Shown here one piece after another: positions 1 to 64,000 of a DNA stretch of 64,000 nucleotides (the stretch's first letter is position 1; each line of letters begins with the position of its first letter). Source of the DNA: Prevotella sp. Lineage in GTDB: Bacteria; Bacteroidota; Bacteroidia; Bacteroidales; Bacteroidaceae. The stretch is taken from the NCBI GenBank assembly GCA_017557405.1, contig JAFYYV010000048.1, forward strand, positions 1 to 64,000. The letters run 5' to 3'. The translations under genes were made by a program, and so were the position numbers. Under the pieces are notes generated by a model, which saw only the letters and a program-made list of their open reading frames with translations, ran no database searches and was not told the origin of the DNA.

Positions 1-46
1 CATATTATATAATATAATAACCCATGTTAGAGGGGTGAGCTTGAAC

Positions 47-96
47 AAAATGAAAAGTGCTTAATGTCACTTTGTCACTTTGTCACTTTTCATTTT
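47..96. repeat. Inverted repeat with internal 8-bp tandem repeat
   Basis: A perfect 13-bp inverted repeat (AAAATGAAAAGTG at 47-59 and its complement at 84-96) encloses three tandem copies of GTCACTTT (66-89), the last overlapping the right arm. It could be the terminator of a gene left of the window, since T-rich sequence follows the right arm, or simply a minisatellite. No coding region is visible before 490. Confidence 0.6.
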
Positions 97-111
97 TATG
101 TACTATGTACT

Positions 112-205
112 ACCCTAGAAAAAGTTGAATGGTTTTTACCTTAACCCTACCTGAGTTGAATGCTTTTCGAGTACCTTGGTTCTAAACCCTGGCAGAAGTT
201 GAATG
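112..205 (+). repeat. Three degenerate direct repeats ACCCT-n-AGTTGAATG
   Basis: ACCCT followed after 5-6 bp by AGTTGAATG occurs at 112-131, 144-162 and 186-205. The spacing is irregular (32 and 42 bp), so this is not a CRISPR array. The copies lie about 200 bp upstream of the promoter at 409-439. The rest of 206-408 shows no gene. Confidence 0.5.
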
Positions 206-408
206 ATTATCTTTTCCTGATAGGGTTCTTTCCCCGCTTGCACTCTGAAAGCGTCTCCTTACGTCGCCGAGCGAACAGACGATTTCCTTAAAAAGTTTGC
301 CCTCTCGTTTTGTGTTCTCATTTCCAATCCCCCATATCGTACCACAAATTATCCGCCTTTAATTCCTTCAAGCATAGGTGTTTTTGTTGAAAATTTTTAC
401 CCTCTCAT

Positions 409-439
409 TTTGAGATGTCAAAAATATTTTGTACTTTTG
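409..439 (+). promoter_or_regulatory. Bacteroidetes-type promoter for the two-gene island
   Basis: TTTG at 409-412 and TACTTTTG at 432-439 are separated by 19 bp, matching the Bacteroidetes sigma consensus TTTG-N19/20-TAnnTTTG. Transcription would start near 446, downstream of the first in-frame ATG (415). This is why the start of the following gene is placed at 490. Confidence 0.7.
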
Positions 440-489
440 TATCTGAAAACCTAAAGACACGGATACAATGCAACAATAACAAAAGTGAT

Positions 490-2007
490 ATGCCACAATA
501 TAAACAATCTGATATAACTGCACCATTTTGGGCCACTAACGATGGCTTCAAAGGTGGTCGTGACCCCATGGGGATACAGAATAGTTCTGTTGCAACATAT
601 GGAAGATTGTTACCTGGTTTGACTAACCTTACAGGCCATATCCGTTATTATAGTCTTTATTGTTGGCTTCTTAGCGAATATGACAAATTAGAAACTGAAG
701 AACAAACAGAAATACACCAATACAATTTTATACGTCGTGCTGAGTTAGCTATGGCACTAATTATGAAGGACCAGAATGTTGGTTCTATAGTTGGCGCCTT
801 GTTTGTATCTCAGCAAAGATACAATCTTATTGAAAAAGGACTTTACAATCTAGCAGATGGTGGTGATTATAACTCGGAAGATAAATATTGGACATACCAA
901 ACTGGAGCTTTTGGCCAGTACTATTTAGGTTCACTCATATTTTACGAACTAGTAAAAATAGAAGAGGGTCGATTTTATCTTAGAGACAAAGGAAAAGCTT
1001 TGGCTTCAGCTTTTCGAGAAAGCGTTGACGAAGATACAAGAGACCTATTCATTGAATGTCTTGTGGAAGGAAGCATATCTGAGGATGAAATGGAAAAATT
1101 ACTTCCCTTGGGCATAAACAGAATAACAGTGGGTTCGGCTGAGTGGGATAGCCTCAATCATCTACTTACAAAACAGGATGAAGATGGTTCTTCTTTGCGT
1201 CGAGAAACGGTTCTTTTGATGCTGAAGGATTTAGAGAGTAATGTTTCTATTAACGAATTTGTTGAACATCGTTTTTTGAATGTGGATGAAGATATCGATT
1301 ACGATGCGTCATTTGGCTGGTATTTCTATTATTTGTGTGAAGCATTTCATTACTGTATTGAGTCTATATTTTGCCTAATTCTAAATGAATTAGACAACTT
1401 ACACAATCCTCCCTTGAAAGATCTTGTTGAGGATATCAAGAAGAAGATGCTCTCCTATATGGAATCAGAAAAGAAATACAGATCAATAGATGAGTGGAGG
1501 CAGAAGTTAAGTGACAAAATTGAAGATATGTTTTATGAACTTAAAGGGTTCATATATGAAAAAGATTACACTCAAGCAGCAGTGCAATCATTGAAATTGT
1601 TACTAAGATTGCAGAATGAATATGAGTTGAATAAAGAAAATATCTTGGAATTTCAAAATGAAAACGATCTTTCTCGACAACGTGGAATATTAAGTGAAGG
1701 GCTTAAATCTTACGTTATGCTTCATTCTAAACTTCCTGTTGATAAGTACATTGTAACCATTGTACGCCAAATTATGCAGGAGCATACTATTATTGCCATT
1801 GGTAAAATGGGTAACACAGACACAGACCTACGAAAGTTTATTTTTGAAGATGGAAGGGTTGTTTTAGTGGAAATACGTTATCCAACTACAACAAGCCCCC
1901 GTATCGATTCTCTTTATAATTTCCTACAGGATTTAAACTATATCAACTCTGATGGAGAGTTGACAGATATTGCATACAAATTTATTCAGAACTATGGGAA
2001 TAATTGA
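490..2007 (+). CDS. Uncharacterised protein, partner of PLD-like protein
   Basis: I do not recognise a family for this 505-residue protein. It has no signal peptide and no obvious membrane segment. The N-terminus has an aromatic, glycine-rich block (PFWATNDGFKGGRDPMG at about residues 11-27), and the remainder looks largely helical, with charged heptad-like stretches around residues 310-410. An in-frame ATG at 415 would add 25 residues but lies inside the promoter. The stop overlaps the start of the PLD-like gene by 14 bp, so the two are almost certainly co-translated. Codons are far more AT-rich than in the housekeeping genes from 16.9 kb on, which suggests acquisition by transfer. A role as specificity or regulatory subunit for the nuclease-like partner is inference only. 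Confidence 0.75.
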   Translation: MPQYKQSDITAPFWATNDGFKGGRDPMGIQNSSVATYGRLLPGLTNLTGHIRYYSLYCWLLSEYDKLETEEQTEIHQYNFIRRAELAMALIMKDQNVGSIVGALFVSQQRYNLIEKGLYNLADGGDYNSEDKYWTYQTGAFGQYYLGSLIFYELVKIEEGRFYLRDKGKALASAFRESVDEDTRDLFIECLVEGSISEDEMEKLLPLGINRITVGSAEWDSLNHLLTKQDEDGSSLRRETVLLMLKDLESNVSINEFVEHRFLNVDEDIDYDASFGWYFYYLCEAFHYCIESIFCLILNELDNLHNPPLKDLVEDIKKKMLSYMESEKKYRSIDEWRQKLSDKIEDMFYELKGFIYEKDYTQAAVQSLKLLLRLQNEYELNKENILEFQNENDLSRQRGILSEGLKSYVMLHSKLPVDKYIVTIVRQIMQEHTIIAIGKMGNTDTDLRKFIFEDGRVVLVEIRYPTTTSPRIDSLYNFLQDLNYINSDGELTDIAYKFIQNYGNN

Positions 2008-4378
2008 GCATCATATATTCTCGGATATTCCTAATGGTAGGAAAAATGGTAGATTTCACTCTGCTGTTCTGACAACGTATGCTGTAGATTTGATTCATTT
2101 TGATAGGCATCTGATTAACATGCTTCATAGAAAACAAATATGTAGTATCAATATCCTTGCTGATGCCAATCAGTTAGAAAAAGAGATGGAATATGTAAAT
2201 CCCCGATTCATGAAGGGAATCGGTAAGGAATATAGTATATTAGGAATTCACTCTAAAGGAGCATTCCATCCCAAAATTAATTTTTTTGTAGGTGACGATG
2301 CTGTTCTTGTTGTTTTTGGTACAGGCAATTTGACTGTAACAGGACATGGTAAAAACCATGAGGTTTTTACAGGATTAATGGTTGACGACAAAAACGAAGC
2401 ACAACGACCACTAATAGAAGAGTGTTGGCGATATATAACAAGGTTCTCTAACCAATATGGTTCTTTTGAAAAGAATCGAATACTTCGCGAATTGCCTGAG
2501 AACTGCAGTATGTTGAGCCTTAAATACAATGTTGTACCACATAAGCTTTGTAAGGTTCAGAATGGGCTTTATGCAGCTCTTCTTTATAACGACGAATCAT
2601 CAAGTATTCTAAAACAAATAACCAATATTGTACCACTACAAAACGTCCTGAAAGTGACTGTTGTTAGTCCTTTCTTTGATGAAAAAGGGGAATCATTGAT
2701 ATCATTAGCAGACTTATGCCCAAAAGCAAAAATAGAAGTGCTGATACATCAAGATTGTACGCTTCCTCCGTGTAATATGCCTGCTGACAAGAGAGTTTGT
2801 TTCTATGACTTTAAAGAGACTGCAAGAGGTAAGATGAACTTTAAAGTATATGACAGACAACTGCACGCTAAAATATTTCATTTCAAGACACCAGACAAAG
2901 AATTTTGTATGATAGGTAGTGCTAATGCAACTACATCAGGTTTGGGTACAATAATGAAACGTGGCATTAATGAAGAATTTGGTATCATATATGTTTCATC
3001 GAACACTGATTTCTTGAGTGAACTAGGCCTAAAAGCCAGAAAGAAAATTGATTTTAAGATTAAGGAAATGGCGCGTATTGGCGCTAGCAATGGCGATAAA
3101 GAAACACATAAATATAAGATAATGTCTGCTCATTATGATAATGGTATGCTATCTGTATTCTTAGACAATCCAGTATCTACTATAACGATTGCCGTTTATG
3201 ATGGAAGCAGTATAAACTTATATAAAGTTAATAACATAGAAAAAGGAATATGTTGCGTTGAGGCCAATATCGGAAAAGACTTGTCTGTTTGTTATATTTG
3301 CACATCAGAAGGCGAATGTTTGTCAAATAAAGTATTCATAAATAATATTGCCCATCTTGAGACAACCAATCCATCACAGACTAGTAGAAGTCTTAATAGG
3401 TTTATTGCACAAATAGAAGACCAAGGATATGATGGCCTGGAGGTTGCGGATATGTTGACAGACATTATGTGGGATCTTGTAAATGAGACGGATGACGATC
3501 AACAACCAAGAAAGATTACTTCGTCAAGTTTCGGAAGTACGAAGGATAATCCATTGCCAGAAATCAAATATAATTCAGCATACGACAATGATGAAGTTCA
3601 TAGCCATAGATCAATACTTGTTGACAGGACATCTCGCTTAATAGAATGTATCGAAGAAAGTATCAGAAAGAAGATACGTTCAATTGATGACGCCATAACT
3701 GATGAAGAGGAAGAAGGTGAAGCAGAAACCAGCAACGATAGAGAGGTCGTTGAATATGAAGAAATATCTGTGTCTAAAAAGAATATCAAAGGTTTTGGAG
3801 AATTGTCAAGTTCTGTTTTATCAAATTATTCTGAACTAATTGACAAGCGTATAGAGCAGATAAAAAATACTGTTTTTAAAGTCGTTACCAAGGATGACTT
3901 GAACTTCTTCTCATTATCTATATTTGCTTCCGTAGAAATATGCTATCTCAATAGGCACAAATACCAATTTGACTTAATAGACCCCATCAATCGAAGCTGT
4001 TGCCAAAAACAATTGTATGACAGTCTAGACAGAAGTATGAATAAGAATGGTATTGAAGCTTTAGAGAAATTCGCACAATTCTGTTATTCCATAGGGAAGC
4101 CTTCTAATATAGATGATGATTTCAAGAAGAAGGCAAATCGTACTATGAAGTACGCTATCCTCTTTGCAACGTTGTTCTATAAAAACGCAACACATAGGGA
4201 AAAGCATTTACTAAAGAGGGTTCTAGGCGCACTTCGTACTCTTGTTACTCTATATGGAATTCCTGCATTGGATGTTCTCGAATCAGAACTTGCCCCATTA
4301 TCAGAAAGATACGATTATGCTTTTCGTTTCAATCATGTAAGGAGAATAATCAGTATGTTGGAGAAATGTCCCAAATGA
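1994..4378 (+). CDS. Phospholipase D-like (HKD) protein
   Basis: This 794-residue protein has two H-x-K motifs in the arrangement of the phospholipase D superfamily. The first is FHPKINFF with H92 and K94, followed by FGTGNLT near 108-114. The second is LHAKIFHF with H291 and K293, followed by MIGSANATTSG. Two such lobes build one active site in PLD-type nucleases and lipid hydrolases. The C-terminal 450 residues are unrecognised and include an acidic linker (EEEEGEAE) near residue 575. The ATG at 1994 is preferred over an upstream TTG at 1970, giving a 14-bp overlap with the previous gene. AT-rich codon use marks both genes as a likely acquired unit. No signal peptide is seen, so a cytoplasmic nuclease role is more likely than lipid cleavage. 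A phage-defence or restriction function is possible but unproven. Confidence 0.8.
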   Translation: MGIIEHHIFSDIPNGRKNGRFHSAVLTTYAVDLIHFDRHLINMLHRKQICSINILADANQLEKEMEYVNPRFMKGIGKEYSILGIHSKGAFHPKINFFVGDDAVLVVFGTGNLTVTGHGKNHEVFTGLMVDDKNEAQRPLIEECWRYITRFSNQYGSFEKNRILRELPENCSMLSLKYNVVPHKLCKVQNGLYAALLYNDESSSILKQITNIVPLQNVLKVTVVSPFFDEKGESLISLADLCPKAKIEVLIHQDCTLPPCNMPADKRVCFYDFKETARGKMNFKVYDRQLHAKIFHFKTPDKEFCMIGSANATTSGLGTIMKRGINEEFGIIYVSSNTDFLSELGLKARKKIDFKIKEMARIGASNGDKETHKYKIMSAHYDNGMLSVFLDNPVSTITIAVYDGSSINLYKVNNIEKGICCVEANIGKDLSVCYICTSEGECLSNKVFINNIAHLETTNPSQTSRSLNRFIAQIEDQGYDGLEVADMLTDIMWDLVNETDDDQQPRKITSSSFGSTKDNPLPEIKYNSAYDNDEVHSHRSILVDRTSRLIECIEESIRKKIRSIDDAITDEEEEGEAETSNDREVVEYEEISVSKKNIKGFGELSSSVLSNYSELIDKRIEQIKNTVFKVVTKDDLNFFSLSIFASVEICYLNRHKYQFDLIDPINRSCCQKQLYDSLDRSMNKNGIEALEKFAQFCYSIGKPSNIDDDFKKKANRTMKYAILFATLFYKNATHREKHLLKRVLGALRTLVTLYGIPALDVLESELAPLSERYDYAFRFNHVRRIISMLEKCPK

Positions 4379-4403
4379 GGGGATAATCATATGGAGACAA
4401 AAA

Positions 4404-4745
4404 GTGAACGATCGTTCACCCCAAGATGAAGGCACCGTCGCGATTCGCGACACTGCCTATGAAACTCGAGCAATCTTCATCAACGAGAGTGGACTTGTAG
4501 TAAAAAACCTGCGCCCTGATCAGGGCGCAGGTTCTAACTTCAAGACAAGCTAACGTCGTGATTCACGACGTTAGGTTAGGACAAGGGCACTGCACCGATT
4601 CGGTGCACTGCTTCTAACTTCAAGACAGGGGCACCGTCGTGATTCACGACACTGCCTATGAAACTCGAGCAATCGTCATCAACGAGAGTGGACTTGTAGT
4701 AAAAAGCACTGCACCGATTCAGTGCACTGCTTCTAACTACAAGAC
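4404..4745. repeat. Cluster of short palindromes with shared tails
   Basis: This gap holds at least seven palindromes: 4404-4419 (16 bp, perfect), 4431-4457, 4506-4533 (28 bp, perfect, centre TGATCA), 4550-4574 (11-bp stem, loop ATT), about 4587-4611, 4630-4656 and about 4706-4730. Three are followed by TTCTAACTTCAAGACA or a one-base variant. A unit of about 76 bp is duplicated at 4431-4506 and 4630-4705. Between these copies the stem changes from GTCGCG/CGCGAC to GTCGTG/CACGAC, a paired change that keeps the hairpin. It looks like a REP-type element cluster. Confidence 0.75.
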
Positions 4746-4786
4746 AAACTTGGGCGCTTCAGGATGCCCTCGGGTACGGAGCACAC

Positions 4787-4866
4787 AATGCACAATTCAC
4801 AATTAACAATTCACCGCTCGGCCTGCAGGGACGCTTGCCAGAGCAAGAATTCACAATTCACAATTT
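4787..4866. repeat. AATTCAC heptamer-type minisatellite
   Basis: Clustered copies of CACAATTCACAATT-like sequence occur at about 4787-4813 and again at 4850-4866, separated by a GC-rich stretch. The period is about 7 bp. Similar short-period runs recur in other gaps of this window (4908-4931, 24066-24140, 27045-27083). Confidence 0.6.
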
Positions 4867-4907
4867 TCTAATCGTTTTCCAAAACGCTTATACCTTTAGG
4901 TGTAAGA

Positions 4908-4931
4908 ATGTTCAATGTTCAATCTTCAATG
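4908..4931. repeat. TTCAATG heptamer repeat running into the anSME gene end
   Basis: TTCAATG is repeated with variants; the run crosses the stop codon of the anSME gene, so the last residues of that protein (SLKIEH) are encoded by the repeat. The same word series, AATCTTCAATGTTCAATG, occurs before rnhB at 27045-27083. Confidence 0.65.
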
Positions 4932-6288
4932 AATCTACTGCTTTCATGACGTTGGCAGGGGGACGTTGCTCGGATAGTTCGCGGGCCATGAAGTCCATGT
5001 AGGGGGCGGCGTGATGGTAGAACTGGCGATAGCCTTCGCAGAGGTAGTTGAGGCCGGGGTTGCCGTAGCAGTCGTTGACGATTCGGTTTTTGGGGCATTC
5101 GCCATGGCAGGCGAACTCGACATCGCACTCTCGGCACTGGCGGGGCAGGGCCTGATGCTTGAGAAGACTGAAACGCTGCTGCTGTGGGCCATAGAGCATC
5201 TCCACGAGGGTCTTTTCGCGGATGTTGCCCAGATGGTGCTCGGGCCGCACAAAGTGGTCGCAGGAATACACATCGCCGTTGGCCTCCATCACTCCGGCGT
5301 GGCCGCACTCCTTGGAGTAGGCGCAGATGCCAGGGGTCTCTCCGACCCAATTGGCGAGCGTACAATCGAAGATTTCGACGAAGATGTGTCCTACATCGGT
5401 TCGCACCCATTCGTCGAATATGGCGCAAAGGAAATGGCCCCATTGCTGGGGAGTGATGGATGCGGGATGGAGAGCCCCCGTAGCCGAGGGGCTTAGGGAT
5501 GAAGGATGAAGGATGAGGGATGAAGGATTATTTGCTTGAGGGGATGAGGCCCCCGTAGCCGAGGGGATAGTGGATGAAGGATGAAGAGCCTCCCTCTTAT
5601 CCATTCCCGAGTAAGACTCGCCTACCCGTAGCCTTTCCCAGTAGGGGGAAGATAGTTCTACGATGGGTGTGAATTGCAGGTAGGTGCATTGGTTTTCTTT
5701 GAAGAAATGGTAGAAGTCGAGGGGGTGGTCGACATTGGCGTGGTTGACGGTGGCCATGGCATTCCATTCCACCCCGTGCTTGCGCAGCAGTTGGATGGCA
5801 CGGACGACACGCTCCCAGGTGGGTTGGCCGCTGTTGGAAAGGCGGTATTGGTCGTGGAAGGGCTGGGGGCCATCGATGGAGAGTCCTACGAGGAAATGGT
5901 TTTCGGCAAGAAACTCGCACCACTCGTCGTTGAGCAGCGTGCCGTTGGTTTGCAGGCAGTTGCTGATTTGCCGCCCTTGAGCGTAGCGTTTCTGCAGTTG
6001 GATGGCTTTTCTGTAGAAGTCCAAGGGGCGCAAGGTGGGTTCTCCGCCATGCCAGGTGAAGAGCACTTGGGGCATGGTTTGCGCTTCGATGTATTCTTTG
6101 GTGAATTGCTCGAGGAGTGACTCGGACATGAGGGAGAAGCCCCCCTCAATCCCCCCAACTGGGGGGAAGTTGTGATGGTGGTTGGCGGTAGGCAGATAGT
6201 AGCAGTATTGGCAGCGCAGATTGCACCTCGGCCCCACGGGCTTGAGCATCACGTAGAGAGGACGGGCAAAGGGCGAATAGGTTTTCAT
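4912..6288 (-). CDS. Anaerobic sulfatase-maturating enzyme (radical SAM)
   Basis: This 458-residue radical SAM enzyme oxidises an active-site Ser or Cys of sulfatases to formylglycine without oxygen. The SAM cluster motif C-x3-C-x2-C is C22, C26 and C29 (CNLRCQYC). The C-terminal half holds a cysteine-rich SPASM-type region, including CAYSKECGHAGVMEANGDVY and CRECDVEFACHGECP, which binds auxiliary clusters. Two stretches look foreign: about seven extra residues (PPVGGIEGG region) near residue 42, encoded by a GC-rich palindrome, and about 40 Ser/Pro/Ala-rich residues near 235-275, encoded by a duplicated 75-bp repeat. Both keep the frame and lie between conserved blocks. A plausible substrate is the S-type sulfatase at 45273-46835. 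The name atsB or chuR would be used for relatives. Confidence 0.9.
   Translation of the reverse strand: MKTYSPFARPLYVMLKPVGPRCNLRCQYCYYLPTANHHHNFPPVGGIEGGFSLMSESLLEQFTKEYIEAQTMPQVLFTWHGGEPTLRPLDFYRKAIQLQKRYAQGRQISNCLQTNGTLLNDEWCEFLAENHFLVGLSIDGPQPFHDQYRLSNSGQPTWERVVRAIQLLRKHGVEWNAMATVNHANVDHPLDFYHFFKENQCTYLQFTPIVELSSPYWERLRVGESYSGMDKREALHPSSTIPSATGASSPQANNPSSLILHPSSLSPSATGALHPASITPQQWGHFLCAIFDEWVRTDVGHIFVEIFDCTLANWVGETPGICAYSKECGHAGVMEANGDVYSCDHFVRPEHHLGNIREKTLVEMLYGPQQQRFSLLKHQALPRQCRECDVEFACHGECPKNRIVNDCYGNPGLNYLCEGYRQFYHHAAPYMDFMARELSEQRPPANVMKAVDSLKIEH
5467..5590 (-). repeat. In-frame double repeat inside anSME
   Basis: The 18-bp word GCCCCCGTAGCCGAGGGG occurs twice, at 5474-5491 and 5549-5566, exactly 75 bp (25 codons) apart. 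Each copy is flanked by GGATGAAGGATGAAGG-type runs. The encoded peptide is low-complexity (SATGA in both units) and sits just before the conserved ITPQQWGHF block. The frame is open throughout. Confidence 0.75.
6133..6170 (-). repeat. GC-rich stem-loop element inside anSME
   Basis: CCCCCC-AACT-GGGGGG at 6151-6166 forms a 6-bp stem with a 4-base loop, next to a second C-rich arm (GCCCCCCTC). Read on the minus strand, the order stem-loop, short spacer, G-rich arm, CTTCTC matches the elements in sufD and rnhB. It encodes a Pro/Gly-rich insertion in the anSME protein. Confidence 0.65.
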
Positions 6289-6303
6289 GGCTTATAGGAA
6301 GAA

Positions 6304-6343
6304 AAATCCCCATTCCCCTGCTGTGAGGGGGATGGGGGTGTGG
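6304..6343 (-). terminator. Palindromic element acting as terminator of the barrel gene
   Basis: An imperfect 11-bp stem (CCCCATTCCCC pairing with GGGGGATGGGG) lies just after the stop of the minus-strand barrel gene and is followed on that strand by ATTTTTCT. It works as an intrinsic terminator on paper. Its G/C-run composition also makes it a member of the stem-loop family found inside genes here. Confidence 0.6.
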
Positions 6344-6346
6344 TTT

Positions 6347-7081
6347 TTAGAGTTTGAACTTGTAACCGCAGGTGAAGACAAGGCTTTGGTTTTTGTTGTC
6401 CTTGCCGTCGACATTGGCAACCTTGTTGACTTTCTTGGTTCCGATGTTGTAGCGCATATCGAGCACCAAGTGGTTGTTGAACTCGTAGGAGACACCCACA
6501 GGGATGGCGATGTCGAAGTCCTCGAAGTTGCTCTTGATGCCTTTTTCCATATTTGCCTGCATGTACTCCTTGTTGCCATCGGCAGTGATCTCTGCGCTCA
6601 ATTCGGCATCGGTGAGGAATCCGAACTGCACACCACTCTTCAGGGCGAGACCTTTATAGACATAGAAGTTGGCGATGACGGGGATGGTGAGGTAGCCCAG
6701 GCGGATTTTGGGGTCGAGGATTCTGAACTTCGTACCGTCTTGTTTGAACTTAAAGCTGTCCCAGCCGGTGCCCTGAGTGAGGTAGCCGACACCCACCGAG
6801 AGGCCGAGCCATTTGGCAGCCTGGTATTCGAGGTCGACGCCGATGGTTCCACCGCCTGCACCTTCAGATTCGAGTGTTGTGTCGAGGATGTTGGAGGGCA
6901 GTCCGCGCATGTAGCTGAAGCCGTTTTGCAGTTCGCCTACATGGATGTCGGAGGCGTTGGAGAACGATGAGCCCGAGACACCGAGTTTTACTTGAAGAGA
7001 AAATTTGCCAGGAGCGTATTGTGCGCTGGCGTTGAATGCAAATGCCATCATCAGGATGGCGAGGATCAATGATTTTTTCAT
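6347..7081 (-). CDS. Outer-membrane beta-barrel protein (porin-like)
   Basis: The 244-residue protein starts with a clear signal peptide (MKKSLILAILMMAFAFNASAQ, cleavage after A-S-A). The mature part alternates hydrophobic and polar residues as in an eight-strand barrel (for example KLGVSGSSF, VDLEYQAAKWLGLSVGVGYLTQ, LVLDMRYNIG) and ends in a hydrophobic, basic strand, FTCGYKFKL. Size and layout fit the Bacteroidetes PorT/opacity-type barrels. No specific function can be read. The gene is transcribed toward anSME, with a terminator-like palindrome in the 58-bp gap, so it is probably a separate unit. Confidence 0.75.
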   Translation of the reverse strand: MKKSLILAILMMAFAFNASAQYAPGKFSLQVKLGVSGSSFSNASDIHVGELQNGFSYMRGLPSNILDTTLESEGAGGGTIGVDLEYQAAKWLGLSVGVGYLTQGTGWDSFKFKQDGTKFRILDPKIRLGYLTIPVIANFYVYKGLALKSGVQFGFLTDAELSAEITADGNKEYMQANMEKGIKSNFEDFDIAIPVGVSYEFNNHLVLDMRYNIGTKKVNKVANVDGKDNKNQSLVFTCGYKFKL

Positions 7082-7123
7082 TTTTATTCTTTTTATATGT
7101 TATATAGTTGAATAATCCGGCTG

Positions 7124-7131
7124 CAAAATTA
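7124..7131 (-). promoter_or_regulatory. Candidate -7 box for the barrel gene
   Basis: Read on the minus strand, TAATTTTG followed by C matches TAnnTTTG, 43 bp before the start codon. No clear TTTG is found 19-20 bp upstream, so the assignment is weaker than for other promoters here. Confidence 0.4.
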
Positions 7132-7271
7132 CAAAAATAATATTGTTCGCGCGTGTTTATGGGCGGTCGATTTTTGTGAAAGCCAGCCGATTCATTGTTT
7201 TTTTGACTAAAATCATTTCTTCTTGTTGTTTTTTTTGTATTTTTGCAACATAGAACAAACCAAATACTGCT

Positions 7272-10172
7272 ATGAGAAGAATAGAATTGATGAGGATGTT
7301 TGCTGTGGCGCTGACATTGACATTGTCGTGCCAAGCTTGGGCCCAGATGGCGAAGTCGCTGGAAGTGAAGGAACAGAAGCTGAGCAACGGGATGACCGTG
7401 TGGCTCAACGAAGATCACTCGCAACCCAAGGTGTTTGGCGCCGTGGTGGTGAACGCGGGTGGAAAGGACTGTCCCAACACGGGCATCGCCCACTATTTCG
7501 AGCACATCATGTTCAAGGGGACCGATGAGATTGGAACCATCGACTACGCACAGGAAAAACCTTGGCTCGACAGCATTGCCGCCGCCTACGACCGACTGGC
7601 CATCACCAAGGACGAGGCTCAGCGTACGGCTATTCAGAAGGACATCAACCGACTGAGCCAGAAGGCTGGCGAATTTGCCATCCCCAACGAGTTCAACACG
7701 CTCATCTCGCGCTATGGCGGTAGTGGATTGAACGCTGGAACGTCCTACGACTTCACGTTCTACTACAACATGTTCACCTCGCAGTATATGGAGCAGTGGT
7801 GCCAGTTGAACAGCGACCGATTGATCAACCCCGTGTTCCGCATGTTCCAAGGCGAGTTGGAGACCGTTTACGAGGAGAAAAACAGGGCGAGCGACAACAT
7901 GACCACTTCGTTGCGCGAGACGGTGTTCAAGGAGCTTTTTGGCACGCAACCCTATGCCTATCCGATCATCGGAAGCACGGAGAACCTGAAGAACCCCAAG
8001 CTCTCGGACATGAAACGTTTCTACGAGCAGTATTACGTGGGCTCGAACATGGGAATCATCCTCTGTGGCGACTTCCAGTCGGATAGCATCATGCCGCTGC
8101 TGGAGCGTACGTTTGGGCGTATTCCGCAAGGTGTGAAGCCTGTTCGCAAGATATCGACCATGCCCGACATTCAGCAGGAGCGCACCGTTCAGGTGAAGCT
8201 TCCCGTGCCCCTTGTCAGTATGGAGATGCTGGCTTTCAAGGGTGTGACGGATTACGAGAAAGATGCCAATGCGCTCGCTGTGGCCTCGAAGATGCTCACC
8301 AATGGCAATGCCGGATTGCTCGATTCGTTGATGAACGAGGGGTCGTTGATGGCTGGAGTCATGACGCCAGCGAGTCTGAACGATGCGGGTGTGTTGCTGC
8401 TGATAGTGGTGCCCAACCTTCTGTCGAAGACTCAGAAGGCCGAGAATGCGTGCATAGAACAGATGAAGCGCATTGCGAATGGAGACTTCAGCGACGAGGC
8501 TTTCACCTCGCAGAAGCAGGAGGCTTACCGCGAGGCCTTCAAGGAGCTCGAGACCATCGACAAGCGTGCCATTCAGATGGTGAATGTGATGTCTTCGGGA
8601 CACACGTGGCAGCAGTATATTGACAAAATCAACGCCATAGACCGACTGACGAAGGCCGATGTGGTGGCTGCCGCCAGCCGTTATTTCAATTCGCCTTTCG
8701 TCCGTTTCAAGAAGAAATATGGCAATGCCGACAAGGATAAGGTGAGCCAGCCGGGATACACGCCCGTGAAGCCCAAGAACAGGAATGCCGAGTCGGCATA
8801 CGCCAAACGGTTGGCAACGATGCCTGTGAACGAAGTGGAGCCCCGGCTCATCGATTTCAATCGCGATGCCACCATCTCTTCTTTGGGCGGCCAGGCCACA
8901 CTCTACACGGTGAAGAATCCTGTGAACGACCTCTTCCAGCTCACCATCAACTTCAACCGAGGCGAGAGGGCCGATGCTCGTTTGGCTTCTGCCGTGGCAC
9001 TGCTCAATACCATTGGTACTGATTCGCTGACACGTCAGCAGTTGGGTGCCGCCTTGCAGGCCTATGGAGCCGATATGTCGTTCGAAAGCAGTGCCAACTC
9101 AGTCACAATGACGGTGACGGGTGTGGACAAGAATTTCGGTCCCACCATGCAACTCGTTGGGCACTTCATGCGCAACCTCAAATCGGACGACAAGGCGCTG
9201 AAGAAAGTGAAAGACGCCCTGAAAGCTGAAGAGAAGTCGCTGACGGAGGAGAATTCGGACGTGATGGCTGCCATGATACAGAAAATCGCGTTGGGAAGCA
9301 ATTCCAGATTCCTGCATCGTCAGACCTATCCGGAGCTGAAGAAGATGGCTGGCGAGGAACTCGTTGAAGCCTTCAACACCGCGCTCACCAGCAATTGGAC
9401 CGTGAAATATAGTGGCACACTCGCCAGCCGCGAGGTGGAGGCTGCCGTGAAGAAGAACCTTCCTGTGGAACGCAGCCAGAAGCCTTTTGTCGATTACACC
9501 CACGAAGCAGTGGGATACAGCGAGCCCACGGTGTATGTATTCGACATGCCCAAATCGCGCCAGACGCTCTTTGTCACATACGACCAGATGAAGCCGATGC
9601 CCACGTTGGCCGATCGTGTTCCTGCCCGCCTTCTCGAACAGTATGTCGGTGGTGGTATGTCATCGGTGTTGTTCCAAGAGGTGCGCGAGTTCCGCTCGAT
9701 GGCCTATTCCACTCAAACCATTCTGTCGGAACGTTCGTTGAAGCTGCACCCGCAGTCGCCTTTGGCTTTCTTCACCTATACAGGAACACAGGGCGACAAG
9801 ACCATGAGTGCCATCGCACTGGTTGACTCGCTCTTGAGGAACATGCCCATGATGGACAAGACCTTCCAAAGCAGTAGGCAGGAGCTCATCAACGATATCA
9901 ACAACGACTTCCCCTCATTCCGCAGCATGGCCAGCACCATCGCCACACAACGATTGGAGGGTTACACCACTGACTCGAAAACAGGATTGTATGCGCTCTT
10001 GAAAAACGCCACCATTGACGATCTGCGCCGCTGCTATGAAGGCAATATCAAGAACAATGCCGCCCACAGGGTGCTGGGCATCGTGGGAAACAAGAAGAAA
10101 CTCGACCTCAAGGAGCTTGAGAAATATGGCAAGGTGGTGTTCTTGAAAGAGAGCGACTTGTTCAAGAAATAG
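7272..10172 (+). CDS. M16 family zinc metallopeptidase
   Basis: This 966-residue protein is a double-domain M16 (pitrilysin/PqqL-type) peptidase. The inverted zinc motif H-x-x-E-H is HYFEH at residues 74-78, followed by the distal glutamate region ETVYEEKNRASDN near 197. The N-terminus has a signal peptide (VALTLTLSCQAWAQ), so it is exported to the periplasm. Two M16 halves are visible: an active N-terminal half and a C-terminal half (from about residue 520) without the zinc motif, as is usual. A TATTTTTG at 7238-7245 could be its -7 box. The gene is followed after 50 bp by the phosphopantetheinyl transferase gene, so co-transcription is likely. Substrate is not predictable; oligopeptide degradation is typical of the family. 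Confidence 0.9.
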   Translation: MRRIELMRMFAVALTLTLSCQAWAQMAKSLEVKEQKLSNGMTVWLNEDHSQPKVFGAVVVNAGGKDCPNTGIAHYFEHIMFKGTDEIGTIDYAQEKPWLDSIAAAYDRLAITKDEAQRTAIQKDINRLSQKAGEFAIPNEFNTLISRYGGSGLNAGTSYDFTFYYNMFTSQYMEQWCQLNSDRLINPVFRMFQGELETVYEEKNRASDNMTTSLRETVFKELFGTQPYAYPIIGSTENLKNPKLSDMKRFYEQYYVGSNMGIILCGDFQSDSIMPLLERTFGRIPQGVKPVRKISTMPDIQQERTVQVKLPVPLVSMEMLAFKGVTDYEKDANALAVASKMLTNGNAGLLDSLMNEGSLMAGVMTPASLNDAGVLLLIVVPNLLSKTQKAENACIEQMKRIANGDFSDEAFTSQKQEAYREAFKELETIDKRAIQMVNVMSSGHTWQQYIDKINAIDRLTKADVVAAASRYFNSPFVRFKKKYGNADKDKVSQPGYTPVKPKNRNAESAYAKRLATMPVNEVEPRLIDFNRDATISSLGGQATLYTVKNPVNDLFQLTINFNRGERADARLASAVALLNTIGTDSLTRQQLGAALQAYGADMSFESSANSVTMTVTGVDKNFGPTMQLVGHFMRNLKSDDKALKKVKDALKAEEKSLTEENSDVMAAMIQKIALGSNSRFLHRQTYPELKKMAGEELVEAFNTALTSNWTVKYSGTLASREVEAAVKKNLPVERSQKPFVDYTHEAVGYSEPTVYVFDMPKSRQTLFVTYDQMKPMPTLADRVPARLLEQYVGGGMSSVLFQEVREFRSMAYSTQTILSERSLKLHPQSPLAFFTYTGTQGDKTMSAIALVDSLLRNMPMMDKTFQSSRQELINDINNDFPSFRSMASTIATQRLEGYTTDSKTGLYALLKNATIDDLRRCYEGNIKNNAAHRVLGIVGNKKKLDLKELEKYGKVVFLKESDLFKK

Positions 10173-10222
10173 GAATGAAGTGCTTTCTGTTTGACAAAGC
10201 ATAAAACAAGAAATGTGAGCCT

Positions 10223-10801
10223 ATGACCTCCATTTTCATCAACGACCATATCTACGACTTCGATTTGGAAGAGGCGCTCGTTGAGCTCTCCGACCAGCGT
10301 AGGGAGGTTGCACTCAAATACAAGCATGAGTTGGGGCAACGTACGTGTGCCGCCGCTTATCTGTTGCTTTGCGAAGGATTGCGCAAGGTCTATGGCATCA
10401 CGGAGAAACCTCTTTTTGAGTATGGCGAACATGGGAAGCCTTCGATAGTCGGTCATCCTGACATTCATTTCAACTTGAGCCATTGCAAGGAGGCTGCCAT
10501 CTGTGCCATCGGCGACCATCCTGTAGGGGTGGATGTGGAGTCGGTAAGGAGGTATGACGAGACTTTGGCTCGGCATGTGATGAACGACCAGGAAATGGAA
10601 AGGATTATGCAAGCGGAACGCCCTGAGGTCATGTTCACGCGGTTGTGGACCATGAAGGAGGCCGTTGTGAAACGCTCGGGTAGAGGGATTGCTGATGACA
10701 TCAAGCATGTGCTTGAAAACGAATCGGGCGTCATCACCGTTGAAAGCCCCGACCTACGCTACATTTATTCGATTGCAGGCTTTGCTCTCGATGGGAAATG
10801 A
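10223..10801 (+). CDS. 4'-phosphopantetheinyl transferase (Sfp type)
   Basis: The 192-residue protein transfers the phosphopantetheine arm from CoA to a carrier-protein serine. The Mg-binding motif VGVDVES is at 101-107 and the second signature WTMKEAVVKRSGRG at 142-155; the CoA-binding N-terminal motif NLSHCKEAAICA (84-95) is also present. The length fits the short bacterial Sfp/EntD/AcpT group. It may serve the fatty-acid acyl carrier protein, as no polyketide or peptide synthetase gene is near. It sits between the M16 peptidase and the glucosidase with gaps of 50 and 21 bp, which suggests one transcript without an obvious functional link. Confidence 0.9.
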   Translation: MTSIFINDHIYDFDLEEALVELSDQRREVALKYKHELGQRTCAAAYLLLCEGLRKVYGITEKPLFEYGEHGKPSIVGHPDIHFNLSHCKEAAICAIGDHPVGVDVESVRRYDETLARHVMNDQEMERIMQAERPEVMFTRLWTMKEAVVKRSGRGIADDIKHVLENESGVITVESPDLRYIYSIAGFALDGK

Positions 10802-10822
10802 ACAAAAACTAATAATAGATCT

Positions 10823-13162
10823 ATGATGAAAAAAACGGCATTGATGTGCTTGGCAGCGCTTCTGATGGGGTGCAATTCTTCTTCTGATATGGAGAAGCAA
10901 GTGAACGAACTTTACGACAAGATGTCGCAAGAGGAGCGTATCGCTCAGTTGAGGAGCATGTATATGGACGAGCTGTTCGATGAGCAGGGGAAGCTGGACA
11001 CGGTGAAGTGTAAGCAATTGATTCCCAACGGCATCGGACATTTCTCGCAGTTCTGCATGCAGCAGCCTCGCGATCCCAATGAGATTCGTGATAGAGTTAT
11101 GGCCATTCAGGACTGGTTGATACAAAACACTCCTAATGGCATCCCAGCCCTTTTGCACGAGGAGGTTCTTTCTGGTATCAACACCTTGGGGTCTACCATC
11201 TATCCGCAGCAGATAGGACAGGCATGTTCGTTCAATCCTGTCTTGGCTGAAGAGAAGACCCAACAAACTGCTCTTCAGTTACGAAAGATGGGTGGCGTAT
11301 TGGCTCTTTCGCCAATGGTAGATGTTTGTCGCAATCCAAGTTTCAATCGTCTTGAAGAGTCGTATGGCGAAGATGGCTACCTCTCAGCTGCGATGGGAAC
11401 TGCCTTTGTAAAGGGACTTCAACATGGGAATTTGCAACATGGTGTTGGAGCTTGTACTAAGCATTATCTTGGCTATGGTGGTGGCGGCGATGCTGAAGAG
11501 AAGGAAGTGATGGAAGAGATTCTGCTGCCCCACGAAGCTAGTATCCGCTTGGCTGGTAGTGTCGCCGTGATGCCTGGATACCATGAGGTGCATGGCACGA
11601 AGTGTGTGGCAAATAGCGAGATTCTGCAGGATATTCTTCGTGATTATGTTGGATTCAAGGGAATGGTGGTGAGCGACTATACGGCCATTGACCAGATTCC
11701 TGATCTTGCTACTCCTGTTGAGAAGGCTGCAGCAGCTATCAATGCAGGAAATGATGTTGACTTCCCCTTTGGCGCCAATTATCAGCATCTGCAGGAGGCT
11801 ATCGATAAGGGTCTTGTAAAACCTGAGGCGCTGGAGCGTGCTGTGAAGAATGTGCTTCGTATCAAGTTCCAAGCAGGATTATTCGACAAGAATCCTAATC
11901 TCTATGCCAAGGGAGAAATCCAACTAGACTCGCCCGAGGAACGCCAGACGGCTTACGATATTGCCTCTCAATCAATCGTTCTGCTCGAGAACAATGGCGT
12001 ACTGCCTTTGAAGGATGTGAAGAATGTGTTGCTTACTGGTCCTAACGCCAATTCTATCTGGGCGATGTGCGGCGACTATACTTACCCCGCCATGTCGTAC
12101 TTCTGGAAGATGAAGGACTATACATCGGAGAATCCTCATATCGTCAAGTTGTTGGAGGGTATGACCGACCGCAAACCTGAAGGCTTTAACATCATGTATT
12201 CGCGTGGATGCGACTGGACGGAGGAGATTGAGACCAAGTTCAGCGAGTTGGGAGACGCACGTGCTTGGGAGTACGAGTTGTTGCACCGCAAGGTGGACTC
12301 GGGTGAGAAGGCCGATAAGGCTGAAGCCCTCGCTATGGCGCAGAAAAGCGATGTGATTGTCGCTGCTGTGGGCGAGAATGTGATGCTTTGTGGTGAGAAC
12401 CGCGACCGCAAAGGACTCCGCTTGCCTGGCAAGCAGGAGCAGTTTGTGGAGGAGTTGATCAAGACGGGCAAACCTGTAGTACTTGTTGTCTTCGGAGGTC
12501 GTGCACAAGTTATCTCTGGTCTTGCCGAGAAGTGTGCCGCTGTTATTCAAGCTTGGTATCCGGGTGAGGAAGGTGGCAATGCTGTTGCAGATATTCTTTA
12601 TGGAAAGGTGTCGCCATCAGCAAAACTCTCTGTCAGCTATCCGAACATAGAGGTTTATGAGCCTATCTGCTACAACTACTCGGCTGAGAAGGATGCAAGG
12701 GTGCAGTGGCCTTTCGGCTATGGATTGAGCTACACCACCTTTGAATATCAGGATTTGCAGGTGGAAGGTTCGTCCAAAGGCGTTTCGACTTCTGATAAGT
12801 TTGTCAATCTCTCATTCAAAGTGAAGAATACGGGAAAGATGGCTGCAGATGAGATTGCCCAAGTGTATCTTTCGCCTACGGATAATAGTCAGCAGATTCG
12901 TCCTATCCAATTGCAAGGTTTTGCCCGTGTGTCGTTGCAACCTGGTGAGACAAAGACGGTGAAAGTGAAACTCTACACCGAGCAATTTGGTTTCTACAGC
13001 CATGAAGGTCAGCGTCAATGGAATGTGAATCCTGGTACATTCATCGTCAAGATTGGAGCTTCATCTTCTGACATCAAGTTGCAAGAGAAGGTCATTCTAA
13101 AAGGAAAACCCGTCAGCAAGCCTTTGCGTGAGTATTACTTCACAGAGAGTTCTGTAGAGTGA
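10823..13162 (+). CDS. Glycoside hydrolase family 3 beta-glucosidase, lipoprotein
   Basis: This 779-residue enzyme has a lipoprotein signal (LAALLMGCNSS, acylated Cys17). The GH3 N-terminal TIM barrel carries the nucleophile in GMVVSDYTAI (Asp285), and the substrate-binding KH motif is seen in GACTKHYLGYG. The GH3 C-terminal alpha/beta domain spans about 390-620 (VLLENNGVLPL, GENRDRKGLRLPGKQ), and a fibronectin III-like domain follows (VKNTGKMAADEIAQVY). The domain order is that of BglX-type beta-glucosidases or xylosidases acting on short oligosaccharides in the periplasm or at the surface. Exact sugar specificity cannot be read. An ATG one codon downstream is an equally good start. Confidence 0.9.
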   Translation: MMKKTALMCLAALLMGCNSSSDMEKQVNELYDKMSQEERIAQLRSMYMDELFDEQGKLDTVKCKQLIPNGIGHFSQFCMQQPRDPNEIRDRVMAIQDWLIQNTPNGIPALLHEEVLSGINTLGSTIYPQQIGQACSFNPVLAEEKTQQTALQLRKMGGVLALSPMVDVCRNPSFNRLEESYGEDGYLSAAMGTAFVKGLQHGNLQHGVGACTKHYLGYGGGGDAEEKEVMEEILLPHEASIRLAGSVAVMPGYHEVHGTKCVANSEILQDILRDYVGFKGMVVSDYTAIDQIPDLATPVEKAAAAINAGNDVDFPFGANYQHLQEAIDKGLVKPEALERAVKNVLRIKFQAGLFDKNPNLYAKGEIQLDSPEERQTAYDIASQSIVLLENNGVLPLKDVKNVLLTGPNANSIWAMCGDYTYPAMSYFWKMKDYTSENPHIVKLLEGMTDRKPEGFNIMYSRGCDWTEEIETKFSELGDARAWEYELLHRKVDSGEKADKAEALAMAQKSDVIVAAVGENVMLCGENRDRKGLRLPGKQEQFVEELIKTGKPVVLVVFGGRAQVISGLAEKCAAVIQAWYPGEEGGNAVADILYGKVSPSAKLSVSYPNIEVYEPICYNYSAEKDARVQWPFGYGLSYTTFEYQDLQVEGSSKGVSTSDKFVNLSFKVKNTGKMAADEIAQVYLSPTDNSQQIRPIQLQGFARVSLQPGETKTVKVKLYTEQFGFYSHEGQRQWNVNPGTFIVKIGASSSDIKLQEKVILKGKPVSKPLREYYFTESSVE

Positions 13163-13258
13163 TTTCTTAAGAATAGTTTTATCAAATAGTCTTGAATGTT
13201 TTTAGTAAAATATTAGTTTGTCTCTGACAATAACAAGTTTGTAAAAACACTAGCAATA

Positions 13259-13297
13259 AAATGGCCGACGCAACTCAATGCATCGGCCATTTCTTAT
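13259..13297. terminator. Bidirectional intrinsic terminator
   Basis: AATGGCCGA at 13260-13268 pairs with TCGGCCATT further right, around a 13-base loop. A-rich sequence precedes and T-rich sequence follows, so it can end both the glucosidase transcript (plus) and the OmpA-like transcript (minus), which converge here. Confidence 0.75.
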
Positions 13298-13318
13298 TTG
13301 TATTAAGCTTGTTCGAGA

Positions 13319-14539
13319 TTACTGGATAGTACTCTTTTCCTCAACAGGCTCGAGCACGAAGACCACGACACGGTTCCACTCGTTCTTGCGATCGTACGGC
13401 TGGAGGGTGTCACCCTTGTAGTCGATGCGCAGACGGTTCGGATTCACACCGTACTCGTTGACGAGCATGTTGAACACAGATGTAACACGACGCTTCGAGA
13501 GTCGCATGTTGTAAGCGGGATAAGCTGTCTCAACGTCAGCATAACCACAGATAACAACGTTCATATCAGGATGCGACTTGATGTAGTTGGCAACAGCCTC
13601 TACGTTGCGCTTCTGGATGTCGGAGATGAAGTACTTGTCGATGGGGAACGAAACAGTCATGTCAAGAATGCGCTGCTGCAGAATCTTTCCGCGACGGTTC
13701 TTAGCATCTTCAAGATCCTTACGAGTCTGGTTGATCTTGTCGTTCAGGTCATCCAAACCGAGGTCGTCACCCACTGTTCTGTATTTGAAGCGACGGTCGC
13801 CATAGTGATCTTTGAAGTGATAGGTCAGACCAAAGAGTCCTGCGGTGTAGCCATCATATTTGTCATCATAACGGAAGCCATCGAAGGCATCGTCAGTTGC
13901 ATTGACAGTAGCCTCGAAAGTGAGGTCAAGAGCTTCACAAAGCTTGTAAGCAAGTCCGAGACCAGCTCTTACAGAGAAGAATGTGCGCTTCTTGGTGTCA
14001 AGGGCTTCAATATATCTGTCGACATCATACTTGGCAAACTCATCAGTGTCAAAACCGTTAGAGTGTGTGAAACCGATACCGAAGATACCGAGCACGTTGA
14101 GACGGCGGCTCTCCTTATACTTGCAGAAGATGTTCGTCAAGCTGGGCAGAGCGTCGATGTATCCGTTGATGTTCTTGATTGTGTAGAATCCATCACCATC
14201 ATATCCCTTGGCTTCAGCTTTCAGTCTCGAATCTTTATTGACAACACCAGTGGTGTTCGTGTAGTATCCACCAATACGTACTCCAAACTCAGGCGAGAAG
14301 TTCTTACCGATAGTGATACCACCACCGATGTGGTGTGCGCCAAGTTTGAAATAATCGCGGGGACGCATGTTCTCAACAAGGCCGCTGGTAGGTCCTACAT
14401 GGATACCGACGAACATGTTGTCCAAGAACGTGTAGTGTTTGAGTGATGTAACGCTGTCTTCTTGTACGGCAGAACTTGCCCACGAAGCGAACGGCATGGC
14501 CAGCATGAGGCCAATCATCATTGTCTTTATCTTGTTCAT
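13319..14539 (-). CDS. OmpA-like outer-membrane protein
   Basis: The 406-residue protein has a signal peptide (MIGLMLAMPFASWASSA), an N-terminal beta-barrel of about 230 residues (GGGITIGKNFSPEFGVRIGG, FSVRAGLGLAYKLC, TAGLFGLTYHFKDH), a short helical linker (LDDLNDKINQTRKDLEDA), and a C-terminal OmpA-type peptidoglycan-binding domain (VEAVANYIKSHPDMNVVICGYAD, LSKRRVTSVFNMLVNEYGV, LRIDYKGDTLQPY). It would anchor the outer membrane to the cell wall. The next upstream gene encodes a protein of the same plan after only 25 bp, so the two form an operon and may be paired subunits, like the Pgm6/Pgm7 pair of Porphyromonas. Confidence 0.9.
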   Translation of the reverse strand: MNKIKTMMIGLMLAMPFASWASSAVQEDSVTSLKHYTFLDNMFVGIHVGPTSGLVENMRPRDYFKLGAHHIGGGITIGKNFSPEFGVRIGGYYTNTTGVVNKDSRLKAEAKGYDGDGFYTIKNINGYIDALPSLTNIFCKYKESRRLNVLGIFGIGFTHSNGFDTDEFAKYDVDRYIEALDTKKRTFFSVRAGLGLAYKLCEALDLTFEATVNATDDAFDGFRYDDKYDGYTAGLFGLTYHFKDHYGDRRFKYRTVGDDLGLDDLNDKINQTRKDLEDAKNRRGKILQQRILDMTVSFPIDKYFISDIQKRNVEAVANYIKSHPDMNVVICGYADVETAYPAYNMRLSKRRVTSVFNMLVNEYGVNPNRLRIDYKGDTLQPYDRKNEWNRVVVFVLEPVEEKSTIQ

Positions 14540-14564
14540 ATTGGATATTCCTTTCTCTTTGTGA

Positions 14565-15731
14565 TTATTTGTTTCCGTTTTCGTTGATGTATACGATTAC
14601 GCGAGTGACGGCCTTGTCCAAAGCCTCAACCACAGAAGCATCTTTCTCGATGTGGATGCGCTGAGCGGGAATCTGGTAATCGTTGATGAGCGATTGCTTG
14701 ATGGTGTTAGCACGGTCGTTGAAGAGGCTCTCGTTGCCAGTCTTTCCACCGAGCACGGTGATGAAGAGGTCAGCCTGGTTGTTGAGCTTGCGCATTTCCT
14801 CAACAGCGGTGTAAACGTTGACTTCCTGGAGTTCGTCGATGCTAGAATCGTTGTCGCTGAATGAAACGAGCACGTTGATCTGCTTGCTGTTCACGTCGGG
14901 CTTCTTCTTTGCGAGCTCGTCAGCCAGTTCTGCGCGCAGACGGTTGAGTTCGTTGTTCAGAGCGTTGAACTCGCTGAGGTCGCGGCGGACATAAGCGAAC
15001 TTGTAGAGACCATCGGTCTTGTTCTTGAGGTGCCAGTTCAGGCCGAGGAATGCGTTCACGTGGCCATCCCAACGATTGTGGGTCAATACTCCGTCGTAAG
15101 CGTCGTCAAGCCATGTGTTTGAAACTTCGAGGCTCAGGTCAACTTTCGGGCTGAGGCGGAACAATGTCTGGAATCCTACACGGAAGCCGAGCAATGTGAG
15201 AGCATCGGTCTTGAAACGTGAGTCGTTGGGGTTCCAATCGCGTTTGCTATAACCAAAGGTCTGGTCACCACCGATACCGAGGAATCCGATGAGGTTGAAG
15301 AAACGGTCCTCCTTGTATCCACCCCACATGTTAGTGATGTTGAACAATCCGTCGCCATAGAGGCCGAGAGATTGGAAGTGGAAAGGCTTGTAAGCCGGAT
15401 TGGTGATACCGCGGTTGTTATTATACAAGAATTGTGCGCGAAGACCTACAGAGGGCGACAGCCATTTGCCGAGGTTGAGGGCAGCTGATGGGCGCAGGTG
15501 GTCGATAAACGAAGTCTCTTTCTGGTTGCTACCCCAGTTGTAGAGTCCACCGAGTTGAATGCCTGCGAACCAGTTGTCCCAGAAACCGTATGTCTGCAGA
15601 ATTTGTGCGTCTTTTCCTGTCTCAGAAGAATCGAGCCAATAGACGTTATCGCTATTTTGGGCCTGCAAGCTTGTCGACATGGCCCAAAGTGCTGCAAAGG
15701 CAGCTAAGTATTTCATACGAATCATATTCAA
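14565..15731 (-). CDS. OmpA-like outer-membrane protein, paralogue of the next gene
   Basis: This 388-residue protein repeats the layout of its downstream neighbour: signal peptide (LAAFAALWAMSTSLQAQ), a barrel starting FWDNWFAGIQLGGLYNWG, a linker rich in charged residues (LNRLRAELADELAKKKPD), and a shortened OmpA-like C-terminal domain (TAVEEMRKLNNQADLFITVLGG, ANTIKQSLINDYQIPAQRI). The peptidoglycan-contact Asp/Arg signature is less clear than in the neighbour. The family resemblance in barrel motifs (VGPTSGL-type versus LGGLYNWG, DAYDGVLTHNRWDGHVNAFLG versus DAFDGFRYDDKYDGYTAGLFG) shows they arose by duplication. Confidence 0.85.
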   Translation of the reverse strand: MNMIRMKYLAAFAALWAMSTSLQAQNSDNVYWLDSSETGKDAQILQTYGFWDNWFAGIQLGGLYNWGSNQKETSFIDHLRPSAALNLGKWLSPSVGLRAQFLYNNNRGITNPAYKPFHFQSLGLYGDGLFNITNMWGGYKEDRFFNLIGFLGIGGDQTFGYSKRDWNPNDSRFKTDALTLLGFRVGFQTLFRLSPKVDLSLEVSNTWLDDAYDGVLTHNRWDGHVNAFLGLNWHLKNKTDGLYKFAYVRRDLSEFNALNNELNRLRAELADELAKKKPDVNSKQINVLVSFSDNDSSIDELQEVNVYTAVEEMRKLNNQADLFITVLGGKTGNESLFNDRANTIKQSLINDYQIPAQRIHIEKDASVVEALDKAVTRVIVYINENGNK

Positions 15732-15769
15732 TGAGTGTTCTTTTAGTTGTCCTATATATATTTAATGTA

Positions 15770-16336
15770 TTAGAAGAGGAATGTGCACATGTTCATTCCG
15801 TCCTTCTCATAGAAGAAGATGTAACGCAAGCTCTTGGCTCCGGCGTGTTTAGCATACTTGAGGCTCGACACGTTGCTCCAAGAGGGCTCTACGTCAGTGC
15901 TGTAGATTTCTTTGTTCTCTTTGCATCCGGCCTTGATTCCTTCAGCGCGGAAGCGATTCTGTGCCTGCTTGTCAGGGAATACGAGAGTGATGGTGATAGG
16001 AGTATACTTTCCATTTCCATTCTCGCAAAGGTCGAGGTTCAAGCAACGAGGTGCGTCACCTTCTTTCGTGTAGCTTTCGGTCATGTGGCCTTTCTTGTAG
16101 GTAACACCATCGGCCCAAACATAATAGATTTCAGACGGCTCAGTTACATCGTAAATGAGCTTAAGGTTTGCATCTTTGGCATAGTCGTGGTAGTAGTCGA
16201 GCGACTTGCCGTTAGCCTGGAAATTCATCAGTTCAAGGAATGGCTTGAAATGGAAATCCTTGGCAGCTTTTCTCTGTGCGAAGGTCATGCTGGAGCATAC
16301 CAATAGCACAACAGTCAAACAAATGAATTTTTTCAT
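15770..16336 (-). CDS. Small secreted protein, unrecognised
   Basis: I do not recognise this 188-residue protein. A signal peptide is clear (MKKFICLTVVLLVCSSMTFAQ). The mature part is soluble and rich in aromatic residues and lysine, with two cysteines (CLNLDLCENGNG) that could form a disulfide, and it ends in a hydrophobic strand (GMNMCTFLF). It is the first gene of the minus-strand run leading into the two OmpA-like genes, 38 bp upstream of them, so a cell-envelope role is likely by context only. Confidence 0.7.
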   Translation of the reverse strand: MKKFICLTVVLLVCSSMTFAQRKAAKDFHFKPFLELMNFQANGKSLDYYHDYAKDANLKLIYDVTEPSEIYYVWADGVTYKKGHMTESYTKEGDAPRCLNLDLCENGNGKYTPITITLVFPDKQAQNRFRAEGIKAGCKENKEIYSTDVEPSWSNVSSLKYAKHAGAKSLRYIFFYEKDGMNMCTFLF

Positions 16337-16390
16337 ATTAATTAATTAAATTTTGAATTATTTTTTGCAACAAAAATGATATATCGAGTG

Positions 16391-16398
16391 CAAAGGTA
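16391..16398 (-). promoter_or_regulatory. -7 box for the envelope operon
   Basis: Read on the minus strand, TACCTTTG followed by CAC is a perfect TAnnTTTG box, 54 bp before the start of the small secreted protein. The upstream region is AT-rich but lacks a clear TTTG at the expected distance. Confidence 0.55.
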
Positions 16399-16564
16399 GT
16401 AAATAGATTTGAATTAAAGAGCATTTTCTTTATTTTTTTTTGCTTTTTTCGGTTGAAATCGTCATTTTTGTATAGGATTTCAATATAAATCGAAGATTTT
16501 CGTGGTTTTAAAAGACTTTTTTATCATGAAAAACATTCCATACTTTTGGAAAAAACGGCAAAAA

Positions 16565-16762
16565 ACATTTTGTCAGCGAAAGGGGCAATTATTTGACAAA
16601 ATGTAAAGCGAAAGGCGAAATTAAATAACTGATTTGTTGAGGATTTTTACTTATTGCCTTTGTTTATCAAAGCTATGCTTTTGGTCGATGAAAGCTATGC
16701 TTTGAGCGTGCAAGAGCTATGCTTTGACTCGATGAAAGACCAACTTACATTTTGTCAAAACA
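16565..16762. repeat. 22-bp-period repeat array, copy A, with flanking inverted repeat
   Basis: AGCTATGCTTT units start at 16671, 16693 and 16715, a period of exactly 22 bp. Upstream lies an 11-bp inverted repeat ACATTTTGTCA (16565-16575 and complement at 16594-16604); downstream is TTACATTTTGTCAAA at about 16745. The segment TTTGTTGAGGATTTTTACTTAT just before the array recurs, with one change, before copy C at 53.9 kb. No gene is seen in 16340-16865. Confidence 0.8.
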
Positions 16763-16865
16763 CCGCTTTGAGAAATGAGGGGTGTGAAGAGAGTGGAAGA
16801 AAGGGGTGGGGCGTGCCTGAAAAGTCGATGAAAAGCGCATAAAATAAATAAAAAACGCGCGAATA

Positions 16866-16897
16866 TTTGGTACTCTCAAATTTTATTCGTACCTTTG
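16866..16897 (+). promoter_or_regulatory. Promoter of rimP-nusA-infB
   Basis: TTTG at 16866-16869 and TACCTTTG at 16890-16897 are 20 bp apart, a full match to the Bacteroidetes consensus. The transcript would begin near 16904. Confidence 0.8.
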
Positions 16898-16910
16898 CAC
16901 CGTTCAGTGG

Positions 16911-16939
16911 AATGAGGGGCTCCCCGAGAGCTCCTCATT
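16911..16939 (+). promoter_or_regulatory. 5'-leader hairpin before rimP
   Basis: AATGAGGGGCTC (16911-16922) pairs with GAGCTCCTCATT (16928-16939) through 12 bp including one G-U pair, with a 5-base loop. It begins only about 7 nt after the predicted transcription start and is followed by a modest U-rich stretch. It could stabilise the 5' end of the message or attenuate transcription. Confidence 0.65.
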
Positions 16940-16967
16940 TCTGTTATAAATTTATTTGCAGACGTAT

Positions 16968-17435
16968 ATGATTGACAAGAATGTCGTAAGAGAAATCGTT
17001 GAAGAGTGGCTGAAAGACAAGGAGTATTTCCTGGTTGACATCGAAATCAGCAAAGAAAACAAGATTGTTGTGGAAATCGACCACGCCGATGGGGTGTGGA
17101 TTGAAGACTGTGTGTCTCTGAGTCGTTTCATTGAGGAGCGCCAGAATCGAGAGGAGGAGGATTATGAACTGGAAGTTGGCTCGGCAGGTCTGGGTCAGCC
17201 GTTCAAAGTGCGCCAGCAATATGTGAATTTCGTGGGCAAAGACGTTGAAGTACTCGCGTTGGATGGGCGCAAATATCAAGGTGTTTTGAAGTCGGTTGAT
17301 GGTGATGATTTCACTATTTCCGTCAAAGAAAAAGTCCGTCTGGAAGGCAAGAAACGCCCTGTGATGCAGGATGTTGACTACACATTCCCGATGGATGGTG
17401 TGAAATACACGAAGTACCTGATTTCTTTCAAATGA
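16968..17435 (+). CDS. rimP: Ribosome maturation factor RimP
   Basis: RimP binds the 30S precursor and helps assemble the small ribosomal subunit. The 155-residue protein carries the family blocks: VEIDHADGVWIEDCVSLSRFIE in the N-terminal domain and YELEVGSAGLGQPFKVRQQY (the SPGxxRPL-type motif in altered form) leading into the C-terminal SH3-like domain. The ATG at 16968 is chosen over a TTG at 16956. It heads the operon rimP-nusA-infB, a gene order conserved across bacteria. The canonical SPG-LDRPL motif reads SAG-LGQPF here, a divergence common in Bacteroidetes. Confidence 0.93.
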   Translation: MIDKNVVREIVEEWLKDKEYFLVDIEISKENKIVVEIDHADGVWIEDCVSLSRFIEERQNREEEDYELEVGSAGLGQPFKVRQQYVNFVGKDVEVLALDGRKYQGVLKSVDGDDFTISVKEKVRLEGKKRPVMQDVDYTFPMDGVKYTKYLISFK

Positions 17436-17460
17436 AAAATCAATAAAAACAAATATATTC

Positions 17461-18720
17461 ATGGCAACAAAAAAAGAAGAAACCGTTAGCATGATCGATA
17501 CCTTTCGTGAGTTCAAGGACACGAAAAACATCGATCGCACTACGCTCGTGAGCGTTTTGGAAGAAAGTTTCCGCAACGTGTTGGCAAAGATTTTCGGCAG
17601 CGACGAAAACTTTGACGTGATTGTGAACCCCGACAAGGGCGACTTTGAAATCTATCGCAACCGCATTGTCGTAGCCGATGGTGAGGTGGAGGATGAGAAC
17701 AAGCAAATCTCTTTGACCGATGCTCAGAAAATTGAGCCCGACTATGAGGAGGGTGAGGAACTGTCTGAGCGTGTGGACTTTACGAAGTTTGGCCGTCGCG
17801 CCATTCTGAATCTGCGTCAGACTTTGGCTTCCAAGATTCTTGAGTTGGAGCACGATTCGCTCTACAACAAATACAAAGATCGCGTTGATCAGATTGTGTC
17901 GGGCGAGGTCTATCAGATGTGGAAGCGCGAGGTGCTGCTCGTTGACGATGAGAACAACGAGTTGATTCTGCCGAAGGCAGAGCAGATTCCTGCCGACCAG
18001 TACCACAAGGGTGAGACTATTCGTGCCGTCATCTTGCGTGTTGACAACGAGAACAACAACCCGAAGATCATCCTATCACGTACGAGCCCTATGTTCTTGC
18101 AACGTCTGCTTGAAGCCGAGGTGCCTGAGATCAACGATGGTTTGATTTCTATTCGTCGCATTGCCCGTATGCCTGGTGAGCGCGCAAAGGTGGCCGTTGA
18201 GAGCTACGATGAGCGCATCGACCCCGTGGGCGCATGTGTGGGTGTAAAAGGTAGCCGCGTGCACGGAATTGTGCGCGAGTTGTGCAATGAGAACATCGAT
18301 GTGATTAACTACACATCCAACACGAAACTTTTCATCCAGCGTGCGCTCAGCCCTGCAAAGGTGTCGAGTATTTCCATCGATGAAGAGAACCACAAGGCCG
18401 AAGTGTTCCTCAAGCCCGAGGAGGTCAGCCTTGCTATCGGACGTGGTGGTTTGAACATCAAGTTGGCTTCGATGCTGACTGGATACACTATCGACGTGTT
18501 CCGTGAAGTGGCTGAGGGAGAAGACGAGGAGGACATCTATCTGGACGAGTTCGCTGATGAAATCGACCAGTGGGTCATCGATTCCATTAAGTCCATCGGT
18601 CTCGATACTGCAAAGGCTGTGCTCAAAGCTCCACGCGAGATGCTTGTGGAGAAGGCTGACCTTGAAGAGGAGACTGTGGATCATCTGTTGAAAGTCCTGA
18701 GTGCAGAGTTCGAACAATAA
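17461..18720 (+). CDS. nusA: Transcription termination/antitermination factor NusA
   Basis: NusA binds RNA polymerase and modulates pausing, termination and antitermination. The 419 residues cover the N-terminal polymerase-binding domain (to about 130), an S1 domain (about 140-210, GEVYQMWKREVLLVDDENN), and two KH domains (GVKGSRVHGIVRELCNENIDVI; AIGRGGLNIKLASMLTGYTIDV). There are no C-terminal acidic AR repeats of the proteobacterial type, as usual in this phylum. It begins 25 bp after rimP and is followed after 69 bp by infB. Confidence 0.96.
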   Translation: MATKKEETVSMIDTFREFKDTKNIDRTTLVSVLEESFRNVLAKIFGSDENFDVIVNPDKGDFEIYRNRIVVADGEVEDENKQISLTDAQKIEPDYEEGEELSERVDFTKFGRRAILNLRQTLASKILELEHDSLYNKYKDRVDQIVSGEVYQMWKREVLLVDDENNELILPKAEQIPADQYHKGETIRAVILRVDNENNNPKIILSRTSPMFLQRLLEAEVPEINDGLISIRRIARMPGERAKVAVESYDERIDPVGACVGVKGSRVHGIVRELCNENIDVINYTSNTKLFIQRALSPAKVSSISIDEENHKAEVFLKPEEVSLAIGRGGLNIKLASMLTGYTIDVFREVAEGEDEEDIYLDEFADEIDQWVIDSIKSIGLDTAKAVLKAPREMLVEKADLEEETVDHLLKVLSAEFEQ

Positions 18721-18789
18721 GAAGATTGCTTTGCCAAAGGAATAACTAAAAAGGAAATTTAAAAAGACCCATCACCTAACAACAGCAAG

Positions 18790-21711
18790 ATGAGTATTAG
18801 ATTAAATAAAGCATTAAGAGAATTGAACATTGGACTTCAGACGGCTGTGGAGTTCTTGGAAAAGAAAAGCGAGTTGGGAGAAGTGAAGGCCGAGCCTAGC
18901 TTCAAGATCAACGACGCTCAATACGAGGCTTTGGTGGCGGCTTTCCAGCAAGACAAGGAGATGCGCAACCAAGCTGACAAGCTTTTCCCCAAGAAGATCA
19001 AGGAGAAGAAACCCGCAGAGCCCGTCAAGGAAACTCGCGCCGAGAGCCTTTTGGAGTCGGCCAACCAACAGCAATTCAAGCCGTTGGGCAAGATCGACCT
19101 TGACGTGTTGGGCAAGAAACCGGCTGAAGCTAAGAAGTCGAAGCCTGAGGAAAAGGCTTCTGCCGCTGAGAAAGTGGAGAAGAAGGAGGAAAAACCTGCT
19201 GAGGTGAAGACAGCCAAACCCAAGGTGGAACAACCTGCGGAGAAAGAACCAGCTGCTCAGAAGCCTGAGAAAGCAGAGGAACCGAAGAAGAAGGAATCTG
19301 CTAAGGCTACTCCCAAGCAGGAGGATTCTGCAGCTGAAGAGCAGAAACCTGTTGAGGCTAAGCCTGAGGAGGTGAAAGCCCAGCAGCCGCAAGTCAAAGA
19401 GCAGGAAGTTGAACCTCAGGAACCATCTTCGAAAGAGGAGGTTGAGTCGCCTGTGGAGGATTTTGAGGAGAAGGAAGAAGCCGAAGTGTTCCAACTGAAG
19501 AGCGAGAAGAAGATCATGAACGCTCCTCAGCTGAAGATACAAGGAAAAATCGACCTCGATGCCCTTAATCAGAGCACTCGTCCGAAGAAGAAGTCTAAGG
19601 AGGAGAAGCGCAAAGAACGTGAGGAGAAGGCCCAGCAGCAGCGTGAGCAGCAGAAGGAGCGCAAGAAGCGTGTTCGCATTGGTAAAGAGCGTGTTGACAT
19701 TAACGCCGAAGCCAGCAAACCATCGCAGCAACCTGCTGACCAAGCTGGCAAGAAGAACGCCAAGAAAAAGAAGAATCGCGGTCGCAATCAGAAACCTCTG
19801 GAGGTGAACGAGGAAGATGTGGCACGTCAGGTAAAAGAGACGTTGGCACGTCTGACCAACAAGACTTCGCAGAACAAGAAAGGCGCCAAGTATCGTAAGG
19901 AGAAGCGTGAGGCCGTGCAAGAGCGTCTCAACGAGGAGCTTTCAGCGGAGCGTGCAGAGAGTAAGACGCTGAAACTGACAGAGTTTGTGACGGTGAGTGA
20001 GTTGGCAACGATGATGAATATCAACGTGACCCAGGTCATCTCTACCCTCATGTCTGTCGGCATTATGGTGTCTATCAACCAGCGTCTCGATGCCGAAACC
20101 ATCAATCTGGTTGCCGATGAATTCGGATTCAAGACCGAATATGTCTCCGCAGAAGTGCAAGAGGCAGTCAGCGAGGAGGAGGACGATGAGAACGATCTCA
20201 TTTCGCGTTCGCCCATTGTAACTGTAATGGGACACGTTGACCACGGTAAGACCTCGTTGCTCGACTATATCCGCAAAACCAACGTGATTGCTGGTGAGGC
20301 TGGTGGTATTACCCAGCACATCGGTGCTTATAACGTGAAGTTGGAGGATGGTCGTCGCATCACATTCCTCGATACTCCTGGTCACGAAGCTTTCACCGCT
20401 ATGCGTGCTCGTGGTACACAGGTAACAGATATCGCCATCATCATCGTGGCTGCCGATGACAGCGTGATGCCCACCACCAAGGAGGCTATTGCTCATGCCC
20501 AGGCAGCCAATGTTCCGATGGTGTTTGCCATCAACAAGATTGACAAGCCCGGCGCCAACCCCGATAAGATTCGTGAGGACTTGGCCCAGATGAACTTGTT
20601 GGTCGAGGATTGGGGTGGCAAATATCAATGTCAGGAGATTTCTGCCAAGAAGGGAACTGGCGTGCAAGACCTGCTTGAAAAGGTGTTGCTTGAAGCCGAG
20701 ATGCTCGATTTGAAAGCCAATCCCAACCGCAAGGCAACGGGTAGCATCATCGAGAGTTCGCTCGACAAGGGACGTGGATACATCTCCACATTGCTCGTTT
20801 CGAATGGTACTTTGAAGGTCGGCGACAATGTGATTGCAGGTACTTCGTGGGGTCGCATCAAAGCCATGTTCAACGAACGTAACCAACGCATTCAGGAAGC
20901 CGGACCTTCCGAGCCGGTCATCATTCTTGGTTTGAATGGTGCCCCGACAGCTGGCGATACTTTCCATGTATTGGAGACCGAGCAAGAGGCCCGCGATATT
21001 GCCAACAAGCGTCTGCAACTGCAGCGTGAGCAAGGTCTTCGCACCCAGAAGAAGTTCACACTCGACGACATCTCCCATCGCATTGCTCTGGGCGAGTTCC
21101 ACGAGCTCAACATCATTGTCAAGGGTGATACCGACGGTTCTATCGAGGCTCTCAGCGATTCGTTCATCAAGCTTTCCACTGAGAAGGTTCAGGTCAACGT
21201 CATCAACAAGGCTGTGGGACAGATTTCCGAGAACGATGTGATGTTGGCTTCGGCTTCCGATGCCATTATCGTAGGCTTCCAGGTTCGTCCTTCTGCCGAT
21301 GCTCGCCGTGCTGCTGACCGCGAAGGTGTGGAAATCAACACATATTCTATCATCTACGATGCTATTGACGACATTCGTGCTACGATGGTGGGTATGCTCG
21401 ACAAGGTGAAGAAGGAAATCATCACAGGTCAGGTGGAAGTGAAGCAGGTCTTCAAGATTTCGAAGGTTGGCACTGTTGCCGGAGGTCTTGTCATCGAAGG
21501 AAAAGTCCACAACAAGGACAAGGCTCGTGTTGTGCGCGATGGTATCGTGGTGCATACCGCTCCCATCGATGCGTTGAAGCGCTACAAAGACGATGTCAAG
21601 GAAGTGGCAACAGGCTTGGAGTGCGGTTTGTCACTCGTCAACTTCGGCGACATCCAGGAAGGCGATATCATCGAGACCTTCACTGAGATCGAGGTGCAAC
21701 AGAAACTTTAA
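18790..21711 (+). CDS. infB: Translation initiation factor IF-2
   Basis: IF-2 is the GTPase that brings initiator tRNA to the ribosome and joins the subunits. The 973 residues comprise a short N-terminal helical module ([19 protein letters not shown]), a very long Lys/Glu/Pro/Ala-rich linker (about 65-390), the IF2N module ([19 protein letters not shown]), and the G domain. G1 [10 protein letters not shown] is near 480, G3 DTPGHEAF near 527 and G4 NKID near 581; domains II to IV follow. The first 390 residues are of biased composition and probably disordered. It is the last gene of the rimP operon; an unusual hairpin follows before sufB. Confidence 0.97.
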
Positions 21712-21730
21712 AAGGCATTTATATGTTGAC

Positions 21731-21779
21731 ATCAGCGTATAGGGGCGGGCGGAAATGCTTCTCGTTCCTATGCGCTGAT
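21731..21779 (+). promoter_or_regulatory. 13-bp hairpin between infB and sufB
   Basis: ATCAGCGTATAGG (21731-21743) pairs with CCTATGCGCTGAT (21767-21779) with one G-U pair, around a 23-base loop. There is no T-run after it, so it is not a standard intrinsic terminator. It ends 11 bp before the sufB start and could mark an RNA processing site or affect sufB translation. Confidence 0.55.
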
Positions 21780-21790
21780 AGACATTATTT

Positions 21791-23275
21791 ATGGAAGATA
21801 CCAAATACGATCATAAAAACGAGCCGCAGGAAGAAACCGATGAGCAGTTGGTGCGTCGCATAGCCGAACAGAAGTATGAGTTCGGTTTTACCACTGATGT
21901 TCATACTGAGATTATCGAACGGGGTCTGAACGAAGATGTCGTACGATTGATCTCTTCGAAAAAAGGTGAACCCGATTGGATGCTTGAATTCCGCTTGAAG
22001 GCTTTCCGTCATTGGAAGACCATGCGACAGCCCGATTGGGGACATGTCACGTTGCCTTCCATTGATTACCAGGCGATTTCCTATTATGCCGACCCGATGG
22101 CCAAGAAGGCAAAAGGAGATGGGAAGATTGACCCTGAATTGGAGAAGACCTTCGACAAACTTGGCATTCCCCTCGAGGAACGTCTCGCATTGAGTGGCAA
22201 CACGGCTGTCGATGCCATTATGGATTCGGTGTCGGTGAAGACCACCTTCAAGGACAAACTTCGTGAGAAGGGCGTCATTTTCTGTTCCATCGGTGAGGCC
22301 ATCAAGGAACACCCCGACCTCGTTCGCGAATACTTGGGTACTGTGGTGCCTTATCGCGACAACTTTTTCGCCGCTTTGAACAGTGCCGTGTTTAGCGATG
22401 GTTCCTTCGTATATATCCCGAAAGGTGTGCGTTGCCCGATGGAGTTGAGCAGTTATTTCCGCATCAATGCCCGAAACACGGGACAATTCGAGCGCACGCT
22501 CATCGTGGCCGATGATGACAGTTATGTCTCCTATCTCGAAGGCTGTACCGCTCCTATGCGCGATGAGAACCAACTTCATGCCGCCATTGTGGAGATCATT
22601 GTCAATCATCGTGCCGAGGTGAAATACTCCACCGTGCAGAACTGGTATCCTGGCGACGAGAAAGGTCGTGGAGGCGTGTTCAACCTGGTCACCAAGCGTG
22701 GCGATTTGCGCGGTGAAGGTTCGAAGCTCTCGTGGACGCAGGTGGAGACAGGTAGTGCCATCACGTGGAAATATCCATCGTGCGTCTTGCGAGGCGACAA
22801 CAGTGTGGCCGAGTTCTATAGTGTGGCTGTGACCAACAACTACCAACAAGCCGACACGGGCACGAAGATGATTCACATGGGTAAGAACACCCGTTCGACC
22901 ATCATCTCGAAAGGCATCTCGGCCGGACATTCGCAGAATTCATATCGCGGTCTTGTACGAGCCACCAGCAATGCCGATGGTGCCCGCAACTATTCGTCGT
23001 GTGACTCCTTGCTGTTGGGAAGCGAGTGTGGCGCCCACACATTCCCCTATATGGACATTCATAATCCTACGGCGATCGTGGAGCACGAGGCCACCACATC
23101 GAAGATCTCCGAAGACCAGCTCTTCTATTGCAACCAACGCGGCATCCCCACCGAACAAGCAGTAGGCTTGATAGTCAACGGATATGCCAAGGAGGTGCTC
23201 AACAAACTTCCATTCGAGTTTGCCGTTGAGGCCCAGAAGCTGCTCTCCGTATCGCTCGAAGGGTCAGTGGGCTAA
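21791..23275 (+). CDS. sufB: Fe-S cluster assembly protein SufB
   Basis: SufB is the scaffold subunit of the SufBC2D complex on which Fe-S clusters are built from cysteine-derived sulfur. The 494-residue length is typical. Conserved blocks include [19 protein letters not shown]-like [58 protein letters not shown], and the C-terminal [17 protein letters not shown] and [16 protein letters not shown]. It heads sufBCDS; no sufE or sufU is seen in the window. A 40-bp gap of tandem-like GTCAAATAGTAAA repeats separates it from sufC. Confidence 0.96.
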
Positions 23276-23276
23276 A

Positions 23277-23306
23277 ATTGTCAAATAGTAAATTGTCAAA
23301 TAGTAA
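23277..23306. repeat. Tandem repeat between sufB and sufC
   Basis: ATTGTCAAATAGTAA occurs twice in tandem, filling most of the 39-bp gap directly before the GTG start of sufC. It is another short-period repeat at a gene boundary. Confidence 0.65.
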
Positions 23307-23314
23307 ATATAAAA

Positions 23315-24064
23315 GTGTTAGAAGTTAAAAACCTGCATGCCACGATTGCTGGCAAAGAGATATTGAAAGGCATCAACCTGTTGGTGCGCGATGGTGAGAC
23401 ACATGCCATCATGGGCCCCAATGGCTCAGGCAAATCGACTTTGAGCGCCGTGCTTGTGGGCAATCCGCTCTACGAGGTCACCGAAGGCGAAGCTTGGTTC
23501 AACGGCAAGAACCTCTTGGAGATGAAGCCCGAAGACCGCGCCCACGAGGGGTTGTTCCTTTCGTTCCAGTATCCCGTTGAGATTCCTGGCGTGTCGATGA
23601 TGAATTTCCTGAAGGCCGCTGTCAACGAGAAGCGCAAATATCAAGGTCTGCCCGAGCTGAAAGGTGTGGAGTTCCAGAAGCTGATGAACGAGAAACGTCA
23701 GATAGTGGAGCTCGACTCGAAGTTCACACGCCGCAGTGTGAACGAAGGTTTCAGTGGTGGTGAGAAGAAACGCAACGAGATCTTCCAGATGGCCATGTTG
23801 GAGCCCACGCTCTCCATCCTCGACGAGACCGACTCTGGTTTGGATGTCGATGCCATGCGCATCGTGGCCGAGGGTGTGAACAAACTGCGCACCCCCGAGA
23901 GCAGTTGCATTGTCATCACCCACTACGACCGCCTGCTCGAGATGATTCGCCCCGATGTTGTCCATGTGCTTTACCAAGGGCGTATCGTGAAGACGGCAGG
24001 TCCCGAACTCGCCTCCGAGATCCAGGAGCGCGGCTACGATTGGATTAAACAGGAACTCGTTTGA
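23315..24064 (+). CDS. sufC: Fe-S cluster assembly ATPase SufC
   Basis: SufC is the ABC-type ATPase of the SufBCD complex. In the 249 residues the Walker A motif GPNGSGKST is at about 34-42, the Q-loop FLSFQYPVEIPGVS near 87, the signature FSGGEKKRNE near 145, and the Walker B region ILDETDSGLDVDAM near 168. Translation starts at GTG (23315), giving MLEVKNLHATIAGK, as in other SufC proteins; there is no suitable ATG. A pyrimidine/adenine minisatellite follows before sufD. Confidence 0.96.
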   Translation: MLEVKNLHATIAGKEILKGINLLVRDGETHAIMGPNGSGKSTLSAVLVGNPLYEVTEGEAWFNGKNLLEMKPEDRAHEGLFLSFQYPVEIPGVSMMNFLKAAVNEKRKYQGLPELKGVEFQKLMNEKRQIVELDSKFTRRSVNEGFSGGEKKRNEIFQMAMLEPTLSILDETDSGLDVDAMRIVAEGVNKLRTPESSCIVITHYDRLLEMIRPDVVHVLYQGRIVKTAGPELASEIQERGYDWIKQELV

Positions 24065-24065
24065 T

Positions 24066-24140
24066 AACTCAAAAACTTATCAACTCAGAGACTCAAAAAC
24101 TCACCAACTTATAAACTCAAGAACTCACCAACTCATCCAG
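24066..24140. repeat. AACTCA-type minisatellite between sufC and sufD
   Basis: Variants of AACTCAAAAACT and AACTCACCAACT fill the entire gap between the sufC stop and the sufD start, with a mixed period of about 11-16 bp. The run ends a few bases before the sufD ATG. It has no coding capacity of its own. Confidence 0.7.
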
Positions 24141-24142
24141 AA

Positions 24143-25576
24143 ATGAGTAGCGAACAGCAATACATAGAACTCTACGAACAATGTCGTGACCTGATTTGCG
24201 CACATTCCGCCGACGTCATGAACGCCGTGCGCGATGCCGCATTCGAGGACTTCAAACGGCAGGGATTCCCCACGCGGAAGGTGGAGCGCTACAAATACAC
24301 CGACATTCAAAAACTCTTCGAGCCCGACTACGGATTGAATCTGAATCGGTTGGAGATACCTGTCGACCCCTACGAGGCTTTCCGTTGCGATGTGCCCAAC
24401 CTCAGCACCTCGCTCTATTTCGTGGTCAACGATGCGTTCTATAACAGAGGTAAGGAGCAAGAAATAAGAAAGGCTACGGGGAGGCGCGATAGCGGGAATG
24501 GTGAGAGAATACCCCAAGGTCATCTGCCCGAGGGCGTTATTGTAGGCTCACTTAGAGAACATCTCTCTTACCCCTCTCCACTTACCTCTTACCTCTCGCA
24601 TTATTACTCGAAGCTCGCCAAGACTTCCGATGATGCCGTTACGGCACTCAATACGATGCTGGCGCAAGACGGTTTGTTGGTATATGTCCCCAAGAACGTT
24701 CAGGTCGACCGTGCCATTCAGATCATCAACATCCTAAAGGCTCCCTCCCTAAACAGGGAGGGCAGGGGAGGGTCTCTCATGGTCAACCGCCGCGTGCTCA
24801 TCATCGTTGAGGAAGGTGCCTCCGTGCGCCTGCTCTTCTGCGACCATGCAGCCGACGACCATCCTTTCCTCGCCACGCAGGTCATCGAGGCTTACGTGGG
24901 TGAGAATGCTTCGCTCGACCTTTATTGCCTCGAGGAGACCCATTACAAGAACGTCCGCGTGAGCAATGTCTATATCGACCAGCAACGCTCCAGCCGTGTC
25001 AACCACAATGTCATCACCCTCCACAACGGGGTGACCCGCAATCGCCTCGACCTCACGCTCAACGGCGAGGGTGCCGAGTGCTTCTGCAATGGCTGCGTGA
25101 TAGGCGACAAAGGCCAGCATGTGGACAACAACACGCTCATCGACCACCAAGCCTCCCATTGCACCAGCCGCGAGCTCTACAAGTATGTGATGGGCGACCA
25201 GTCGGTGGGTGCTTTTGCCGGACGTGTGCTCGTGCGGCACGGAGCCCAGAAAACCTCCTCCGAGGAGGTCAACCAGAACCTCTGCACCTCGCGCGAGGCA
25301 CGCATGTACACCCAGCCGATGCTCGAGATCTATGCCGACGACGTCAAATGCTCGCATGGCTCCACGGTGGGCCAGCTCAACGATGCGGCGCTCTTCTACA
25401 TGCAACAGCGTGGCATCTCCGAAAAGGAGGCCCGCCTGCTGCTCGAACTGGCCTTCATCAACGAGGTTGTCGACCAGATTCAGCTCATCCCCCTGCGCGA
25501 CCGCCTGCGCTATCTCGTAGAAAAACGCTTCCGTGGCGAACTCAACAAGTGTGAGGGTTGCAAGCTTTGCAAATGA
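24143..25576 (+). CDS. sufD: Fe-S cluster assembly protein SufD, with in-frame inserts
   Basis: SufD partners SufB and SufC in Fe-S cluster assembly. The 477-residue protein is longer than is common for Bacteroidetes SufD (about 450). Family blocks are present: PEGVIVGSL, DAVTALNTMLAQDGLLVYVPKNVQVD, NRRVLIIVEEGASV, FCNGCVIGDKGQHVDNNTLIDH, and the C-terminal DDVKCSHGSTVGQLNDAALFYMQQRGI. Three stretches look foreign: about 24 residues after NDAFY (24444-24515), a Pro/Ser/Tyr-rich stretch SYPSPLTSYLS (24567-24599), and APSLNREGRGG (24738-24773). All are encoded by intergenic-type repeats and keep the frame. The conserved core is intact, so the protein is likely functional. Confidence 0.95.
   Translation: MSSEQQYIELYEQCRDLICAHSADVMNAVRDAAFEDFKRQGFPTRKVERYKYTDIQKLFEPDYGLNLNRLEIPVDPYEAFRCDVPNLSTSLYFVVNDAFYNRGKEQEIRKATGRRDSGNGERIPQGHLPEGVIVGSLREHLSYPSPLTSYLSHYYSKLAKTSDDAVTALNTMLAQDGLLVYVPKNVQVDRAIQIINILKAPSLNREGRGGSLMVNRRVLIIVEEGASVRLLFCDHAADDHPFLATQVIEAYVGENASLDLYCLEETHYKNVRVSNVYIDQQRSSRVNHNVITLHNGVTRNRLDLTLNGEGAECFCNGCVIGDKGQHVDNNTLIDHQASHCTSRELYKYVMGDQSVGAFAGRVLVRHGAQKTSSEEVNQNLCTSREARMYTQPMLEIYADDVKCSHGSTVGQLNDAALFYMQQRGISEKEARLLLELAFINEVVDQIQLIPLRDRLRYLVEKRFRGELNKCEGCKLCK
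24444..24597. repeat. Inverted pair of polypyrimidine repeats inside sufD
   Basis: The segment 24561-24597 (ATCTCTCTTACCCCTCTCC followed by CTTACCTCTTACCTCTC) resembles the insert in sufS at 26601-26636. About 100 bp upstream, at 24446-24470, the complementary word AGAGGTAAGGAG appears, so the repeat occurs in both orientations around the conserved PEGVIVGSL codons. Confidence 0.65.
24741..24776 (+). repeat. GC-rich stem-loop element inside sufD
   Basis: CCCTCCCT at 24743-24750 pairs with AGGGAGGG at 24755-24762 around the loop AAAC, followed by GCAGGGGAGGGTCTC. The element in rnhB (27436-27466) has the same loop and the same tail. It encodes part of APSLNREGRGGSLM in SufD. Confidence 0.8.
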
Positions 25577-25615
25577 CTTGATGTATCTTTCCTTTTGATT
25601 TCATAGATTGAAACG

Positions 25616-26866
25616 ATGTACGATATAAATAAGATACGAGCCGATTTTCCAATATTGGGGCGCCAAGTCTATGGCCGTCCGTTGGTTTATCTCGACAACG
25701 CCGCCACCACGCAGAAGCCGCTCTGTGTGCTCGATGCCATGCGCGACGAATACCTGAACGTCAATGCCAATGTGCATCGCGGTGTGCACTACCTCTCGCA
25801 ACAGGCCACCGACCTGCACGAGGGAGCCCGCGAGCGTGTGCGGCAGTTCATCAACGCCCGCAAGACCGAGGAGATTGTCTTCGCCCGCGGCACCACTGAG
25901 GCGCTCAACCTGGTGGCCAGTTCGTTCTGTGAGTCACAAATGAACGAGGGCGACGAGGTGATTGTTTCCGAGATGGAGCACCACTCGAACATTGTTCCTT
26001 GGCAGTTGCAGGCGGAGAAGAAGGGGATTGTCCTGCGGGTGATCCCCATGAACGACGATTTCACCCTCGACCTCGAGGCTTTCAAGCGCTTGTTCAACGA
26101 GCGCACCCGACTGGTGAGTGTCACCCATGTGAGCAATGTGCTTGGCACCGTCAACCCCATTCGCGAGATGGTGCAGATGGCCCACGAACACGGTGTTCCT
26201 GTGATGGTCGATGGAGCCCAGAGCGCCCCCCATCAGCACATCGACGTGCAAGCCCTCGACTGCGATTTCTTCGCCCTCAGCGGTCATAAGATGTATGGAC
26301 CCACGGGCATCGGAGTGCTCTATGGCAAAGAGGAGTGGCTCGACCGTCTGCCACCTTATCAGGGTGGGGGAGAGATGATCGACCGCGTCACGTGGGAGCG
26401 CACCACCTTCGAGCGTCTGCCGTTCAAGTTCGAGGCTGGAACCCCCGATTACATCGCCACCCACGGCCTTGCCACCGCCATCGACTACATCGAATCACTC
26501 GGTTTCGAGGCCATTCAGGAGCACGAGCAACAACTCACTCGCTATTGCATCCAGCAACTCCAGACCATCCCCGACATACACCTCTATGGGCCTTCAGGTA
26601 ATCTCTCCCCTCTTACCTCTTACCCCTCACCTCTAAAGACAGACCCCGTCGTTTCCTTCAACGTGGGCGACATCCATCATCTCGACATCGGAACCCTGCT
26701 CGACCGCCTTGGCATCGCCGTTCGCACCGGCCACCATTGCGCCCAGCCCCTCATGACACGTCTCGGCGTTCAGGGCACTGTCCGCGCTTCGTTCGCCTTG
26801 TACAACACGAAAGAGGAGGTCGACACCCTCGTAGCAGGAATCCAGCGAGTGGCGCAGATGTTCTAA
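25616..26866 (+). CDS. sufS: Cysteine desulfurase SufS, with in-frame insert
   Basis: SufS is the pyridoxal-phosphate enzyme that takes sulfur from cysteine for Fe-S assembly. The PLP lysine is K225 in SGHKMYGPTGIG and the persulfide-forming cysteine is C375 in RTGHHCAQP. The 416-residue length is slightly above the usual 405. A Ser/Pro/Leu-rich stretch, GNLSPLTSYPSPLKTD, between HLYGP and VVSFNV is encoded by a CTTACCTCTTACC-type repeat (26601-26636) related to one in sufD. It lies in a surface region of the C-terminal domain, so activity is probably kept. The gene closes the suf operon. Confidence 0.95.
   Translation: MYDINKIRADFPILGRQVYGRPLVYLDNAATTQKPLCVLDAMRDEYLNVNANVHRGVHYLSQQATDLHEGARERVRQFINARKTEEIVFARGTTEALNLVASSFCESQMNEGDEVIVSEMEHHSNIVPWQLQAEKKGIVLRVIPMNDDFTLDLEAFKRLFNERTRLVSVTHVSNVLGTVNPIREMVQMAHEHGVPVMVDGAQSAPHQHIDVQALDCDFFALSGHKMYGPTGIGVLYGKEEWLDRLPPYQGGGEMIDRVTWERTTFERLPFKFEAGTPDYIATHGLATAIDYIESLGFEAIQEHEQQLTRYCIQQLQTIPDIHLYGPSGNLSPLTSYPSPLKTDPVVSFNVGDIHHLDIGTLLDRLGIAVRTGHHCAQPLMTRLGVQGTVRASFALYNTKEEVDTLVAGIQRVAQMF
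26601..26636. repeat. Polypyrimidine repeat inside sufS
   Basis: The segment reads ATCTCTCCCC then TCTTACCTCTTACCCCTC, an in-frame minisatellite that resembles the sufD insert at 24561-24597. It lies between conserved codons for HLYGP and VVSFNV. Confidence 0.7.
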
Positions 26867-27013
26867 AGGGAAAGCCTCACCCCCGACCCCTCCCCAAGTA
26901 GGGAGGGGGGATTTGAAAACTTTAATAAATGGAGTAACTCCAAAGCCTCCCCTACGGGGTGAAAGGCTATGAGTAGTACGTCCCTTTAGACCCTACCACT
27001 CCTCTTTAAGCCC
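26867..27013. repeat. Two palindromic elements after sufS
   Basis: CCTCCC and GGGAGG at about 26888-26906 form a stem around CAAGTA; read on the minus strand this has the stem, spacer, G-rich arm and GAGGCTTT order of the elements inside genes. A second palindrome, CCCCTACGGGG, lies near 26948. They may terminate the suf transcript, but no clear T-run follows. No gene is seen here. Confidence 0.6.
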
Positions 27014-27044
27014 TTGAAGTGGAGCTTGCGAAAACTTCATCTTA

Positions 27045-27083
27045 ATCTTCAATGTTCAATGTTCAATAATCAATGTTCAATGT
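27045..27083. repeat. TTCAATG heptamer repeat running into rnhB start
   Basis: TTCAATG recurs with variants up to the rnhB start; the rnhB ATG (27080) is itself part of the last unit. The same word series occurs at the end of the anSME gene (4908-4931). Confidence 0.7.
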
Positions 27084-27727
27084 TGAAACGTCATTTCTAC
27101 GAAAATAAGGTTGAGGCCGGCTGCGACGAGGCAGGCCGTGGTTGTTTGGCAGGAAGTGTCTATGCTGCCGCTGTCATCCTGCCCCCCGACTACGACAATC
27201 CTGCCCTCAACGACTCCAAGCAGCTCACCGCCAAGCAGCGCGACGAACTGCGCCAGCAGATTGAGCACGATGCCCTCGCCTGGGCAGTGGGCATTGTCAC
27301 CCCCGAGGAGATCGACCGCATCAACATCCTCCGCGCCTCCTTCCTCGCCATGCATCGCGCCCTCGACCAACTCATCCTTCGACCCGAAGCCATCATCGTC
27401 GATGGCAACCGCTTCCAACCATACATCCCACAACTCCCCCCTAAACAGGGGGGCAGGGAGGGTCTTGCTCTCCCCCACACCTGCATCGTGAAGGGCGACT
27501 CCAAATACCAATCCATCGCTGCCGCCAGCATCCTCGCCAAGACCCATCGCGACGAGTATATGCTTCAGTTGGCAGAGCAATATCTCCAATACGACTGGCA
27601 GCACAACATGGGGTATCCCACCCGCAAGCATCGCGAAGCCATCCGCCAATACGGCGTCACGCCCTTCCACCGCCTCTCCTACAACCTCTTGGGCAACGAA
27701 GAGCTCTCCCTCCAGTTTGAGGACTAG
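27080..27727 (+). CDS. rnhB: Ribonuclease HII, with in-frame insert
   Basis: RNase HII cuts RNA in RNA-DNA hybrids and removes single ribonucleotides from DNA. Motifs present are [14 protein letters not shown] (catalytic DE), [22 protein letters not shown] and [24 protein letters not shown], with the C-terminal [23 protein letters not shown]. The start at 27080 gives [14 protein letters not shown], the usual beginning; longer readings translate a heptamer repeat. Length is 215 residues. Between YIPQ and CIVKGD a stretch of about 15 residues ([15 protein letters not shown]) is encoded by a GC-rich stem-loop element; other RNase HII proteins have only a few residues there. Confidence 0.95.
27436..27466 (+). 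repeat. GC-rich stem-loop element inside rnhB
   Basis: CCCCCCT (27436-27442) pairs with AGGGGGG (27447-27453) around the loop AAAC, followed by CAGGGAGGGTCT. Loop and tail match the element inside sufD (24741-24776). Confidence 0.8.
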
Positions 27728-27737
27728 AATCCCCCTC

Positions 27738-27906
27738 CTAATTATCCCTGATTTTGTGCCGAGGGTTCTCGCTCCACGCGACGTGAATCCACGACGCGTT
27801 ACCCTTGTGCTCGTAGAGCAGTTCGTCGATGGCGGGCAAGTCTTTCAGGGCGTCGAAGAGTTTTCGGCCCAGTTCCTTGCTCTCGACGCGGAGGTCAGCG
27901 GCAGAA
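27738..27906 (-). pseudogene. C-terminal remnant of an M15-type peptidase/endolysin
   Basis: On the minus strand an open frame of about 56 codons reads AADLRVESKELGRKLFDALK, then a Leu-rich stretch with DELLYEHKGNASWIHVAWS and NPRHKIRDN, and a stop at 27738-27740. The pattern AADLRV...LLYE...WIHVAWS matches the C-terminal half of M15A peptidases (D-Ala-D-Ala cleaving, often phage endolysins), including the aspartate and the W-x-H zinc ligand. Upstream of AADL the sequence turns abruptly AT-rich and there is no N-terminal half or start codon. I read it as a decayed fragment of a phage-derived or mobile gene. Confidence 0.65.
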
Positions 27907-28039
27907 TGATAAAATCTAAGTATTTTTATTTACAAAAAACAGTCGACTTTTCCGTTCAATCTAGAAAAGAAAAACGCATGAGAAAACGACTTTTCTGCTC
28001 CAATTTCCTCATTTTCCACACATGAAATTGTCACATGTG

Positions 28040-28165
28040 GCATCTGAGGCGCTCATAGTTATGCTTTGACCCGCTTACATGTGGCATCTGACGCCCTCAA
28101 AGCATAGCTATGACAAGCTCATTCCATAGCTATGACCACCTCATTGCATAGCTTTGACAGGTTAA
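28040..28165. repeat. 22-bp-period repeat array, copy B
   Basis: CATAGCT units start at 28103, 28125 and 28147, exactly 22 bp apart, and a related AGTTATGCTTTGA lies at 28058. Here the array is accompanied by a direct repeat ACATGTGGCATCTGA at about 28033 and 28077. It belongs with copies A (16.7 kb) and C (54.0 kb). Confidence 0.75.
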
Positions 28166-28909
28166 GAAAATGTAAAGAAAACAGAAGTTGTTGGCTATCA
28201 ACCGTTTGCGAAAACGCTCAAAACTCGCATATTTGCCCACGAGGAAGAATTTTTTCAAAACGTTGGCCTTCTCGTGGCACCAAAAATCAGAATTCTTTTT
28301 ACAATAGAAGGAGGTAAGCCTAAATAGTGTTATTAACCAACATCTCCGTTTCATTATGCTTACAAAACAGTCTCACAATTGTTCCAATTCATAGTGAAAA
28401 ATGGCATTTGTTACTCCATTTTCTGCAACATGACATGCAGTTTGACCAAATAGTACCTCCAAATGGGGACTAAGTGTTGATTTTCACAATCACTAAAATA
28501 TGCTAAATAGGTAGAGAAAAGCATCGAAACAAGCGTCTCAAGCACGTTTTTTGAGGCTTTTTAGAGGAGAAAATTGCCTCATTTAGTCCCTTTTACAGGT
28601 CTGTAATTGGTAGAGTGGTGCTATTGAAATTTCATAATCCTTTGATAATCATGTAATTAAAGGATTTTGAATGTATCCAGCGTCTCAACGTCTCAGCGTC
28701 TCAGTTGTTTTTAAAGGTACCCTCCAACTCGTCTCCTTTATTATATATATTATATATATTATTGATTATTAATAAGTTATAAGCATTATAGGAGAATCTC
28801 GGGATGTGAATAGTGTCATTTATTTTAACTGAGACGCTGAGACGGTCGTGATTATTTTCTTCTCTACGAGGCCTTTGTGTTGCAGCAACCCCAACTTTTC
28901 GACTGGTTG
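28166..28909. repeat. Gene-free AT-rich stretch with an 18-bp inverted repeat
   Basis: No supported gene lies here. CGTCTCAGCGTCTCAGTT at 28689-28706 is repeated in perfect inverted orientation at 28827-28844. The left arm is preceded by two further CGTCTCA-type words. The enclosed 120 bp contain a run of TATTATATA. The layout, inverted ends around a short AT-rich core, is that of a small non-autonomous element or a large cruciform. Confidence 0.6.
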
Positions 28910-28941
28910 TTTGGAAATGTCGCGAAAACCATCTATTTTTG
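28910..28941 (+). promoter_or_regulatory. Promoter of the Crp/Fnr-type regulator
   Basis: TTTG at 28910-28913 and TATTTTTG at 28934-28941 are 20 bp apart. Transcription would start near 28948, 37 bp before the ATG. Confidence 0.65.
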
Positions 28942-28984
28942 TGGAATCAGAGCCTAAATATTATAATAACGGCACATATAGTAC

Positions 28985-29560
28985 ATGGAACAAAGATTCA
29001 GCAATAACAGTTTAGATCTTGAGACGCTGCGCGACTTCTGCAAGCGGGAGGGCGAGGCGGTCGTTTACCGCAAGGGCGACCAGTTGGAGCGCGAGGGCGA
29101 CCCGGCGCGGTGGCTGGCATACGTGGAAAGCGGATGTTTCAAGTATGTGAACTATGGCATTAGCGATGAACGGGCGCACATCACTTGGTTTTCGTTCGAA
29201 GGTGAATACGTGGTCGATTATCCTACATTCCTTTACGGCTATCCGTCGCAGACCACCATCGAGGCGATGATGCCCAGTCGTGTGCTCAGGGTTACGGGGC
29301 AGCAACTGGAGCAGTACTTCGACCAGAGCAAGGAGACGATGAAACTGCGTGCCATCATTGCCGAGCACATCCTCTTTCAGTTCCGTTCGCGCTATATCGA
29401 CCTCCACTGCACCACGGCCCGCGAACGCTATGAACTGTTGATGAAGCGTTGCCCTGGCATTGTGGAGCACCTCGACTTGCAGGACATTGCCTCGTTCCTC
29501 AATGTCACTCCCAAGACCATCAGCAAAATCCGTAAGGAAATCACTTTCGGCAAAAAATAA
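28985..29560 (+). CDS. Crp/Fnr family transcriptional regulator
   Basis: The 191-residue protein has an N-terminal cyclic-nucleotide-binding-type beta-roll (about 15-115: VVYRKGDQLEREGDPARWLAYVESGCFKYV and IEAMMPSRVLRVTGQQLEQYF), a dimerisation helix, and a C-terminal helix-turn-helix (LDLQDIASFLNVTPKTISKIRKE at about 165-187). There is no cysteine cluster for an Fe-S centre as in Fnr, and no clear cAMP-binding RxS motif, so the signal is unknown. It stands alone with its own promoter after a long gene-free gap. Confidence 0.88.
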   Translation: MEQRFSNNSLDLETLRDFCKREGEAVVYRKGDQLEREGDPARWLAYVESGCFKYVNYGISDERAHITWFSFEGEYVVDYPTFLYGYPSQTTIEAMMPSRVLRVTGQQLEQYFDQSKETMKLRAIIAEHILFQFRSRYIDLHCTTARERYELLMKRCPGIVEHLDLQDIASFLNVTPKTISKIRKEITFGKK

Positions 29561-29778
29561 CTCCATTTTTGATTAAAACTCTTAACCTGGGTTAAGACTT
29601 TCACTCTCGGCATCCTGTTTTTCTGGGTTGCCGAGGTTTTTTGTGCCTGTCTATTTCTATCTTTGATGGTAAAAACAACGATGAAAGACAGACATCTTGG
29701 CGTTGGAAAAGAAAAAAGGTAATCCATTCATTCGACTTCATTCTGCCTTCGTCGTATACTAAATAGAACAAGCAAAGA

Positions 29779-30330
29779 ATGACTCAGACAGAACGCGACA
29801 TCATCATCCGCTGTCAAAATGGCGATAAAGAGGCCTTCCGGTGGGTAGTGCAGACGTATCAGCGGATTATTTTCTCGCTGGCGTTGAAGATGTTGTGCGA
29901 TGAAGAAGAGGCAAAAGACATGGTGCAGGAAACGTTTCTTCGAGCATGGCAGCGCATGAGGGATTATGAACATAAGAAATCCTTCGCCACGTGGATCTAT
30001 ACGATTGCCTCCCGTCTGTGTCTCGACAGGCTGAAACGGATGAGCCGCATTGTTCCTCTGCCAGAAGATGCGCTTGTGCTGAGACGCTTTGCGTCCGACA
30101 CCGACAACCATCGGGCGCTGGAGAACAAAGAGTGGTGTTCAGTCGTGAGGACAATGGCCGAGGGGCTGAGCGACAAGCAACGGCTGGTGTTCACGCTCTG
30201 TCAACTCGAAGGACTCTCATCAGACGAAGCAGAATTGATAACAGGCATGGACGCCCGACAAGTGAAAAGCAATCTGTATGTGGCTCGCCAAACGATACGT
30301 AAACGACTGAAAGAATTGGGATATGAATAA
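29779..30330 (+). CDS. ECF RNA polymerase sigma factor
   Basis: This 183-residue protein has sigma region 2 (FRWVVQTYQRIIFSLALKML, DMVQETFLRAWQRM) and region 4 (MAEGLSDKQRLVFTLCQLEGLSSDEAELITG, VKSNLYVARQTIRKRL), the layout of extracytoplasmic-function sigma factors. Its last codons overlap the start of the next gene by 8 bp, and that gene encodes a protein with the plan of an anti-sigma factor. The gap before it (29561-29778) shows only AT-rich sequence; no consensus housekeeping promoter was found, so autoregulation is possible. Confidence 0.92.
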   Translation: MTQTERDIIIRCQNGDKEAFRWVVQTYQRIIFSLALKMLCDEEEAKDMVQETFLRAWQRMRDYEHKKSFATWIYTIASRLCLDRLKRMSRIVPLPEDALVLRRFASDTDNHRALENKEWCSVVRTMAEGLSDKQRLVFTLCQLEGLSSDEAELITGMDARQVKSNLYVARQTIRKRLKELGYE

Positions 30331-31228
30331 CATTGACGACATATTGGAAAGACTGAAAGGTCAGCAACCCGTGATGAGCGCCCCTGAGGAACTGACGGAG
30401 CGCATCATGGAAAGCCTGCCCGACGTCGGCGAAAACAAGGCACAAATGGTCAGCATACGCCGATGGCTCTCTATTGCGGCTTGCCTGTTGGTCGTGCTAG
30501 GTGTCGGAACGATGCTCTTATTCAATTTCAATGCCAATCCTACACAACCACAGGTGGCGCAATTACCAGAGAGGGTTGTTCCAATAATTGACACCGATAG
30601 TACCAGTCATCGATACAGTCAATATCAATCATCGATACAGCCAGTATCAACGACTGATACAAAGCGTGTCAAGCATCAATGCAAAACTGAAACTGCCGAG
30701 AAGCCATCTGCTCCCTTGCCCTCTGTTCCTGAGACAAACCTCCTCGTTGAGGAGAATGACCCTAATCTCCACTATGCCACTCATGAACTGACAAAGGACA
30801 CCTTGCCTTATCAGGACCCTGCACGGGTGGATAGCTTTATTGAGCGGTTAGCTACCTTTAATAACGTGGCACCATCAGAGCTTACTTGCTCAGCACCAAT
30901 GGATAGCAACATGGTGAGCGCCGTCTATGTCTTTCCTGACAAAAAAGAAATTGACGTGTTCAAACGACTGCTGCAAGTGGCTTGTTGGTATAGTGATGAG
31001 ACGCCTGGCTACTTCCTGAACTTCTCGCACCAGCAGTTCTTCTTCGAACTGAAGGACATGCGCCAGCGGTTGCAGTATCGTTGGATAGCCGAACGTATAA
31101 ACGGCAAGATTCTGCTCTACGGCACCCATGCACCCTTAGGAACCAAAGAGTCGTCTGCCTGTTACCAAGAATATCGCGATGAGCTCATGCATACAAAGAA
31201 TAGTCATTCTAAACCTAAAGAAATATGA
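30323..31228 (+). CDS. Putative anti-sigma factor (membrane protein)
   Basis: The 301-residue protein has a cytoplasmic N-terminus of about 45 residues (DDILERLKGQQPVMSAPEELTERIMESLPD), one transmembrane segment (WLSIAACLLVVLGVGTMLLF, about 49-68), a Ser/Thr/Pro-rich linker and a periplasmic C-terminal part. That plan and the overlap with the sigma gene suggest an anti-sigma factor, though it lacks a recognisable FecR or zinc-binding HxxxC signature. The linker is encoded partly by a 22-bp tandem duplication (30606-30649), read in two frames. The stop overlaps the next start by 4 bp. Confidence 0.65.
   Translation: MNNIDDILERLKGQQPVMSAPEELTERIMESLPDVGENKAQMVSIRRWLSIAACLLVVLGVGTMLLFNFNANPTQPQVAQLPERVVPIIDTDSTSHRYSQYQSSIQPVSTTDTKRVKHQCKTETAEKPSAPLPSVPETNLLVEENDPNLHYATHELTKDTLPYQDPARVDSFIERLATFNNVAPSELTCSAPMDSNMVSAVYVFPDKKEIDVFKRLLQVACWYSDETPGYFLNFSHQQFFFELKDMRQRLQYRWIAERINGKILLYGTHAPLGTKESSACYQEYRDELMHTKNSHSKPKEI
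30606..30649 (+). repeat. 22-bp tandem duplication inside the anti-sigma gene
   Basis: GTCATCGATACAGTCAATAT and its near copy starting 22 bp later are adjacent. As 22 is not a multiple of three, the copies are translated in different frames (SHRYSQYQ, then SSIQPVS). Confidence 0.6.
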
Positions 31229-32415
31229 AAAGATTATTTATCCTTAGCCTGATGGCTATCGCCTGCCTTACGATGCAGGCACAAACAAAGAAAGATGTAA
31301 AAGTATTGGCAAAGTGCAGAAATGCTCTTTTTACGTCTAATCCAGAAGCTACTGTAGATAACAAAACAAGGAAGAAGACCATGGTCTGGCATGACACGGG
31401 GAACAACTCGTGGCACGAGAACATGGGCGTTGTCAAGAATGTTCCCACTACTACTATCGACATTGAAGAGTATTTCCCGCAATTTGCTGGTGTTTATGAA
31501 GGTAGGCCTTTAAGCCCCATTATATGGCAACTGACGGAGGAAAGGCAACGGGTAGGCGACGGAACGTCGGGAATAAACGACGAGACCGTGCTGCATTGCT
31601 ATTTCCGCATGCCTGCCGACATAATAGAAAACTTCTGGCTTTGCAGCGACGAGTGCGTCATTCTCGACAAGGAAACCGGCACCATCTATCAGTCGCGTCG
31701 CTGTGTACCCGACTGCTACGGAAAGGTGTTCAGCATCAAGGAGAAAGAGGGAACGGTGCTCGACTTCCAAATCTTCTTCCCTAAACTACCCGAGACCGTC
31801 AAGGAGATTGCCATCTATGGTGTGCCCAACTGGGCGTTGCTGGGCCAGGATATATATATTGATAACAGTCTATTCATGAGAGACTTAGAAGCAAGTATTT
31901 CGTACTACGATGAAATGATGCCGATTCACAAGGCTCACCTCGTCAGCGAGGCGAAGGACTACAACAAGGATGACCACAAGACGTGGGCTGTCTACAACGA
32001 AGCCCATCTCATCAAGCCTGTAAAGGAGGATACATACGCCATCTGGCGCACAGAGGAAGCCACCTATCTGGCTGAGGCCTGCGAGATGAGCAAGATGCGC
32101 GAGTATTTCAAAGGGAGGGGCAATAGCATCCTGATTGACCAGTCTGGCCACCAGTACAAATGCAAGGAAGTGTTAGATTATCCTAACGACGATCTCTTTT
32201 GGGTGGACGGTTATTCTGGCGACTACTTTGCCATCGTCATGGTCTTTGAGCCTGTTCCGCTATATCTCGAAAACATCACTTATATCGTGCCAAAGGGAGA
32301 GCCCTTCGACATGTGGGGCGCCAATTGGGAGGGCAAGGTACTTTCATTCAGCATTAAGGAACTGCGCGAAAACCAGGACTTGTTTAAGTATTTCCCGCGA
32401 AAGGTAGTGAAGTGA
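31225..32415 (+). CDS. Secreted protein of unknown function in ECF operon
   Basis: I do not recognise this 396-residue protein. It begins with a signal peptide (LFILSLMAIACLTMQAQ) and its ATGA start overlaps the anti-sigma gene. The mature protein is soluble-looking, with a first part of beta character (TTTIDIEEYFPQFAGVYEGRP), several Cys (VLHCYFRM, NFWLCSDECVILD, RRCVPDCYG) and a long C-terminal half. The four cysteines between about 131 and 165 could form disulfides. Context (sigma, anti-sigma, this, thioredoxin-like protein) suggests an envelope stress or surface-sensing unit. No catalytic motif is visible. Confidence 0.65.
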   Translation: MKRLFILSLMAIACLTMQAQTKKDVKVLAKCRNALFTSNPEATVDNKTRKKTMVWHDTGNNSWHENMGVVKNVPTTTIDIEEYFPQFAGVYEGRPLSPIIWQLTEERQRVGDGTSGINDETVLHCYFRMPADIIENFWLCSDECVILDKETGTIYQSRRCVPDCYGKVFSIKEKEGTVLDFQIFFPKLPETVKEIAIYGVPNWALLGQDIYIDNSLFMRDLEASISYYDEMMPIHKAHLVSEAKDYNKDDHKTWAVYNEAHLIKPVKEDTYAIWRTEEATYLAEACEMSKMREYFKGRGNSILIDQSGHQYKCKEVLDYPNDDLFWVDGYSGDYFAIVMVFEPVPLYLENITYIVPKGEPFDMWGANWEGKVLSFSIKELRENQDLFKYFPRKVVK

Positions 32416-32477
32416 ATAACATGAAAAGAATATCATATAATAGTTTGTTAAGGTTTTTATTAATAAGCCCGGGAATC

Positions 32478-32513
32478 AGCATGGATCGCAGCGATGCGTT
32501 CCATGCTTTTTGT
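32478..32513 (+). terminator. Hairpin with GCGA loop and T-run
   Basis: AGCATGGA (32478-32485) pairs with TCCATGCT (32500-32507); inside, CGCA and TGCG close a GCGA loop, and TTTTT follows. This is a good intrinsic terminator between the unknown secreted gene and the thioredoxin-like gene, so the latter may be expressed at a lower level or from its own promoter. Confidence 0.75.
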
Positions 32514-32531
32514 CCGATATAGACAAAGAAC

Positions 32532-34175
32532 ATGAAATCTATCATTACCGCATTGCTCGCTCTCGTCGCTATGGTGGGGCAGGGGCAAGAAATACTACGA
32601 GATTGGCTCAAAACCGATACCATCACCATCCGAGGTCGCATAGAGGGCTACGATTCAGAGAGAATGGGCTTTACATCCATGAATTGCTACTATTATAATG
32701 TTTTTGAAAAGGACGGTGTAACAATAATATTCGATATAGCCCCTGATGGTACCTTCGAAAAGAAGTATCAGGCTAGCTACCCTACCCGTGAATTAATTGG
32801 TCCTGAAGAAACTAAAATAGGGTTTGACAATATTCCAATCTTTGCTCGCCCAGGCGAGACTATTGACATCACCATTAAACCCAACGGATACGGGCGATAC
32901 GAATGCTATTATAATAACGGTAGCAGCAAGGACGTAGAACGCTGGTTGAAGGCGGATTTGGATATGTGGAAACTAATGGAGCCTATATCTAATTTTAAGG
33001 GTAAAATCAGCGAAGTGGGCGATGTGGCAGAACAGACTTGGCAGAACACGCTCTATATCATACAGCGAGAAGCCGCCCGCTTGCATTTCACCGCACAGGA
33101 GATGCAACTGGCATTAGCCGATATGCAAGGGTCATTCATTGAAGTAATGGCAAATTACATTCGTAATCATAAGAATGATATTGTGAAAATAGAAGAGGTC
33201 GATGGAGACTTTAATGTGGAAATCCATGATAGCATAGAATGGAATGAGTTGAAGAAGATGGAAAACTACCAGATGATGCAGCGTGTGGATTATGACAACC
33301 CGTTGCTGATGTGTAACGACTTCCACTTTGTGCTCAACCGCATCCAATTTGCTGATATTGTCACAAGGCTTAAGTATAAAGGTGTATTAAACGAGAACGG
33401 GGAATACATCATAAGTGCAGAAAACGAAAAGAAGTTACTCTCTAATTACCTTTCTGCACTGCACGAACTGATGGGGACAGATAAAAACAATCTCATTATT
33501 CAACTTTGCGCATATAATGACATGATGAACCGCTTTAACACATGGCGTTCTCAAGAAGATAGCATTCCTCAAATACTGGCAGACACCACCATAACTCTTG
33601 CTGAGCGCGAATACAGACTGGCTAACTTGGCATTGGTCAGCAACATGATACCAGTCTATCTTGATGTATTTACAAATCCATACATCCACCAGAAAGCAGA
33701 GGCATTTTATGCCAACAAGATGTCGCAGACAGAACTCTCCACGCCGCTGCCTGCCGACAACGCTTCTGCAGACCTCATCCGCTCTCTCTGCGCTAAATAC
33801 CCAGGCCGTATTATCTTTATTGATTTCTGGGGTATGAGTTGCGGCCCCTGTCGTGCAGAGATTCAAGGCAGCCAACAACTACTGTCTAAGATAGCCAAGC
33901 GTGATGATGTGAAACTCATCTTCATTGCCGAAGAGCGCACTGCTGAAGGCAGCGAGGCCTACCATAAATATGTTGCCGAATGGCTCGCCGACGAAGAAAC
34001 GGTCTGCGTCGCCAAATCTGACTTCACCCGTCTACAGGAGCTTTTCCAGTTCAACGGCATCCCTCACTACGAAACAATCACTCCCGACTGCCGCAGAGTT
34101 CGTGACGCTCTCCGCATCAACGGTTTCAACAACTTCATCTATGAATTGGAGCAGTTAAAAGAGAAACTCAAATAA
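32532..34175 (+). CDS. Secreted TlpA/thioredoxin-like protein
   Basis: The 547-residue protein has a signal peptide (ITALLALVAMVGQGQ), a long N-terminal region of unknown fold (about 20-400), and a C-terminal thioredoxin-like domain with the redox motif CGPC (C437, C440, in FWGMSCGPCRAEI). Such proteins in Bacteroidetes act as periplasmic or surface-attached thiol reductants. The unusual length of the part before the redox domain resembles DUF4369/AhpC-TSA fusions. A terminator precedes it, but it lies in the same orientation as the ECF genes. Confidence 0.8.
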   Translation: MKSIITALLALVAMVGQGQEILRDWLKTDTITIRGRIEGYDSERMGFTSMNCYYYNVFEKDGVTIIFDIAPDGTFEKKYQASYPTRELIGPEETKIGFDNIPIFARPGETIDITIKPNGYGRYECYYNNGSSKDVERWLKADLDMWKLMEPISNFKGKISEVGDVAEQTWQNTLYIIQREAARLHFTAQEMQLALADMQGSFIEVMANYIRNHKNDIVKIEEVDGDFNVEIHDSIEWNELKKMENYQMMQRVDYDNPLLMCNDFHFVLNRIQFADIVTRLKYKGVLNENGEYIISAENEKKLLSNYLSALHELMGTDKNNLIIQLCAYNDMMNRFNTWRSQEDSIPQILADTTITLAEREYRLANLALVSNMIPVYLDVFTNPYIHQKAEAFYANKMSQTELSTPLPADNASADLIRSLCAKYPGRIIFIDFWGMSCGPCRAEIQGSQQLLSKIAKRDDVKLIFIAEERTAEGSEAYHKYVAEWLADEETVCVAKSDFTRLQELFQFNGIPHYETITPDCRRVRDALRINGFNNFIYELEQLKEKLK

Positions 34176-34345
34176 AACGAAAATGAACAAGGGAATCCCA
34201 TTTTGCATTTTCCATATCATTATTTTGTGTTGTCGATTTTTCTATTTACCTTTTCCACAGAAAGCGGCGATAATCTCGCGCTCGGAACAATCAACATGGC
34301 ATAATGCATTGCTAAGAAGGTGTTTGAACAACCAAAACTATAAGA

Positions 34346-34999
34346 ATGGAAGAGAAGTCAATCTTTAAGCGGGTGGCAAACTATAAGGAACTGCACGTTT
34401 ATCAGAAGGCAGAAGTGCTGGTGTTGCTGACAGATGTGTTCTGTAAGCGCTTCCTTCCCCTTTATGGTGACCGTCGCGTGGATCAGATGAACATGGCTGC
34501 CCGTTGTGGGAAGCAAAATATTGTCGAAGGCTGTGAGGACGGACAGACAAGCACCGAGATGGAGGTGAGGCTTGTAAACGTGGGGCGTAGCAGTTTTCAG
34601 GAATTGCGCGAAGACTATGAAGACTACCTGAAGCGCAACAACCTACAGGTGTGGAATAAGAACCATCCGCGCTTCGACAAGATGGTGGCATTCTGCCGAG
34701 CAAACAACGACTGGCAAGCCTATAAGCCGCTTTCGGAAACCCTCTCTGCAGAGGAGTTTTGCAACATGGCGCTTTCGCTCTGTCATATTACGGACAAGAT
34801 GTTTTGCGGCTACCTTAAACATTTGGAGAAGACCTTCAGGGAGCAGGGCGGTATTAAAGAGCGTATGCATGCTGTACGCACAGGCTATCGCCAAGAGCAG
34901 GAAACCCGCATGCGGGCTCTGGAAGCCGAGAACGCAGCCCTGAAGAAGAGAATAGCAGAGCTGGAGGAGGAATTGAGAGGGAGTAGTAGAGATTGGTAG
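34346..34999 (+). CDS. Four-helix-bundle suffix protein
   Basis: The 217 residues carry the four-helix-bundle fold of the S23/IVP-type family (YKELHVYQKAEVLVLLTDVFCKRFLP, QMNMAARCGKQNIVEGCEDGQTSTEMEVRLVNVGRSSFQELREDY-type blocks), followed by a C-terminal region that ends in a coiled coil (MRALEAENAALKKRIAELEEEL). Relatives include the avd protein of diversity-generating retroelements, but no reverse transcriptase or template repeat is nearby. The stop codon falls in the first unit of a 19-bp minisatellite. The function of stand-alone members is not established. Confidence 0.8.
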   Translation: MEEKSIFKRVANYKELHVYQKAEVLVLLTDVFCKRFLPLYGDRRVDQMNMAARCGKQNIVEGCEDGQTSTEMEVRLVNVGRSSFQELREDYEDYLKRNNLQVWNKNHPRFDKMVAFCRANNDWQAYKPLSETLSAEEFCNMALSLCHITDKMFCGYLKHLEKTFREQGGIKERMHAVRTGYRQEQETRMRALEAENAALKKRIAELEEELRGSSRDW

Positions 35000-35068
35000 A
35001 ACTAGTAGGTCTGGTAGAACTAGTAAAGACTGGTAGGACTAGTTGATACTAGTAAGACTAGAAAAACA
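34993..35068 (+). repeat. 19-bp minisatellite after the four-helix-bundle gene
   Basis: Four units of 19 bp with core TGGTAGAACTAGTA start at 34993, 35012, 35031 and 35050, with increasing divergence. The first unit contains the stop codon of the upstream gene. The rest of the gap to 35236 shows only a candidate promoter. Confidence 0.75.
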
Positions 35069-35195
35069 AAAGTACAGAAAAAAAAAGAGAGTAAAAGAAG
35101 ATGGGTTTTCTCCGAAGGAGGAAAAGCAGCAGCGGATGAGAAGCCCTTGAGATGTTAATGCGAGTTAAATTGGTGGTGAATCGGTTGTGTTGTTG

Positions 35196-35203
35196 TAACT
35201 TTG
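35196..35203 (+). promoter_or_regulatory. Candidate -7 box before second ECF sigma gene
   Basis: TAACTTTG matches TAnnTTTG, 33 bp before the ATG. The nearest TTG lies 23 bp upstream, longer than ideal. Confidence 0.4.
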
Positions 35204-35236
35204 TAGCTGAACAATCGTCATTCAAACAGAGAGAAG

Positions 35237-35749
35237 ATGAAAAAGATCAGTTTCCGCAATGATGTGCTGCCGCTGAAGAACATGCTTTATCGGTTGGCTT
35301 TGCGCATAACTCTCAACAGCGCAGAGGCGGAAGACATCGTGCAGGATACGCTGATCAAGGTCTGGAACAGGCGCGAGCAGTGGGACTCGATAGAGTCGAT
35401 AGAGGCGTACAGCCTCACCGTCTGCCGCAATCTCTCGCTCGACCGCACCCGCAAGATGGCCAACTTGGCCCAGTCGATAGAAGAGGTGGGAGCTGATCGC
35501 CCAGACGGAGCACAGAATCCATTCGAACGAGCCGTGCAAGGCGACAGGATTAGACTTGTGAGGAGCATCGTGGATTCCCTGCCTGAGAAACAACGCAGTT
35601 GCGTGCAGTTGCGCGATTTCGAAGGAAAGCCCTACAAGGAGATAGCCGCTATTCTGGGCATCACGGAAGAACAGGTGAAAGTGAACATCTTCCGAGCCCG
35701 CCAGACCATTAAAACCCGATTTCAAGAACTTGAGGAATATGGATTATAA
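35237..35749 (+). CDS. ECF RNA polymerase sigma factor
   Basis: The 170-residue protein has sigma region 2 (FRNDVLPLKNMLYRLALRIT, AEDIVQDTLIKVWNRREQW) and region 4 (SLPEKQRSCVQLRDFEGKPYKEIAAILGITEEQVKVNIFRARQTI). It is of the short ECF type common in Bacteroidetes. It overlaps the following membrane-protein gene by 11 bp, which suggests translational coupling to its anti-sigma factor. Confidence 0.93.
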   Translation: MKKISFRNDVLPLKNMLYRLALRITLNSAEAEDIVQDTLIKVWNRREQWDSIESIEAYSLTVCRNLSLDRTRKMANLAQSIEEVGADRPDGAQNPFERAVQGDRIRLVRSIVDSLPEKQRSCVQLRDFEGKPYKEIAAILGITEEQVKVNIFRARQTIKTRFQELEEYGL

Positions 35750-36242
35750 GTACATCAACCAATTGCTGGAGCGATATTGGAACGCCGAGACGACGCTGGA
35801 GGAGGAAGAAATCCTTCGGGCGTTCTTCAGCCAGGTGGACATCCCCGCCGAGCTGGAGCGGTATCGCCATTTGTTCGCCTATGAGCAGACGGAGCCCAAG
35901 ATGGATGTACTGGGTGAGGACTTCGACGAGCGTATGCTTGCCATGATCGACGAGCCCGCAACAAAGGTGAAGGCGCGCACCATCACGATGACGCAGCGGT
36001 TGATGCCGCTCTTCAAGGCTGCCGCCATTGTGGCCATTATCCTCACGTTGGGCAATGCCATGCAGGTGCCGTTCAGCCAGCAGACCGACTACAGGGGCCC
36101 GATGGCGAATACGGAGTCGAACAACGGAGGTGTCTCGGTGGCTTTGAGCACCGACTCGCTGACGGTTGACTCCATGCAGCAGAGCGTGTTGCAGGCTCCG
36201 GCCGTGTTGCAAGAGCCGCTCTCGCCCACCAAATCAGATTGA
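35739..36242 (+). CDS. Putative anti-sigma factor (membrane protein)
   Basis: The 167-residue protein begins MDYKYINQLLERYWNAETTLEEEEILRAFF, a start often seen in short anti-sigma-like proteins encoded after Bacteroidetes ECF sigma genes. A transmembrane segment (LFKAAAIVAIILTLGNAM) is near residues 90-107 and a short Ser/Thr-rich tail follows. The ATG at 35739 is chosen over a TTG at 35730. It has no FecR domain. Regulation of the overlapping sigma factor is inferred from position and layout. Confidence 0.75.
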   Translation: MDYKYINQLLERYWNAETTLEEEEILRAFFSQVDIPAELERYRHLFAYEQTEPKMDVLGEDFDERMLAMIDEPATKVKARTITMTQRLMPLFKAAAIVAIILTLGNAMQVPFSQQTDYRGPMANTESNNGGVSVALSTDSLTVDSMQQSVLQAPAVLQEPLSPTKSD

Positions 36243-36343
36243 CAATTTCTATGCTTTCTCTATAAAAATCATGTTTAGTAAAACAATTTCGAAACTGTGA
36301 AGTTTCAATTCTCTCAAATTTTTCATAACATACTAACGTAGAA

Positions 36344-36388
36344 AGAAGGACCACCCAGCACGGCAGTGTAAGTGGTCCATTCTTTTTT
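36344..36388. terminator. Intrinsic terminator between convergent genes
   Basis: GGACCAC (36348-36354) pairs with GTGGTCC (36372-36378), followed by TTCTTTTTTT. It ends the sigma/anti-sigma transcript on the plus strand, just at the stop of the convergent CapA gene. Confidence 0.75.
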
Positions 36389-37371
36389 TATGGCTCGGCG
36401 ATGGTGGGGGCGCACCGTTCTATCCAGATGGGGATGGTTTTTGTCTCGATGGAATCAGCGTTTATGGTGAGTTGCACCATGCAGGCGCGAGCGTTGAGCG
36501 GGCGTTGCAGGTCGAAGATGAAGTTGCCGATGCTGTAGTAGATGGTGGCGCCTTTGTATTGCTCGATGGTCTGCAGCGTGTGGGGATGGTGGCAGATGAG
36601 CGTGTTTGCACCCGCATCAACGAGTCGGTGGGCGTCGCGGATTTGGTGGGCGGAGGGTTGCAAAACGTGCTCCTGCCCCCAATGCAGACTCACGACGATG
36701 CACGCCTGAGGATCGGCTTGGCGCAGAAGGCTGACGCGGCTGACGAGCGTGTCGAAGGATTCTTGGCTGACGCAAGGTTTTTCAGGCAGATAGGCAAAGT
36801 TCTCGAGTGGCAACCGTTGCGAGGCCACCAGCCAGACATGGCGGGGGGAGTCGGTGAGCAAGACAGGTTGCGAGGCCTCCTGCATGTTGACTCCTGCTCC
36901 GATGGCGGTCATGCCTGCGCGCTGCACTTGGTTTTTCGTATCGATGAGGGCATCGCGCCCTTGGTCGATGGCGTGGTTGTTGGCGAGGTTGAGGTGGGTG
37001 AACCCATAGGATGCCAGCGAGTCGAGCCACTCGGGTTCGGCTCGGAAGATGAACCGCTTGAACACGGGTTGCTTGATTTTCGTGGCGGGACATTCCAGAT
37101 TTCCCACGATGAAATCGGCGTTTTTTAATGTTTCCCTTAGTTTTTCGTCGTTAAAAAGCACGTGGAATCCGCCGTGCTCAATGCGCTGACGGACTCCACG
37201 ATCCAATAAAATATCGCCGGTGAAGAGGATGGTTTGGGTGGTGGCTGATGGCTGTTGGGTGTTGGCGGGTACTATACCTGCCAAGAGGCAAATGGCAAGA
37301 AGGTAGCATTTGCCGACCCTGGGCCCGGCGAGCCACCGTTTAGCAACCTGAACTGTAGAACACCTCTTCAT
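36388..37371 (-). CDS. CapA-family metallophosphatase-like protein
   Basis: The 327-residue protein belongs to the CapA/PgsA family (calcineurin-like fold). Blocks seen are ILFTGDILLDRGV (metal-binding GD), FIVGNLECPAT, HLNLANNHAIDQG (NNH), VVSLHWGQEH and LICHHPHTLQ. A hydrophobic signal sequence (YLLAICLLAGIVPANTQ) directs export. The Met at 37371 is preferred, leaving a 32-bp overlap with the upstream DUF3160 gene. Family members were first linked to poly-gamma-glutamate synthesis, but no capB or capC genes are here, so the substrate is unknown. Confidence 0.85.
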   Translation of the reverse strand: MKRCSTVQVAKRWLAGPRVGKCYLLAICLLAGIVPANTQQPSATTQTILFTGDILLDRGVRQRIEHGGFHVLFNDEKLRETLKNADFIVGNLECPATKIKQPVFKRFIFRAEPEWLDSLASYGFTHLNLANNHAIDQGRDALIDTKNQVQRAGMTAIGAGVNMQEASQPVLLTDSPRHVWLVASQRLPLENFAYLPEKPCVSQESFDTLVSRVSLLRQADPQACIVVSLHWGQEHVLQPSAHQIRDAHRLVDAGANTLICHHPHTLQTIEQYKGATIYYSIGNFIFDLQRPLNARACMVQLTINADSIETKTIPIWIERCAPTIAEP

Positions 37372-39751
37372 TGTCTTCGAGCTCATCTTCCTGCAATGGA
37401 ACCGTGATCTCGTCCATCCAGTTGGGACAGCCCAGTCGGGGCATGGTCTTCAGTTTCTCCTGCCATTCCTCGTCGGTCATGCGCTGTTCGTCGATGGACT
37501 GCTGGAATTCACGATAGGAGAACACCGCTCCGCGCGTCAGCCAGAGGTCGCCATCGATTTCCACGACTACGTAGATTTCGTAGGCAGGCCCCACACCTTC
37601 GTAGAGGATGGAAGGATTGGGGTTGTTCAAGGAATTGGCTGTATAGACGTCGGCCACCACAGCAATCGACTTGTCGGGGCCTTGCACGCTTTGCCATCCA
37701 TCGAGCCACTGGTCTTGCTCGCGCACGAGGTCGAGGGAGATGTTCTCAAACGAGGCGCCGATGATTTCAATCTGGTCGTATTCCTCCTTCGTCAATGGTT
37801 TCCCTGCGAGCTCCTTCTGGCTCATTTTCAGGAGGAACTCAGCCTTTTCGTGCAGTCGTTCGGTGGTGTTTGCAGCCTTTTCGGTCACGAGATCGAACTT
37901 CTTCAGCACGTCGTTGGTCACATCGAGCAACGCGATGGCTTTCTGCCAGAACCGCACGTTGGGCTCCACATAGCCCTTCACGGTGGGCTCGGGTGGTCCG
38001 TAGTCGCCGCATTCGGCTCCCATGGGCTGCTTGGCGTACAGAATGGCATCGTGTTTCAACTCTGCCCACGAAGCAAGGGCCGCGTTCAGGTTCTTCTTCT
38101 CCCACTGCGGCGTCTTCATGAAGTAGGGATATCGGGCGTCGGTGTTGTTCATGTCGGCCAGCGTGGAGATCCACCGTTTGGCGACTGTCTCGTCCCAACC
38201 AATCTGCTTCATGCGCTGCTTCATCTTCTCAAGCGTGGGTTTGAACGATTCCCAACGCGTGTCCTCGTGCTGCTCGTTGATGAGGATTCGTTCGGCGGCA
38301 GTGCATCCGAGCGATGCAAAGATGTCGAGGCCACTGGGAACGGCGCGCTTGGTGGGGTCGCTGTCGGTATCGACCATCTCGTTCAACACCTCGGCGTCGG
38401 GTTGGTAGCGCTGCGGCATGAGGTTGATTTTGTAAGGACTGGTGGACTCGAACTTCGGACGGATGCGTGTCTGCTTCTGGGCGGTCTCCTCGATGGCCTT
38501 GCGCACCTGGGCAAAGTCTTTCTTGCTCGCAATGACGGCCTCGGCGGTCTTACCCGTCTTCTTCAGTTCGTCATAAACTTGCAGGATGGTGATGTTGTCG
38601 GGCTCGCCCATCAGGAAGGTGATGGGTTCGAAGAGGGTGTCGTAGAGTTTCTTGATGCGCGGATTGCCGCCCACAGCCTCGGCCATGAGCAACGCCGACT
38701 GGAGTTGCAATTCTTTGTCGGTGCCGAAATTCACACTCTGCAGCCACATCATGGCGCGGAAGTAGCGTTTGATTTTCTCGGAACGGGTGTAGTGGCCGCG
38801 CGGTCGGTAGAGCGAATAGGCGTATTTCACGTTTTTGTAGTCCAGGAATTCCGAATAGTCGTTCTCGGAGTCGTTCACCTTCCGGATTTCGTCTTCCACC
38901 ATCCCGATGTATTCAGAGTAAACGGACGGGGCAGGCTTGCCTGTGATGAGGGCTATGGCGATGGCGAAATAGGCCTGGTTGAACTTGCGCGCACGCTCCA
39001 CCTCTTTGCCCATGGGATTGGAGAAATGCTTGTAGAGCTCGATGGAGAGCAGGTTGACAATGGATTCGAACTTCTCTTCCTCAATGCTGCGCAGCACGTT
39101 GTCGAAATAGAAGTGGTAGAGCTGCAGATAGAGGTCGGTGGTCACAAACGACGGAAAGTCGCTGTAGTCGTTCTTCTCGTAGACGTGGAAGAGCTGTATT
39201 CTCTTCCCAGGCACGATGGCGAAGCCGTTCTTTCCGAGCGCCGCCTTCAACTTAGGTTCGAAGGTGGTGAGCTGGTAGGGGTTCAGGAGGTTGTCGACAT
39301 TCACCAGTTGTCCGCCCTTCGTGTTGAAGTTCTGCTTGCGCAACTCCTTCTCACGAGCCTGTATCTTGGCAATGAAAGCCTGTTCTGCAGCCGTATATTT
39401 CAACGGCATCGACTTGTAGGAGCCATCGTCCTGATATCCGTAGCCCTCGGTTTGGTCTTCTTTCTCGAATTGCGCCCACATGAGGGCGTTGTACCACGAT
39501 GTCTGGTCGAAGATGCTACGCAGGTCGGCACTATTGAAAACGTAGCCTTTCCGAGCGGCAAAAGCGTTTCTCAACACACGCAACTCGCTGAGCGACAGTT
39601 GCGAGATGTCCATGTTGGTGTTGATGGAACGATTGAACTGTTCCACGTCCAAATGTCCTTTTCCTGGCAGGATGACTTTCTTGGGTTTCTCTTGCGCTTG
39701 CGCCACAAGTCCCACCAGTAGGACCATGAATAGGAAGAGCCTTTTCTTCAT
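37340..39751 (-). CDS. DUF3160 family protein with YARHG-like domain
   Basis: The 803-residue protein has a signal peptide (RLFLFMVLLVGLVAQAQ). Near residues 50-95, LRVLRNAFAARKGYVFNSADL with WYNALM looks like a YARHG-type domain, and the rest corresponds to the large alpha-helical DUF3160 region (FVTTDLYLQLYHFYFDNVLR; AMMWLQSVNF; GTDKEL; YGPPEPTVKGYVEPN). Its function is not known. It overlaps the CapA gene and follows a small secreted-protein gene by 28 bp, so the four minus-strand genes from 41478 to 36388 form one operon. Confidence 0.8.
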   Translation of the reverse strand: MKKRLFLFMVLLVGLVAQAQEKPKKVILPGKGHLDVEQFNRSINTNMDISQLSLSELRVLRNAFAARKGYVFNSADLRSIFDQTSWYNALMWAQFEKEDQTEGYGYQDDGSYKSMPLKYTAAEQAFIAKIQAREKELRKQNFNTKGGQLVNVDNLLNPYQLTTFEPKLKAALGKNGFAIVPGKRIQLFHVYEKNDYSDFPSFVTTDLYLQLYHFYFDNVLRSIEEEKFESIVNLLSIELYKHFSNPMGKEVERARKFNQAYFAIAIALITGKPAPSVYSEYIGMVEDEIRKVNDSENDYSEFLDYKNVKYAYSLYRPRGHYTRSEKIKRYFRAMMWLQSVNFGTDKELQLQSALLMAEAVGGNPRIKKLYDTLFEPITFLMGEPDNITILQVYDELKKTGKTAEAVIASKKDFAQVRKAIEETAQKQTRIRPKFESTSPYKINLMPQRYQPDAEVLNEMVDTDSDPTKRAVPSGLDIFASLGCTAAERILINEQHEDTRWESFKPTLEKMKQRMKQIGWDETVAKRWISTLADMNNTDARYPYFMKTPQWEKKNLNAALASWAELKHDAILYAKQPMGAECGDYGPPEPTVKGYVEPNVRFWQKAIALLDVTNDVLKKFDLVTEKAANTTERLHEKAEFLLKMSQKELAGKPLTKEEYDQIEIIGASFENISLDLVREQDQWLDGWQSVQGPDKSIAVVADVYTANSLNNPNPSILYEGVGPAYEIYVVVEIDGDLWLTRGAVFSYREFQQSIDEQRMTDEEWQEKLKTMPRLGCPNWMDEITVPLQEDELEDNEEVFYSSGC

Positions 39752-39779
39752 AAGTCTGTAATGTTTGGTTAATATAATT

Positions 39780-40304
39780 TTAATGGTCAGTGTTGAATGC
39801 CTTCATGGCTTCATCGCGCCCTACGGCTTTCACGATGAATCGTTCGAATCCCATGCCGAAGCCTTGCCAACGGTAGTCGGCCACCACGTAACGTCCGCTG
39901 GTGGTGGTCTCCAGGCTGCGGATGAGCCCCATCTGTCCGTTGTCGCCTCCCTTCTCGTCGATGAACAGGAAGTCCTGCAAGATGCCTCCCAGCCGAGAAC
40001 CCATCCACATGGGTCGCACTTTTCCGTGGAAGTTCTTGAAGATGAACAGCCGTCGGGCAGGCTCGGGGTAGAAGCGAGTGGGCTTGATGACGCCCACGAT
40101 GGCGTCTATGATGCCGTTTCCATCGATGTCGCCCGTCTGGAACTGATACACGGGGTAGGGCAGTCGCCATCGGTCTTCAGTAGAGTCGGTGGTCAGCACA
40201 AGCCAACTGAGGCTGTCGCTGACGGTTTGCAACGTGAACTGTTGGGCCTTGGCAGGTGCGAAGTTCAAGCAAAGGGCGATGGCTATGGCGATCGCGACTC
40301 TCAT
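39780..40304 (-). CDS. Small secreted protein, FG-GAP-like motif
   Basis: The 174-residue protein has a signal peptide (IAIAIALCLNFAPAKAQ). Around residues 57-71 the sequence GDIDGNGIIDAIVGVIKPTR resembles a single VCBS/FG-GAP-type repeat with a DxDGNGxxD calcium-binding loop. The rest is beta-rich and ends with a conserved-looking GFERFIVKAVGRDEA. I do not recognise a full-length family. It starts 4 bp after the TlpA-like gene, so translation is likely coupled. Confidence 0.65.
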   Translation of the reverse strand: MRVAIAIAIALCLNFAPAKAQQFTLQTVSDSLSWLVLTTDSTEDRWRLPYPVYQFQTGDIDGNGIIDAIVGVIKPTRFYPEPARRLFIFKNFHGKVRPMWMGSRLGGILQDFLFIDEKGGDNGQMGLIRSLETTTSGRYVVADYRWQGFGMGFERFIVKAVGRDEAMKAFNTDH

Positions 40305-40308
40305 GGCT

Positions 40309-41478
40309 TTAGAGCAAAGAGCGTATTTCGGCCTCCAGGTCTTTTATCTGGGCATCGCGCTTGTGCAATGCGTTGTTGCGGTTGACGAGGAAGAAGGTAG
40401 GCAGCCCCTGTATGTTGTAGCTGCTCAGATAGGGGCTTTCAATGCCGCGTTCGTCGCGCACGCAAATCCAAGGCAGTGCCGCCGTGCTGGTCTTCCAGAA
40501 GTGCTCGTCGGGGTCGAGGCTCACTTGGAAGATCTCAAACCCTTGTGCATGGTATTTGTTGTAGAGGTCGCGCAGTTGCATGATGCGTTCTGTGCTCTCG
40601 CTGGTGGCGAAGACGTGGAAGTCGAGTAGCACGACCTTGCCGCCCATCTGGTTGAGGTGCTGGATGCCACCCTTGTTGTCGGGCAAAGCGATATCAATGA
40701 CGTCAGAGACGGTCACCTTATCCCAGTCGATGGGTTTTTCTTGTGCTTTCATGATGCGCACGTTCTTCATGCCTTCGATGGCGATGTTGTGCAGGTTCTT
40801 CACGCGCTCGGCGCCAGGATAGTAGGTGTCCCAAGAGGTGGCGACGGCGGCAAACACCTTCACGTCGTTTTCCGAAGCGCGGGGGTTGAACACCAAGGCG
40901 TTGGCGTATCCCAGACGAAGGGTCTGGAACAGGGCGAAGTAGGCGTAGGCCTTCATGGGCGCACCGAAGATATACTTGTTTTTGACAAATTCCTTATAGC
41001 CGGCCAACACGCGGTCTACGCTGTCTTCCACAGCCTCCACACCCAATTCGGGAGATTGTACGATGGCGTTGATGCGCGATTGCAGTTGTATCTGCAACAG
41101 AGCGAGCTCTTTGATTTTGGCACATTCGTCGCTTCCGCTGACCTCGTATTGGGTCGACATGTTGGGATAGCTGGCTTTCACGGTGATCTGTTCGGTGCTG
41201 TCGATGGCGATGTTCACAATCTGCCGCCCGATGCGCAGACGATAGAATTCGGGTGCCTCAGGTGCTTTCCCTTTGAACAGGAAGGCTCCTTCGTCGTCGA
41301 GGCGAGTAGAATCGATGGCCACGGGGCCGTTGAGGCTCATGTGGTCGAGGTAGAGCATGGAGTCTTCAGCCTCCGTGATGTTTCCGCTGATTTGAAATTG
41401 CTCGCCCGTACATGCGCCTAGACTGAGGGCGACGAAAGCTGCAAATGCTGTTTTGATGATATGGTTGCTTGTCTTCAT
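40309..41478 (-). CDS. TlpA-like lipoprotein lacking the CxxC motif
   Basis: The 389-residue lipoprotein (lipobox ALSLGACTGEQ) has an N-terminal DUF4369-type beta domain (FQISGNITEAEDSMLYLDHM) and a C-terminal thioredoxin-like domain (GGKVVLLDFHVFATSESTERIMQLRDLYNKY, FEIFQVSLDPDE). Where active members have W-C-x-x-C, this one has FATSEST, so both redox cysteines are missing. It may therefore bind rather than reduce its partners. The Met at 41478 (MKTSNHIIKTAF) is chosen, since the promoter at 41529-41559 fits either start. It is the first gene of the operon. Confidence 0.8.
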   Translation of the reverse strand: MKTSNHIIKTAFAAFVALSLGACTGEQFQISGNITEAEDSMLYLDHMSLNGPVAIDSTRLDDEGAFLFKGKAPEAPEFYRLRIGRQIVNIAIDSTEQITVKASYPNMSTQYEVSGSDECAKIKELALLQIQLQSRINAIVQSPELGVEAVEDSVDRVLAGYKEFVKNKYIFGAPMKAYAYFALFQTLRLGYANALVFNPRASENDVKVFAAVATSWDTYYPGAERVKNLHNIAIEGMKNVRIMKAQEKPIDWDKVTVSDVIDIALPDNKGGIQHLNQMGGKVVLLDFHVFATSESTERIMQLRDLYNKYHAQGFEIFQVSLDPDEHFWKTSTAALPWICVRDERGIESPYLSSYNIQGLPTFFLVNRNNALHKRDAQIKDLEAEIRSLL

Positions 41479-41528
41479 TTGTCTTGTCAATGTCATGATT
41501 TTTGTGAATGCATTAATGATTTCACGTG

Positions 41529-41559
41529 CAAAGATAGTGTAAAAAAATGATTCGACAAA
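41529..41559 (-). promoter_or_regulatory. Promoter of the TlpA-like/DUF3160/CapA operon
   Basis: Read on the minus strand, TTTG (41559-41556) and TATCTTTG (41536-41529) are 19 bp apart. It is back to back with the promoter at 41588-41619. Confidence 0.75.
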
Positions 41560-41587
41560 TTTTTGTCGCTTTTATGTCGCGAAAATA

Positions 41588-41619
41588 TTTGCCCATGTGG
41601 ATGTTTTGTAGTACCTTTG
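41588..41619 (+). promoter_or_regulatory. Divergent promoter for the secreted protein gene
   Basis: TTTG at 41588-41591 and TACCTTTG at 41612-41619 are 20 bp apart, with CAC after the box as in the rimP promoter. Only 28 bp separate it from the opposite promoter, so the two may compete or share regulators. Confidence 0.75.
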
Positions 41620-41650
41620 CACGTTTTTTGGGATAAAATCAACACATAAT

Positions 41651-42535
41651 ATGAGAAAAATGACATTTGCCGCCCTATTGATGGCGGTTTCGCTCGTGCA
41701 GCAGGCATGGGCTCAGGAGGTGGAGCCCCAGGATTCCATAGTGGATGTGATAGGATGGTTTTGCACTAGCGATACTTTGGAATACAGTTTTTCCAGTGTG
41801 ACAGCCGAAGTAGTGGCAGGCGACACCACAGTGACGGAGTATGCAGACAACGTGTTCCGCATTTGTGTGACTGACTCCACGAAGCATGGATACACGATGG
41901 AGTCGGTGCTCACTTCGGTGGAAATAAGCGACTCGACATCGGCGGAAGGTCGATTGAAACTGATGGCCGCTCGCATGGGAATGGGTAGTAAAGTGAAGTT
42001 CACTACCGATGAATGCGGTGCTTTCAAGGAAATCACCAATACCAAGGAGGTGTATCAGAATTCGCTCGAAGTGCAGCAGAAACTGGTGGACCAAATCTAT
42101 GAAGAGAGCCCCGCCTTGTACGCAAAGATGAGCAAGCCCGAGATGCTGAAGCTGATGAAGGAGCAGTTGCGCAAGGCACTAGGTTCAAAGGAGGCGTTTT
42201 CCGACCATTTTATTCAGTTCAAGGTGCTGTTTATGAATCATGGAAGGTCGTTCAAGTTGGGCGAATATGAGGTGCCGACTGACGAAGGAAACATTTCCTA
42301 CATCGTCACAAAGGGTGCGCTGGAAGATGAGGAGGATAGTACTGATGAGGAATATCAGATTTACTACAAAGTGGAATTGCCCGAGGAAGACGGCGTGAAG
42401 ACCACCAACTATTATGAATATGCCTATTTCGACGATGGCTGGCCACGAAGTGTACAGATGACCATCGTAGAAGAAGGTATCGAGAAGACTACGCTTACGC
42501 AATTGAAGCTCTTGTGGTTGAGCAAGGCGTGGTAA
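41651..42535 (+). CDS. Secreted protein of unknown function
   Basis: I do not recognise this 294-residue protein. A signal peptide is clear (MTFAALLMAVSLVQQAWAQ). The mature part starts with a beta-rich region containing DSTKHGYTMESVLTSVEI and KVKFTTDECGAFKEITN, followed by a helical segment (QQKLVDQIYEESPALYAKMS) and an acidic loop (EDEEDSTDEE). The pattern resembles secreted proteins with DUF6263/DUF4412-like layouts, but I cannot assign one. It has its own promoter and precedes pnp by about 200 bp. Confidence 0.65.
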   Translation: MRKMTFAALLMAVSLVQQAWAQEVEPQDSIVDVIGWFCTSDTLEYSFSSVTAEVVAGDTTVTEYADNVFRICVTDSTKHGYTMESVLTSVEISDSTSAEGRLKLMAARMGMGSKVKFTTDECGAFKEITNTKEVYQNSLEVQQKLVDQIYEESPALYAKMSKPEMLKLMKEQLRKALGSKEAFSDHFIQFKVLFMNHGRSFKLGEYEVPTDEGNISYIVTKGALEDEEDSTDEEYQIYYKVELPEEDGVKTTNYYEYAYFDDGWPRSVQMTIVEEGIEKTTLTQLKLLWLSKAW

Positions 42536-42653
42536 ACGCCTTTGAAAGTTCGAAAGTTACAAAAAAGAGGGGTGAATGCCCAAAAAACGTTAAAGAAACC
42601 TTCGTTTGGTTGAAATTCTTTGCGCTTCGTTCTTCTTTCTACATTTTAATAGG

Positions 42654-42661
42654 TATCTTTG
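42654..42661 (+). promoter_or_regulatory. Candidate -7 box for pnp
   Basis: TATCTTTG followed by C matches the TAnnTTTG box, 76 bp before the pnp start, within an AT-rich leader. A TTTG at the expected distance is not obvious. Confidence 0.45.
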
Positions 42662-42737
42662 CGCTGATTTTCAAAATCTACGAAGATTTTTTTATATTTT
42701 TAGATGTTATAAAGACAAAAGTAAGTATTAATTTCAG

Positions 42738-45110
42738 ATGAACGTAATTACAAAAAGTGTTCAATTGCCTGATGGAAGAACCATCACAATTGAGACCGGG
42801 AAAGTGGCAAAGCAGACCGACGGAAGCGTTGTGCTGCGTATGGGCAACACCGTGCTTCTGGCCACTGTTTGTGCCGCAAAGGATGCAGTTCCCGGAACAG
42901 ATTTCATGCCTTTGCAGGTTGACTATCGTGAGCAGTATGCCGCCGCTGGACGTTTTCCGGGCGGATTCACCAAACGAGAGGGAAAGGCCAGCGACAACGA
43001 GATCCTGACCAGCCGTTTGGTTGACCGTGTACTGCGCCCGCTGTTCCCCAGCAATTATCACGCTGAGGTGTATGTGAACGTAATGCTTTTCTCAGCAGAC
43101 GGAATCGATCAACCTGATGCATTGGCTGGCTTTGCCGCTTCAGCCGCATTGGCTTGTTCAGATATCCCCTTTGAGTGCCCTATCAGTGAAGTTCGCGTGG
43201 CTCGTGTGGATGGCGAATATGTCATCAACCCGACATTCGAGCAGATGAAGCAAGCCGATATGGACATCATGGTGGGCGCCAGCGCCGAGAACATCATGAT
43301 GGTGGAAGGTGAGATGAAGGAAGTCAGCGAGCAGGATTTGCTGGGTGCCTTGAAGGCTGCTATGGACGCCATCAAACCCATGTGTGAGCTGCAGGTCGAG
43401 CTGAGCAAAGAGCTTGGCAAAGACGTGAAGCGCGAGTACGACCACGAGGTGAACGACGAGGCTTTGCGCGAGCAAATGCAGAAAGAGTGCTACCAACCCG
43501 CTTACGAAGTGACGAAGCAGGCTTTGGAGAAGCAGGCACGCGCCGAGGCTTTCGAAAAGATATTGGAAGACTTCAAGGAGAAATACCTGGCAGAGCACGC
43601 CGACATTGCTGCCGACGCTGATCTTGCCGAGCAGTATGCAGCCATGATGGACCGCTACTACCACGATGTGGAGCGCGATGCTATGCGTCGTTGCATCCTC
43701 GACGAGGGTATTCGTCTCGATGGTCGTAAGACCGATGAGATTCGTCCTATCTGGTGCGAGGTTTCTCCACTGCCTATGCCTCACGGAAGCAGCATCTTCA
43801 CTCGTGGTGAGACACAGAGCTTGACCACCTGTACTCTGGGTACGAAACTCGATGAGAAACTGGTGGACGACGTGCTGGAGCGTGGCTACATGCGTTTCCT
43901 GCTCCACTACAACTTCCCACCATTCTGCACCGGTGAGGCCAAGGCTTCGCGTGGTGTAGGTCGTCGTGAGATTGGTCACGGTCATCTTGCATGGCGTGCT
44001 TTGAAGGACCAGATTCCTGAGGAGTTCCCCTACACCGTACGCTTGGTCAGCCAGATCCTGGAGTCGAATGGTTCGAGTTCAATGGCTACTGTTTGCGCTG
44101 GTACGTTGGCTCTGATGGATGCTGGTGTTCCCATGAAGAAGCCCGTCAGTGGTATCGCTATGGGATTGATCAAGAATCCTGGAGAAGAGAAGTACGCAGT
44201 GCTTTCCGATATTCTCGGCGACGAGGACCACTTGGGCGATATGGACTTCAAGACCACTGGTACCAAGGACGGTTTGACCGCTACTCAGATGGATATCAAG
44301 TGCGATGGTCTTTCATTCGAGATTCTTGAGAAGGCTCTCATGCAGGCAAAGGCTGGTCGTGAGCACATTCTCAACTGCCTGACTGATACCATTGCTGAGC
44401 CACGTGCCGAGTTGAAACCTCAGGTTCCACGTATTGAGGCATTCGACATTCCCAAGGAGTTCATTGGAGCCGTTATTGGCCCGGGCGGAAAGATCATCCA
44501 ACAGATGCAGGAAGACACGGGTGCTACCATTACCATCGACGAGGTCGAAGGCGTGGGCAAGGTGCAGGTCAGCGCTCCCAACAAGGAGGCCATCGAGGCC
44601 GCCATTCGTAAGATCAAGGCCATTGTGGCTGTTCCTGAGGTGGGCGAGGTCTATGAGGGAACCGTCCGTTCCATCATGCCTTATGGTTGCTTCGTCGAGA
44701 TCATGCCTGGCAAGGATGGATTGCTTCACATCTCGGAAATCGACTGGAAGCGTCTTGATACCGTTGAGGAGGCTGGTCTTAAAGAGGGCGACAAGATTAA
44801 CGTGAAGTTGCTCGAGATCGACCAGAAGACTGGTAAATACAAACTCTCGCACCGCGTGCTCATCCCGAAACCCGAGGGATATGTGGAGCGTGAGCGTCGT
44901 CCGCGTCCTGAGCGTGGAGAGCGTCGCAACAACAATGAACGTCGCAATGGCAACAACGAGCGTCGTAACAATGGCGATCGTCCACAGCGCGAAAATCGTC
45001 GTTTTGAGAATCGTGAGCAGCGCTTCAGCGAAGACTATCACGATCCTATGGCTCAGCATGAGCCTCGCGATTTCAACGACTCGCTCGACCACGGTACTGA
45101 CATCGACTAA
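42738..45110 (+). CDS. pnp: Polyribonucleotide nucleotidyltransferase (PNPase)
   Basis: PNPase degrades RNA 3' to 5' using phosphate. The 790 residues contain two RNase PH domains ([45 protein letters not shown] with [16 protein letters not shown]), a linking helical domain, a KH domain with the GPGG loop ([18 protein letters not shown], near 576-593) and an S1 domain ([20 protein letters not shown]). The C-terminal tail from about 720 is rich in Arg/Asn/Glu ([15 protein letters not shown]), low-complexity and probably RNA-binding, as in other Bacteroidetes. A strong terminator follows. Confidence 0.97.
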
Positions 45111-45151
45111 GAAGTCGCTTGCAAGTTGACATAACTTGACAAGAATTCAAT

Positions 45152-45208
45152 AAATCCCGATTCCATCGATACTCCACTTGATTGTGAAGCCGATGAAATC
45201 GGGATTTT
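45152..45208 (+). terminator. Intrinsic terminator after pnp
   Basis: AAATCCCGAT (45152-45161) pairs with ATCGGGATTT near 45198-45207, with an inner CATCG/CGATG pairing, then T residues. It lies 40 bp after the pnp stop. Confidence 0.8.
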
Positions 45209-45219
45209 TGTTGAAATGC

Positions 45220-45250
45220 TTTGACATTCCGCTTTTTTTCTTTATCTTTG
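45220..45250 (+). promoter_or_regulatory. Promoter of the sulfatase gene
   Basis: TTTG at 45220-45223 and TATCTTTG at 45243-45250 are 19 bp apart, 23 bp before the ATG. Confidence 0.75.
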
Positions 45251-45272
45251 TGACCTATAAACCATTGATAGC

Positions 45273-46835
45273 ATGAAAAAACAACAAAAAGCCACGTGGA
45301 CTAGTTTTGTGATGATAGGGGTGGCAGTTCCTGTTGCTGCCCAAGGGAATGGCAACGGTGAGCAGAAACGGTTGAACATCGTCTATATCATGAGTGACGA
45401 CCATTCGTATCAGACCATCAGCGCTTATGACCATCGCTTCATTGAGACGCCCAACATTGATTGGATTGCCAACAATGGCGTGCGTTTCACCAATTCGTTT
45501 GTCGCCAATTCGCTTAGCGGACCTTCCAGGGCTTGTCTGCTCACGGGGAAACACAGCCATACCAATGGTTTCACCGACAATACTCGCACATTCGATGGCA
45601 GTCAACAGACTTTCCCCAAACTGTTGCAAAAGGCGGGTTACGAGACGGCTATGATAGGGAAGTGGCATCTCACAAGCGACCCTACGGGCTTTGATTATTG
45701 GGATATTCTCATCGGGCAAGGCGAATACTATCAACCACAATTCAAACGCAATGGAGAACGGTTACAACGTGAAGGCTATGTGACCAACATTATCACTGAT
45801 GTGGCTCTCGACTGGTTGGAGAACAAGCGCGACAAGCAGAAACCTTTCTGTCTGTTGCTTCACCACAAGGCACCGCATCGAGTTTGGAATCCCGACACTT
45901 GCGATTTGCGACTCTATGCCGACCGCGTTTATCCTTTGCCTGAAACTTTCTACGATGATTATGAAGGTCGGTTGGCTGCACAAAAGCAGGAAATGAGCAT
46001 CGCAAAGGACATGGATGTTGTTTATGATTTGAAGATGGCCGACCACGAGAATGAGATTCATACGGGTTCGGTGCTCGAGACATGGGGACGCGCCAACTAT
46101 CAGCGCATGAATGACCAACAGCGCAAGGCATGGGATGCCTACTACGACCCCATCATCCAACAATTCAAGAACGACAGTCTCTCGGGACGTGCATTGGCTG
46201 AATGGAAATACCAACGCTATATGCACGACTATCTGCGCGTGATTCACTCTGTCGACCGCAACGTGGGGCGTGTCATCGATTACCTGCGCGAACATGGGAT
46301 GTTGGAGAACACGATGATAGTCTACACCAGTGACCAAGGTTTTTATATGGGCGAACACGGATGGTTCGACAAACGTTTCATGTACGAGGAGTCGTTCCGT
46401 ACGCCTCTTGTGATTTATATGCCAAATGGCCGGCATGGGGATGTTACGCAGATGGTGCAGAACATCGACTATGCCCCTACTTTTCTTGAAGCGGCTGGTG
46501 TCAGCGTTCCTGCCGATATACAGGGATGTTCCATGTTGCCTCTGTTGAAAGGAAAGAATCCTCGCAATTGGCGCAAATCGCTCTACTACCATTATCATGA
46601 ATATCCTGCTGAACATTCAGTATGCAAGCATTATGGAGTGCGCACGAAACGCTATTCGCTCATTCATTTCTACGATGATATCGATGCGTGGGAACTCTAC
46701 GACCTCAAGCGTGATCCGCAACAAATGCACAATATTTATGGAAAGTCAGGAACCGAACGCATCACCCGAAAACTGAAAGAAGAATTGCTGCGCTTGCAAA
46801 CGCAATATAATGATAGTGTACGTTTTTTTAAATAA
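45273..46835 (+). CDS. Sulfatase, S-type (S1 family)
   Basis: The 520-residue enzyme hydrolyses sulfate esters. A signal peptide (SFVMIGVAVPVAAQ) exports it. Metal ligands D42 and D43 lie in NIVYIMSDDHSYQ. The catalytic signature is S-x-P-S-R (S82-G-P-S85-R86, then ACLLTG), so the residue turned into formylglycine is serine, which needs an anSME-type enzyme; one is encoded at 4912-6288. The C-terminal DQGFYMGEHGWFDKRFMYEESFRTPLVIYMP block (with the D-Q and K residues) fits S1 sulfatases acting on glycans such as mucin or glycosaminoglycans. The gene stands alone with its own promoter. Confidence 0.93.
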   Translation: MKKQQKATWTSFVMIGVAVPVAAQGNGNGEQKRLNIVYIMSDDHSYQTISAYDHRFIETPNIDWIANNGVRFTNSFVANSLSGPSRACLLTGKHSHTNGFTDNTRTFDGSQQTFPKLLQKAGYETAMIGKWHLTSDPTGFDYWDILIGQGEYYQPQFKRNGERLQREGYVTNIITDVALDWLENKRDKQKPFCLLLHHKAPHRVWNPDTCDLRLYADRVYPLPETFYDDYEGRLAAQKQEMSIAKDMDVVYDLKMADHENEIHTGSVLETWGRANYQRMNDQQRKAWDAYYDPIIQQFKNDSLSGRALAEWKYQRYMHDYLRVIHSVDRNVGRVIDYLREHGMLENTMIVYTSDQGFYMGEHGWFDKRFMYEESFRTPLVIYMPNGRHGDVTQMVQNIDYAPTFLEAAGVSVPADIQGCSMLPLLKGKNPRNWRKSLYYHYHEYPAEHSVCKHYGVRTKRYSLIHFYDDIDAWELYDLKRDPQQMHNIYGKSGTERITRKLKEELLRLQTQYNDSVRFFK

Positions 46836-46840
46836 AAATC

Positions 46841-46871
46841 TTGGTGGATAATTGTTTTTTTTGTAAATTTG
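46841..46871 (+). promoter_or_regulatory. Promoter of the TMEM43-like gene
   Basis: TTG at 46841-46843 and TAAATTTG at 46864-46871 are 20 bp apart, 49 bp before the ATG. Confidence 0.65.
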
Positions 46872-46919
46872 CGCCAATAAAAAACAATAAGAATTATCAC
46901 TAACTAAAAAAACATATTT

Positions 46920-48248
46920 ATGGCTTATACCGAAACAACAACCAACAGTTATGGCAGTCGCCTTGGCAAAAGCTTTGGCGGCATCGGAACAGGTTTCTTG
47001 ATGTTCCTTGCTGGAACCGCACTCCTTTGGTGGAACGAAGGACGCGCCGTGAAAACAGACAAAATGTTGAACGAGGCACAGGGTGTCACCGTTGAGATGG
47101 AGAACATCAACAGAGTTGACCAGGAATTCGATGGAAAACTCATCCATGCCACAGGTTTGGCAACCACTACCGACTCTATTGTCGATCCCAACTTTAACGT
47201 TGGAGCTGTGGCTATCAACTTAGGACACACTGTAGAGTATTACCAGTGGCGCGAGCACGCTCACCAGCAGAAGAAAGACAAACTGGGTGGTGGTGAGGAA
47301 GTGACCACGACTTACACCTACGATCAGGGATGGTCGAACGCACCAATCAACTCAAGTACTTTCAAAGATCCAGCTTACCAGGGAAAGAACTTCGTTCTCT
47401 ACCAAGCTGACGACGCTCGCGTGTATGCTGAGAATGTCACATTCGGTGCTTATAAATTGACTTCCGGTCAGATACAATCTATTAGTGGAAAGTCCACTTT
47501 TGACGTTGTATTCCCCGATGAGCAGTTGCGTACATGGAACAGCGAAGCCCAGCGTGTGGCTGCACAACGTACTGGTACCAATGCTGGCTTGGGCAATGCT
47601 GTTGAGAATTCTATGCGTTCTGCAGTCAATGCCGTTACGAATGACGGACAACCCACCAACGTTGTCGATTATCCTTACGTTCATGCTTCTGGCGGAACGC
47701 TCTATTTCGGTGCTTCGCCCAACAGTCCGCAAGTGGGTGATGTGCGCATCACGTTCTTCAAGACCGATCCCGCTACCGTTTCTCTGATGGCTGTGGCTAG
47801 TGGTGATACTTTCAAACCTTTCAAAGCAAAGAATGGTAAGTCGTTCTCTGCATTGGTCATGGGCGAGAAGAGTGCTGATGAGATGTACGAGTCTGAGCAT
47901 GCTGCTAACAACATGTGGCTTTGGATTCTGCGCATCGTGGGCATCATGATTGTCATTGGTGGTCTGAAGGGTATCTTCGGAATCCTCACAACCCTCATGA
48001 AGGTCATTCCTTTCCTGTCTAAGGTTGTTGGAGCAGGTGTCGGATTCATCTGCACCATTCTCGGCATCATTTGGTCGCTCATCATCATTGCCCTTGCTTG
48101 GCTGTTCTATCGCCCGATCATTGGCATCATTGTATTGGCGGTCGCTAGTGCACTATTGTTCTTCTTAATCAAACGTGGCCGCGAGAGAAGTGCCGCAGCC
48201 GCTGTTAACACACCTGCACCAGATGCAACACCAACGAATAATCTCTAA
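46920..48248 (+). CDS. TMEM43 family membrane protein
   Basis: The 442-residue protein has an N-terminal transmembrane segment (GIGTGFLMFLAGTALLWWNEGRAV), a large extracytoplasmic domain (about 45-325) with the family pattern HATGLATT...VEYYQWREHAHQQKKDK, and three or four C-terminal membrane segments (ILRIVGIMIVIGGLKGIFGIL; VVGAGVGFICTILGIIWSLIIIALAW; IIGIIVLAVASALLFFLI). This is the layout of TMEM43/LUMA-like proteins, conserved from bacteria to animals, whose bacterial role is unknown. It overlaps the next, lipoprotein gene by 26 bp. Confidence 0.85.
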   Translation: MAYTETTTNSYGSRLGKSFGGIGTGFLMFLAGTALLWWNEGRAVKTDKMLNEAQGVTVEMENINRVDQEFDGKLIHATGLATTTDSIVDPNFNVGAVAINLGHTVEYYQWREHAHQQKKDKLGGGEEVTTTYTYDQGWSNAPINSSTFKDPAYQGKNFVLYQADDARVYAENVTFGAYKLTSGQIQSISGKSTFDVVFPDEQLRTWNSEAQRVAAQRTGTNAGLGNAVENSMRSAVNAVTNDGQPTNVVDYPYVHASGGTLYFGASPNSPQVGDVRITFFKTDPATVSLMAVASGDTFKPFKAKNGKSFSALVMGEKSADEMYESEHAANNMWLWILRIVGIMIVIGGLKGIFGILTTLMKVIPFLSKVVGAGVGFICTILGIIWSLIIIALAWLFYRPIIGIIVLAVASALLFFLIKRGRERSAAAAVNTPAPDATPTNNL

Positions 48249-48822
48249 TTCGAGAAATATCTTTCGTAGTGCAAGTTTTGTCTTGCTGGTTTTGGCATTT
48301 ATAGGAGTGATGTCCTGTCACGACAAAAGTGCCAATGCCAGCGACGTGGCTGTTCCTGAAGGAGTGAAAATGAAGTCGATGAAATTCGATGGATGTTCAT
48401 TCCTATATCCTGATTTCTTGACGAAGTTCAAAACCCCAACAGCCGAGGGCGAGGAACCTGACGAAGAGGAAGAAGGACAGGGCATGTTTGTTTTGAACGA
48501 GGGTGACTTGATGAATTCTCTTGTCTATGAAGAGAGGAAACTCGACACCCTTTATTCCAAAAAGGCCGCCGAAGAGTTCCTGCAGCAATTGCAGGCTGAC
48601 GAAGGTAGCACAGTGAATAACAGCCAAATCATGGATGATGGTTTTATGGTCGATGTGGAGGTTCTTAATGCCAAAGTGGCTCCTGTCAAACTATACACCA
48701 CTATTGCCTTTAAAGCGAAAGATCTGAAGAGTCTGACACTGACTTATACTTACACTGAGAACAACAAGGAGAAGATGAGTGCAGTGAAAGAAGCTATCGT
48801 GAAATCAATGAAAGTGCAGTGA
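48223..48822 (+). CDS. Lipoprotein of unknown function
   Basis: The 199-residue protein has a lipobox (LVLAFIGVMSCHDKS). The start is set at the ATG 48223, within the end of the TMEM43-like gene; longer readings would begin with translated sequence of that gene. The mature part includes an acidic linker (EGEEPDEEEEGQG) and a C-terminal alpha/beta region (YTTIAFKAKDLKSLTLTYTYTENNKEKM, AVKEAIVKSMKVQ). The coupling to the TMEM43-like gene suggests the two act together. The family is not recognised. Confidence 0.7.
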   Translation: MQHQRIISNSRNIFRSASFVLLVLAFIGVMSCHDKSANASDVAVPEGVKMKSMKFDGCSFLYPDFLTKFKTPTAEGEEPDEEEEGQGMFVLNEGDLMNSLVYEERKLDTLYSKKAAEEFLQQLQADEGSTVNNSQIMDDGFMVDVEVLNAKVAPVKLYTTIAFKAKDLKSLTLTYTYTENNKEKMSAVKEAIVKSMKVQ

Positions 48823-48871
48823 GAATTATCGATTCATCAGTTTTGCACATATCTTGAGAATAAAAACGAAG

Positions 48872-48909
48872 AAATCCCCGAGTTTCCTATTGAGACTCGG
48901 GGATTTTTG
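48872..48909. terminator. Terminator between convergent genes
   Basis: AATCCCCGAGT (48873-48883) pairs with ACTCGGGGATT further right, followed by TTTT, with A-rich sequence before the left arm. It can serve both the lipoprotein gene and the small gene converging from the right. Confidence 0.8.
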
Positions 48910-48927
48910 TAGTGTGCTACTTGGTAG

Positions 48928-49095
48928 TTATTTTGTCTTTGCCTTTGCAATATGATGTTTGTATTTGTATGCAAAAAAGAAGCAGATGCCAAGTGCAATG
49001 AGTATGCCCAATACAATCCATAGAAGGGAACCTGAATCACAGAGATTCCTGCAAATGTCTCTGGGACGAGGGGGAATGTCTAATAGGTTGAGCAT
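48928..49095 (-). CDS. 55-residue single-pass membrane protein
   Basis: A short open frame on the minus strand encodes MLNLLDIPPRPRDICRN, then a hydrophobic segment LLWIVLGILIALGICFFFAY (about 24-43) and a basic tail (KYKHHIAKAKTK). The positive-inside charge distribution and the fact that a terminator lies right after the stop support a real gene. It has two cysteines before the membrane segment. No family is recognised; the gap of 40 bp to the acyl-CoA ligase gene puts it last in that operon. Confidence 0.6.
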   Translation of the reverse strand: MLNLLDIPPRPRDICRNLCDSGSLLWIVLGILIALGICFFFAYKYKHHIAKAKTK

Positions 49096-49135
49096 GATGT
49101 GTAATGTTTATAGATGAATATTTGAGAATCTAACG

Positions 49136-50863
49136 TCAAATGACTTCTATTCCCATCTTCTCGCAGAGTTGCAGACTCATCTCCTTCAGTTTGAACTTTT
49201 GGATTTTTCCTGAGCCTGTCAATGGGAATTGGTCTATGAAGAACACATACTTGGGAATTTTGTAGCGAGCGATTTTACCACGGCAGAACTCTTGAACATC
49301 TTCAGCTTCCATCTTCGCACCTTCTTCCAAGATGATGAAGGCACCCACGGCCTCACCGTATTTCTTTGAAGGCACAGCAGCCACCTGAACGTCGCGGATG
49401 CCGGGCATGTGATAGAGGAACTCCTCAATCTCACGCGGATAGATATTCTCACCGCCACGGATAATCATATCCTTGATACGACCCGTAATCTTATAGAAGC
49501 CCTGTTCATCCTTGATACCTAGATCGCCCGAGTGCAGATAGCCGTTCTTGTCGATGACCTCAGCCGTAGCCTCCGGGTTCTTATAATAGCCCTTCATCAC
49601 GTTGAAGCCCTTGCAGCACATCTCACCCTGCACGCCGACGGGACATTCCTCGCCGGTCTCGGGGTCGAGCACCTTGACATCGACGAAGGGGAAATCGCGA
49701 CCTACGGTGGTGCAACGTTGCTCGAAGGTGTCGTTCAGACAGGTCTGCGTCATACCGGGTGACGACTCGGTGAGTCCATACACGCTGGTGATGGTCATGA
49801 ACATCTTCTCAGAGACCTGTTTCATCAGCTCGACAGGACACAACGAGCCTGCCATGATACCTGTACGCAGACAGGTGAGGTCGAACATAGAGAACATGGG
49901 GTGGTTCAGCTCGGCAATGAACATGGTGGGAACACCATAGACCGCCGTACACCTTTCTCTATGGATGGAGGCCAGCACCACGAGGGGGTCGAACTTCTCA
50001 ACCATCACCTCCGTACAGCCGTGAGTGAGACAGTTCATCGTGGCCAGCACCACACCGAAGCAATGGAACAGAGGCACACAGACGCAGAGCTTATCGTCAG
50101 CGGTGAAGCCCATATTCTCGCCAGTGAAGAAACCGTCGTTGGCAATGCCGTAGTGGGTGAGCATCACACCCTTGGGGAAGCCTGTAGTGCCGCTGGTGTA
50201 CTGCATGTTACAGACATCATAGCAGCTCACGTCCTTCTTCATCTCGTTGAGGGTCTCGTCCTCCACGTTCTGTCCGAGGAGCAGCAGCTCAGCGGTATTA
50301 TACATGCCACGATATTTCTCCATGCCGATGAACACCACATTCCGCATATATGGGAAGCGCTCGCTATGCAGACGACCACGTTCGCAGGTTTTCAGCTCAG
50401 GCAGCATGGTGTAGGTCATATCGACATAGTTACAGTCCCACGTACCATCGGTGATGCAGAGCACCTCCATGTCGGAGTCCTTACAGAGGTATTCCAGCTC
50501 GTTCTGCTTGTAGTTGGTGTTAACCGTTACCAGCACTGCACCAATCTTGGCAGTAGCATAAAGGAAGGTGAGCCAGTCGGGCACGTTAGTAGCCCAGATG
50601 CCTACGTTAGAGCCTTTCTTCACACCAATGCTAATCAAGCCCTTAGCCAGGTTATCGACACGCTTGTTGAACTGGCTCCACGTGAAGCGCAGGTCGCGGT
50701 CGCTATATACAATATATTCTTTATCGGGTGTGGTCTCAGCCCAATGCTCGAGCCACTGACCGAGGGTTTTCTCATGAAGGGTATAGCCTTTGCTGCCAGT
50801 CTCGGCAGGATAGGTTCTATCAGGAAGCGGTCTTCCCGCCATATCATATTTCACGTTGCTCAT
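49136..50863 (-). CDS. AMP-forming acyl-CoA synthetase
   Basis: The 575-residue enzyme activates a carboxylic acid as acyl-AMP and transfers it to CoA. The phosphate-binding loop [10 protein letters not shown] is near 220-230, the adenylate motif [11 protein letters not shown] near 360, and the C-terminal hinge and catalytic lysine motifs are [23 protein letters not shown] and [15 protein letters not shown]. The length and sequence fit medium- to long-chain acyl-CoA synthetases; the substrate cannot be fixed. It follows an XRE-cupin regulator gene by 37 bp, a pairing found in many anaerobes, in which the regulator probably controls this gene. Confidence 0.9.
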
Positions 50864-50900
50864 TCTGAAACATTAAACATTAAAAAATAAACATTAAATT

Positions 50901-51479
50901 TCAGAAGGGGATATAGACCACGGCAAGAATCTTCGCCGACTTGCCAACTACACCGTGAACATGGTGCATCACAATAGAGTCGTAGAAGATGCTATCACCC
51001 TCTTTCAACAGATATTTTTCTTTGCCGTAATCTATCTCTACTTCGCCGTTCATCACGTAGATGAACTCTTCACCTTCATGTGCCGACGACTTGAATTCCT
51101 TTTCTTCAGTTGGTTGGATGTCAATGATGAAAGGCTCCATGTGGCGGCCAGCCTTCTGCTTGGCCAACGAGTGATATTCCATGTGCTTTCGAGCATCTGC
51201 CGCATCGTTCGAGAAGCTGATGCTACTGTTATGCTCTTCGGCTCTGCATACCACGGGTCCCAGCTCATCGTTATCGTCTAAGAAAGTGCCCAATCTTACT
51301 CCCAAGGCACGAGCAATCTTGATTAACGGCCCTAAAGAGGGCAGATGCTGGTCGTTTTCTATTGAGTTGATTTGGTCTGTTGACAGACCACTACGTTCAG
51401 AGATCTCCTCCACGGAGATGTTCTTGGATTCTCTAATTCCTTTAATCTTGGATCCAACAACGGAATGGTTACTAATCAT
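50901..51479 (-). CDS. XRE-cupin transcriptional regulator
   Basis: The 192-residue protein has an N-terminal XRE helix-turn-helix (KIKGIRESKNISVEEISERSGLSTDQINSIEN, about 8-45) and a C-terminal cupin domain (about 110-190: HEGEEFIYVMNGEVEIDYG, LKEGDSIFYDSIVMHHVHG). Such proteins sense a small molecule through the cupin barrel and repress or activate adjacent metabolic genes. It is the first gene of a minus-strand operon with the acyl-CoA synthetase. Confidence 0.9.
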   Translation of the reverse strand: MISNHSVVGSKIKGIRESKNISVEEISERSGLSTDQINSIENDQHLPSLGPLIKIARALGVRLGTFLDDNDELGPVVCRAEEHNSSISFSNDAADARKHMEYHSLAKQKAGRHMEPFIIDIQPTEEKEFKSSAHEGEEFIYVMNGEVEIDYGKEKYLLKEGDSIFYDSIVMHHVHGVVGKSAKILAVVYIPF

Positions 51480-51521
51480 AAGTAAAAACGGTAATTTTCG
51501 TCTATTTTGTAATTAATCGTG

Positions 51522-51529
51522 CAAAGTTA
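51522..51529 (-). promoter_or_regulatory. -7 box of the XRE-cupin/acyl-CoA ligase operon
   Basis: Read on the minus strand, TAACTTTG followed by CAC matches TAnnTTTG, 42 bp before the start codon. A TTTG at 19-20 bp is not evident, which may suggest an activator. Confidence 0.5.
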
Positions 51530-51633
51530 CTAATAAAAGTAGAAGTAACGGCATGTTTTTGGGAAGATTAACATATTAAGCTGTCGCTCCTTCGTTTTCT
51601 TCCCTATGCATTCCACATTTTCATACCTTGCCC

Positions 51634-52212
51634 CTATTTACAACAATAGCTTTTGCTGAATATTAACATGGGTTCTTCCTCGTTCTCAGAAAGGAAATAG
51701 ATGTCTAGTCCAAATTCTCCACTCACAGAGAAATTCAATATGAACTTATGTCCATATTGTGATGTTGGAACTTTTTGATAATGACGGTCATTCTCAAAAG
51801 GATTGTATTTTGGTCTGACGAATCCATACTTTTGAACAATGGGGCTCCATGTGAACCCTGTCTCCCATTCATTTGGAATAAAAAGATTGGATCTGATGTA
51901 TGTAGGATCTGCTTTGAGAACCAGCATTTCCATATTATTTTCCTTGATGGTGTCAATGAGATGGAACCCGCAGCTTTGGTATTCAATATTCAGTTGGGAG
52001 ATACACAATAGTTCAGTATGTAGAAACATATATCCAAACCCATACTTCGCAATCAATCGGTCACAAAGAATAGTTGTGTTAACGGCATTCATCTCTGGCA
52101 ACCAGAGTTTCACATCAACATCTTCACAGTAACTGCCACATAGCAAATTACCATGTTCCATCTTTTTCTTGATTCGTTCTCTTGCTTTTTCGTATTCAAT
52201 ATCGTTTTCCAT
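51634..52212 (-). CDS. Hypothetical protein
   Basis: I do not recognise this 192-residue protein. The start at 52212 (MENDIEYEKARERIKKKMEHG) avoids overlap with the yifB gene and is preferred to a longer frame beginning at 52290. No signal peptide or membrane segment is seen. It is AT-rich compared with its neighbours, contains several cysteines (LLCGSYCEDV and a CysCys near the C-terminus) and looks like a compact alpha/beta protein. It follows yifB by 22 bp on the same strand, so it is probably co-transcribed. Confidence 0.55.
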   Translation of the reverse strand: MENDIEYEKARERIKKKMEHGNLLCGSYCEDVDVKLWLPEMNAVNTTILCDRLIAKYGFGYMFLHTELLCISQLNIEYQSCGFHLIDTIKENNMEMLVLKADPTYIRSNLFIPNEWETGFTWSPIVQKYGFVRPKYNPFENDRHYQKVPTSQYGHKFILNFSVSGEFGLDIYFLSENEEEPMLIFSKSYCCK

Positions 52213-52234
52213 AACCTCTCTAATAATAATCTTC

Positions 52235-53776
52235 TCATCTCTCTGCCCAATCACCTCTGTCAAGGTTTCGATAGCCGATGGCTTCGGCAATATGTTGACT
52301 TAGCACGTGCTCTGAACCGTCAAGGTCGGCAATGGTGCGAGCTACTTTCAGGATGCGGCTGTATGCGCGAGCCGAAAGTGAAAGCCGATCCATTGCCATG
52401 CGTAGCATTTGAATGCCAGCCTCGTCGGGTTCGGCGTATTGATGGATGAGTCGTTCGGTCATCTGGGCGTTGCAATGAACACCGGGATGTTCGCGGAAGC
52501 GGGCTTCCTGAATCTGTCGGGCGGCGATGACACGAGCGCGGATGTTCTCTGACGGTTCGCCGGGTTTAGTCTTCGAGATGTCTCTGAAAGGAACGGGCGT
52601 GATCTCGATTTGTATGTCTATTCGATCCATCAAAGGCCCAGAGATGCGCGACATGTAACGGGCAATCTGGCCAGGTGTGCAAACACAGGTATGCGTCGGG
52701 TCGCCATAATAGCCGCAAGGACAAGGGTTGCACGATGCCACGAACATGAACGAACAAGGGAGTGTGAGCGAGTATTTCGCTCGACTGATAGTGATCTGTC
52801 GGTCTTCGAGCGGTTGCCGCAGCACTTCGAGCGTTTGTTTGTTAAATTCAGTAAGTTCGTCAAGGAACAAAACCCCATGGTGGGCCAGTGAAATCTCACC
52901 GGGTTGAGGATTTGTACCGCCACCTACGAGGGCCACTTCTGAGATGGTGTGGTGAGGTGCGCGGAAAGGACGTTGCGAGATGAGTGTGTCGTTACGCCCC
53001 AGTTTACCAGCAATCGAGTGTATCTGCGTGGTTTCCAGACTCTCGGCCAGCGATAGCGGGGGCAGAATGCTTGGTAACCGCTTGGCCATCATTGATTTAC
53101 CCGAACCAGGAGACCCGATCATAATCAGGTTGTGTCCGCCAGCGGCCGCCACTTCCAATGCGCGTTTTGCTGCTTCTTGCCCATGTACGTCCGCAAAATC
53201 GAGGTCGAATTTCGATTGTTGCTCGTAGAATTCGCGCCGTGTGTCGATAACGGTGGGTTCGAAAGACTTTCGTCCCGAGAGGAAGTTGATGACATCTGTG
53301 AGCGACCGCATTCCATAGACCTCCAGATTGTTTACCACCGCCGCCTCGCGCACATTCTGCTCAGGTACGATGAGTCCTTTGAACTGTTCTTTGCGGGCGC
53401 GAATAGCTATGGGTAGAGCGCCTTTCACAGGTTGCAGCGTACCATCGAGACTCAACTCGCCCACCATCATGTAGCTTTCTAAGTCAGGACATTCCATGCT
53501 TCCACTGGCTGCCATCAGGGCGATGGCCAGTGGTAGGTCGAACGACGAACCCTCTTTGCGCAGGTCGGCAGGAGCCATGTTCACGGTGATATCGCCGTGT
53601 GGAAATTTATATCCAATGTGTTGCAGGGCGGCAGCGATGCGTTCGCGTCCTTCACGTACGGCGGTGTCCCCCAGTCCTGTGAAATGGTACATCACACCAA
53701 TGGTTAGGCTCACCTCGATAGTGATGGTTGTCACATCGAGTCCGTTGACGGCCGCGCAGTAGGTTTTTACGAGCAT
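52235..53776 (-). CDS. YifB/ComM family AAA ATPase (Mg-chelatase-like)
   Basis: ComM-type proteins are hexameric helicases that help branch migration during uptake and integration of DNA. The 513 residues (start at MLVKTYCAAVNGLDV, the family's usual beginning) hold an N-terminal Lon-like domain (ITVNMAPADLRKEGSSFDLPLAIAL), Walker A GSPGSGKSMMAKRLP near 220, Walker B GVLFLDELTEFN, a zinc-finger-like CNPCPCGYYGDPTHTCVC insertion, and a C-terminal Mg-chelatase region (RMAMDRLSLSARAYSRILKVARTIADL). A longer frame to 53809 is less likely. Confidence 0.92.
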   Translation of the reverse strand: MLVKTYCAAVNGLDVTTITIEVSLTIGVMYHFTGLGDTAVREGRERIAAALQHIGYKFPHGDITVNMAPADLRKEGSSFDLPLAIALMAASGSMECPDLESYMMVGELSLDGTLQPVKGALPIAIRARKEQFKGLIVPEQNVREAAVVNNLEVYGMRSLTDVINFLSGRKSFEPTVIDTRREFYEQQSKFDLDFADVHGQEAAKRALEVAAAGGHNLIMIGSPGSGKSMMAKRLPSILPPLSLAESLETTQIHSIAGKLGRNDTLISQRPFRAPHHTISEVALVGGGTNPQPGEISLAHHGVLFLDELTEFNKQTLEVLRQPLEDRQITISRAKYSLTLPCSFMFVASCNPCPCGYYGDPTHTCVCTPGQIARYMSRISGPLMDRIDIQIEITPVPFRDISKTKPGEPSENIRARVIAARQIQEARFREHPGVHCNAQMTERLIHQYAEPDEAGIQMLRMAMDRLSLSARAYSRILKVARTIADLDGSEHVLSQHIAEAIGYRNLDRGDWAER

Positions 53777-53837
53777 AGTGTCAGGTTCTTCTTGGTTGTA
53801 GTTCTTCATTCAGATAGACATTCGTCCATCGTCCTTG

Positions 53838-53868
53838 CAAAGATAATGAAAATCCTCTTATCTTCAAA
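53838..53868 (-). promoter_or_regulatory. Promoter of yifB
   Basis: Read on the minus strand, TTTG (53868-53865) and TATCTTTG (53845-53838) are 19 bp apart. The transcript would start about 55 bp before the chosen ATG. Confidence 0.75.
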
Positions 53869-53959
53869 AGTACGAAACGACTTTTTTCAATTTGTCAGTA
53901 AAATCGACGAAATCGCGACACTATGCGAAGTTTTATTGGCATTTTAATAACCATTTTGT

Positions 53960-54080
53960 TGAGAATTTTTACTTATGGGCTGGTTTTGCCATAGCTATGC
54001 TTTGACCTTCTCAAAGCTATGCTTTAATCGACTCATAGCTATGCTTTGACAAGCTCAAAGCATAGCTTACATTTTGTCAA
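53960..54080. repeat. 22-bp-period repeat array, copy C
   Basis: AGCTATGCTTT units start at 53993, 54015 and 54037, exactly 22 bp apart; an inverted partial unit (AAGCATAGCT) follows at about 54058 and then TTACATTTTGTCAAA. The lead-in TTTGTTGAGAATTTTTACTTAT at about 53956 matches the one before copy A with one change. The rest of the gap up to the susC promoter shows no gene. Confidence 0.8.
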
Positions 54081-54263
54081 ATGCATGGTTTTGGTTTTTC
54101 GGAGTTATAGGAAAGCGTTTCAAGAGGCCTTTCGCGCGCGTACATTTATTAATATTATATGCCTCCAATACCGCGAAAGCCCCCATTTCATAGGGATTAT
54201 GCAGAATTTATCCTATTTTTTCGTTAAAAAGTGTTCAATAATCGTTCGTTTTTATAATTTTGC

Positions 54264-54294
54264 TTGTTGTTTCAATATATTTGTATTAATTTTG
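54264..54294 (+). promoter_or_regulatory. Promoter of the susCD locus
   Basis: TTG at 54264-54266 and TAATTTTG at 54287-54294 are 20 bp apart, followed by CAC. A second TAATTTTG lies at 54255-54262. The leader to the ATG is about 90 bp. Confidence 0.6.
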
Positions 54295-54392
54295 CACGAT
54301 ATAATCATATTTTGTAACAAAAATCTTTGAATCCAGAGAAAAAACAAACAAATAGTATTATTTAATTAATAACTTAAAAAGAGAGAGATTTT

Positions 54393-57300
54393 ATGGAAAA
54401 AAGATTAACAATGATCTTGGCCTGCCTGTTCCTGTCGTTAGGAATGGCGCTGGCACAAACTAAGGTCAATGGTACCGTAGTATCTCAGGAAGACGGCGAA
54501 CCAGTTATTGGTGCCACTGTCTTGGTTGTAGGTACTCAGGTGGGCACCGTGACCGATGCTAACGGACGTTTCTCTTTGACATGTCCTGCCGGCAAGCAGA
54601 CGTTGCGCATCACATATGTGGGTATGGAGCCGCTCGAGGTGAGCGCTCGTCCCAACATGCGTATCGTGCTCACTAGCGACCGGGCCGCCCTCGACGAAGT
54701 GATTGTCGTGGCCTTCGGTACCGCTAAGAAGTCAGCCTTCACAGGTTCTGCCAAAGTGGTGGGAAGTGAAGAGTTGGCATTGTCGCAGGTGTCAGACGTG
54801 ACGAGCGCACTGGCTGGTGCGGTTCCCGGTGTGCAACTTACCTCTAACAATGGTGCACCTGGTGCTTCGTCCACCATTCGTATCCGTGGTTTCGGTACGC
54901 TGAATACTACGTCAGGAGCTATGAGCCCACTGATTATCGTCGACGGTGCTCCCTATAGTGGCGACCTGAACAATCTGAACCCGAACGATGTCGAGTCGAT
55001 GACCGTGTTGAAGGATGCCGCTTCCAACGCTTTGTATGGTGCTCGTGGTGCCAATGGTGTCATCATGATTACCACCAAGAACGCCAAAGTGGGACAGGGA
55101 GCCAAGGTGACCTTCGATGCCAAGTATGGTGTGAACAGCCGTGCCCTGCAGCACTACGACGTCATCACTAGCCCTGAGGCCTACTATGAGACCCACTATA
55201 AGGCTTTGGAGAACTACTATTTGGATCAGGGACAGACAGCTGAGCAGGCTTGGCGTAGTGCCAACTCAAAGCTTACTGGCAGTCAGGCCGACGGTGGTTT
55301 GGGCTATAATATTTGGACAGTTCCCGTGGGACAGAGCCTTATCGGTCAGAATGGCAAGTTGAACCCTGCTGCTACGATGGGTCGCATTTACAATTACCGT
55401 GGCGAGGATTACCTCATTACCCCTGACGACTGGGAGGAAATTGGTACGCGTTCAGGCAATCGCCAGGAGTACAATTTCAGCGTGAGCGGTGCCCACGAGA
55501 AGGGAACCTTCTACACCTCTTTGGGTTATTTGGACAACGAGGGTATTACTGAGAAGAGTGACCACAAACGTCTCACTGGTCGTCTGCGTGCTGACTATCA
55601 GGCCAAGAAATGGCTCAAGGTAGGTGCCAACATCTCTTACACCCGTTTTGAAAGCAACTCGTTGGGCAACAATGGTGCCAGTTCTTCTACAGCTAACATC
55701 TGGGCTTTCACCAACCAAATTGCTCCTATCTATCCTGTCTATGTTCGCAATGCCGATGGCAGTATCAAAGTTGATGCTAACGGCATTCAGATGATGGACT
55801 ATGGTGACGGTATGAACGCCGGTCTGGCCCGTCCCTTCATCAGCAACGCCAACCCCATTTTGGACACCCGTCTGAACACTCGCAATAGTGAGGGTAACGC
55901 ATCGAGCGGTCACGCCTTTGCCGACTTCACTATCTTGCCGGGACTGACCTTCACCCTCAATGGTACTTATAACCTCGACGAGACCCGCTACACCTATGGT
56001 TATAACCCCTACTATGGACAGTTTGACACAACTGGTGGTACCGTTGAGAAAGAGCACTATCGCACTTATAACTACAATGTGCAGCAGTTGCTGAACTATG
56101 TGACCACCATCAAGGAGAAGCATAACTTGGGCATCATGCTCGGTCATGAGTATTATGATAGTCGCTCTGCAGATCTCTGGGCTTCCAAGCACATGATGTT
56201 CTCTCAGAGTAATCTCGAACTGAATGGTGCTGTTATTGACGACCAGGGTGCTGGTTCTACCAAGGCTCGCTACAACAACGAGGGTTGGTTCAGCCGCTTT
56301 CAGTACGACTATGACGGCAAGTACTTCTTCTCTGGTTCATACCGCCGCGATGCTTCTTCACGTTTCGATCCTGAATACCGTTGGGGTAACTTCTGGAGCA
56401 TGGGCGGTGCATGGCTCATCAACAAGGAGAGCTGGTTCAACGTCAATTGGGTGGATGAACTGAAATTCAAGGTGTCTTACGGACAGCAGGGTAACGACAA
56501 CATCGGTTCTTACCGCTACACCGACACCTTCTCGCTCTCTAACTCTGGTGGCCGTGTGGGTGTGACATTTGCTCAGAAGGGTACACGCGACATCACTTGG
56601 GAGACCACGGGCAACTTCAATACTGGTATCGAGTTCAGCCTCTTCAAAGGACGAGTGACTGGTGACATCGAGTACTATTATCGCAAGACCAGCGACATGC
56701 TCTTCCCATTCTCTGTGGCTCCTTCGCTTGGTTACAGCAGCTACTATGACAATGTGGGTGATCTGTATAACACAGGTGTCGAGGCCGACGTCAACTTCAA
56801 CATTATTCGCAAAAAGAATCTCCAATGGGACGTTCACGTGAACTTTGCTACTCTGAAGAACAAGATTACCTATCTGCACGACGACAAGAAGACCAACGGC
56901 TACTTTGATGCCAGTGGCAAGTACTGGGAAGGTTATACTCAGGGTAGCTTCTTCATTGCCGAGGGCTTGTCGATGTACTCATGGCGCTACAGGGAATTTG
57001 CCGGCGTTGACCAGGAGACCGGTCAGTCGCTGTGGTACAAGAATGTCTACGAAGAGATTCAGCAGCAGGATAAGGAAGGCAATCCTTTGTGGGAACTCGA
57101 TGACAACAATAAACCCATAATCGATCCTGAGACGGGTGAACAGATTCCCGTCATGGGTCTGGCCTACTACGACAGCAAGGGCAATCTCATCCAGCCTAAG
57201 GATGTGGCCGACTTTGAAGGCAACAAGCATAACAAGGTTATAGACCGCGAGACAACCACTGCTTATAGTGATGCCGACTTCTATATCAACAAGAAGTCTA

Positions 57301-57797
57301 CGATGCCTAAGTTCTATGGTGGTTTCGGTACTACGGTGAAGGCCTATGGCTTCGACTTCTCAATCAACTGCTCTTACCAGATTGGTGGCAAGCAGTATGA
57401 CGGCACCTATGCCAATTTCATGTCTTCGCCCGTTCCCAATAGCACCGGCTCCAACATCCACCGCGACGTGCTCAACTCGTGGACTGCCACTAATCCCAGC
57501 AACACCATTCCTCGCTGGCAGTATGCTGACGACACGTCAGCCAGCGCCTCTACTCGCTTCCTGACCGATGCAAGCTATCTGAACATTGAGAACATCAACT
57601 TGGGCTACACACTGCCTAAGTCTCTCACACAGAAGATTCAGGTGGAAGGCATTCGTCTCTATTTCGCTGCCGAGAACGTATACTATTGGTCAAAGCGTAA
57701 GGGCTTCGATCCTCGCCAGTCCTACAACGAGACGACCAACGCTACCTACTACTCGCCCATGAGAACCCTCTCGGGTGGCATTACGCTCACATTCTAA
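54393..57797 (+). CDS. SusC/RagA-type TonB-dependent outer-membrane transporter
   Basis: The 1134-residue protein imports oligomers across the outer membrane with energy from TonB. It has a signal peptide (LACLFLSLGMALAQ), a carboxypeptidase-regulatory-like domain (VNGTVVSQEDGEPVIGATVLV, about 24-100), a TonB-box-like DEVIVVAFGTAKK (near 105-117), a plug domain with the RIRGFGTLN block, and a 22-strand barrel that ends in a terminal Phe (LSGGITLTF). The linked SusD, surface lipoprotein and M6 peptidase point to peptides or proteins as cargo, as in RagAB, rather than glycans. Confidence 0.95.
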   Translation: MEKRLTMILACLFLSLGMALAQTKVNGTVVSQEDGEPVIGATVLVVGTQVGTVTDANGRFSLTCPAGKQTLRITYVGMEPLEVSARPNMRIVLTSDRAALDEVIVVAFGTAKKSAFTGSAKVVGSEELALSQVSDVTSALAGAVPGVQLTSNNGAPGASSTIRIRGFGTLNTTSGAMSPLIIVDGAPYSGDLNNLNPNDVESMTVLKDAASNALYGARGANGVIMITTKNAKVGQGAKVTFDAKYGVNSRALQHYDVITSPEAYYETHYKALENYYLDQGQTAEQAWRSANSKLTGSQADGGLGYNIWTVPVGQSLIGQNGKLNPAATMGRIYNYRGEDYLITPDDWEEIGTRSGNRQEYNFSVSGAHEKGTFYTSLGYLDNEGITEKSDHKRLTGRLRADYQAKKWLKVGANISYTRFESNSLGNNGASSSTANIWAFTNQIAPIYPVYVRNADGSIKVDANGIQMMDYGDGMNAGLARPFISNANPILDTRLNTRNSEGNASSGHAFADFTILPGLTFTLNGTYNLDETRYTYGYNPYYGQFDTTGGTVEKEHYRTYNYNVQQLLNYVTTIKEKHNLGIMLGHEYYDSRSADLWASKHMMFSQSNLELNGAVIDDQGAGSTKARYNNEGWFSRFQYDYDGKYFFSGSYRRDASSRFDPEYRWGNFWSMGGAWLINKESWFNVNWVDELKFKVSYGQQGNDNIGSYRYTDTFSLSNSGGRVGVTFAQKGTRDITWETTGNFNTGIEFSLFKGRVTGDIEYYYRKTSDMLFPFSVAPSLGYSSYYDNVGDLYNTGVEADVNFNIIRKKNLQWDVHVNFATLKNKITYLHDDKKTNGYFDASGKYWEGYTQGSFFIAEGLSMYSWRYREFAGVDQETGQSLWYKNVYEEIQQQDKEGNPLWELDDNNKPIIDPETGEQIPVMGLAYYDSKGNLIQPKDVADFEGNKHNKVIDRETTTAYSDADFYINKKSTMPKFYGGFGTTVKAYGFDFSINCSYQIGGKQYDGTYANFMSSPVPNSTGSNIHRDVLNSWTATNPSNTIPRWQYADDTSASASTRFLTDASYLNIENINLGYTLPKSLTQKIQVEGIRLYFAAENVYYWSKRKGFDPRQSYNETTNATYYSPMRTLSGGITLTF

Positions 57798-57822
57798 TGA
57801 ACAGAAAAAAGGAAACAAGAAT

Positions 57823-59469
57823 ATGAAAAAGATGAATAAAATATATTCGCTTCTTGCAGTCGCCGCCGCTACATTTGCGCTGACCGGCTGTATCGACGAG
57901 ACGTTCCCTGAGAGCAGCACCGTTACCCAGGAACAGGTAGGTGCCTCTTCGAGTGCTCTCGAAGCCACGCTGAATGGAATTCCTGCCAAGATGGTGGAGG
58001 GTTATCTGGTCTATGGTGACCAGGTGCATGAAACCGACATGGCTTACCCCCAGTTGATGTTGGCACAGACCGAAATGCTGGGCGACCTCTTCCCTGGTGG
58101 CGACCCTGGCTACGACTGGTATTCAGCCTATAACACTGTGGCCCGTAATTTTGGTGACAACAGCTATTATGCCTACCTGCCTTGGTTCACACTCTATCAG
58201 CTGATTAAAGCTTCGAACGACGTTATTGCCGCCGTTGACATGGAGAGTGAGAGCACACCTGCCAACCTGAAGGGCTTGGCTGGTCAGGCCTATGCCTCCC
58301 GTGCTTTCTACTACTATATGCTGATGGTGCTCTTTGAGCCGGTGGAGAACATCTACACCGATATCTCAGCTGTCAGGGGACTGACCGCTCCCATCGTGAC
58401 TGAGAAAACCACCGCAGAAGAGGCTAAGAACAATCCCCGTGTTACACACGACGAGATGGTCAAGTTCATTCTCTCTGACCTCGACATTGCTGAGGCTGCT
58501 TTGAAGAATTACAAACCCAGCACCAAACTGATGCCTACTCTCCCCGTAGTCTATGGCCTGAAGGCCAAGACCTACATGTGGGATGAGGACTATGCCAACG
58601 CTGCTAAGTTTGCACGTATGGCCATCGACGAGAGTGATGCCACACCTGTGACCGCCACCCAGTGGGAAGACCCCACCAGTGGATTCTGTGTAGCCAACCA
58701 AGCCTGGATGTGGTATCTGCATTACGATGCTGAGAACATGCGTAACCTTGCCAACTGGATTGGCTGGATTTCGCCCGAGTCACAGTGGAGTTATGCAAAG
58801 CTCTATCTGCCGACTATTGACCGCTCCCTCTACGACAAGATTGGTGAAAACGACTTCCGCAAGACAACTTTCGTCAATCCCGACCGTCTGAACTACTATC
58901 CCTACAAGACAGCTATGGGTAATGAGTGGCTTAATGAAGTTGCTCCCGACTATTGCGCTCTGAAGTTCCGCTGCGTAGGTGGTGACTGCAATTCCTACCA
59001 GACTGGTGGTGCTGCCGATGTGCCCGTGATGCGTATCGAGGAGATGTATCTGCTGGAGGCAGAGGCCGTGGGTGCTTCACAAGGCGTGGCTGCCGGTGTG
59101 CAGTTGCTCAACTCATTCATGCAGCAGTATCGTGATCCCGCCTACAATTTCACTAGTGGCGAACTGCGACAGTTCCAATTGGAGGTGCTCACTCAGGAGC
59201 GTATCGAGTTCTGGGGTGAGGGTAATGCATTCCCCAATGCCAAGCGTCTGAAGCCCAATGTGGTGCAGAACTACACGGGTACCAATGCCCCGGCTGACAC
59301 CTATATGATTAACTGGCAGGGCATCAAGCCCAACTGGACACTCTGCATCTCTATGTATGAGGTCGATGTCAATGCTGCTCTGAAGGGTAAGAACAACCCC
59401 AACCCCTATCAGTCTTTTGCCAAGGGTCCCACACCCATTGGAGAGTTTGCTAAGCCCGCAGCCCAATAA
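57823..59469 (+). CDS. SusD/RagB-type nutrient-binding lipoprotein
   Basis: The 548-residue lipoprotein (lipobox FALTGCIDETFP) caps the SusC barrel and binds the substrate. Family features are the helical N-terminal tetratricopeptide-like region (GLAGQAYASRAFYYYMLMVLF), the middle VTHDEMVKFILSDLDIAEAAL helix block, and the C-terminal VMRIEEMYLLEAEAVG and LTQERIEFWGEGNAFPNAKRL. The ATG at 57823 is chosen, 25 bp after the susC stop; the longer frame would overlap susC. Confidence 0.93.
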   Translation: MKKMNKIYSLLAVAAATFALTGCIDETFPESSTVTQEQVGASSSALEATLNGIPAKMVEGYLVYGDQVHETDMAYPQLMLAQTEMLGDLFPGGDPGYDWYSAYNTVARNFGDNSYYAYLPWFTLYQLIKASNDVIAAVDMESESTPANLKGLAGQAYASRAFYYYMLMVLFEPVENIYTDISAVRGLTAPIVTEKTTAEEAKNNPRVTHDEMVKFILSDLDIAEAALKNYKPSTKLMPTLPVVYGLKAKTYMWDEDYANAAKFARMAIDESDATPVTATQWEDPTSGFCVANQAWMWYLHYDAENMRNLANWIGWISPESQWSYAKLYLPTIDRSLYDKIGENDFRKTTFVNPDRLNYYPYKTAMGNEWLNEVAPDYCALKFRCVGGDCNSYQTGGAADVPVMRIEEMYLLEAEAVGASQGVAAGVQLLNSFMQQYRDPAYNFTSGELRQFQLEVLTQERIEFWGEGNAFPNAKRLKPNVVQNYTGTNAPADTYMINWQGIKPNWTLCISMYEVDVNAALKGKNNPNPYQSFAKGPTPIGEFAKPAAQ

Positions 59470-59521
59470 TGCCGGTGTCTGACAGAATTAATAAAGAATA
59501 ATAACATAACAACTTCATAAT

Positions 59522-61444
59522 ATGAAACTGAATAAATTATTCCTCGGACTCCTGGGCATGGCTGCAATGACTTTTTCGGCCTGCTCCAGCGATGACGACA
59601 AATATGAATGGGCCACGGTTTCGGGTGATCAGGTGTACTTCAGCCAGGATCTTCCTGAGGTACAGGAGATAAGCAAGTCTGCGTCGTCATTCACTGTGCC
59701 CGTGCTTCGCGTTGACGCTTCGAAAGCAATCACCGTCAATCTCGTTTCGGAGAAACCAGAGAACAGCGTGTTCACTATTCCTACGAGTGTTTCCTTCGAG
59801 GCCGGACAGAAAGAGGCTCTGGTCAACGTAACCTATAACCCCGATGATGTGGTGTATGGCAACTACGAAGACCTGACCATCGCTCTTGCCGATTCACTGC
59901 AGGGAACGGCCTATGGTGCTTCCTCTTACAACTTTAAGGCTGGTGTGACCGCTTGGGTCAGCATGGGTGAAGCCACCTATACCGACGACCTCATCAACTG
60001 CTGGTGGAATACTGGTAACCCTGTCTACAAGGTAGAGGTAGAAAAGTCGATTATCGAAGAAGGTATGTATCGCCTCGTGAATCCTTACGGAGAGGTTTAT
60101 CCATACAACGAACCTGGTGACTGGGATGCTTCTAAGGACTACTACATCACTATCAATGCCAAAGATCCTAACTTTGTTTATGTTGAACGTGGTGAAATAG
60201 GCATGGACTGGGGCTATGGCATGATTTCTGTGCGTAGTTATGTAGAGTATTATTTGGCCAATGATGTCGACTTGGAAACTGTCAAGGGCTCCCGCCCCGA
60301 CCTATTCGGTAAACTGGAGAATGGTGTCATCACCATGCCTGCGAATTCGATGCTGATTTCTATGACCGACTATAAAGAAGGCAATTGGTACATCACAGCA
60401 GCTAATGGCAAGTTCCAGGTTCTGTTGCCAGGTGCTGTCATTACCGACTACTCTGCTGAGGTGAACGTTACTGGTATCTTTACCGATCTTGCTGGCACAC
60501 CATACGCTACTGCCGAGGTGATACTGGGTGCCGACGCTACCAACGTGAAGGCTGTTGTAGTGCCTGCCAATGCTGATGCCGACGCAGTGGCCGATGCAGT
60601 GGCAGCAGGCGACCTCGAGGCTATCGATGTGGAGGAAACCGGTGTGGTCAACGTGCCTATTGCTGAGGATATGACAGGCGACCTACAGGTTGTTATAGTG
60701 GTGCTTGATGCCAACGGTGCTGTGCGCACGGTTGCATCCAGCAACACGTTCGAGTACTATGGCGGCGGTTCCAACCCTTGGAGGTCGCTGGGCATCGGAA
60801 CGTTCACCGACAACTTTGTAATGCCAAACTACTATGCTGACGCCTCTACCAAGACAGTTTGGGAGCCGCAGACCTTCGAGGTGGAGATCCTCGAGAACAC
60901 GGAAACTCCTGGCCTCTATCGTCTAGTTGACGCCTACAAGGAGGCAGGCCAGTTGTTGGATATTGACTACGAGAGCACTAACATCGAGGTGAACGCCACC
61001 AATCCTAACGGAGTCTACATTTCGGCACAGTCTACCGGTCTCTCTGATGATGGCGATGACGTGTCTATTGTAACTAACGGCGCTCGCTATTTGGGCACCT
61101 ACACATTGGATGAACTGATTGGCTATGGCTATATGGGCAAGTTGCAGGATGGTGTCATCACCTTCCCGAATTTCCCTTATAAAAATCAGGAGACAGGCGA
61201 GGTACAGTTCACCTATCAGGGTATCATCTACTTCGGCACTTCAGGTTATTATGCCGGTTCCGACGGCAGTTTCGTAATTACCCTGCCTGATGCAGCTGTG
61301 ACACAGAGCAGAAGCCAGGCTCCCGCTTTCATCAACGGCAAGAGGATGTTTGCCGGTCAGCACAAGGCTGATTTCAAGAAACTGCGCAAGCAACTTGTCA
61401 AGAAGATGAAGAGCAACGTCAAGAATCAGCAGCCTGTGTTCTAA
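59522..61444 (+). CDS. Surface lipoprotein with beta-rich repeats
   Basis: The 640-residue lipoprotein has lipobox MTFSAC (Cys21) followed by SSDDD, an acidic lipoprotein-export signal that directs Bacteroidetes lipoproteins to the outside. Residues about 35-145 form a Calx-beta/immunoglobulin-like domain (SFTVPVLRVDASKAITVNLV, PTSVSFEAGQKEALVNVTY). Two further regions begin with TDDLINCWWN-like and FTDNFVMPNYYAD segments that resemble each other (LYRLVDAYKEAGQ versus MYRLVNPYGEV), suggesting an internal duplication. Position after susD fits a SusE/F-type binding protein. The ligand is unknown. Confidence 0.75.
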   Translation: MKLNKLFLGLLGMAAMTFSACSSDDDKYEWATVSGDQVYFSQDLPEVQEISKSASSFTVPVLRVDASKAITVNLVSEKPENSVFTIPTSVSFEAGQKEALVNVTYNPDDVVYGNYEDLTIALADSLQGTAYGASSYNFKAGVTAWVSMGEATYTDDLINCWWNTGNPVYKVEVEKSIIEEGMYRLVNPYGEVYPYNEPGDWDASKDYYITINAKDPNFVYVERGEIGMDWGYGMISVRSYVEYYLANDVDLETVKGSRPDLFGKLENGVITMPANSMLISMTDYKEGNWYITAANGKFQVLLPGAVITDYSAEVNVTGIFTDLAGTPYATAEVILGADATNVKAVVVPANADADAVADAVAAGDLEAIDVEETGVVNVPIAEDMTGDLQVVIVVLDANGAVRTVASSNTFEYYGGGSNPWRSLGIGTFTDNFVMPNYYADASTKTVWEPQTFEVEILENTETPGLYRLVDAYKEAGQLLDIDYESTNIEVNATNPNGVYISAQSTGLSDDGDDVSIVTNGARYLGTYTLDELIGYGYMGKLQDGVITFPNFPYKNQETGEVQFTYQGIIYFGTSGYYAGSDGSFVITLPDAAVTQSRSQAPAFINGKRMFAGQHKADFKKLRKQLVKKMKSNVKNQQPVF

Positions 61445-61477
61445 GACAGACAGCCGATAACGATATGTAAAAGTCTC

Positions 61478-61517
61478 AAGGAGAGATGTGCCCACGTGAA
61501 GGGCACATCTCTTTTAT
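61478..61517 (+). terminator. Hairpin between lipoprotein and M6 peptidase genes
   Basis: AGAGATGTGCCC (61482-61493) pairs perfectly over 12 bp with GGGCACATCTCT (61501-61512) around a 7-base loop, followed by TTTAT. It should terminate or attenuate the susCD transcript ahead of the peptidase gene. Confidence 0.8.
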
Positions 61518-61541
61518 ACGTTAAAGACAATAATGATTGTA

Positions 61542-63980
61542 ATGATAAAGAAAGGATTCATTTTAACCATTCTGATGGCTGCTGGAGTGGCTTCGGCCAA
61601 TGCTGTGCCTGCTTATCCTGCCAAGCGCACGGTGACATTGGCAGACGGCAAGCAGGTAACAATTACGTTGAAAGGTGACGAGCACTTCAGTTTCTACACC
61701 GACGAGCTGAACAGAGCTTATGTGCGAAATGCATCGGGGCTGCTGCAGACTGTAACCATCGATGAGGCCTCTTCGATGTGGCAGGCTCGCATCCAGGCCG
61801 ATGCTGCCGCTCGCACCAAGACTGCCCGTCGTGCTTCGTCCATGCGGAGGGTGGGAGAACCTAAACCCAGCCTGATTGGAAATAAGAAAGGACTAGTTAT
61901 TCTGATGGATTTCGAAGACGTGAAATTCTCTCACGAGTCGCCAAAGGACATCTATAAAGACTTCTTCAACAAGCAGGGCTACAGCGACTATGGTATGACG
62001 GGCTCAGTGCGTGACTATTTCCTCGATCAGAGCTATGGTCAGTTGGACATAGACTTCGACGTGGTGGGACCTTATACCACCTACTATTCGATGGCTTATT
62101 ACGGTGCCCATAGCGGAAACTCCAATGACAGCCGACCCAACGAGATGGTATGGGAGGCCTGTCGTGCGGCTGACGTCGATGTGAATTTCGCCGACTACGA
62201 TTGGGACGGCGACGGTGAGGTGGACCAAGTGTTTGTCATCTACGCCGGATATGGCGAGAACTATGGCGCCGACCCGAATACCATCTGGCCCCATGAATGG
62301 TCGATGTCGGCTGCCAACCGCAAGATGATTCTCGACAACACGAAAATCGACACTTATGCTTGCAGTTGTGAACTGAGTGGTACTAGTGGTTCTACGCTCG
62401 ACGGAATCGGAGCTGCCTGCCATGAGTTCAGCCACTGTCTGGGTCTGCCCGACTTCTACGATACCAGTTCATCTGGCGGTAATTATGGAATGGGAACTTG
62501 GGACGTGATGTGTGGTGGTAGCTACAACAATAACAGCCGCACTCCTGCTGGTTACACTTCCTACGAGCGCATGTTTGCAGGTTGGATTTCTCCAACAGAA
62601 CTGAACTCCATGACACGTGTTGATGGCATGAAAGCGTTACAGGATTCGCCAGAGGCTTATATCCTTTACAACGAGGCCAACCACAACGAGTACTATCTCC
62701 TTGAAAATCGTCAGAAAACAAAGTGGGATGCTGCTCTTCGAGGTCATGGACTGCTAGTGGTGCATGTCAACTATGACTCTGCGGCGTGGGGTTCAAATGG
62801 TGTAAATACGAGTGAAAATCTACAGATGATGACCATCTTACCCGCTGATGGACAGCGTTCGACATATAGCGAGGGTGGGGATCCGTTCCCTGGCAATAAA
62901 GGCGTAACCGAACTGACCAATTATACTAATCCAGCCGCTACGCTCTACAATGAGAACAAAGACGGTTCAAAGCTGATGGGCAAGCCCATCGATAACATCA
63001 AGGAAAGCGAGGATGGACTGATTTCGTTTGTTGCTTGCCGTCCTGAGTTGGGCATACCTGAACCCGATGGAGGCACTGAGGTGGCTGGCGAGGCCTCGTT
63101 TACTATTACTTGGCCTGCTGTGGCTAATGCCACTAGCTACGAACTGGAAGTGACGGAGATTGGTTCGGCAGCTGAAACCCCCGAAGAGGCGTTGGAGAAG
63201 GAATTCGACTTCAAGGCTTTCGAGTCCAAGAGTGTCGGTTTCACGGATGTTTCTACAAAGATGGGTGACTATGGTCTGTCAGGTTGGTCTGGCAGCAAGC
63301 TTTTCACTACTCCCAATCGTCTGCGTATCGGTACATCGACTGCTGCGGGTTATGTGCGCACTGCCACATGGGAGGTACCGCAATCTTCTGAAATGACCAT
63401 CGTGCTGGGTGCCAAGCTCTACAAGGCTGGTTCGCCTGTGAGAGGCAAGGTGAGAGTGGCTTTTGGCAATCAGGGAGACCAGGCAACTTACGACGATGCT
63501 TCGTTTGAGTTGACTGAAGACGGCCTGATGGTGTTCCATTTCTCTATCCGCAAGGATCTTTTCTGGATTGAGATTCGTCCCGAGGCTTGTATGTATCTGA
63601 ACTATCTGGCTATCTATGATGGAACATGGACGGCTGAGCAACTAAGTGGTAATTCAGCCAAGAGCTTCTCTGTGGGTCCACGAAAGGCTACTACGGTGAA
63701 GAATTACACGACAGATACGAACAGCTATACCTTGACGAACTTGAATACAAAGAGTCGCTTCATCTATCGCGTTCGTTCCTTTGGTGAGGAGAACACGTAT
63801 TCGCAATGGAGCCAAGAGAAGACATTCAGCTTCAGCGCTGCTGCCGGCATTGACGCCATTGTCGTTGACTCTTCTGTGAAGAAGGGTATTTACGACCTCA
63901 ATGGCCGCTATGTGGGCACATCGCTCGACGGTCTTGCCAAAGGCATCTATGTCGTTGACGGCAAGAAAGTGGTGCGCTGA
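61542..63980 (+). CDS. M6 family secreted metallopeptidase
   Basis: The 812-residue protein has a signal peptide (GFILTILMAAGVASANAVPA) and the M6 (immune-inhibitor-A-type) zinc motif H-E-F-S-H-x-x-G-L-P-D near residue 294 (ACHEFSHCLGLPDFYD). A propeptide-like region lies before the catalytic domain. A carbohydrate- or fibronectin-like region lies near 510-775, and the C-terminus GIYDLNGRYVGTSLDGLAKGIYVVDGKKVVR-type tail (only partly quoted: LNGRYVG, GIYVVDGKKVVR) resembles type IX secretion sorting domains. It would degrade protein outside the cell and feed the SusCD transporter. An ATG at 61533 is an alternative start. Confidence 0.9.
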   Translation: MIKKGFILTILMAAGVASANAVPAYPAKRTVTLADGKQVTITLKGDEHFSFYTDELNRAYVRNASGLLQTVTIDEASSMWQARIQADAAARTKTARRASSMRRVGEPKPSLIGNKKGLVILMDFEDVKFSHESPKDIYKDFFNKQGYSDYGMTGSVRDYFLDQSYGQLDIDFDVVGPYTTYYSMAYYGAHSGNSNDSRPNEMVWEACRAADVDVNFADYDWDGDGEVDQVFVIYAGYGENYGADPNTIWPHEWSMSAANRKMILDNTKIDTYACSCELSGTSGSTLDGIGAACHEFSHCLGLPDFYDTSSSGGNYGMGTWDVMCGGSYNNNSRTPAGYTSYERMFAGWISPTELNSMTRVDGMKALQDSPEAYILYNEANHNEYYLLENRQKTKWDAALRGHGLLVVHVNYDSAAWGSNGVNTSENLQMMTILPADGQRSTYSEGGDPFPGNKGVTELTNYTNPAATLYNENKDGSKLMGKPIDNIKESEDGLISFVACRPELGIPEPDGGTEVAGEASFTITWPAVANATSYELEVTEIGSAAETPEEALEKEFDFKAFESKSVGFTDVSTKMGDYGLSGWSGSKLFTTPNRLRIGTSTAAGYVRTATWEVPQSSEMTIVLGAKLYKAGSPVRGKVRVAFGNQGDQATYDDASFELTEDGLMVFHFSIRKDLFWIEIRPEACMYLNYLAIYDGTWTAEQLSGNSAKSFSVGPRKATTVKNYTTDTNSYTLTNLNTKSRFIYRVRSFGEENTYSQWSQEKTFSFSAAAGIDAIVVDSSVKKGIYDLNGRYVGTSLDGLAKGIYVVDGKKVVR

Positions 63981-64000
63981 CTATAATAGTCAATCATGAA

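Follow-up and report, generated by a model that had tools for sequence, protein, structure and literature searches.

In-frame palindromic elements in sufD and rnhB of a Prevotella genome and their likely source in hairpin-bracketed DUF559 nuclease genes

How does the same small hairpin come to lie in frame within two unrelated genes, sufD and rnhB, of one Prevotella sp. genome (GCA_017557405.1), and what could have carried it there? The window, i.e. the whole stretch of DNA that was analysed, comprises the first 64,000 nucleotides of contig JAFYYV010000048.1 and contains the following features:

4912..6288, minus strand: anSME-like radical SAM/SPASM gene (host gene)
6133..6170, minus strand (the sense strand of the gene): related palindromic element, in frame in the anSME-like gene
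6304..6343, no strand given: candidate member, a longer hairpin with a two-sided stem, between two genes
24143..25576, plus strand: sufD (host gene; SufBD_N and SUFBD_core)
24741..24776, plus strand: palindromic element in sufD, in frame; subtype c, with CTAAACAG loop and GGGTCT tail
26876..26912, minus strand: related palindromic element, subtype b, with tail GGGGGTGAGGCT, between sufS and rnhB
27080..27727, plus strand: rnhB (host gene; RNase_HII)
27434..27466, plus strand: palindromic element in rnhB, in frame; subtype c

The element family and its insertion sites

The preliminary description proposed one hairpin element in frame in both sufD and rnhB, and this is borne out: the two copies belong to one subtype, a hairpin followed by a G-rich tail. 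Positions 24743-24762 of sufD read CCCTCCCTAAACAGGGAGGG, followed by CAGGGGAGGGTCT, and positions 27436-27453 of rnhB read CCCCCCTAAACAGGGGGG, followed by CAGGGAGGGTCT; the former element encodes the peptide KAPSLNREGRGGS, the latter 13 residues, and both reading frames are kept. The further copies that had been suggested in the anSME-like gene (with the peptide NFPPVGGIEGGF) and in the sufS-rnhB spacer are confirmed as relatives by their layout, which is that of the sufD and rnhB copies, with different loops and tails. A strict scan for a hairpin plus tail reported three places in the window (sufD, rnhB and anSME); 10 first-order Markov sequences gave no match. With up to 3 mismatches allowed, the 20 bases that make up the right arm and tail of the sufD element have no second match in the window, and 100 shuffles gave none at all.

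Variation in the length of loops and arms leaves the alignments A1 and A2 without a consistent structure, and sequence patterns with a hairpin scan were therefore used in place of a covariance model to look for copies elsewhere in the genome. The first pattern gave 76 raw matches (reversed control: 0) and the second 38 (control: 4); after nested, repeated and overlapping opposite-strand matches had been collapsed, the two together mark 74 distinct places, which is an under-count, as the pattern for subtype c (sufD/rnhB) brought further copies (25 in the genome, 0 in controls). GGCT, GGTCT or GGCC is present in the tail of 71 of the 74 elements, and 73 are open in at least four of the six reading frames. 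T-runs trail several of the spacer copies. Forty-six elements fall within open frames that span 140 codons or more and leave at least 15 codons on either side (four of them in one giant frame and six in frames of fewer than 200 codons); since the same rule holds for 845 of 1000 places drawn at random from the window, it reveals no enrichment in genes. This rarer placement in open frames and the T-runs would suit a reading in which the hairpins are mainly RNA elements (terminators or mRNA stabilisers) and the copies in genes are accidental, and PMC3733652 describes REPs that act on RNA; we regard it as very improbable, because it leaves unexplained the bracketing of DUF559 genes and the in-frame units described below.

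Alignments of SufD and RnhB agree with the earlier suggestion that relatives carry a few residues at the insertion points, and show that these residues vary. At the RnhB site there are 15 residues here compared with 2 to 16 in 25 relatives, and 15 more than in PDB 3o3g. At the SufD site there are 13 residues here, and among 29 relatives 5 in 16, 9-10 in three, 31 in one and 13 in nine, so that, according to which relative is taken, the added length amounts to 8 or 0, against the proposed gain of 11-15 residues. The nine SufD relatives with 13 residues, for the most part those with the highest SufD identity, carry an unrelated sequence there, hence in near kin the site cannot simply be called empty. 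The comparison of boundaries among relatives, like the search for further copies in the genome, spoke for the proposal, in that the element sequence is absent from the site in all 29 SufD and 25 RnhB relatives aligned; the one caution is that nine SufD sites have the same length. That equal length is what could be cited for the inserted residues being an old, conserved part of the protein, a view with practically no chance of being right, since for the sequence itself it is refuted by the absence from every aligned relative, and the LeuRS and LacZ alignments also contain sites without the element (seven residues in the LacZ relatives). No target-site duplication was noticed by eye at SufD, RnhB, LeuRS or LacZ, where loop variation blocks an exact test. 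The data support one repeat family placed in frame in unrelated genes (sufD, rnhB and others).

In-frame palindromes are already known in other bacteria, namely the RPE and intragenic REPs, according to PMC3733652 and PMC10969869. The parallel with the Rickettsia palindromic elements that had been drawn is fair as a description: there too, short palindromes of several families lie in frame in genes that are not related to each other, either singly or as head-to-head dimers. The tags differ, being CGTC or GTAG there, whereas the tails end in GGCT or GGGTCT here; the CGTC tag, reported for the R. conorii RPE in PMC3733652, adjoins the 5' side of one of our 74 elements and the 3' side of none.

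DUF559 genes bracketed by the same hairpins

The genome contains five DUF559 genes. The family matches 3r3p ('Mobile intron protein', E = 6.3e-8), which we take to be I-Bth0305I, and 3hrl (E = 1.5e-32); the conserved residues are D, E-x-DG and H, and a Vsr-like nuclease fold of the EDxHD type is predicted from sequence matches to solved structures. PMC9403480 likewise assigns a DUF559 gene to the EDxHD family. Alignment A4 served for the DUF559 scan of the collection; A3 lacks a sufficiently conserved stretch. Removal of 14 fragments from the 83 PF04480 places in the genus left 69, of which 68 have flanks long enough for the bracket test.

Hairpins flank the DUF559 gene on both sides at 54 of these 68 loci, compared with 7 of 65 windows displaced by 700 bp, 5 of 20 RAYT-like genes, 1 of 30 SufD genes and 2 of 30 RnhB genes. 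Among named Bacteroidota loci (the best 80 of at least 517 confirmed, 77 with flanks long enough) the proportion is 65 of 77 versus 4 of 74 displaced, and outside Bacteroidota 11 of 14, a figure without a control of its own, for loci chosen for variety out of 40 records from other phyla. The tails point outward: elements within 700 bp are 45 minus and 6 plus on the left, 44 plus and 7 minus on the right, counts that stand irrespective of the locus strand, as the bracket test reads alike on either strand. By the strict G-rich rule the nearest pair is minus/plus in 32 of 69 loci, and some genus units (L226, L257) have the opposite polarity. One of the five DUF559 genes of the present genome, at L250 (C16:362371-362691), has the ends CTCCCCCTAAACAGGGGGAG..GGGTCT and CTCCCTAAACAGGGAG..GGGTCT, i.e. 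the sufD/rnhB subtype.

The two ends of one unit resemble each other (median score 51 versus 22 between different units), and the end-to-end score lies above the 95% point in 44 of 68 genus units. Only 38 of 77 named Bacteroidota loci (again from the best 80 of at least 517) score above the 95% point for the similarity of ends across loci, and outside Bacteroidota 5 of 14 do so, only two of which exceed the highest cross-locus score. Among the 48 units whose ends match, end similarity also tracks nuclease identity (Spearman 0.50, 1070 pairs, 0 of 2000 permutations), with same-genome and same-annotated-target pairs excluded; this may stem partly from orthologous insertions whose target is not named. 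Under a forced best match with no score cut-off, the ends of this genome's five units receive 39, 15, 11, 8 and 1 of its 74 elements, so that four of the five have numerous solitary look-alikes. As an observation on the units themselves, one end is often degenerate.

Across 60 genomes of the genus, the number of elements (raw matches, including nested ones) rises with that of DUF559 genes (rho 0.78, with four fragment-only genomes set to zero and fragments elsewhere still counted), and contrasts on the same raw element counts for the 30 genomes with SufD retrieved gave r = 0.68 (p = 3.6e-5). A full DUF559 gene is present in 17 of 17 genomes with at least 40 element matches and in 16 of the 43 others; it is lacking in 6 of 34 genomes with at least 10 matches and present in 5 of the 26 below that number. 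The element-rich genomes without a full DUF559 gene, together with the fact that a target suffices for homing enzymes, are compatible with a DUF559 homing nuclease that only lands on abundant palindromes, the solitary ones being spread by another host process. We consider this unlikely, in view of the matching of ends within a unit, their co-variation with the nuclease clade, and the solitary look-alikes of four of the five units in the forced assignment.

A RAYT-like HUH tyrosine transposase, which would mobilise the elements as REPs, is a less likely candidate still. The genome does have one such gene, whose 351-aa product matches Y1_Tnp weakly and contains the motif DHLHG, RAYT-like matches occur in 35 of the 60 genus genomes (this one included), and a hairpin with a one-sided tail is the layout of REPs. 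However, none of 19 RAYT-like genes has an element within 700 bp, the correlation of RAYT-like genes with element number is only rho 0.26 (contrasts: r = 0.17), and six genomes with 41-266 raw element matches (one of them 62% complete) have no RAYT-like match. GTAG adjoins the 3' side of 0 and the 5' side of 1 of the 74 elements, and its complement CTAC 2 and 2.

A proposed mechanism and known systems

We propose, with a probability of roughly 0.7, that the elements are copied ends of a small mobile DUF559 unit whose nuclease drives their spread. The unit would be laid out as tail-hairpin, DUF559 gene, hairpin-tail, with inverted ends and outward tails, each nuclease lineage probably recognising its own palindrome subtype. 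The action of DUF559 on the palindrome, its role in the spread and the manner of copying are what we infer: the nuclease may nick or cut at the hairpin/tail, and the cut may drive a homing-like copying of the whole unit, as well as of single ends or nuclease-less pairs. As the element is open in most frames, an insertion would leave the gene open and survive where its length suits and it falls in a surface loop, and other insertions in genes would be lost. Association is no proof of cause: DUF559 could instead be a cargo, or its mRNA could be under the control of the hairpins.

The proposed DUF559 unit has several known counterparts. Homing endonuclease genes (EDxHD, 3r3p) encode a nuclease related by sequence and are located in conserved genes, but the ends of the DUF559 unit are palindromes that also occur alone, and no intron or intein family is seen around it. 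The REPtron (REP plus RAYT HUH transposase) has likewise an enzyme gene between inverted palindromes tagged on one side, and many solitary copies; it differs in its tyrosine transposase and GTAG tag, in place of which we find a Vsr-like nuclease and no GTAG. VsrA of Caulobacter is a DUF559 domain protein (PMC12907096), and repeated transposase/DUF559 segments are recombination hotspots in Legionella (PMC12308824); these share the domain, but no 'palindrom-' word occurs in either text. In the literature searched we found no report of a link between palindromes and DUF559, and what is new here is the likely source of the palindromes, a DUF559 gene with palindromes on both sides. The CGTC-type repeats, including Rickettsia RPEs as PMC3733652 reads them, have no dedicated transposase according to that paper, whereas the palindromes described here bracket a nuclease gene; a nuclease flanked on either side by palindromes of its own makes a concrete candidate for the spreader of at least one broad repeat set and, if the proposal is true, the DUF559 unit would also offer a candidate for the mobiliser that other orphan palindromic repeats lack.

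Whole units inside host genes

Complete units lie in frame in the genes for LeuRS, for an ABC-F ATPase and for UDP-galactopyranose mutase. The LeuRS gene of one genome (G043) has the unit in frame and those of 21 other genomes are without it, while the LeuRS loop of another (G023) holds an inverted palindrome pair without a nuclease, of the subtype found at the ends of that genome's own DUF559 unit (L261). No intein family appears in the Pfam tables of the host frames, and no intron family was seen around DUF559; the DUF559 insert appears to stay in the frame of the host protein without splicing. The DUF559 matches in these three enzymes are probably inserted passengers and not their functional domains. 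The findings also point to a selfish nuclease that resides, apparently unspliced, in essential proteins, and to one way in which proteins may acquire new loops and inserted domains. With some reserve, we lean towards regarding the Vsr/EDxHD-type DUF559 nuclease and its own palindrome pair as an autonomous mobile class that enters coding loops in frame without splicing, widespread in Bacteroidota and more patchily supported in Cyanobacteria, Proteobacteria and Deinococcota; its non-autonomous forms would be the solitary palindromes and the pairs that lack a nuclease. A tree of 68 DUF559 copies groups those inserted at one target, namely all four at ispF, five of the seven at gmk and both in ABC-F, a pattern that vertical descent explains just as well.

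Anatomy and copy number of the element

Inspection of the sequence bears out the preliminary description, in which sufD and rnhB were said to carry the same palindromic element; the anatomy it proposed and the parallel it drew with the Rickettsia palindromic elements were judged right. The core comprises, in this order, a pyrimidine arm, a loop, a purine arm, two bases and a G-rich tail with a GGGTCT end. The copies in anSME and behind sufS have the same layout, but different loops and tails:

24741-24776, element in sufD (subtype c)
27434-27466, element in rnhB (subtype c)
6133-6170, minus strand, copy in anSME
26876-26912, minus strand, copy behind sufS

Under strict criteria for a hairpin followed by a tail, three places were detected in the window vs. 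none in ten Markov sequences. In the whole genome the first pattern yielded 76 raw matches (reversed control: 0) and the second 38 (control: 4), and the matches of both, with nested and overlapping ones collapsed, correspond to 74 distinct places. In another genome of the genus (G016 contig 1, 619320-619542) four palindromes of the same direction are spaced by exactly 66 bp.

In-frame palindromes are already known from the Rickettsia RPE and from intragenic REPs (passages of PMC3733652 and PMC10969869). We found no report linking palindromic elements to DUF559 in a literature search on such elements in Bacteroidetes or Prevotella, and with RAYT, Vsr or in-frame insertion, which covered few subscription journals.

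DUF559 nuclease genes with palindromic ends

On the best reading, the elements represent loose ends of units composed of a DUF559 nuclease gene with palindromes at both ends. The existence of these units is well supported, while their mode of movement is what we infer. DUF559 (PF04480) is present in 37 of the 60 genomes of the genus set, including the own genome, and is full-length at 69 of 83 places. According to a strict G-rich rule, 32 of 69 DUF559 loci are bracketed, vs. 0/19 RAYT-like, 0/30 RnhB and 0/30 SufD loci. A looser hairpin rule found hairpins on both sides of 54/68 genus loci vs. 7/65 windows displaced by 700 bp (comparison loci: RAYT-like, 5/20; SufD, 1/30; RnhB, 2/30), and of 65/77 vs. 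4/74 displaced in named Bacteroidota, drawn from the best 80 of at least 517 loci. The left element points left in 45 of 51 cases and the right one points right in 44 of 51, therefore the tails face outward; the related units L226 and L257 exhibit the opposite polarity, with tails inward.

The two ends of a unit resemble each other (median similarity 51, vs. 22 between units; 44/68 exceed the 95% point), and in 48 units the type of end tracks the identity of the nuclease (Spearman 0.50; 0/2000 permutations). In the named set, from the same best 80 of at least 517, the medians are 38 and 21, with 38/77 above the 95% point; we think, and this is our opinion, that the margin is smaller there because the ends of different units resemble one another.

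Across the 60 genomes, the number of element matches follows that of DUF559 copies (rho 0.78; phylogenetic contrasts over 30 genomes, r 0.68, p 3.6e-5). However, no full DUF559 is found in 6 of 34 genomes with at least 10 matches, and one is present in 5 of 26 genomes below 10 matches. A rival mobiliser would be the RAYT-like gene, a candidate HUH transposase, whose own correlation with the elements is weak (rho 0.26; contrasts 0.17, p 0.36), and these elements are absent around all 19 copies examined. Its product of 351 aa, with a weak Y1_Tnp match (L067:1360-2415, G000 contig 16, own genome), is found in 35 of the 60 genomes.

As to the elements of sufD and rnhB, the own genome encodes five DUF559 genes, of which the one at C16:362371 is flanked by CTCCCCCTAAACAGGGGGAG..GGGTCT and CTCCCTAAACAGGGAG..GGGTCT. 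The subtype-c pattern identified 25 copies (controls: 0), including both ends of this unit and the sufD and rnhB elements. Eight of the 25 lie on contig 24 (L137) in a giant frame that stays open over more than 5500 codons and reads antisense to them, and two in the next frame.

The nuclease family and its distribution

A profile of 36 DUF559 copies matches an endonuclease-like protein (PDB 3hrl, E 1.5e-32) and a mobile intron protein (PDB 3r3p, E 6.3e-8), the latter being presumably I-Bth0305I of the EDxHD homing family. In part of PMC9403480, this family is taken to include a DUF559 gene and the I-Bth0305I paper is cited. The portions seen of PMC12907096, PMC9403480, PMC8861277 (where "palindromic" occurs solely within the name of CRISPR), PMC9454445, PMC12308824 and PMC8715426 (PF04480) contain no link between DUF559 and palindromic repeats; repeated transposase/DUF559 segments of Legionella are described as recombination hotspots in a section of PMC12308824.

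A tblastn search of plasmids returned 40 records, including Cyanobacteria, Proteobacteria and Deinococcus. Among 14 non-Bacteroidota loci, chosen from the 40 for variety, inverted flank matches score higher than the 95% point of the cross-locus distribution in five, but not in the other nine. The five are:

Pseudanabaena, two loci: above the highest cross score
Deinococcus: above the 95% point
Azospirillum lipoferum: above the 95% point
Sphingomonas, DUF559 gene between sufB and sufC: above the 95% point

Elements and whole units inside genes

Forty-six of the 74 places fall in open frames that span 140 codons or more and extend for 15 or more codons on either side, in three forward-sense and two reverse-sense phases, vs. 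845 of 1000 random places under the same rule. Elements in genes are thus rarer than expected by chance, and the frame stays open where they are present; at least four of six frames are open in 73/74 elements. Pfam matches were obtained for 29 of 39 element-carrying proteins. From our reading of the tables, the element is covered by a match, or has matches to either side of it, in 17 of these; they include TsaE, MiaA (IPPT), MutS2, RecQ, a UPF0004/radical SAM protein, LacZ, MacB, an M16 peptidase, RNase HII and SufD.

The element sequence is absent from the corresponding sites of the aligned relatives (SufD, 29; RnhB, 25). The loop of RnhB is 15 residues long, vs. 2 to 16 in the relatives; that of SufD has 13, vs. 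5 (16 relatives), 9-10 (three), 13 (nine) and 31 (one). Since those nine share a different stretch (KATPQNAQR-like), the SufD element may stand in place of an earlier loop instead of occupying a previously empty site. SufD of the relative G051 carries two other elements, in the remaining two variable loops. In LacZ, 30 residues separate WVDQGL from YGGDFGD, vs. seven in L432, L435, L439 and L440, and the insert DNA (L431) is an inverted palindrome pair without a nuclease; in some other relatives the stretch is longer and unrelated, and L442 is broken.

Whole units also occur inside genes. In the own genome, DUF559 lies within an ABC-F ATPase (L080), with elements on both sides of the domain, and a UDP-galactopyranose mutase (L164). 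Apart from these two, a Pfam run on 20 DUF559-bearing frames located the domain within LeuRS of G043 and within a DegT aminotransferase of G001. It also lies in helicase-type frames of G030 and of G037, follows an epimerase and a GNAT domain, and precedes guanylate kinase, IspF, RNase H, an amino-acid kinase, a GAF domain and DprA. DUF559 is internal in LeuRS, ABC-F, UDP-galactopyranose mutase and DegT; units in front of genes may be separate, joined to the gene by an open frame. The frame with guanylate kinase recurs in seven genomes (L238, L240, L246, L247, L268, L269, L276; L246, L269 and L276 were read by eye), and in the tree five of the seven DUF559 copies group together, with two apart.

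The LeuRS unit of G043 is located between NSP and LNGLTVKEAI; its left side contains an inverted palindrome plus additional direct copies, its right side one direct palindrome. The unit is absent from all 22 other aligned rows (21 genomes, own included). At this site G004 has an unrelated stretch and G023 a nuclease-less inverted pair, GGCCCCCC..CCCCCGAGGGGG..GCCCCCTCGGGGGC..GGGGGGGCC (L386), resembling the ends of G023's own DUF559 unit (L261). In this pair and that of lacZ the palindromes are ~10-20 bases apart with tails outward, and such pairs could possibly represent a non-autonomous form.

Other repeats were observed in the window. Low-complexity repeats of the spacer kind (TTACCTCTTACCTCT, GGATGAAGGATGAAG) occur in frame within variable regions of three genes, and similar ones in SufD and LacZ of some relatives; a second family (CATAGCTATGCTTTGA-like) occupies spacers, with some copies inverted; and diverged repeated stretches with palindromes (AACCTGCGCCCTGATCAGGGCGCAGGTT) lie downstream of the anSME-like gene:

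24440-24600 (sufD), 26600-26640 (sufS), 5474-5586 (anSME): in-frame low-complexity repeats
28033-28113, 16621-16759, 53943-54081: CATAGCTATGCTTTGA-like family
4422-4746: diverged stretches with palindromes
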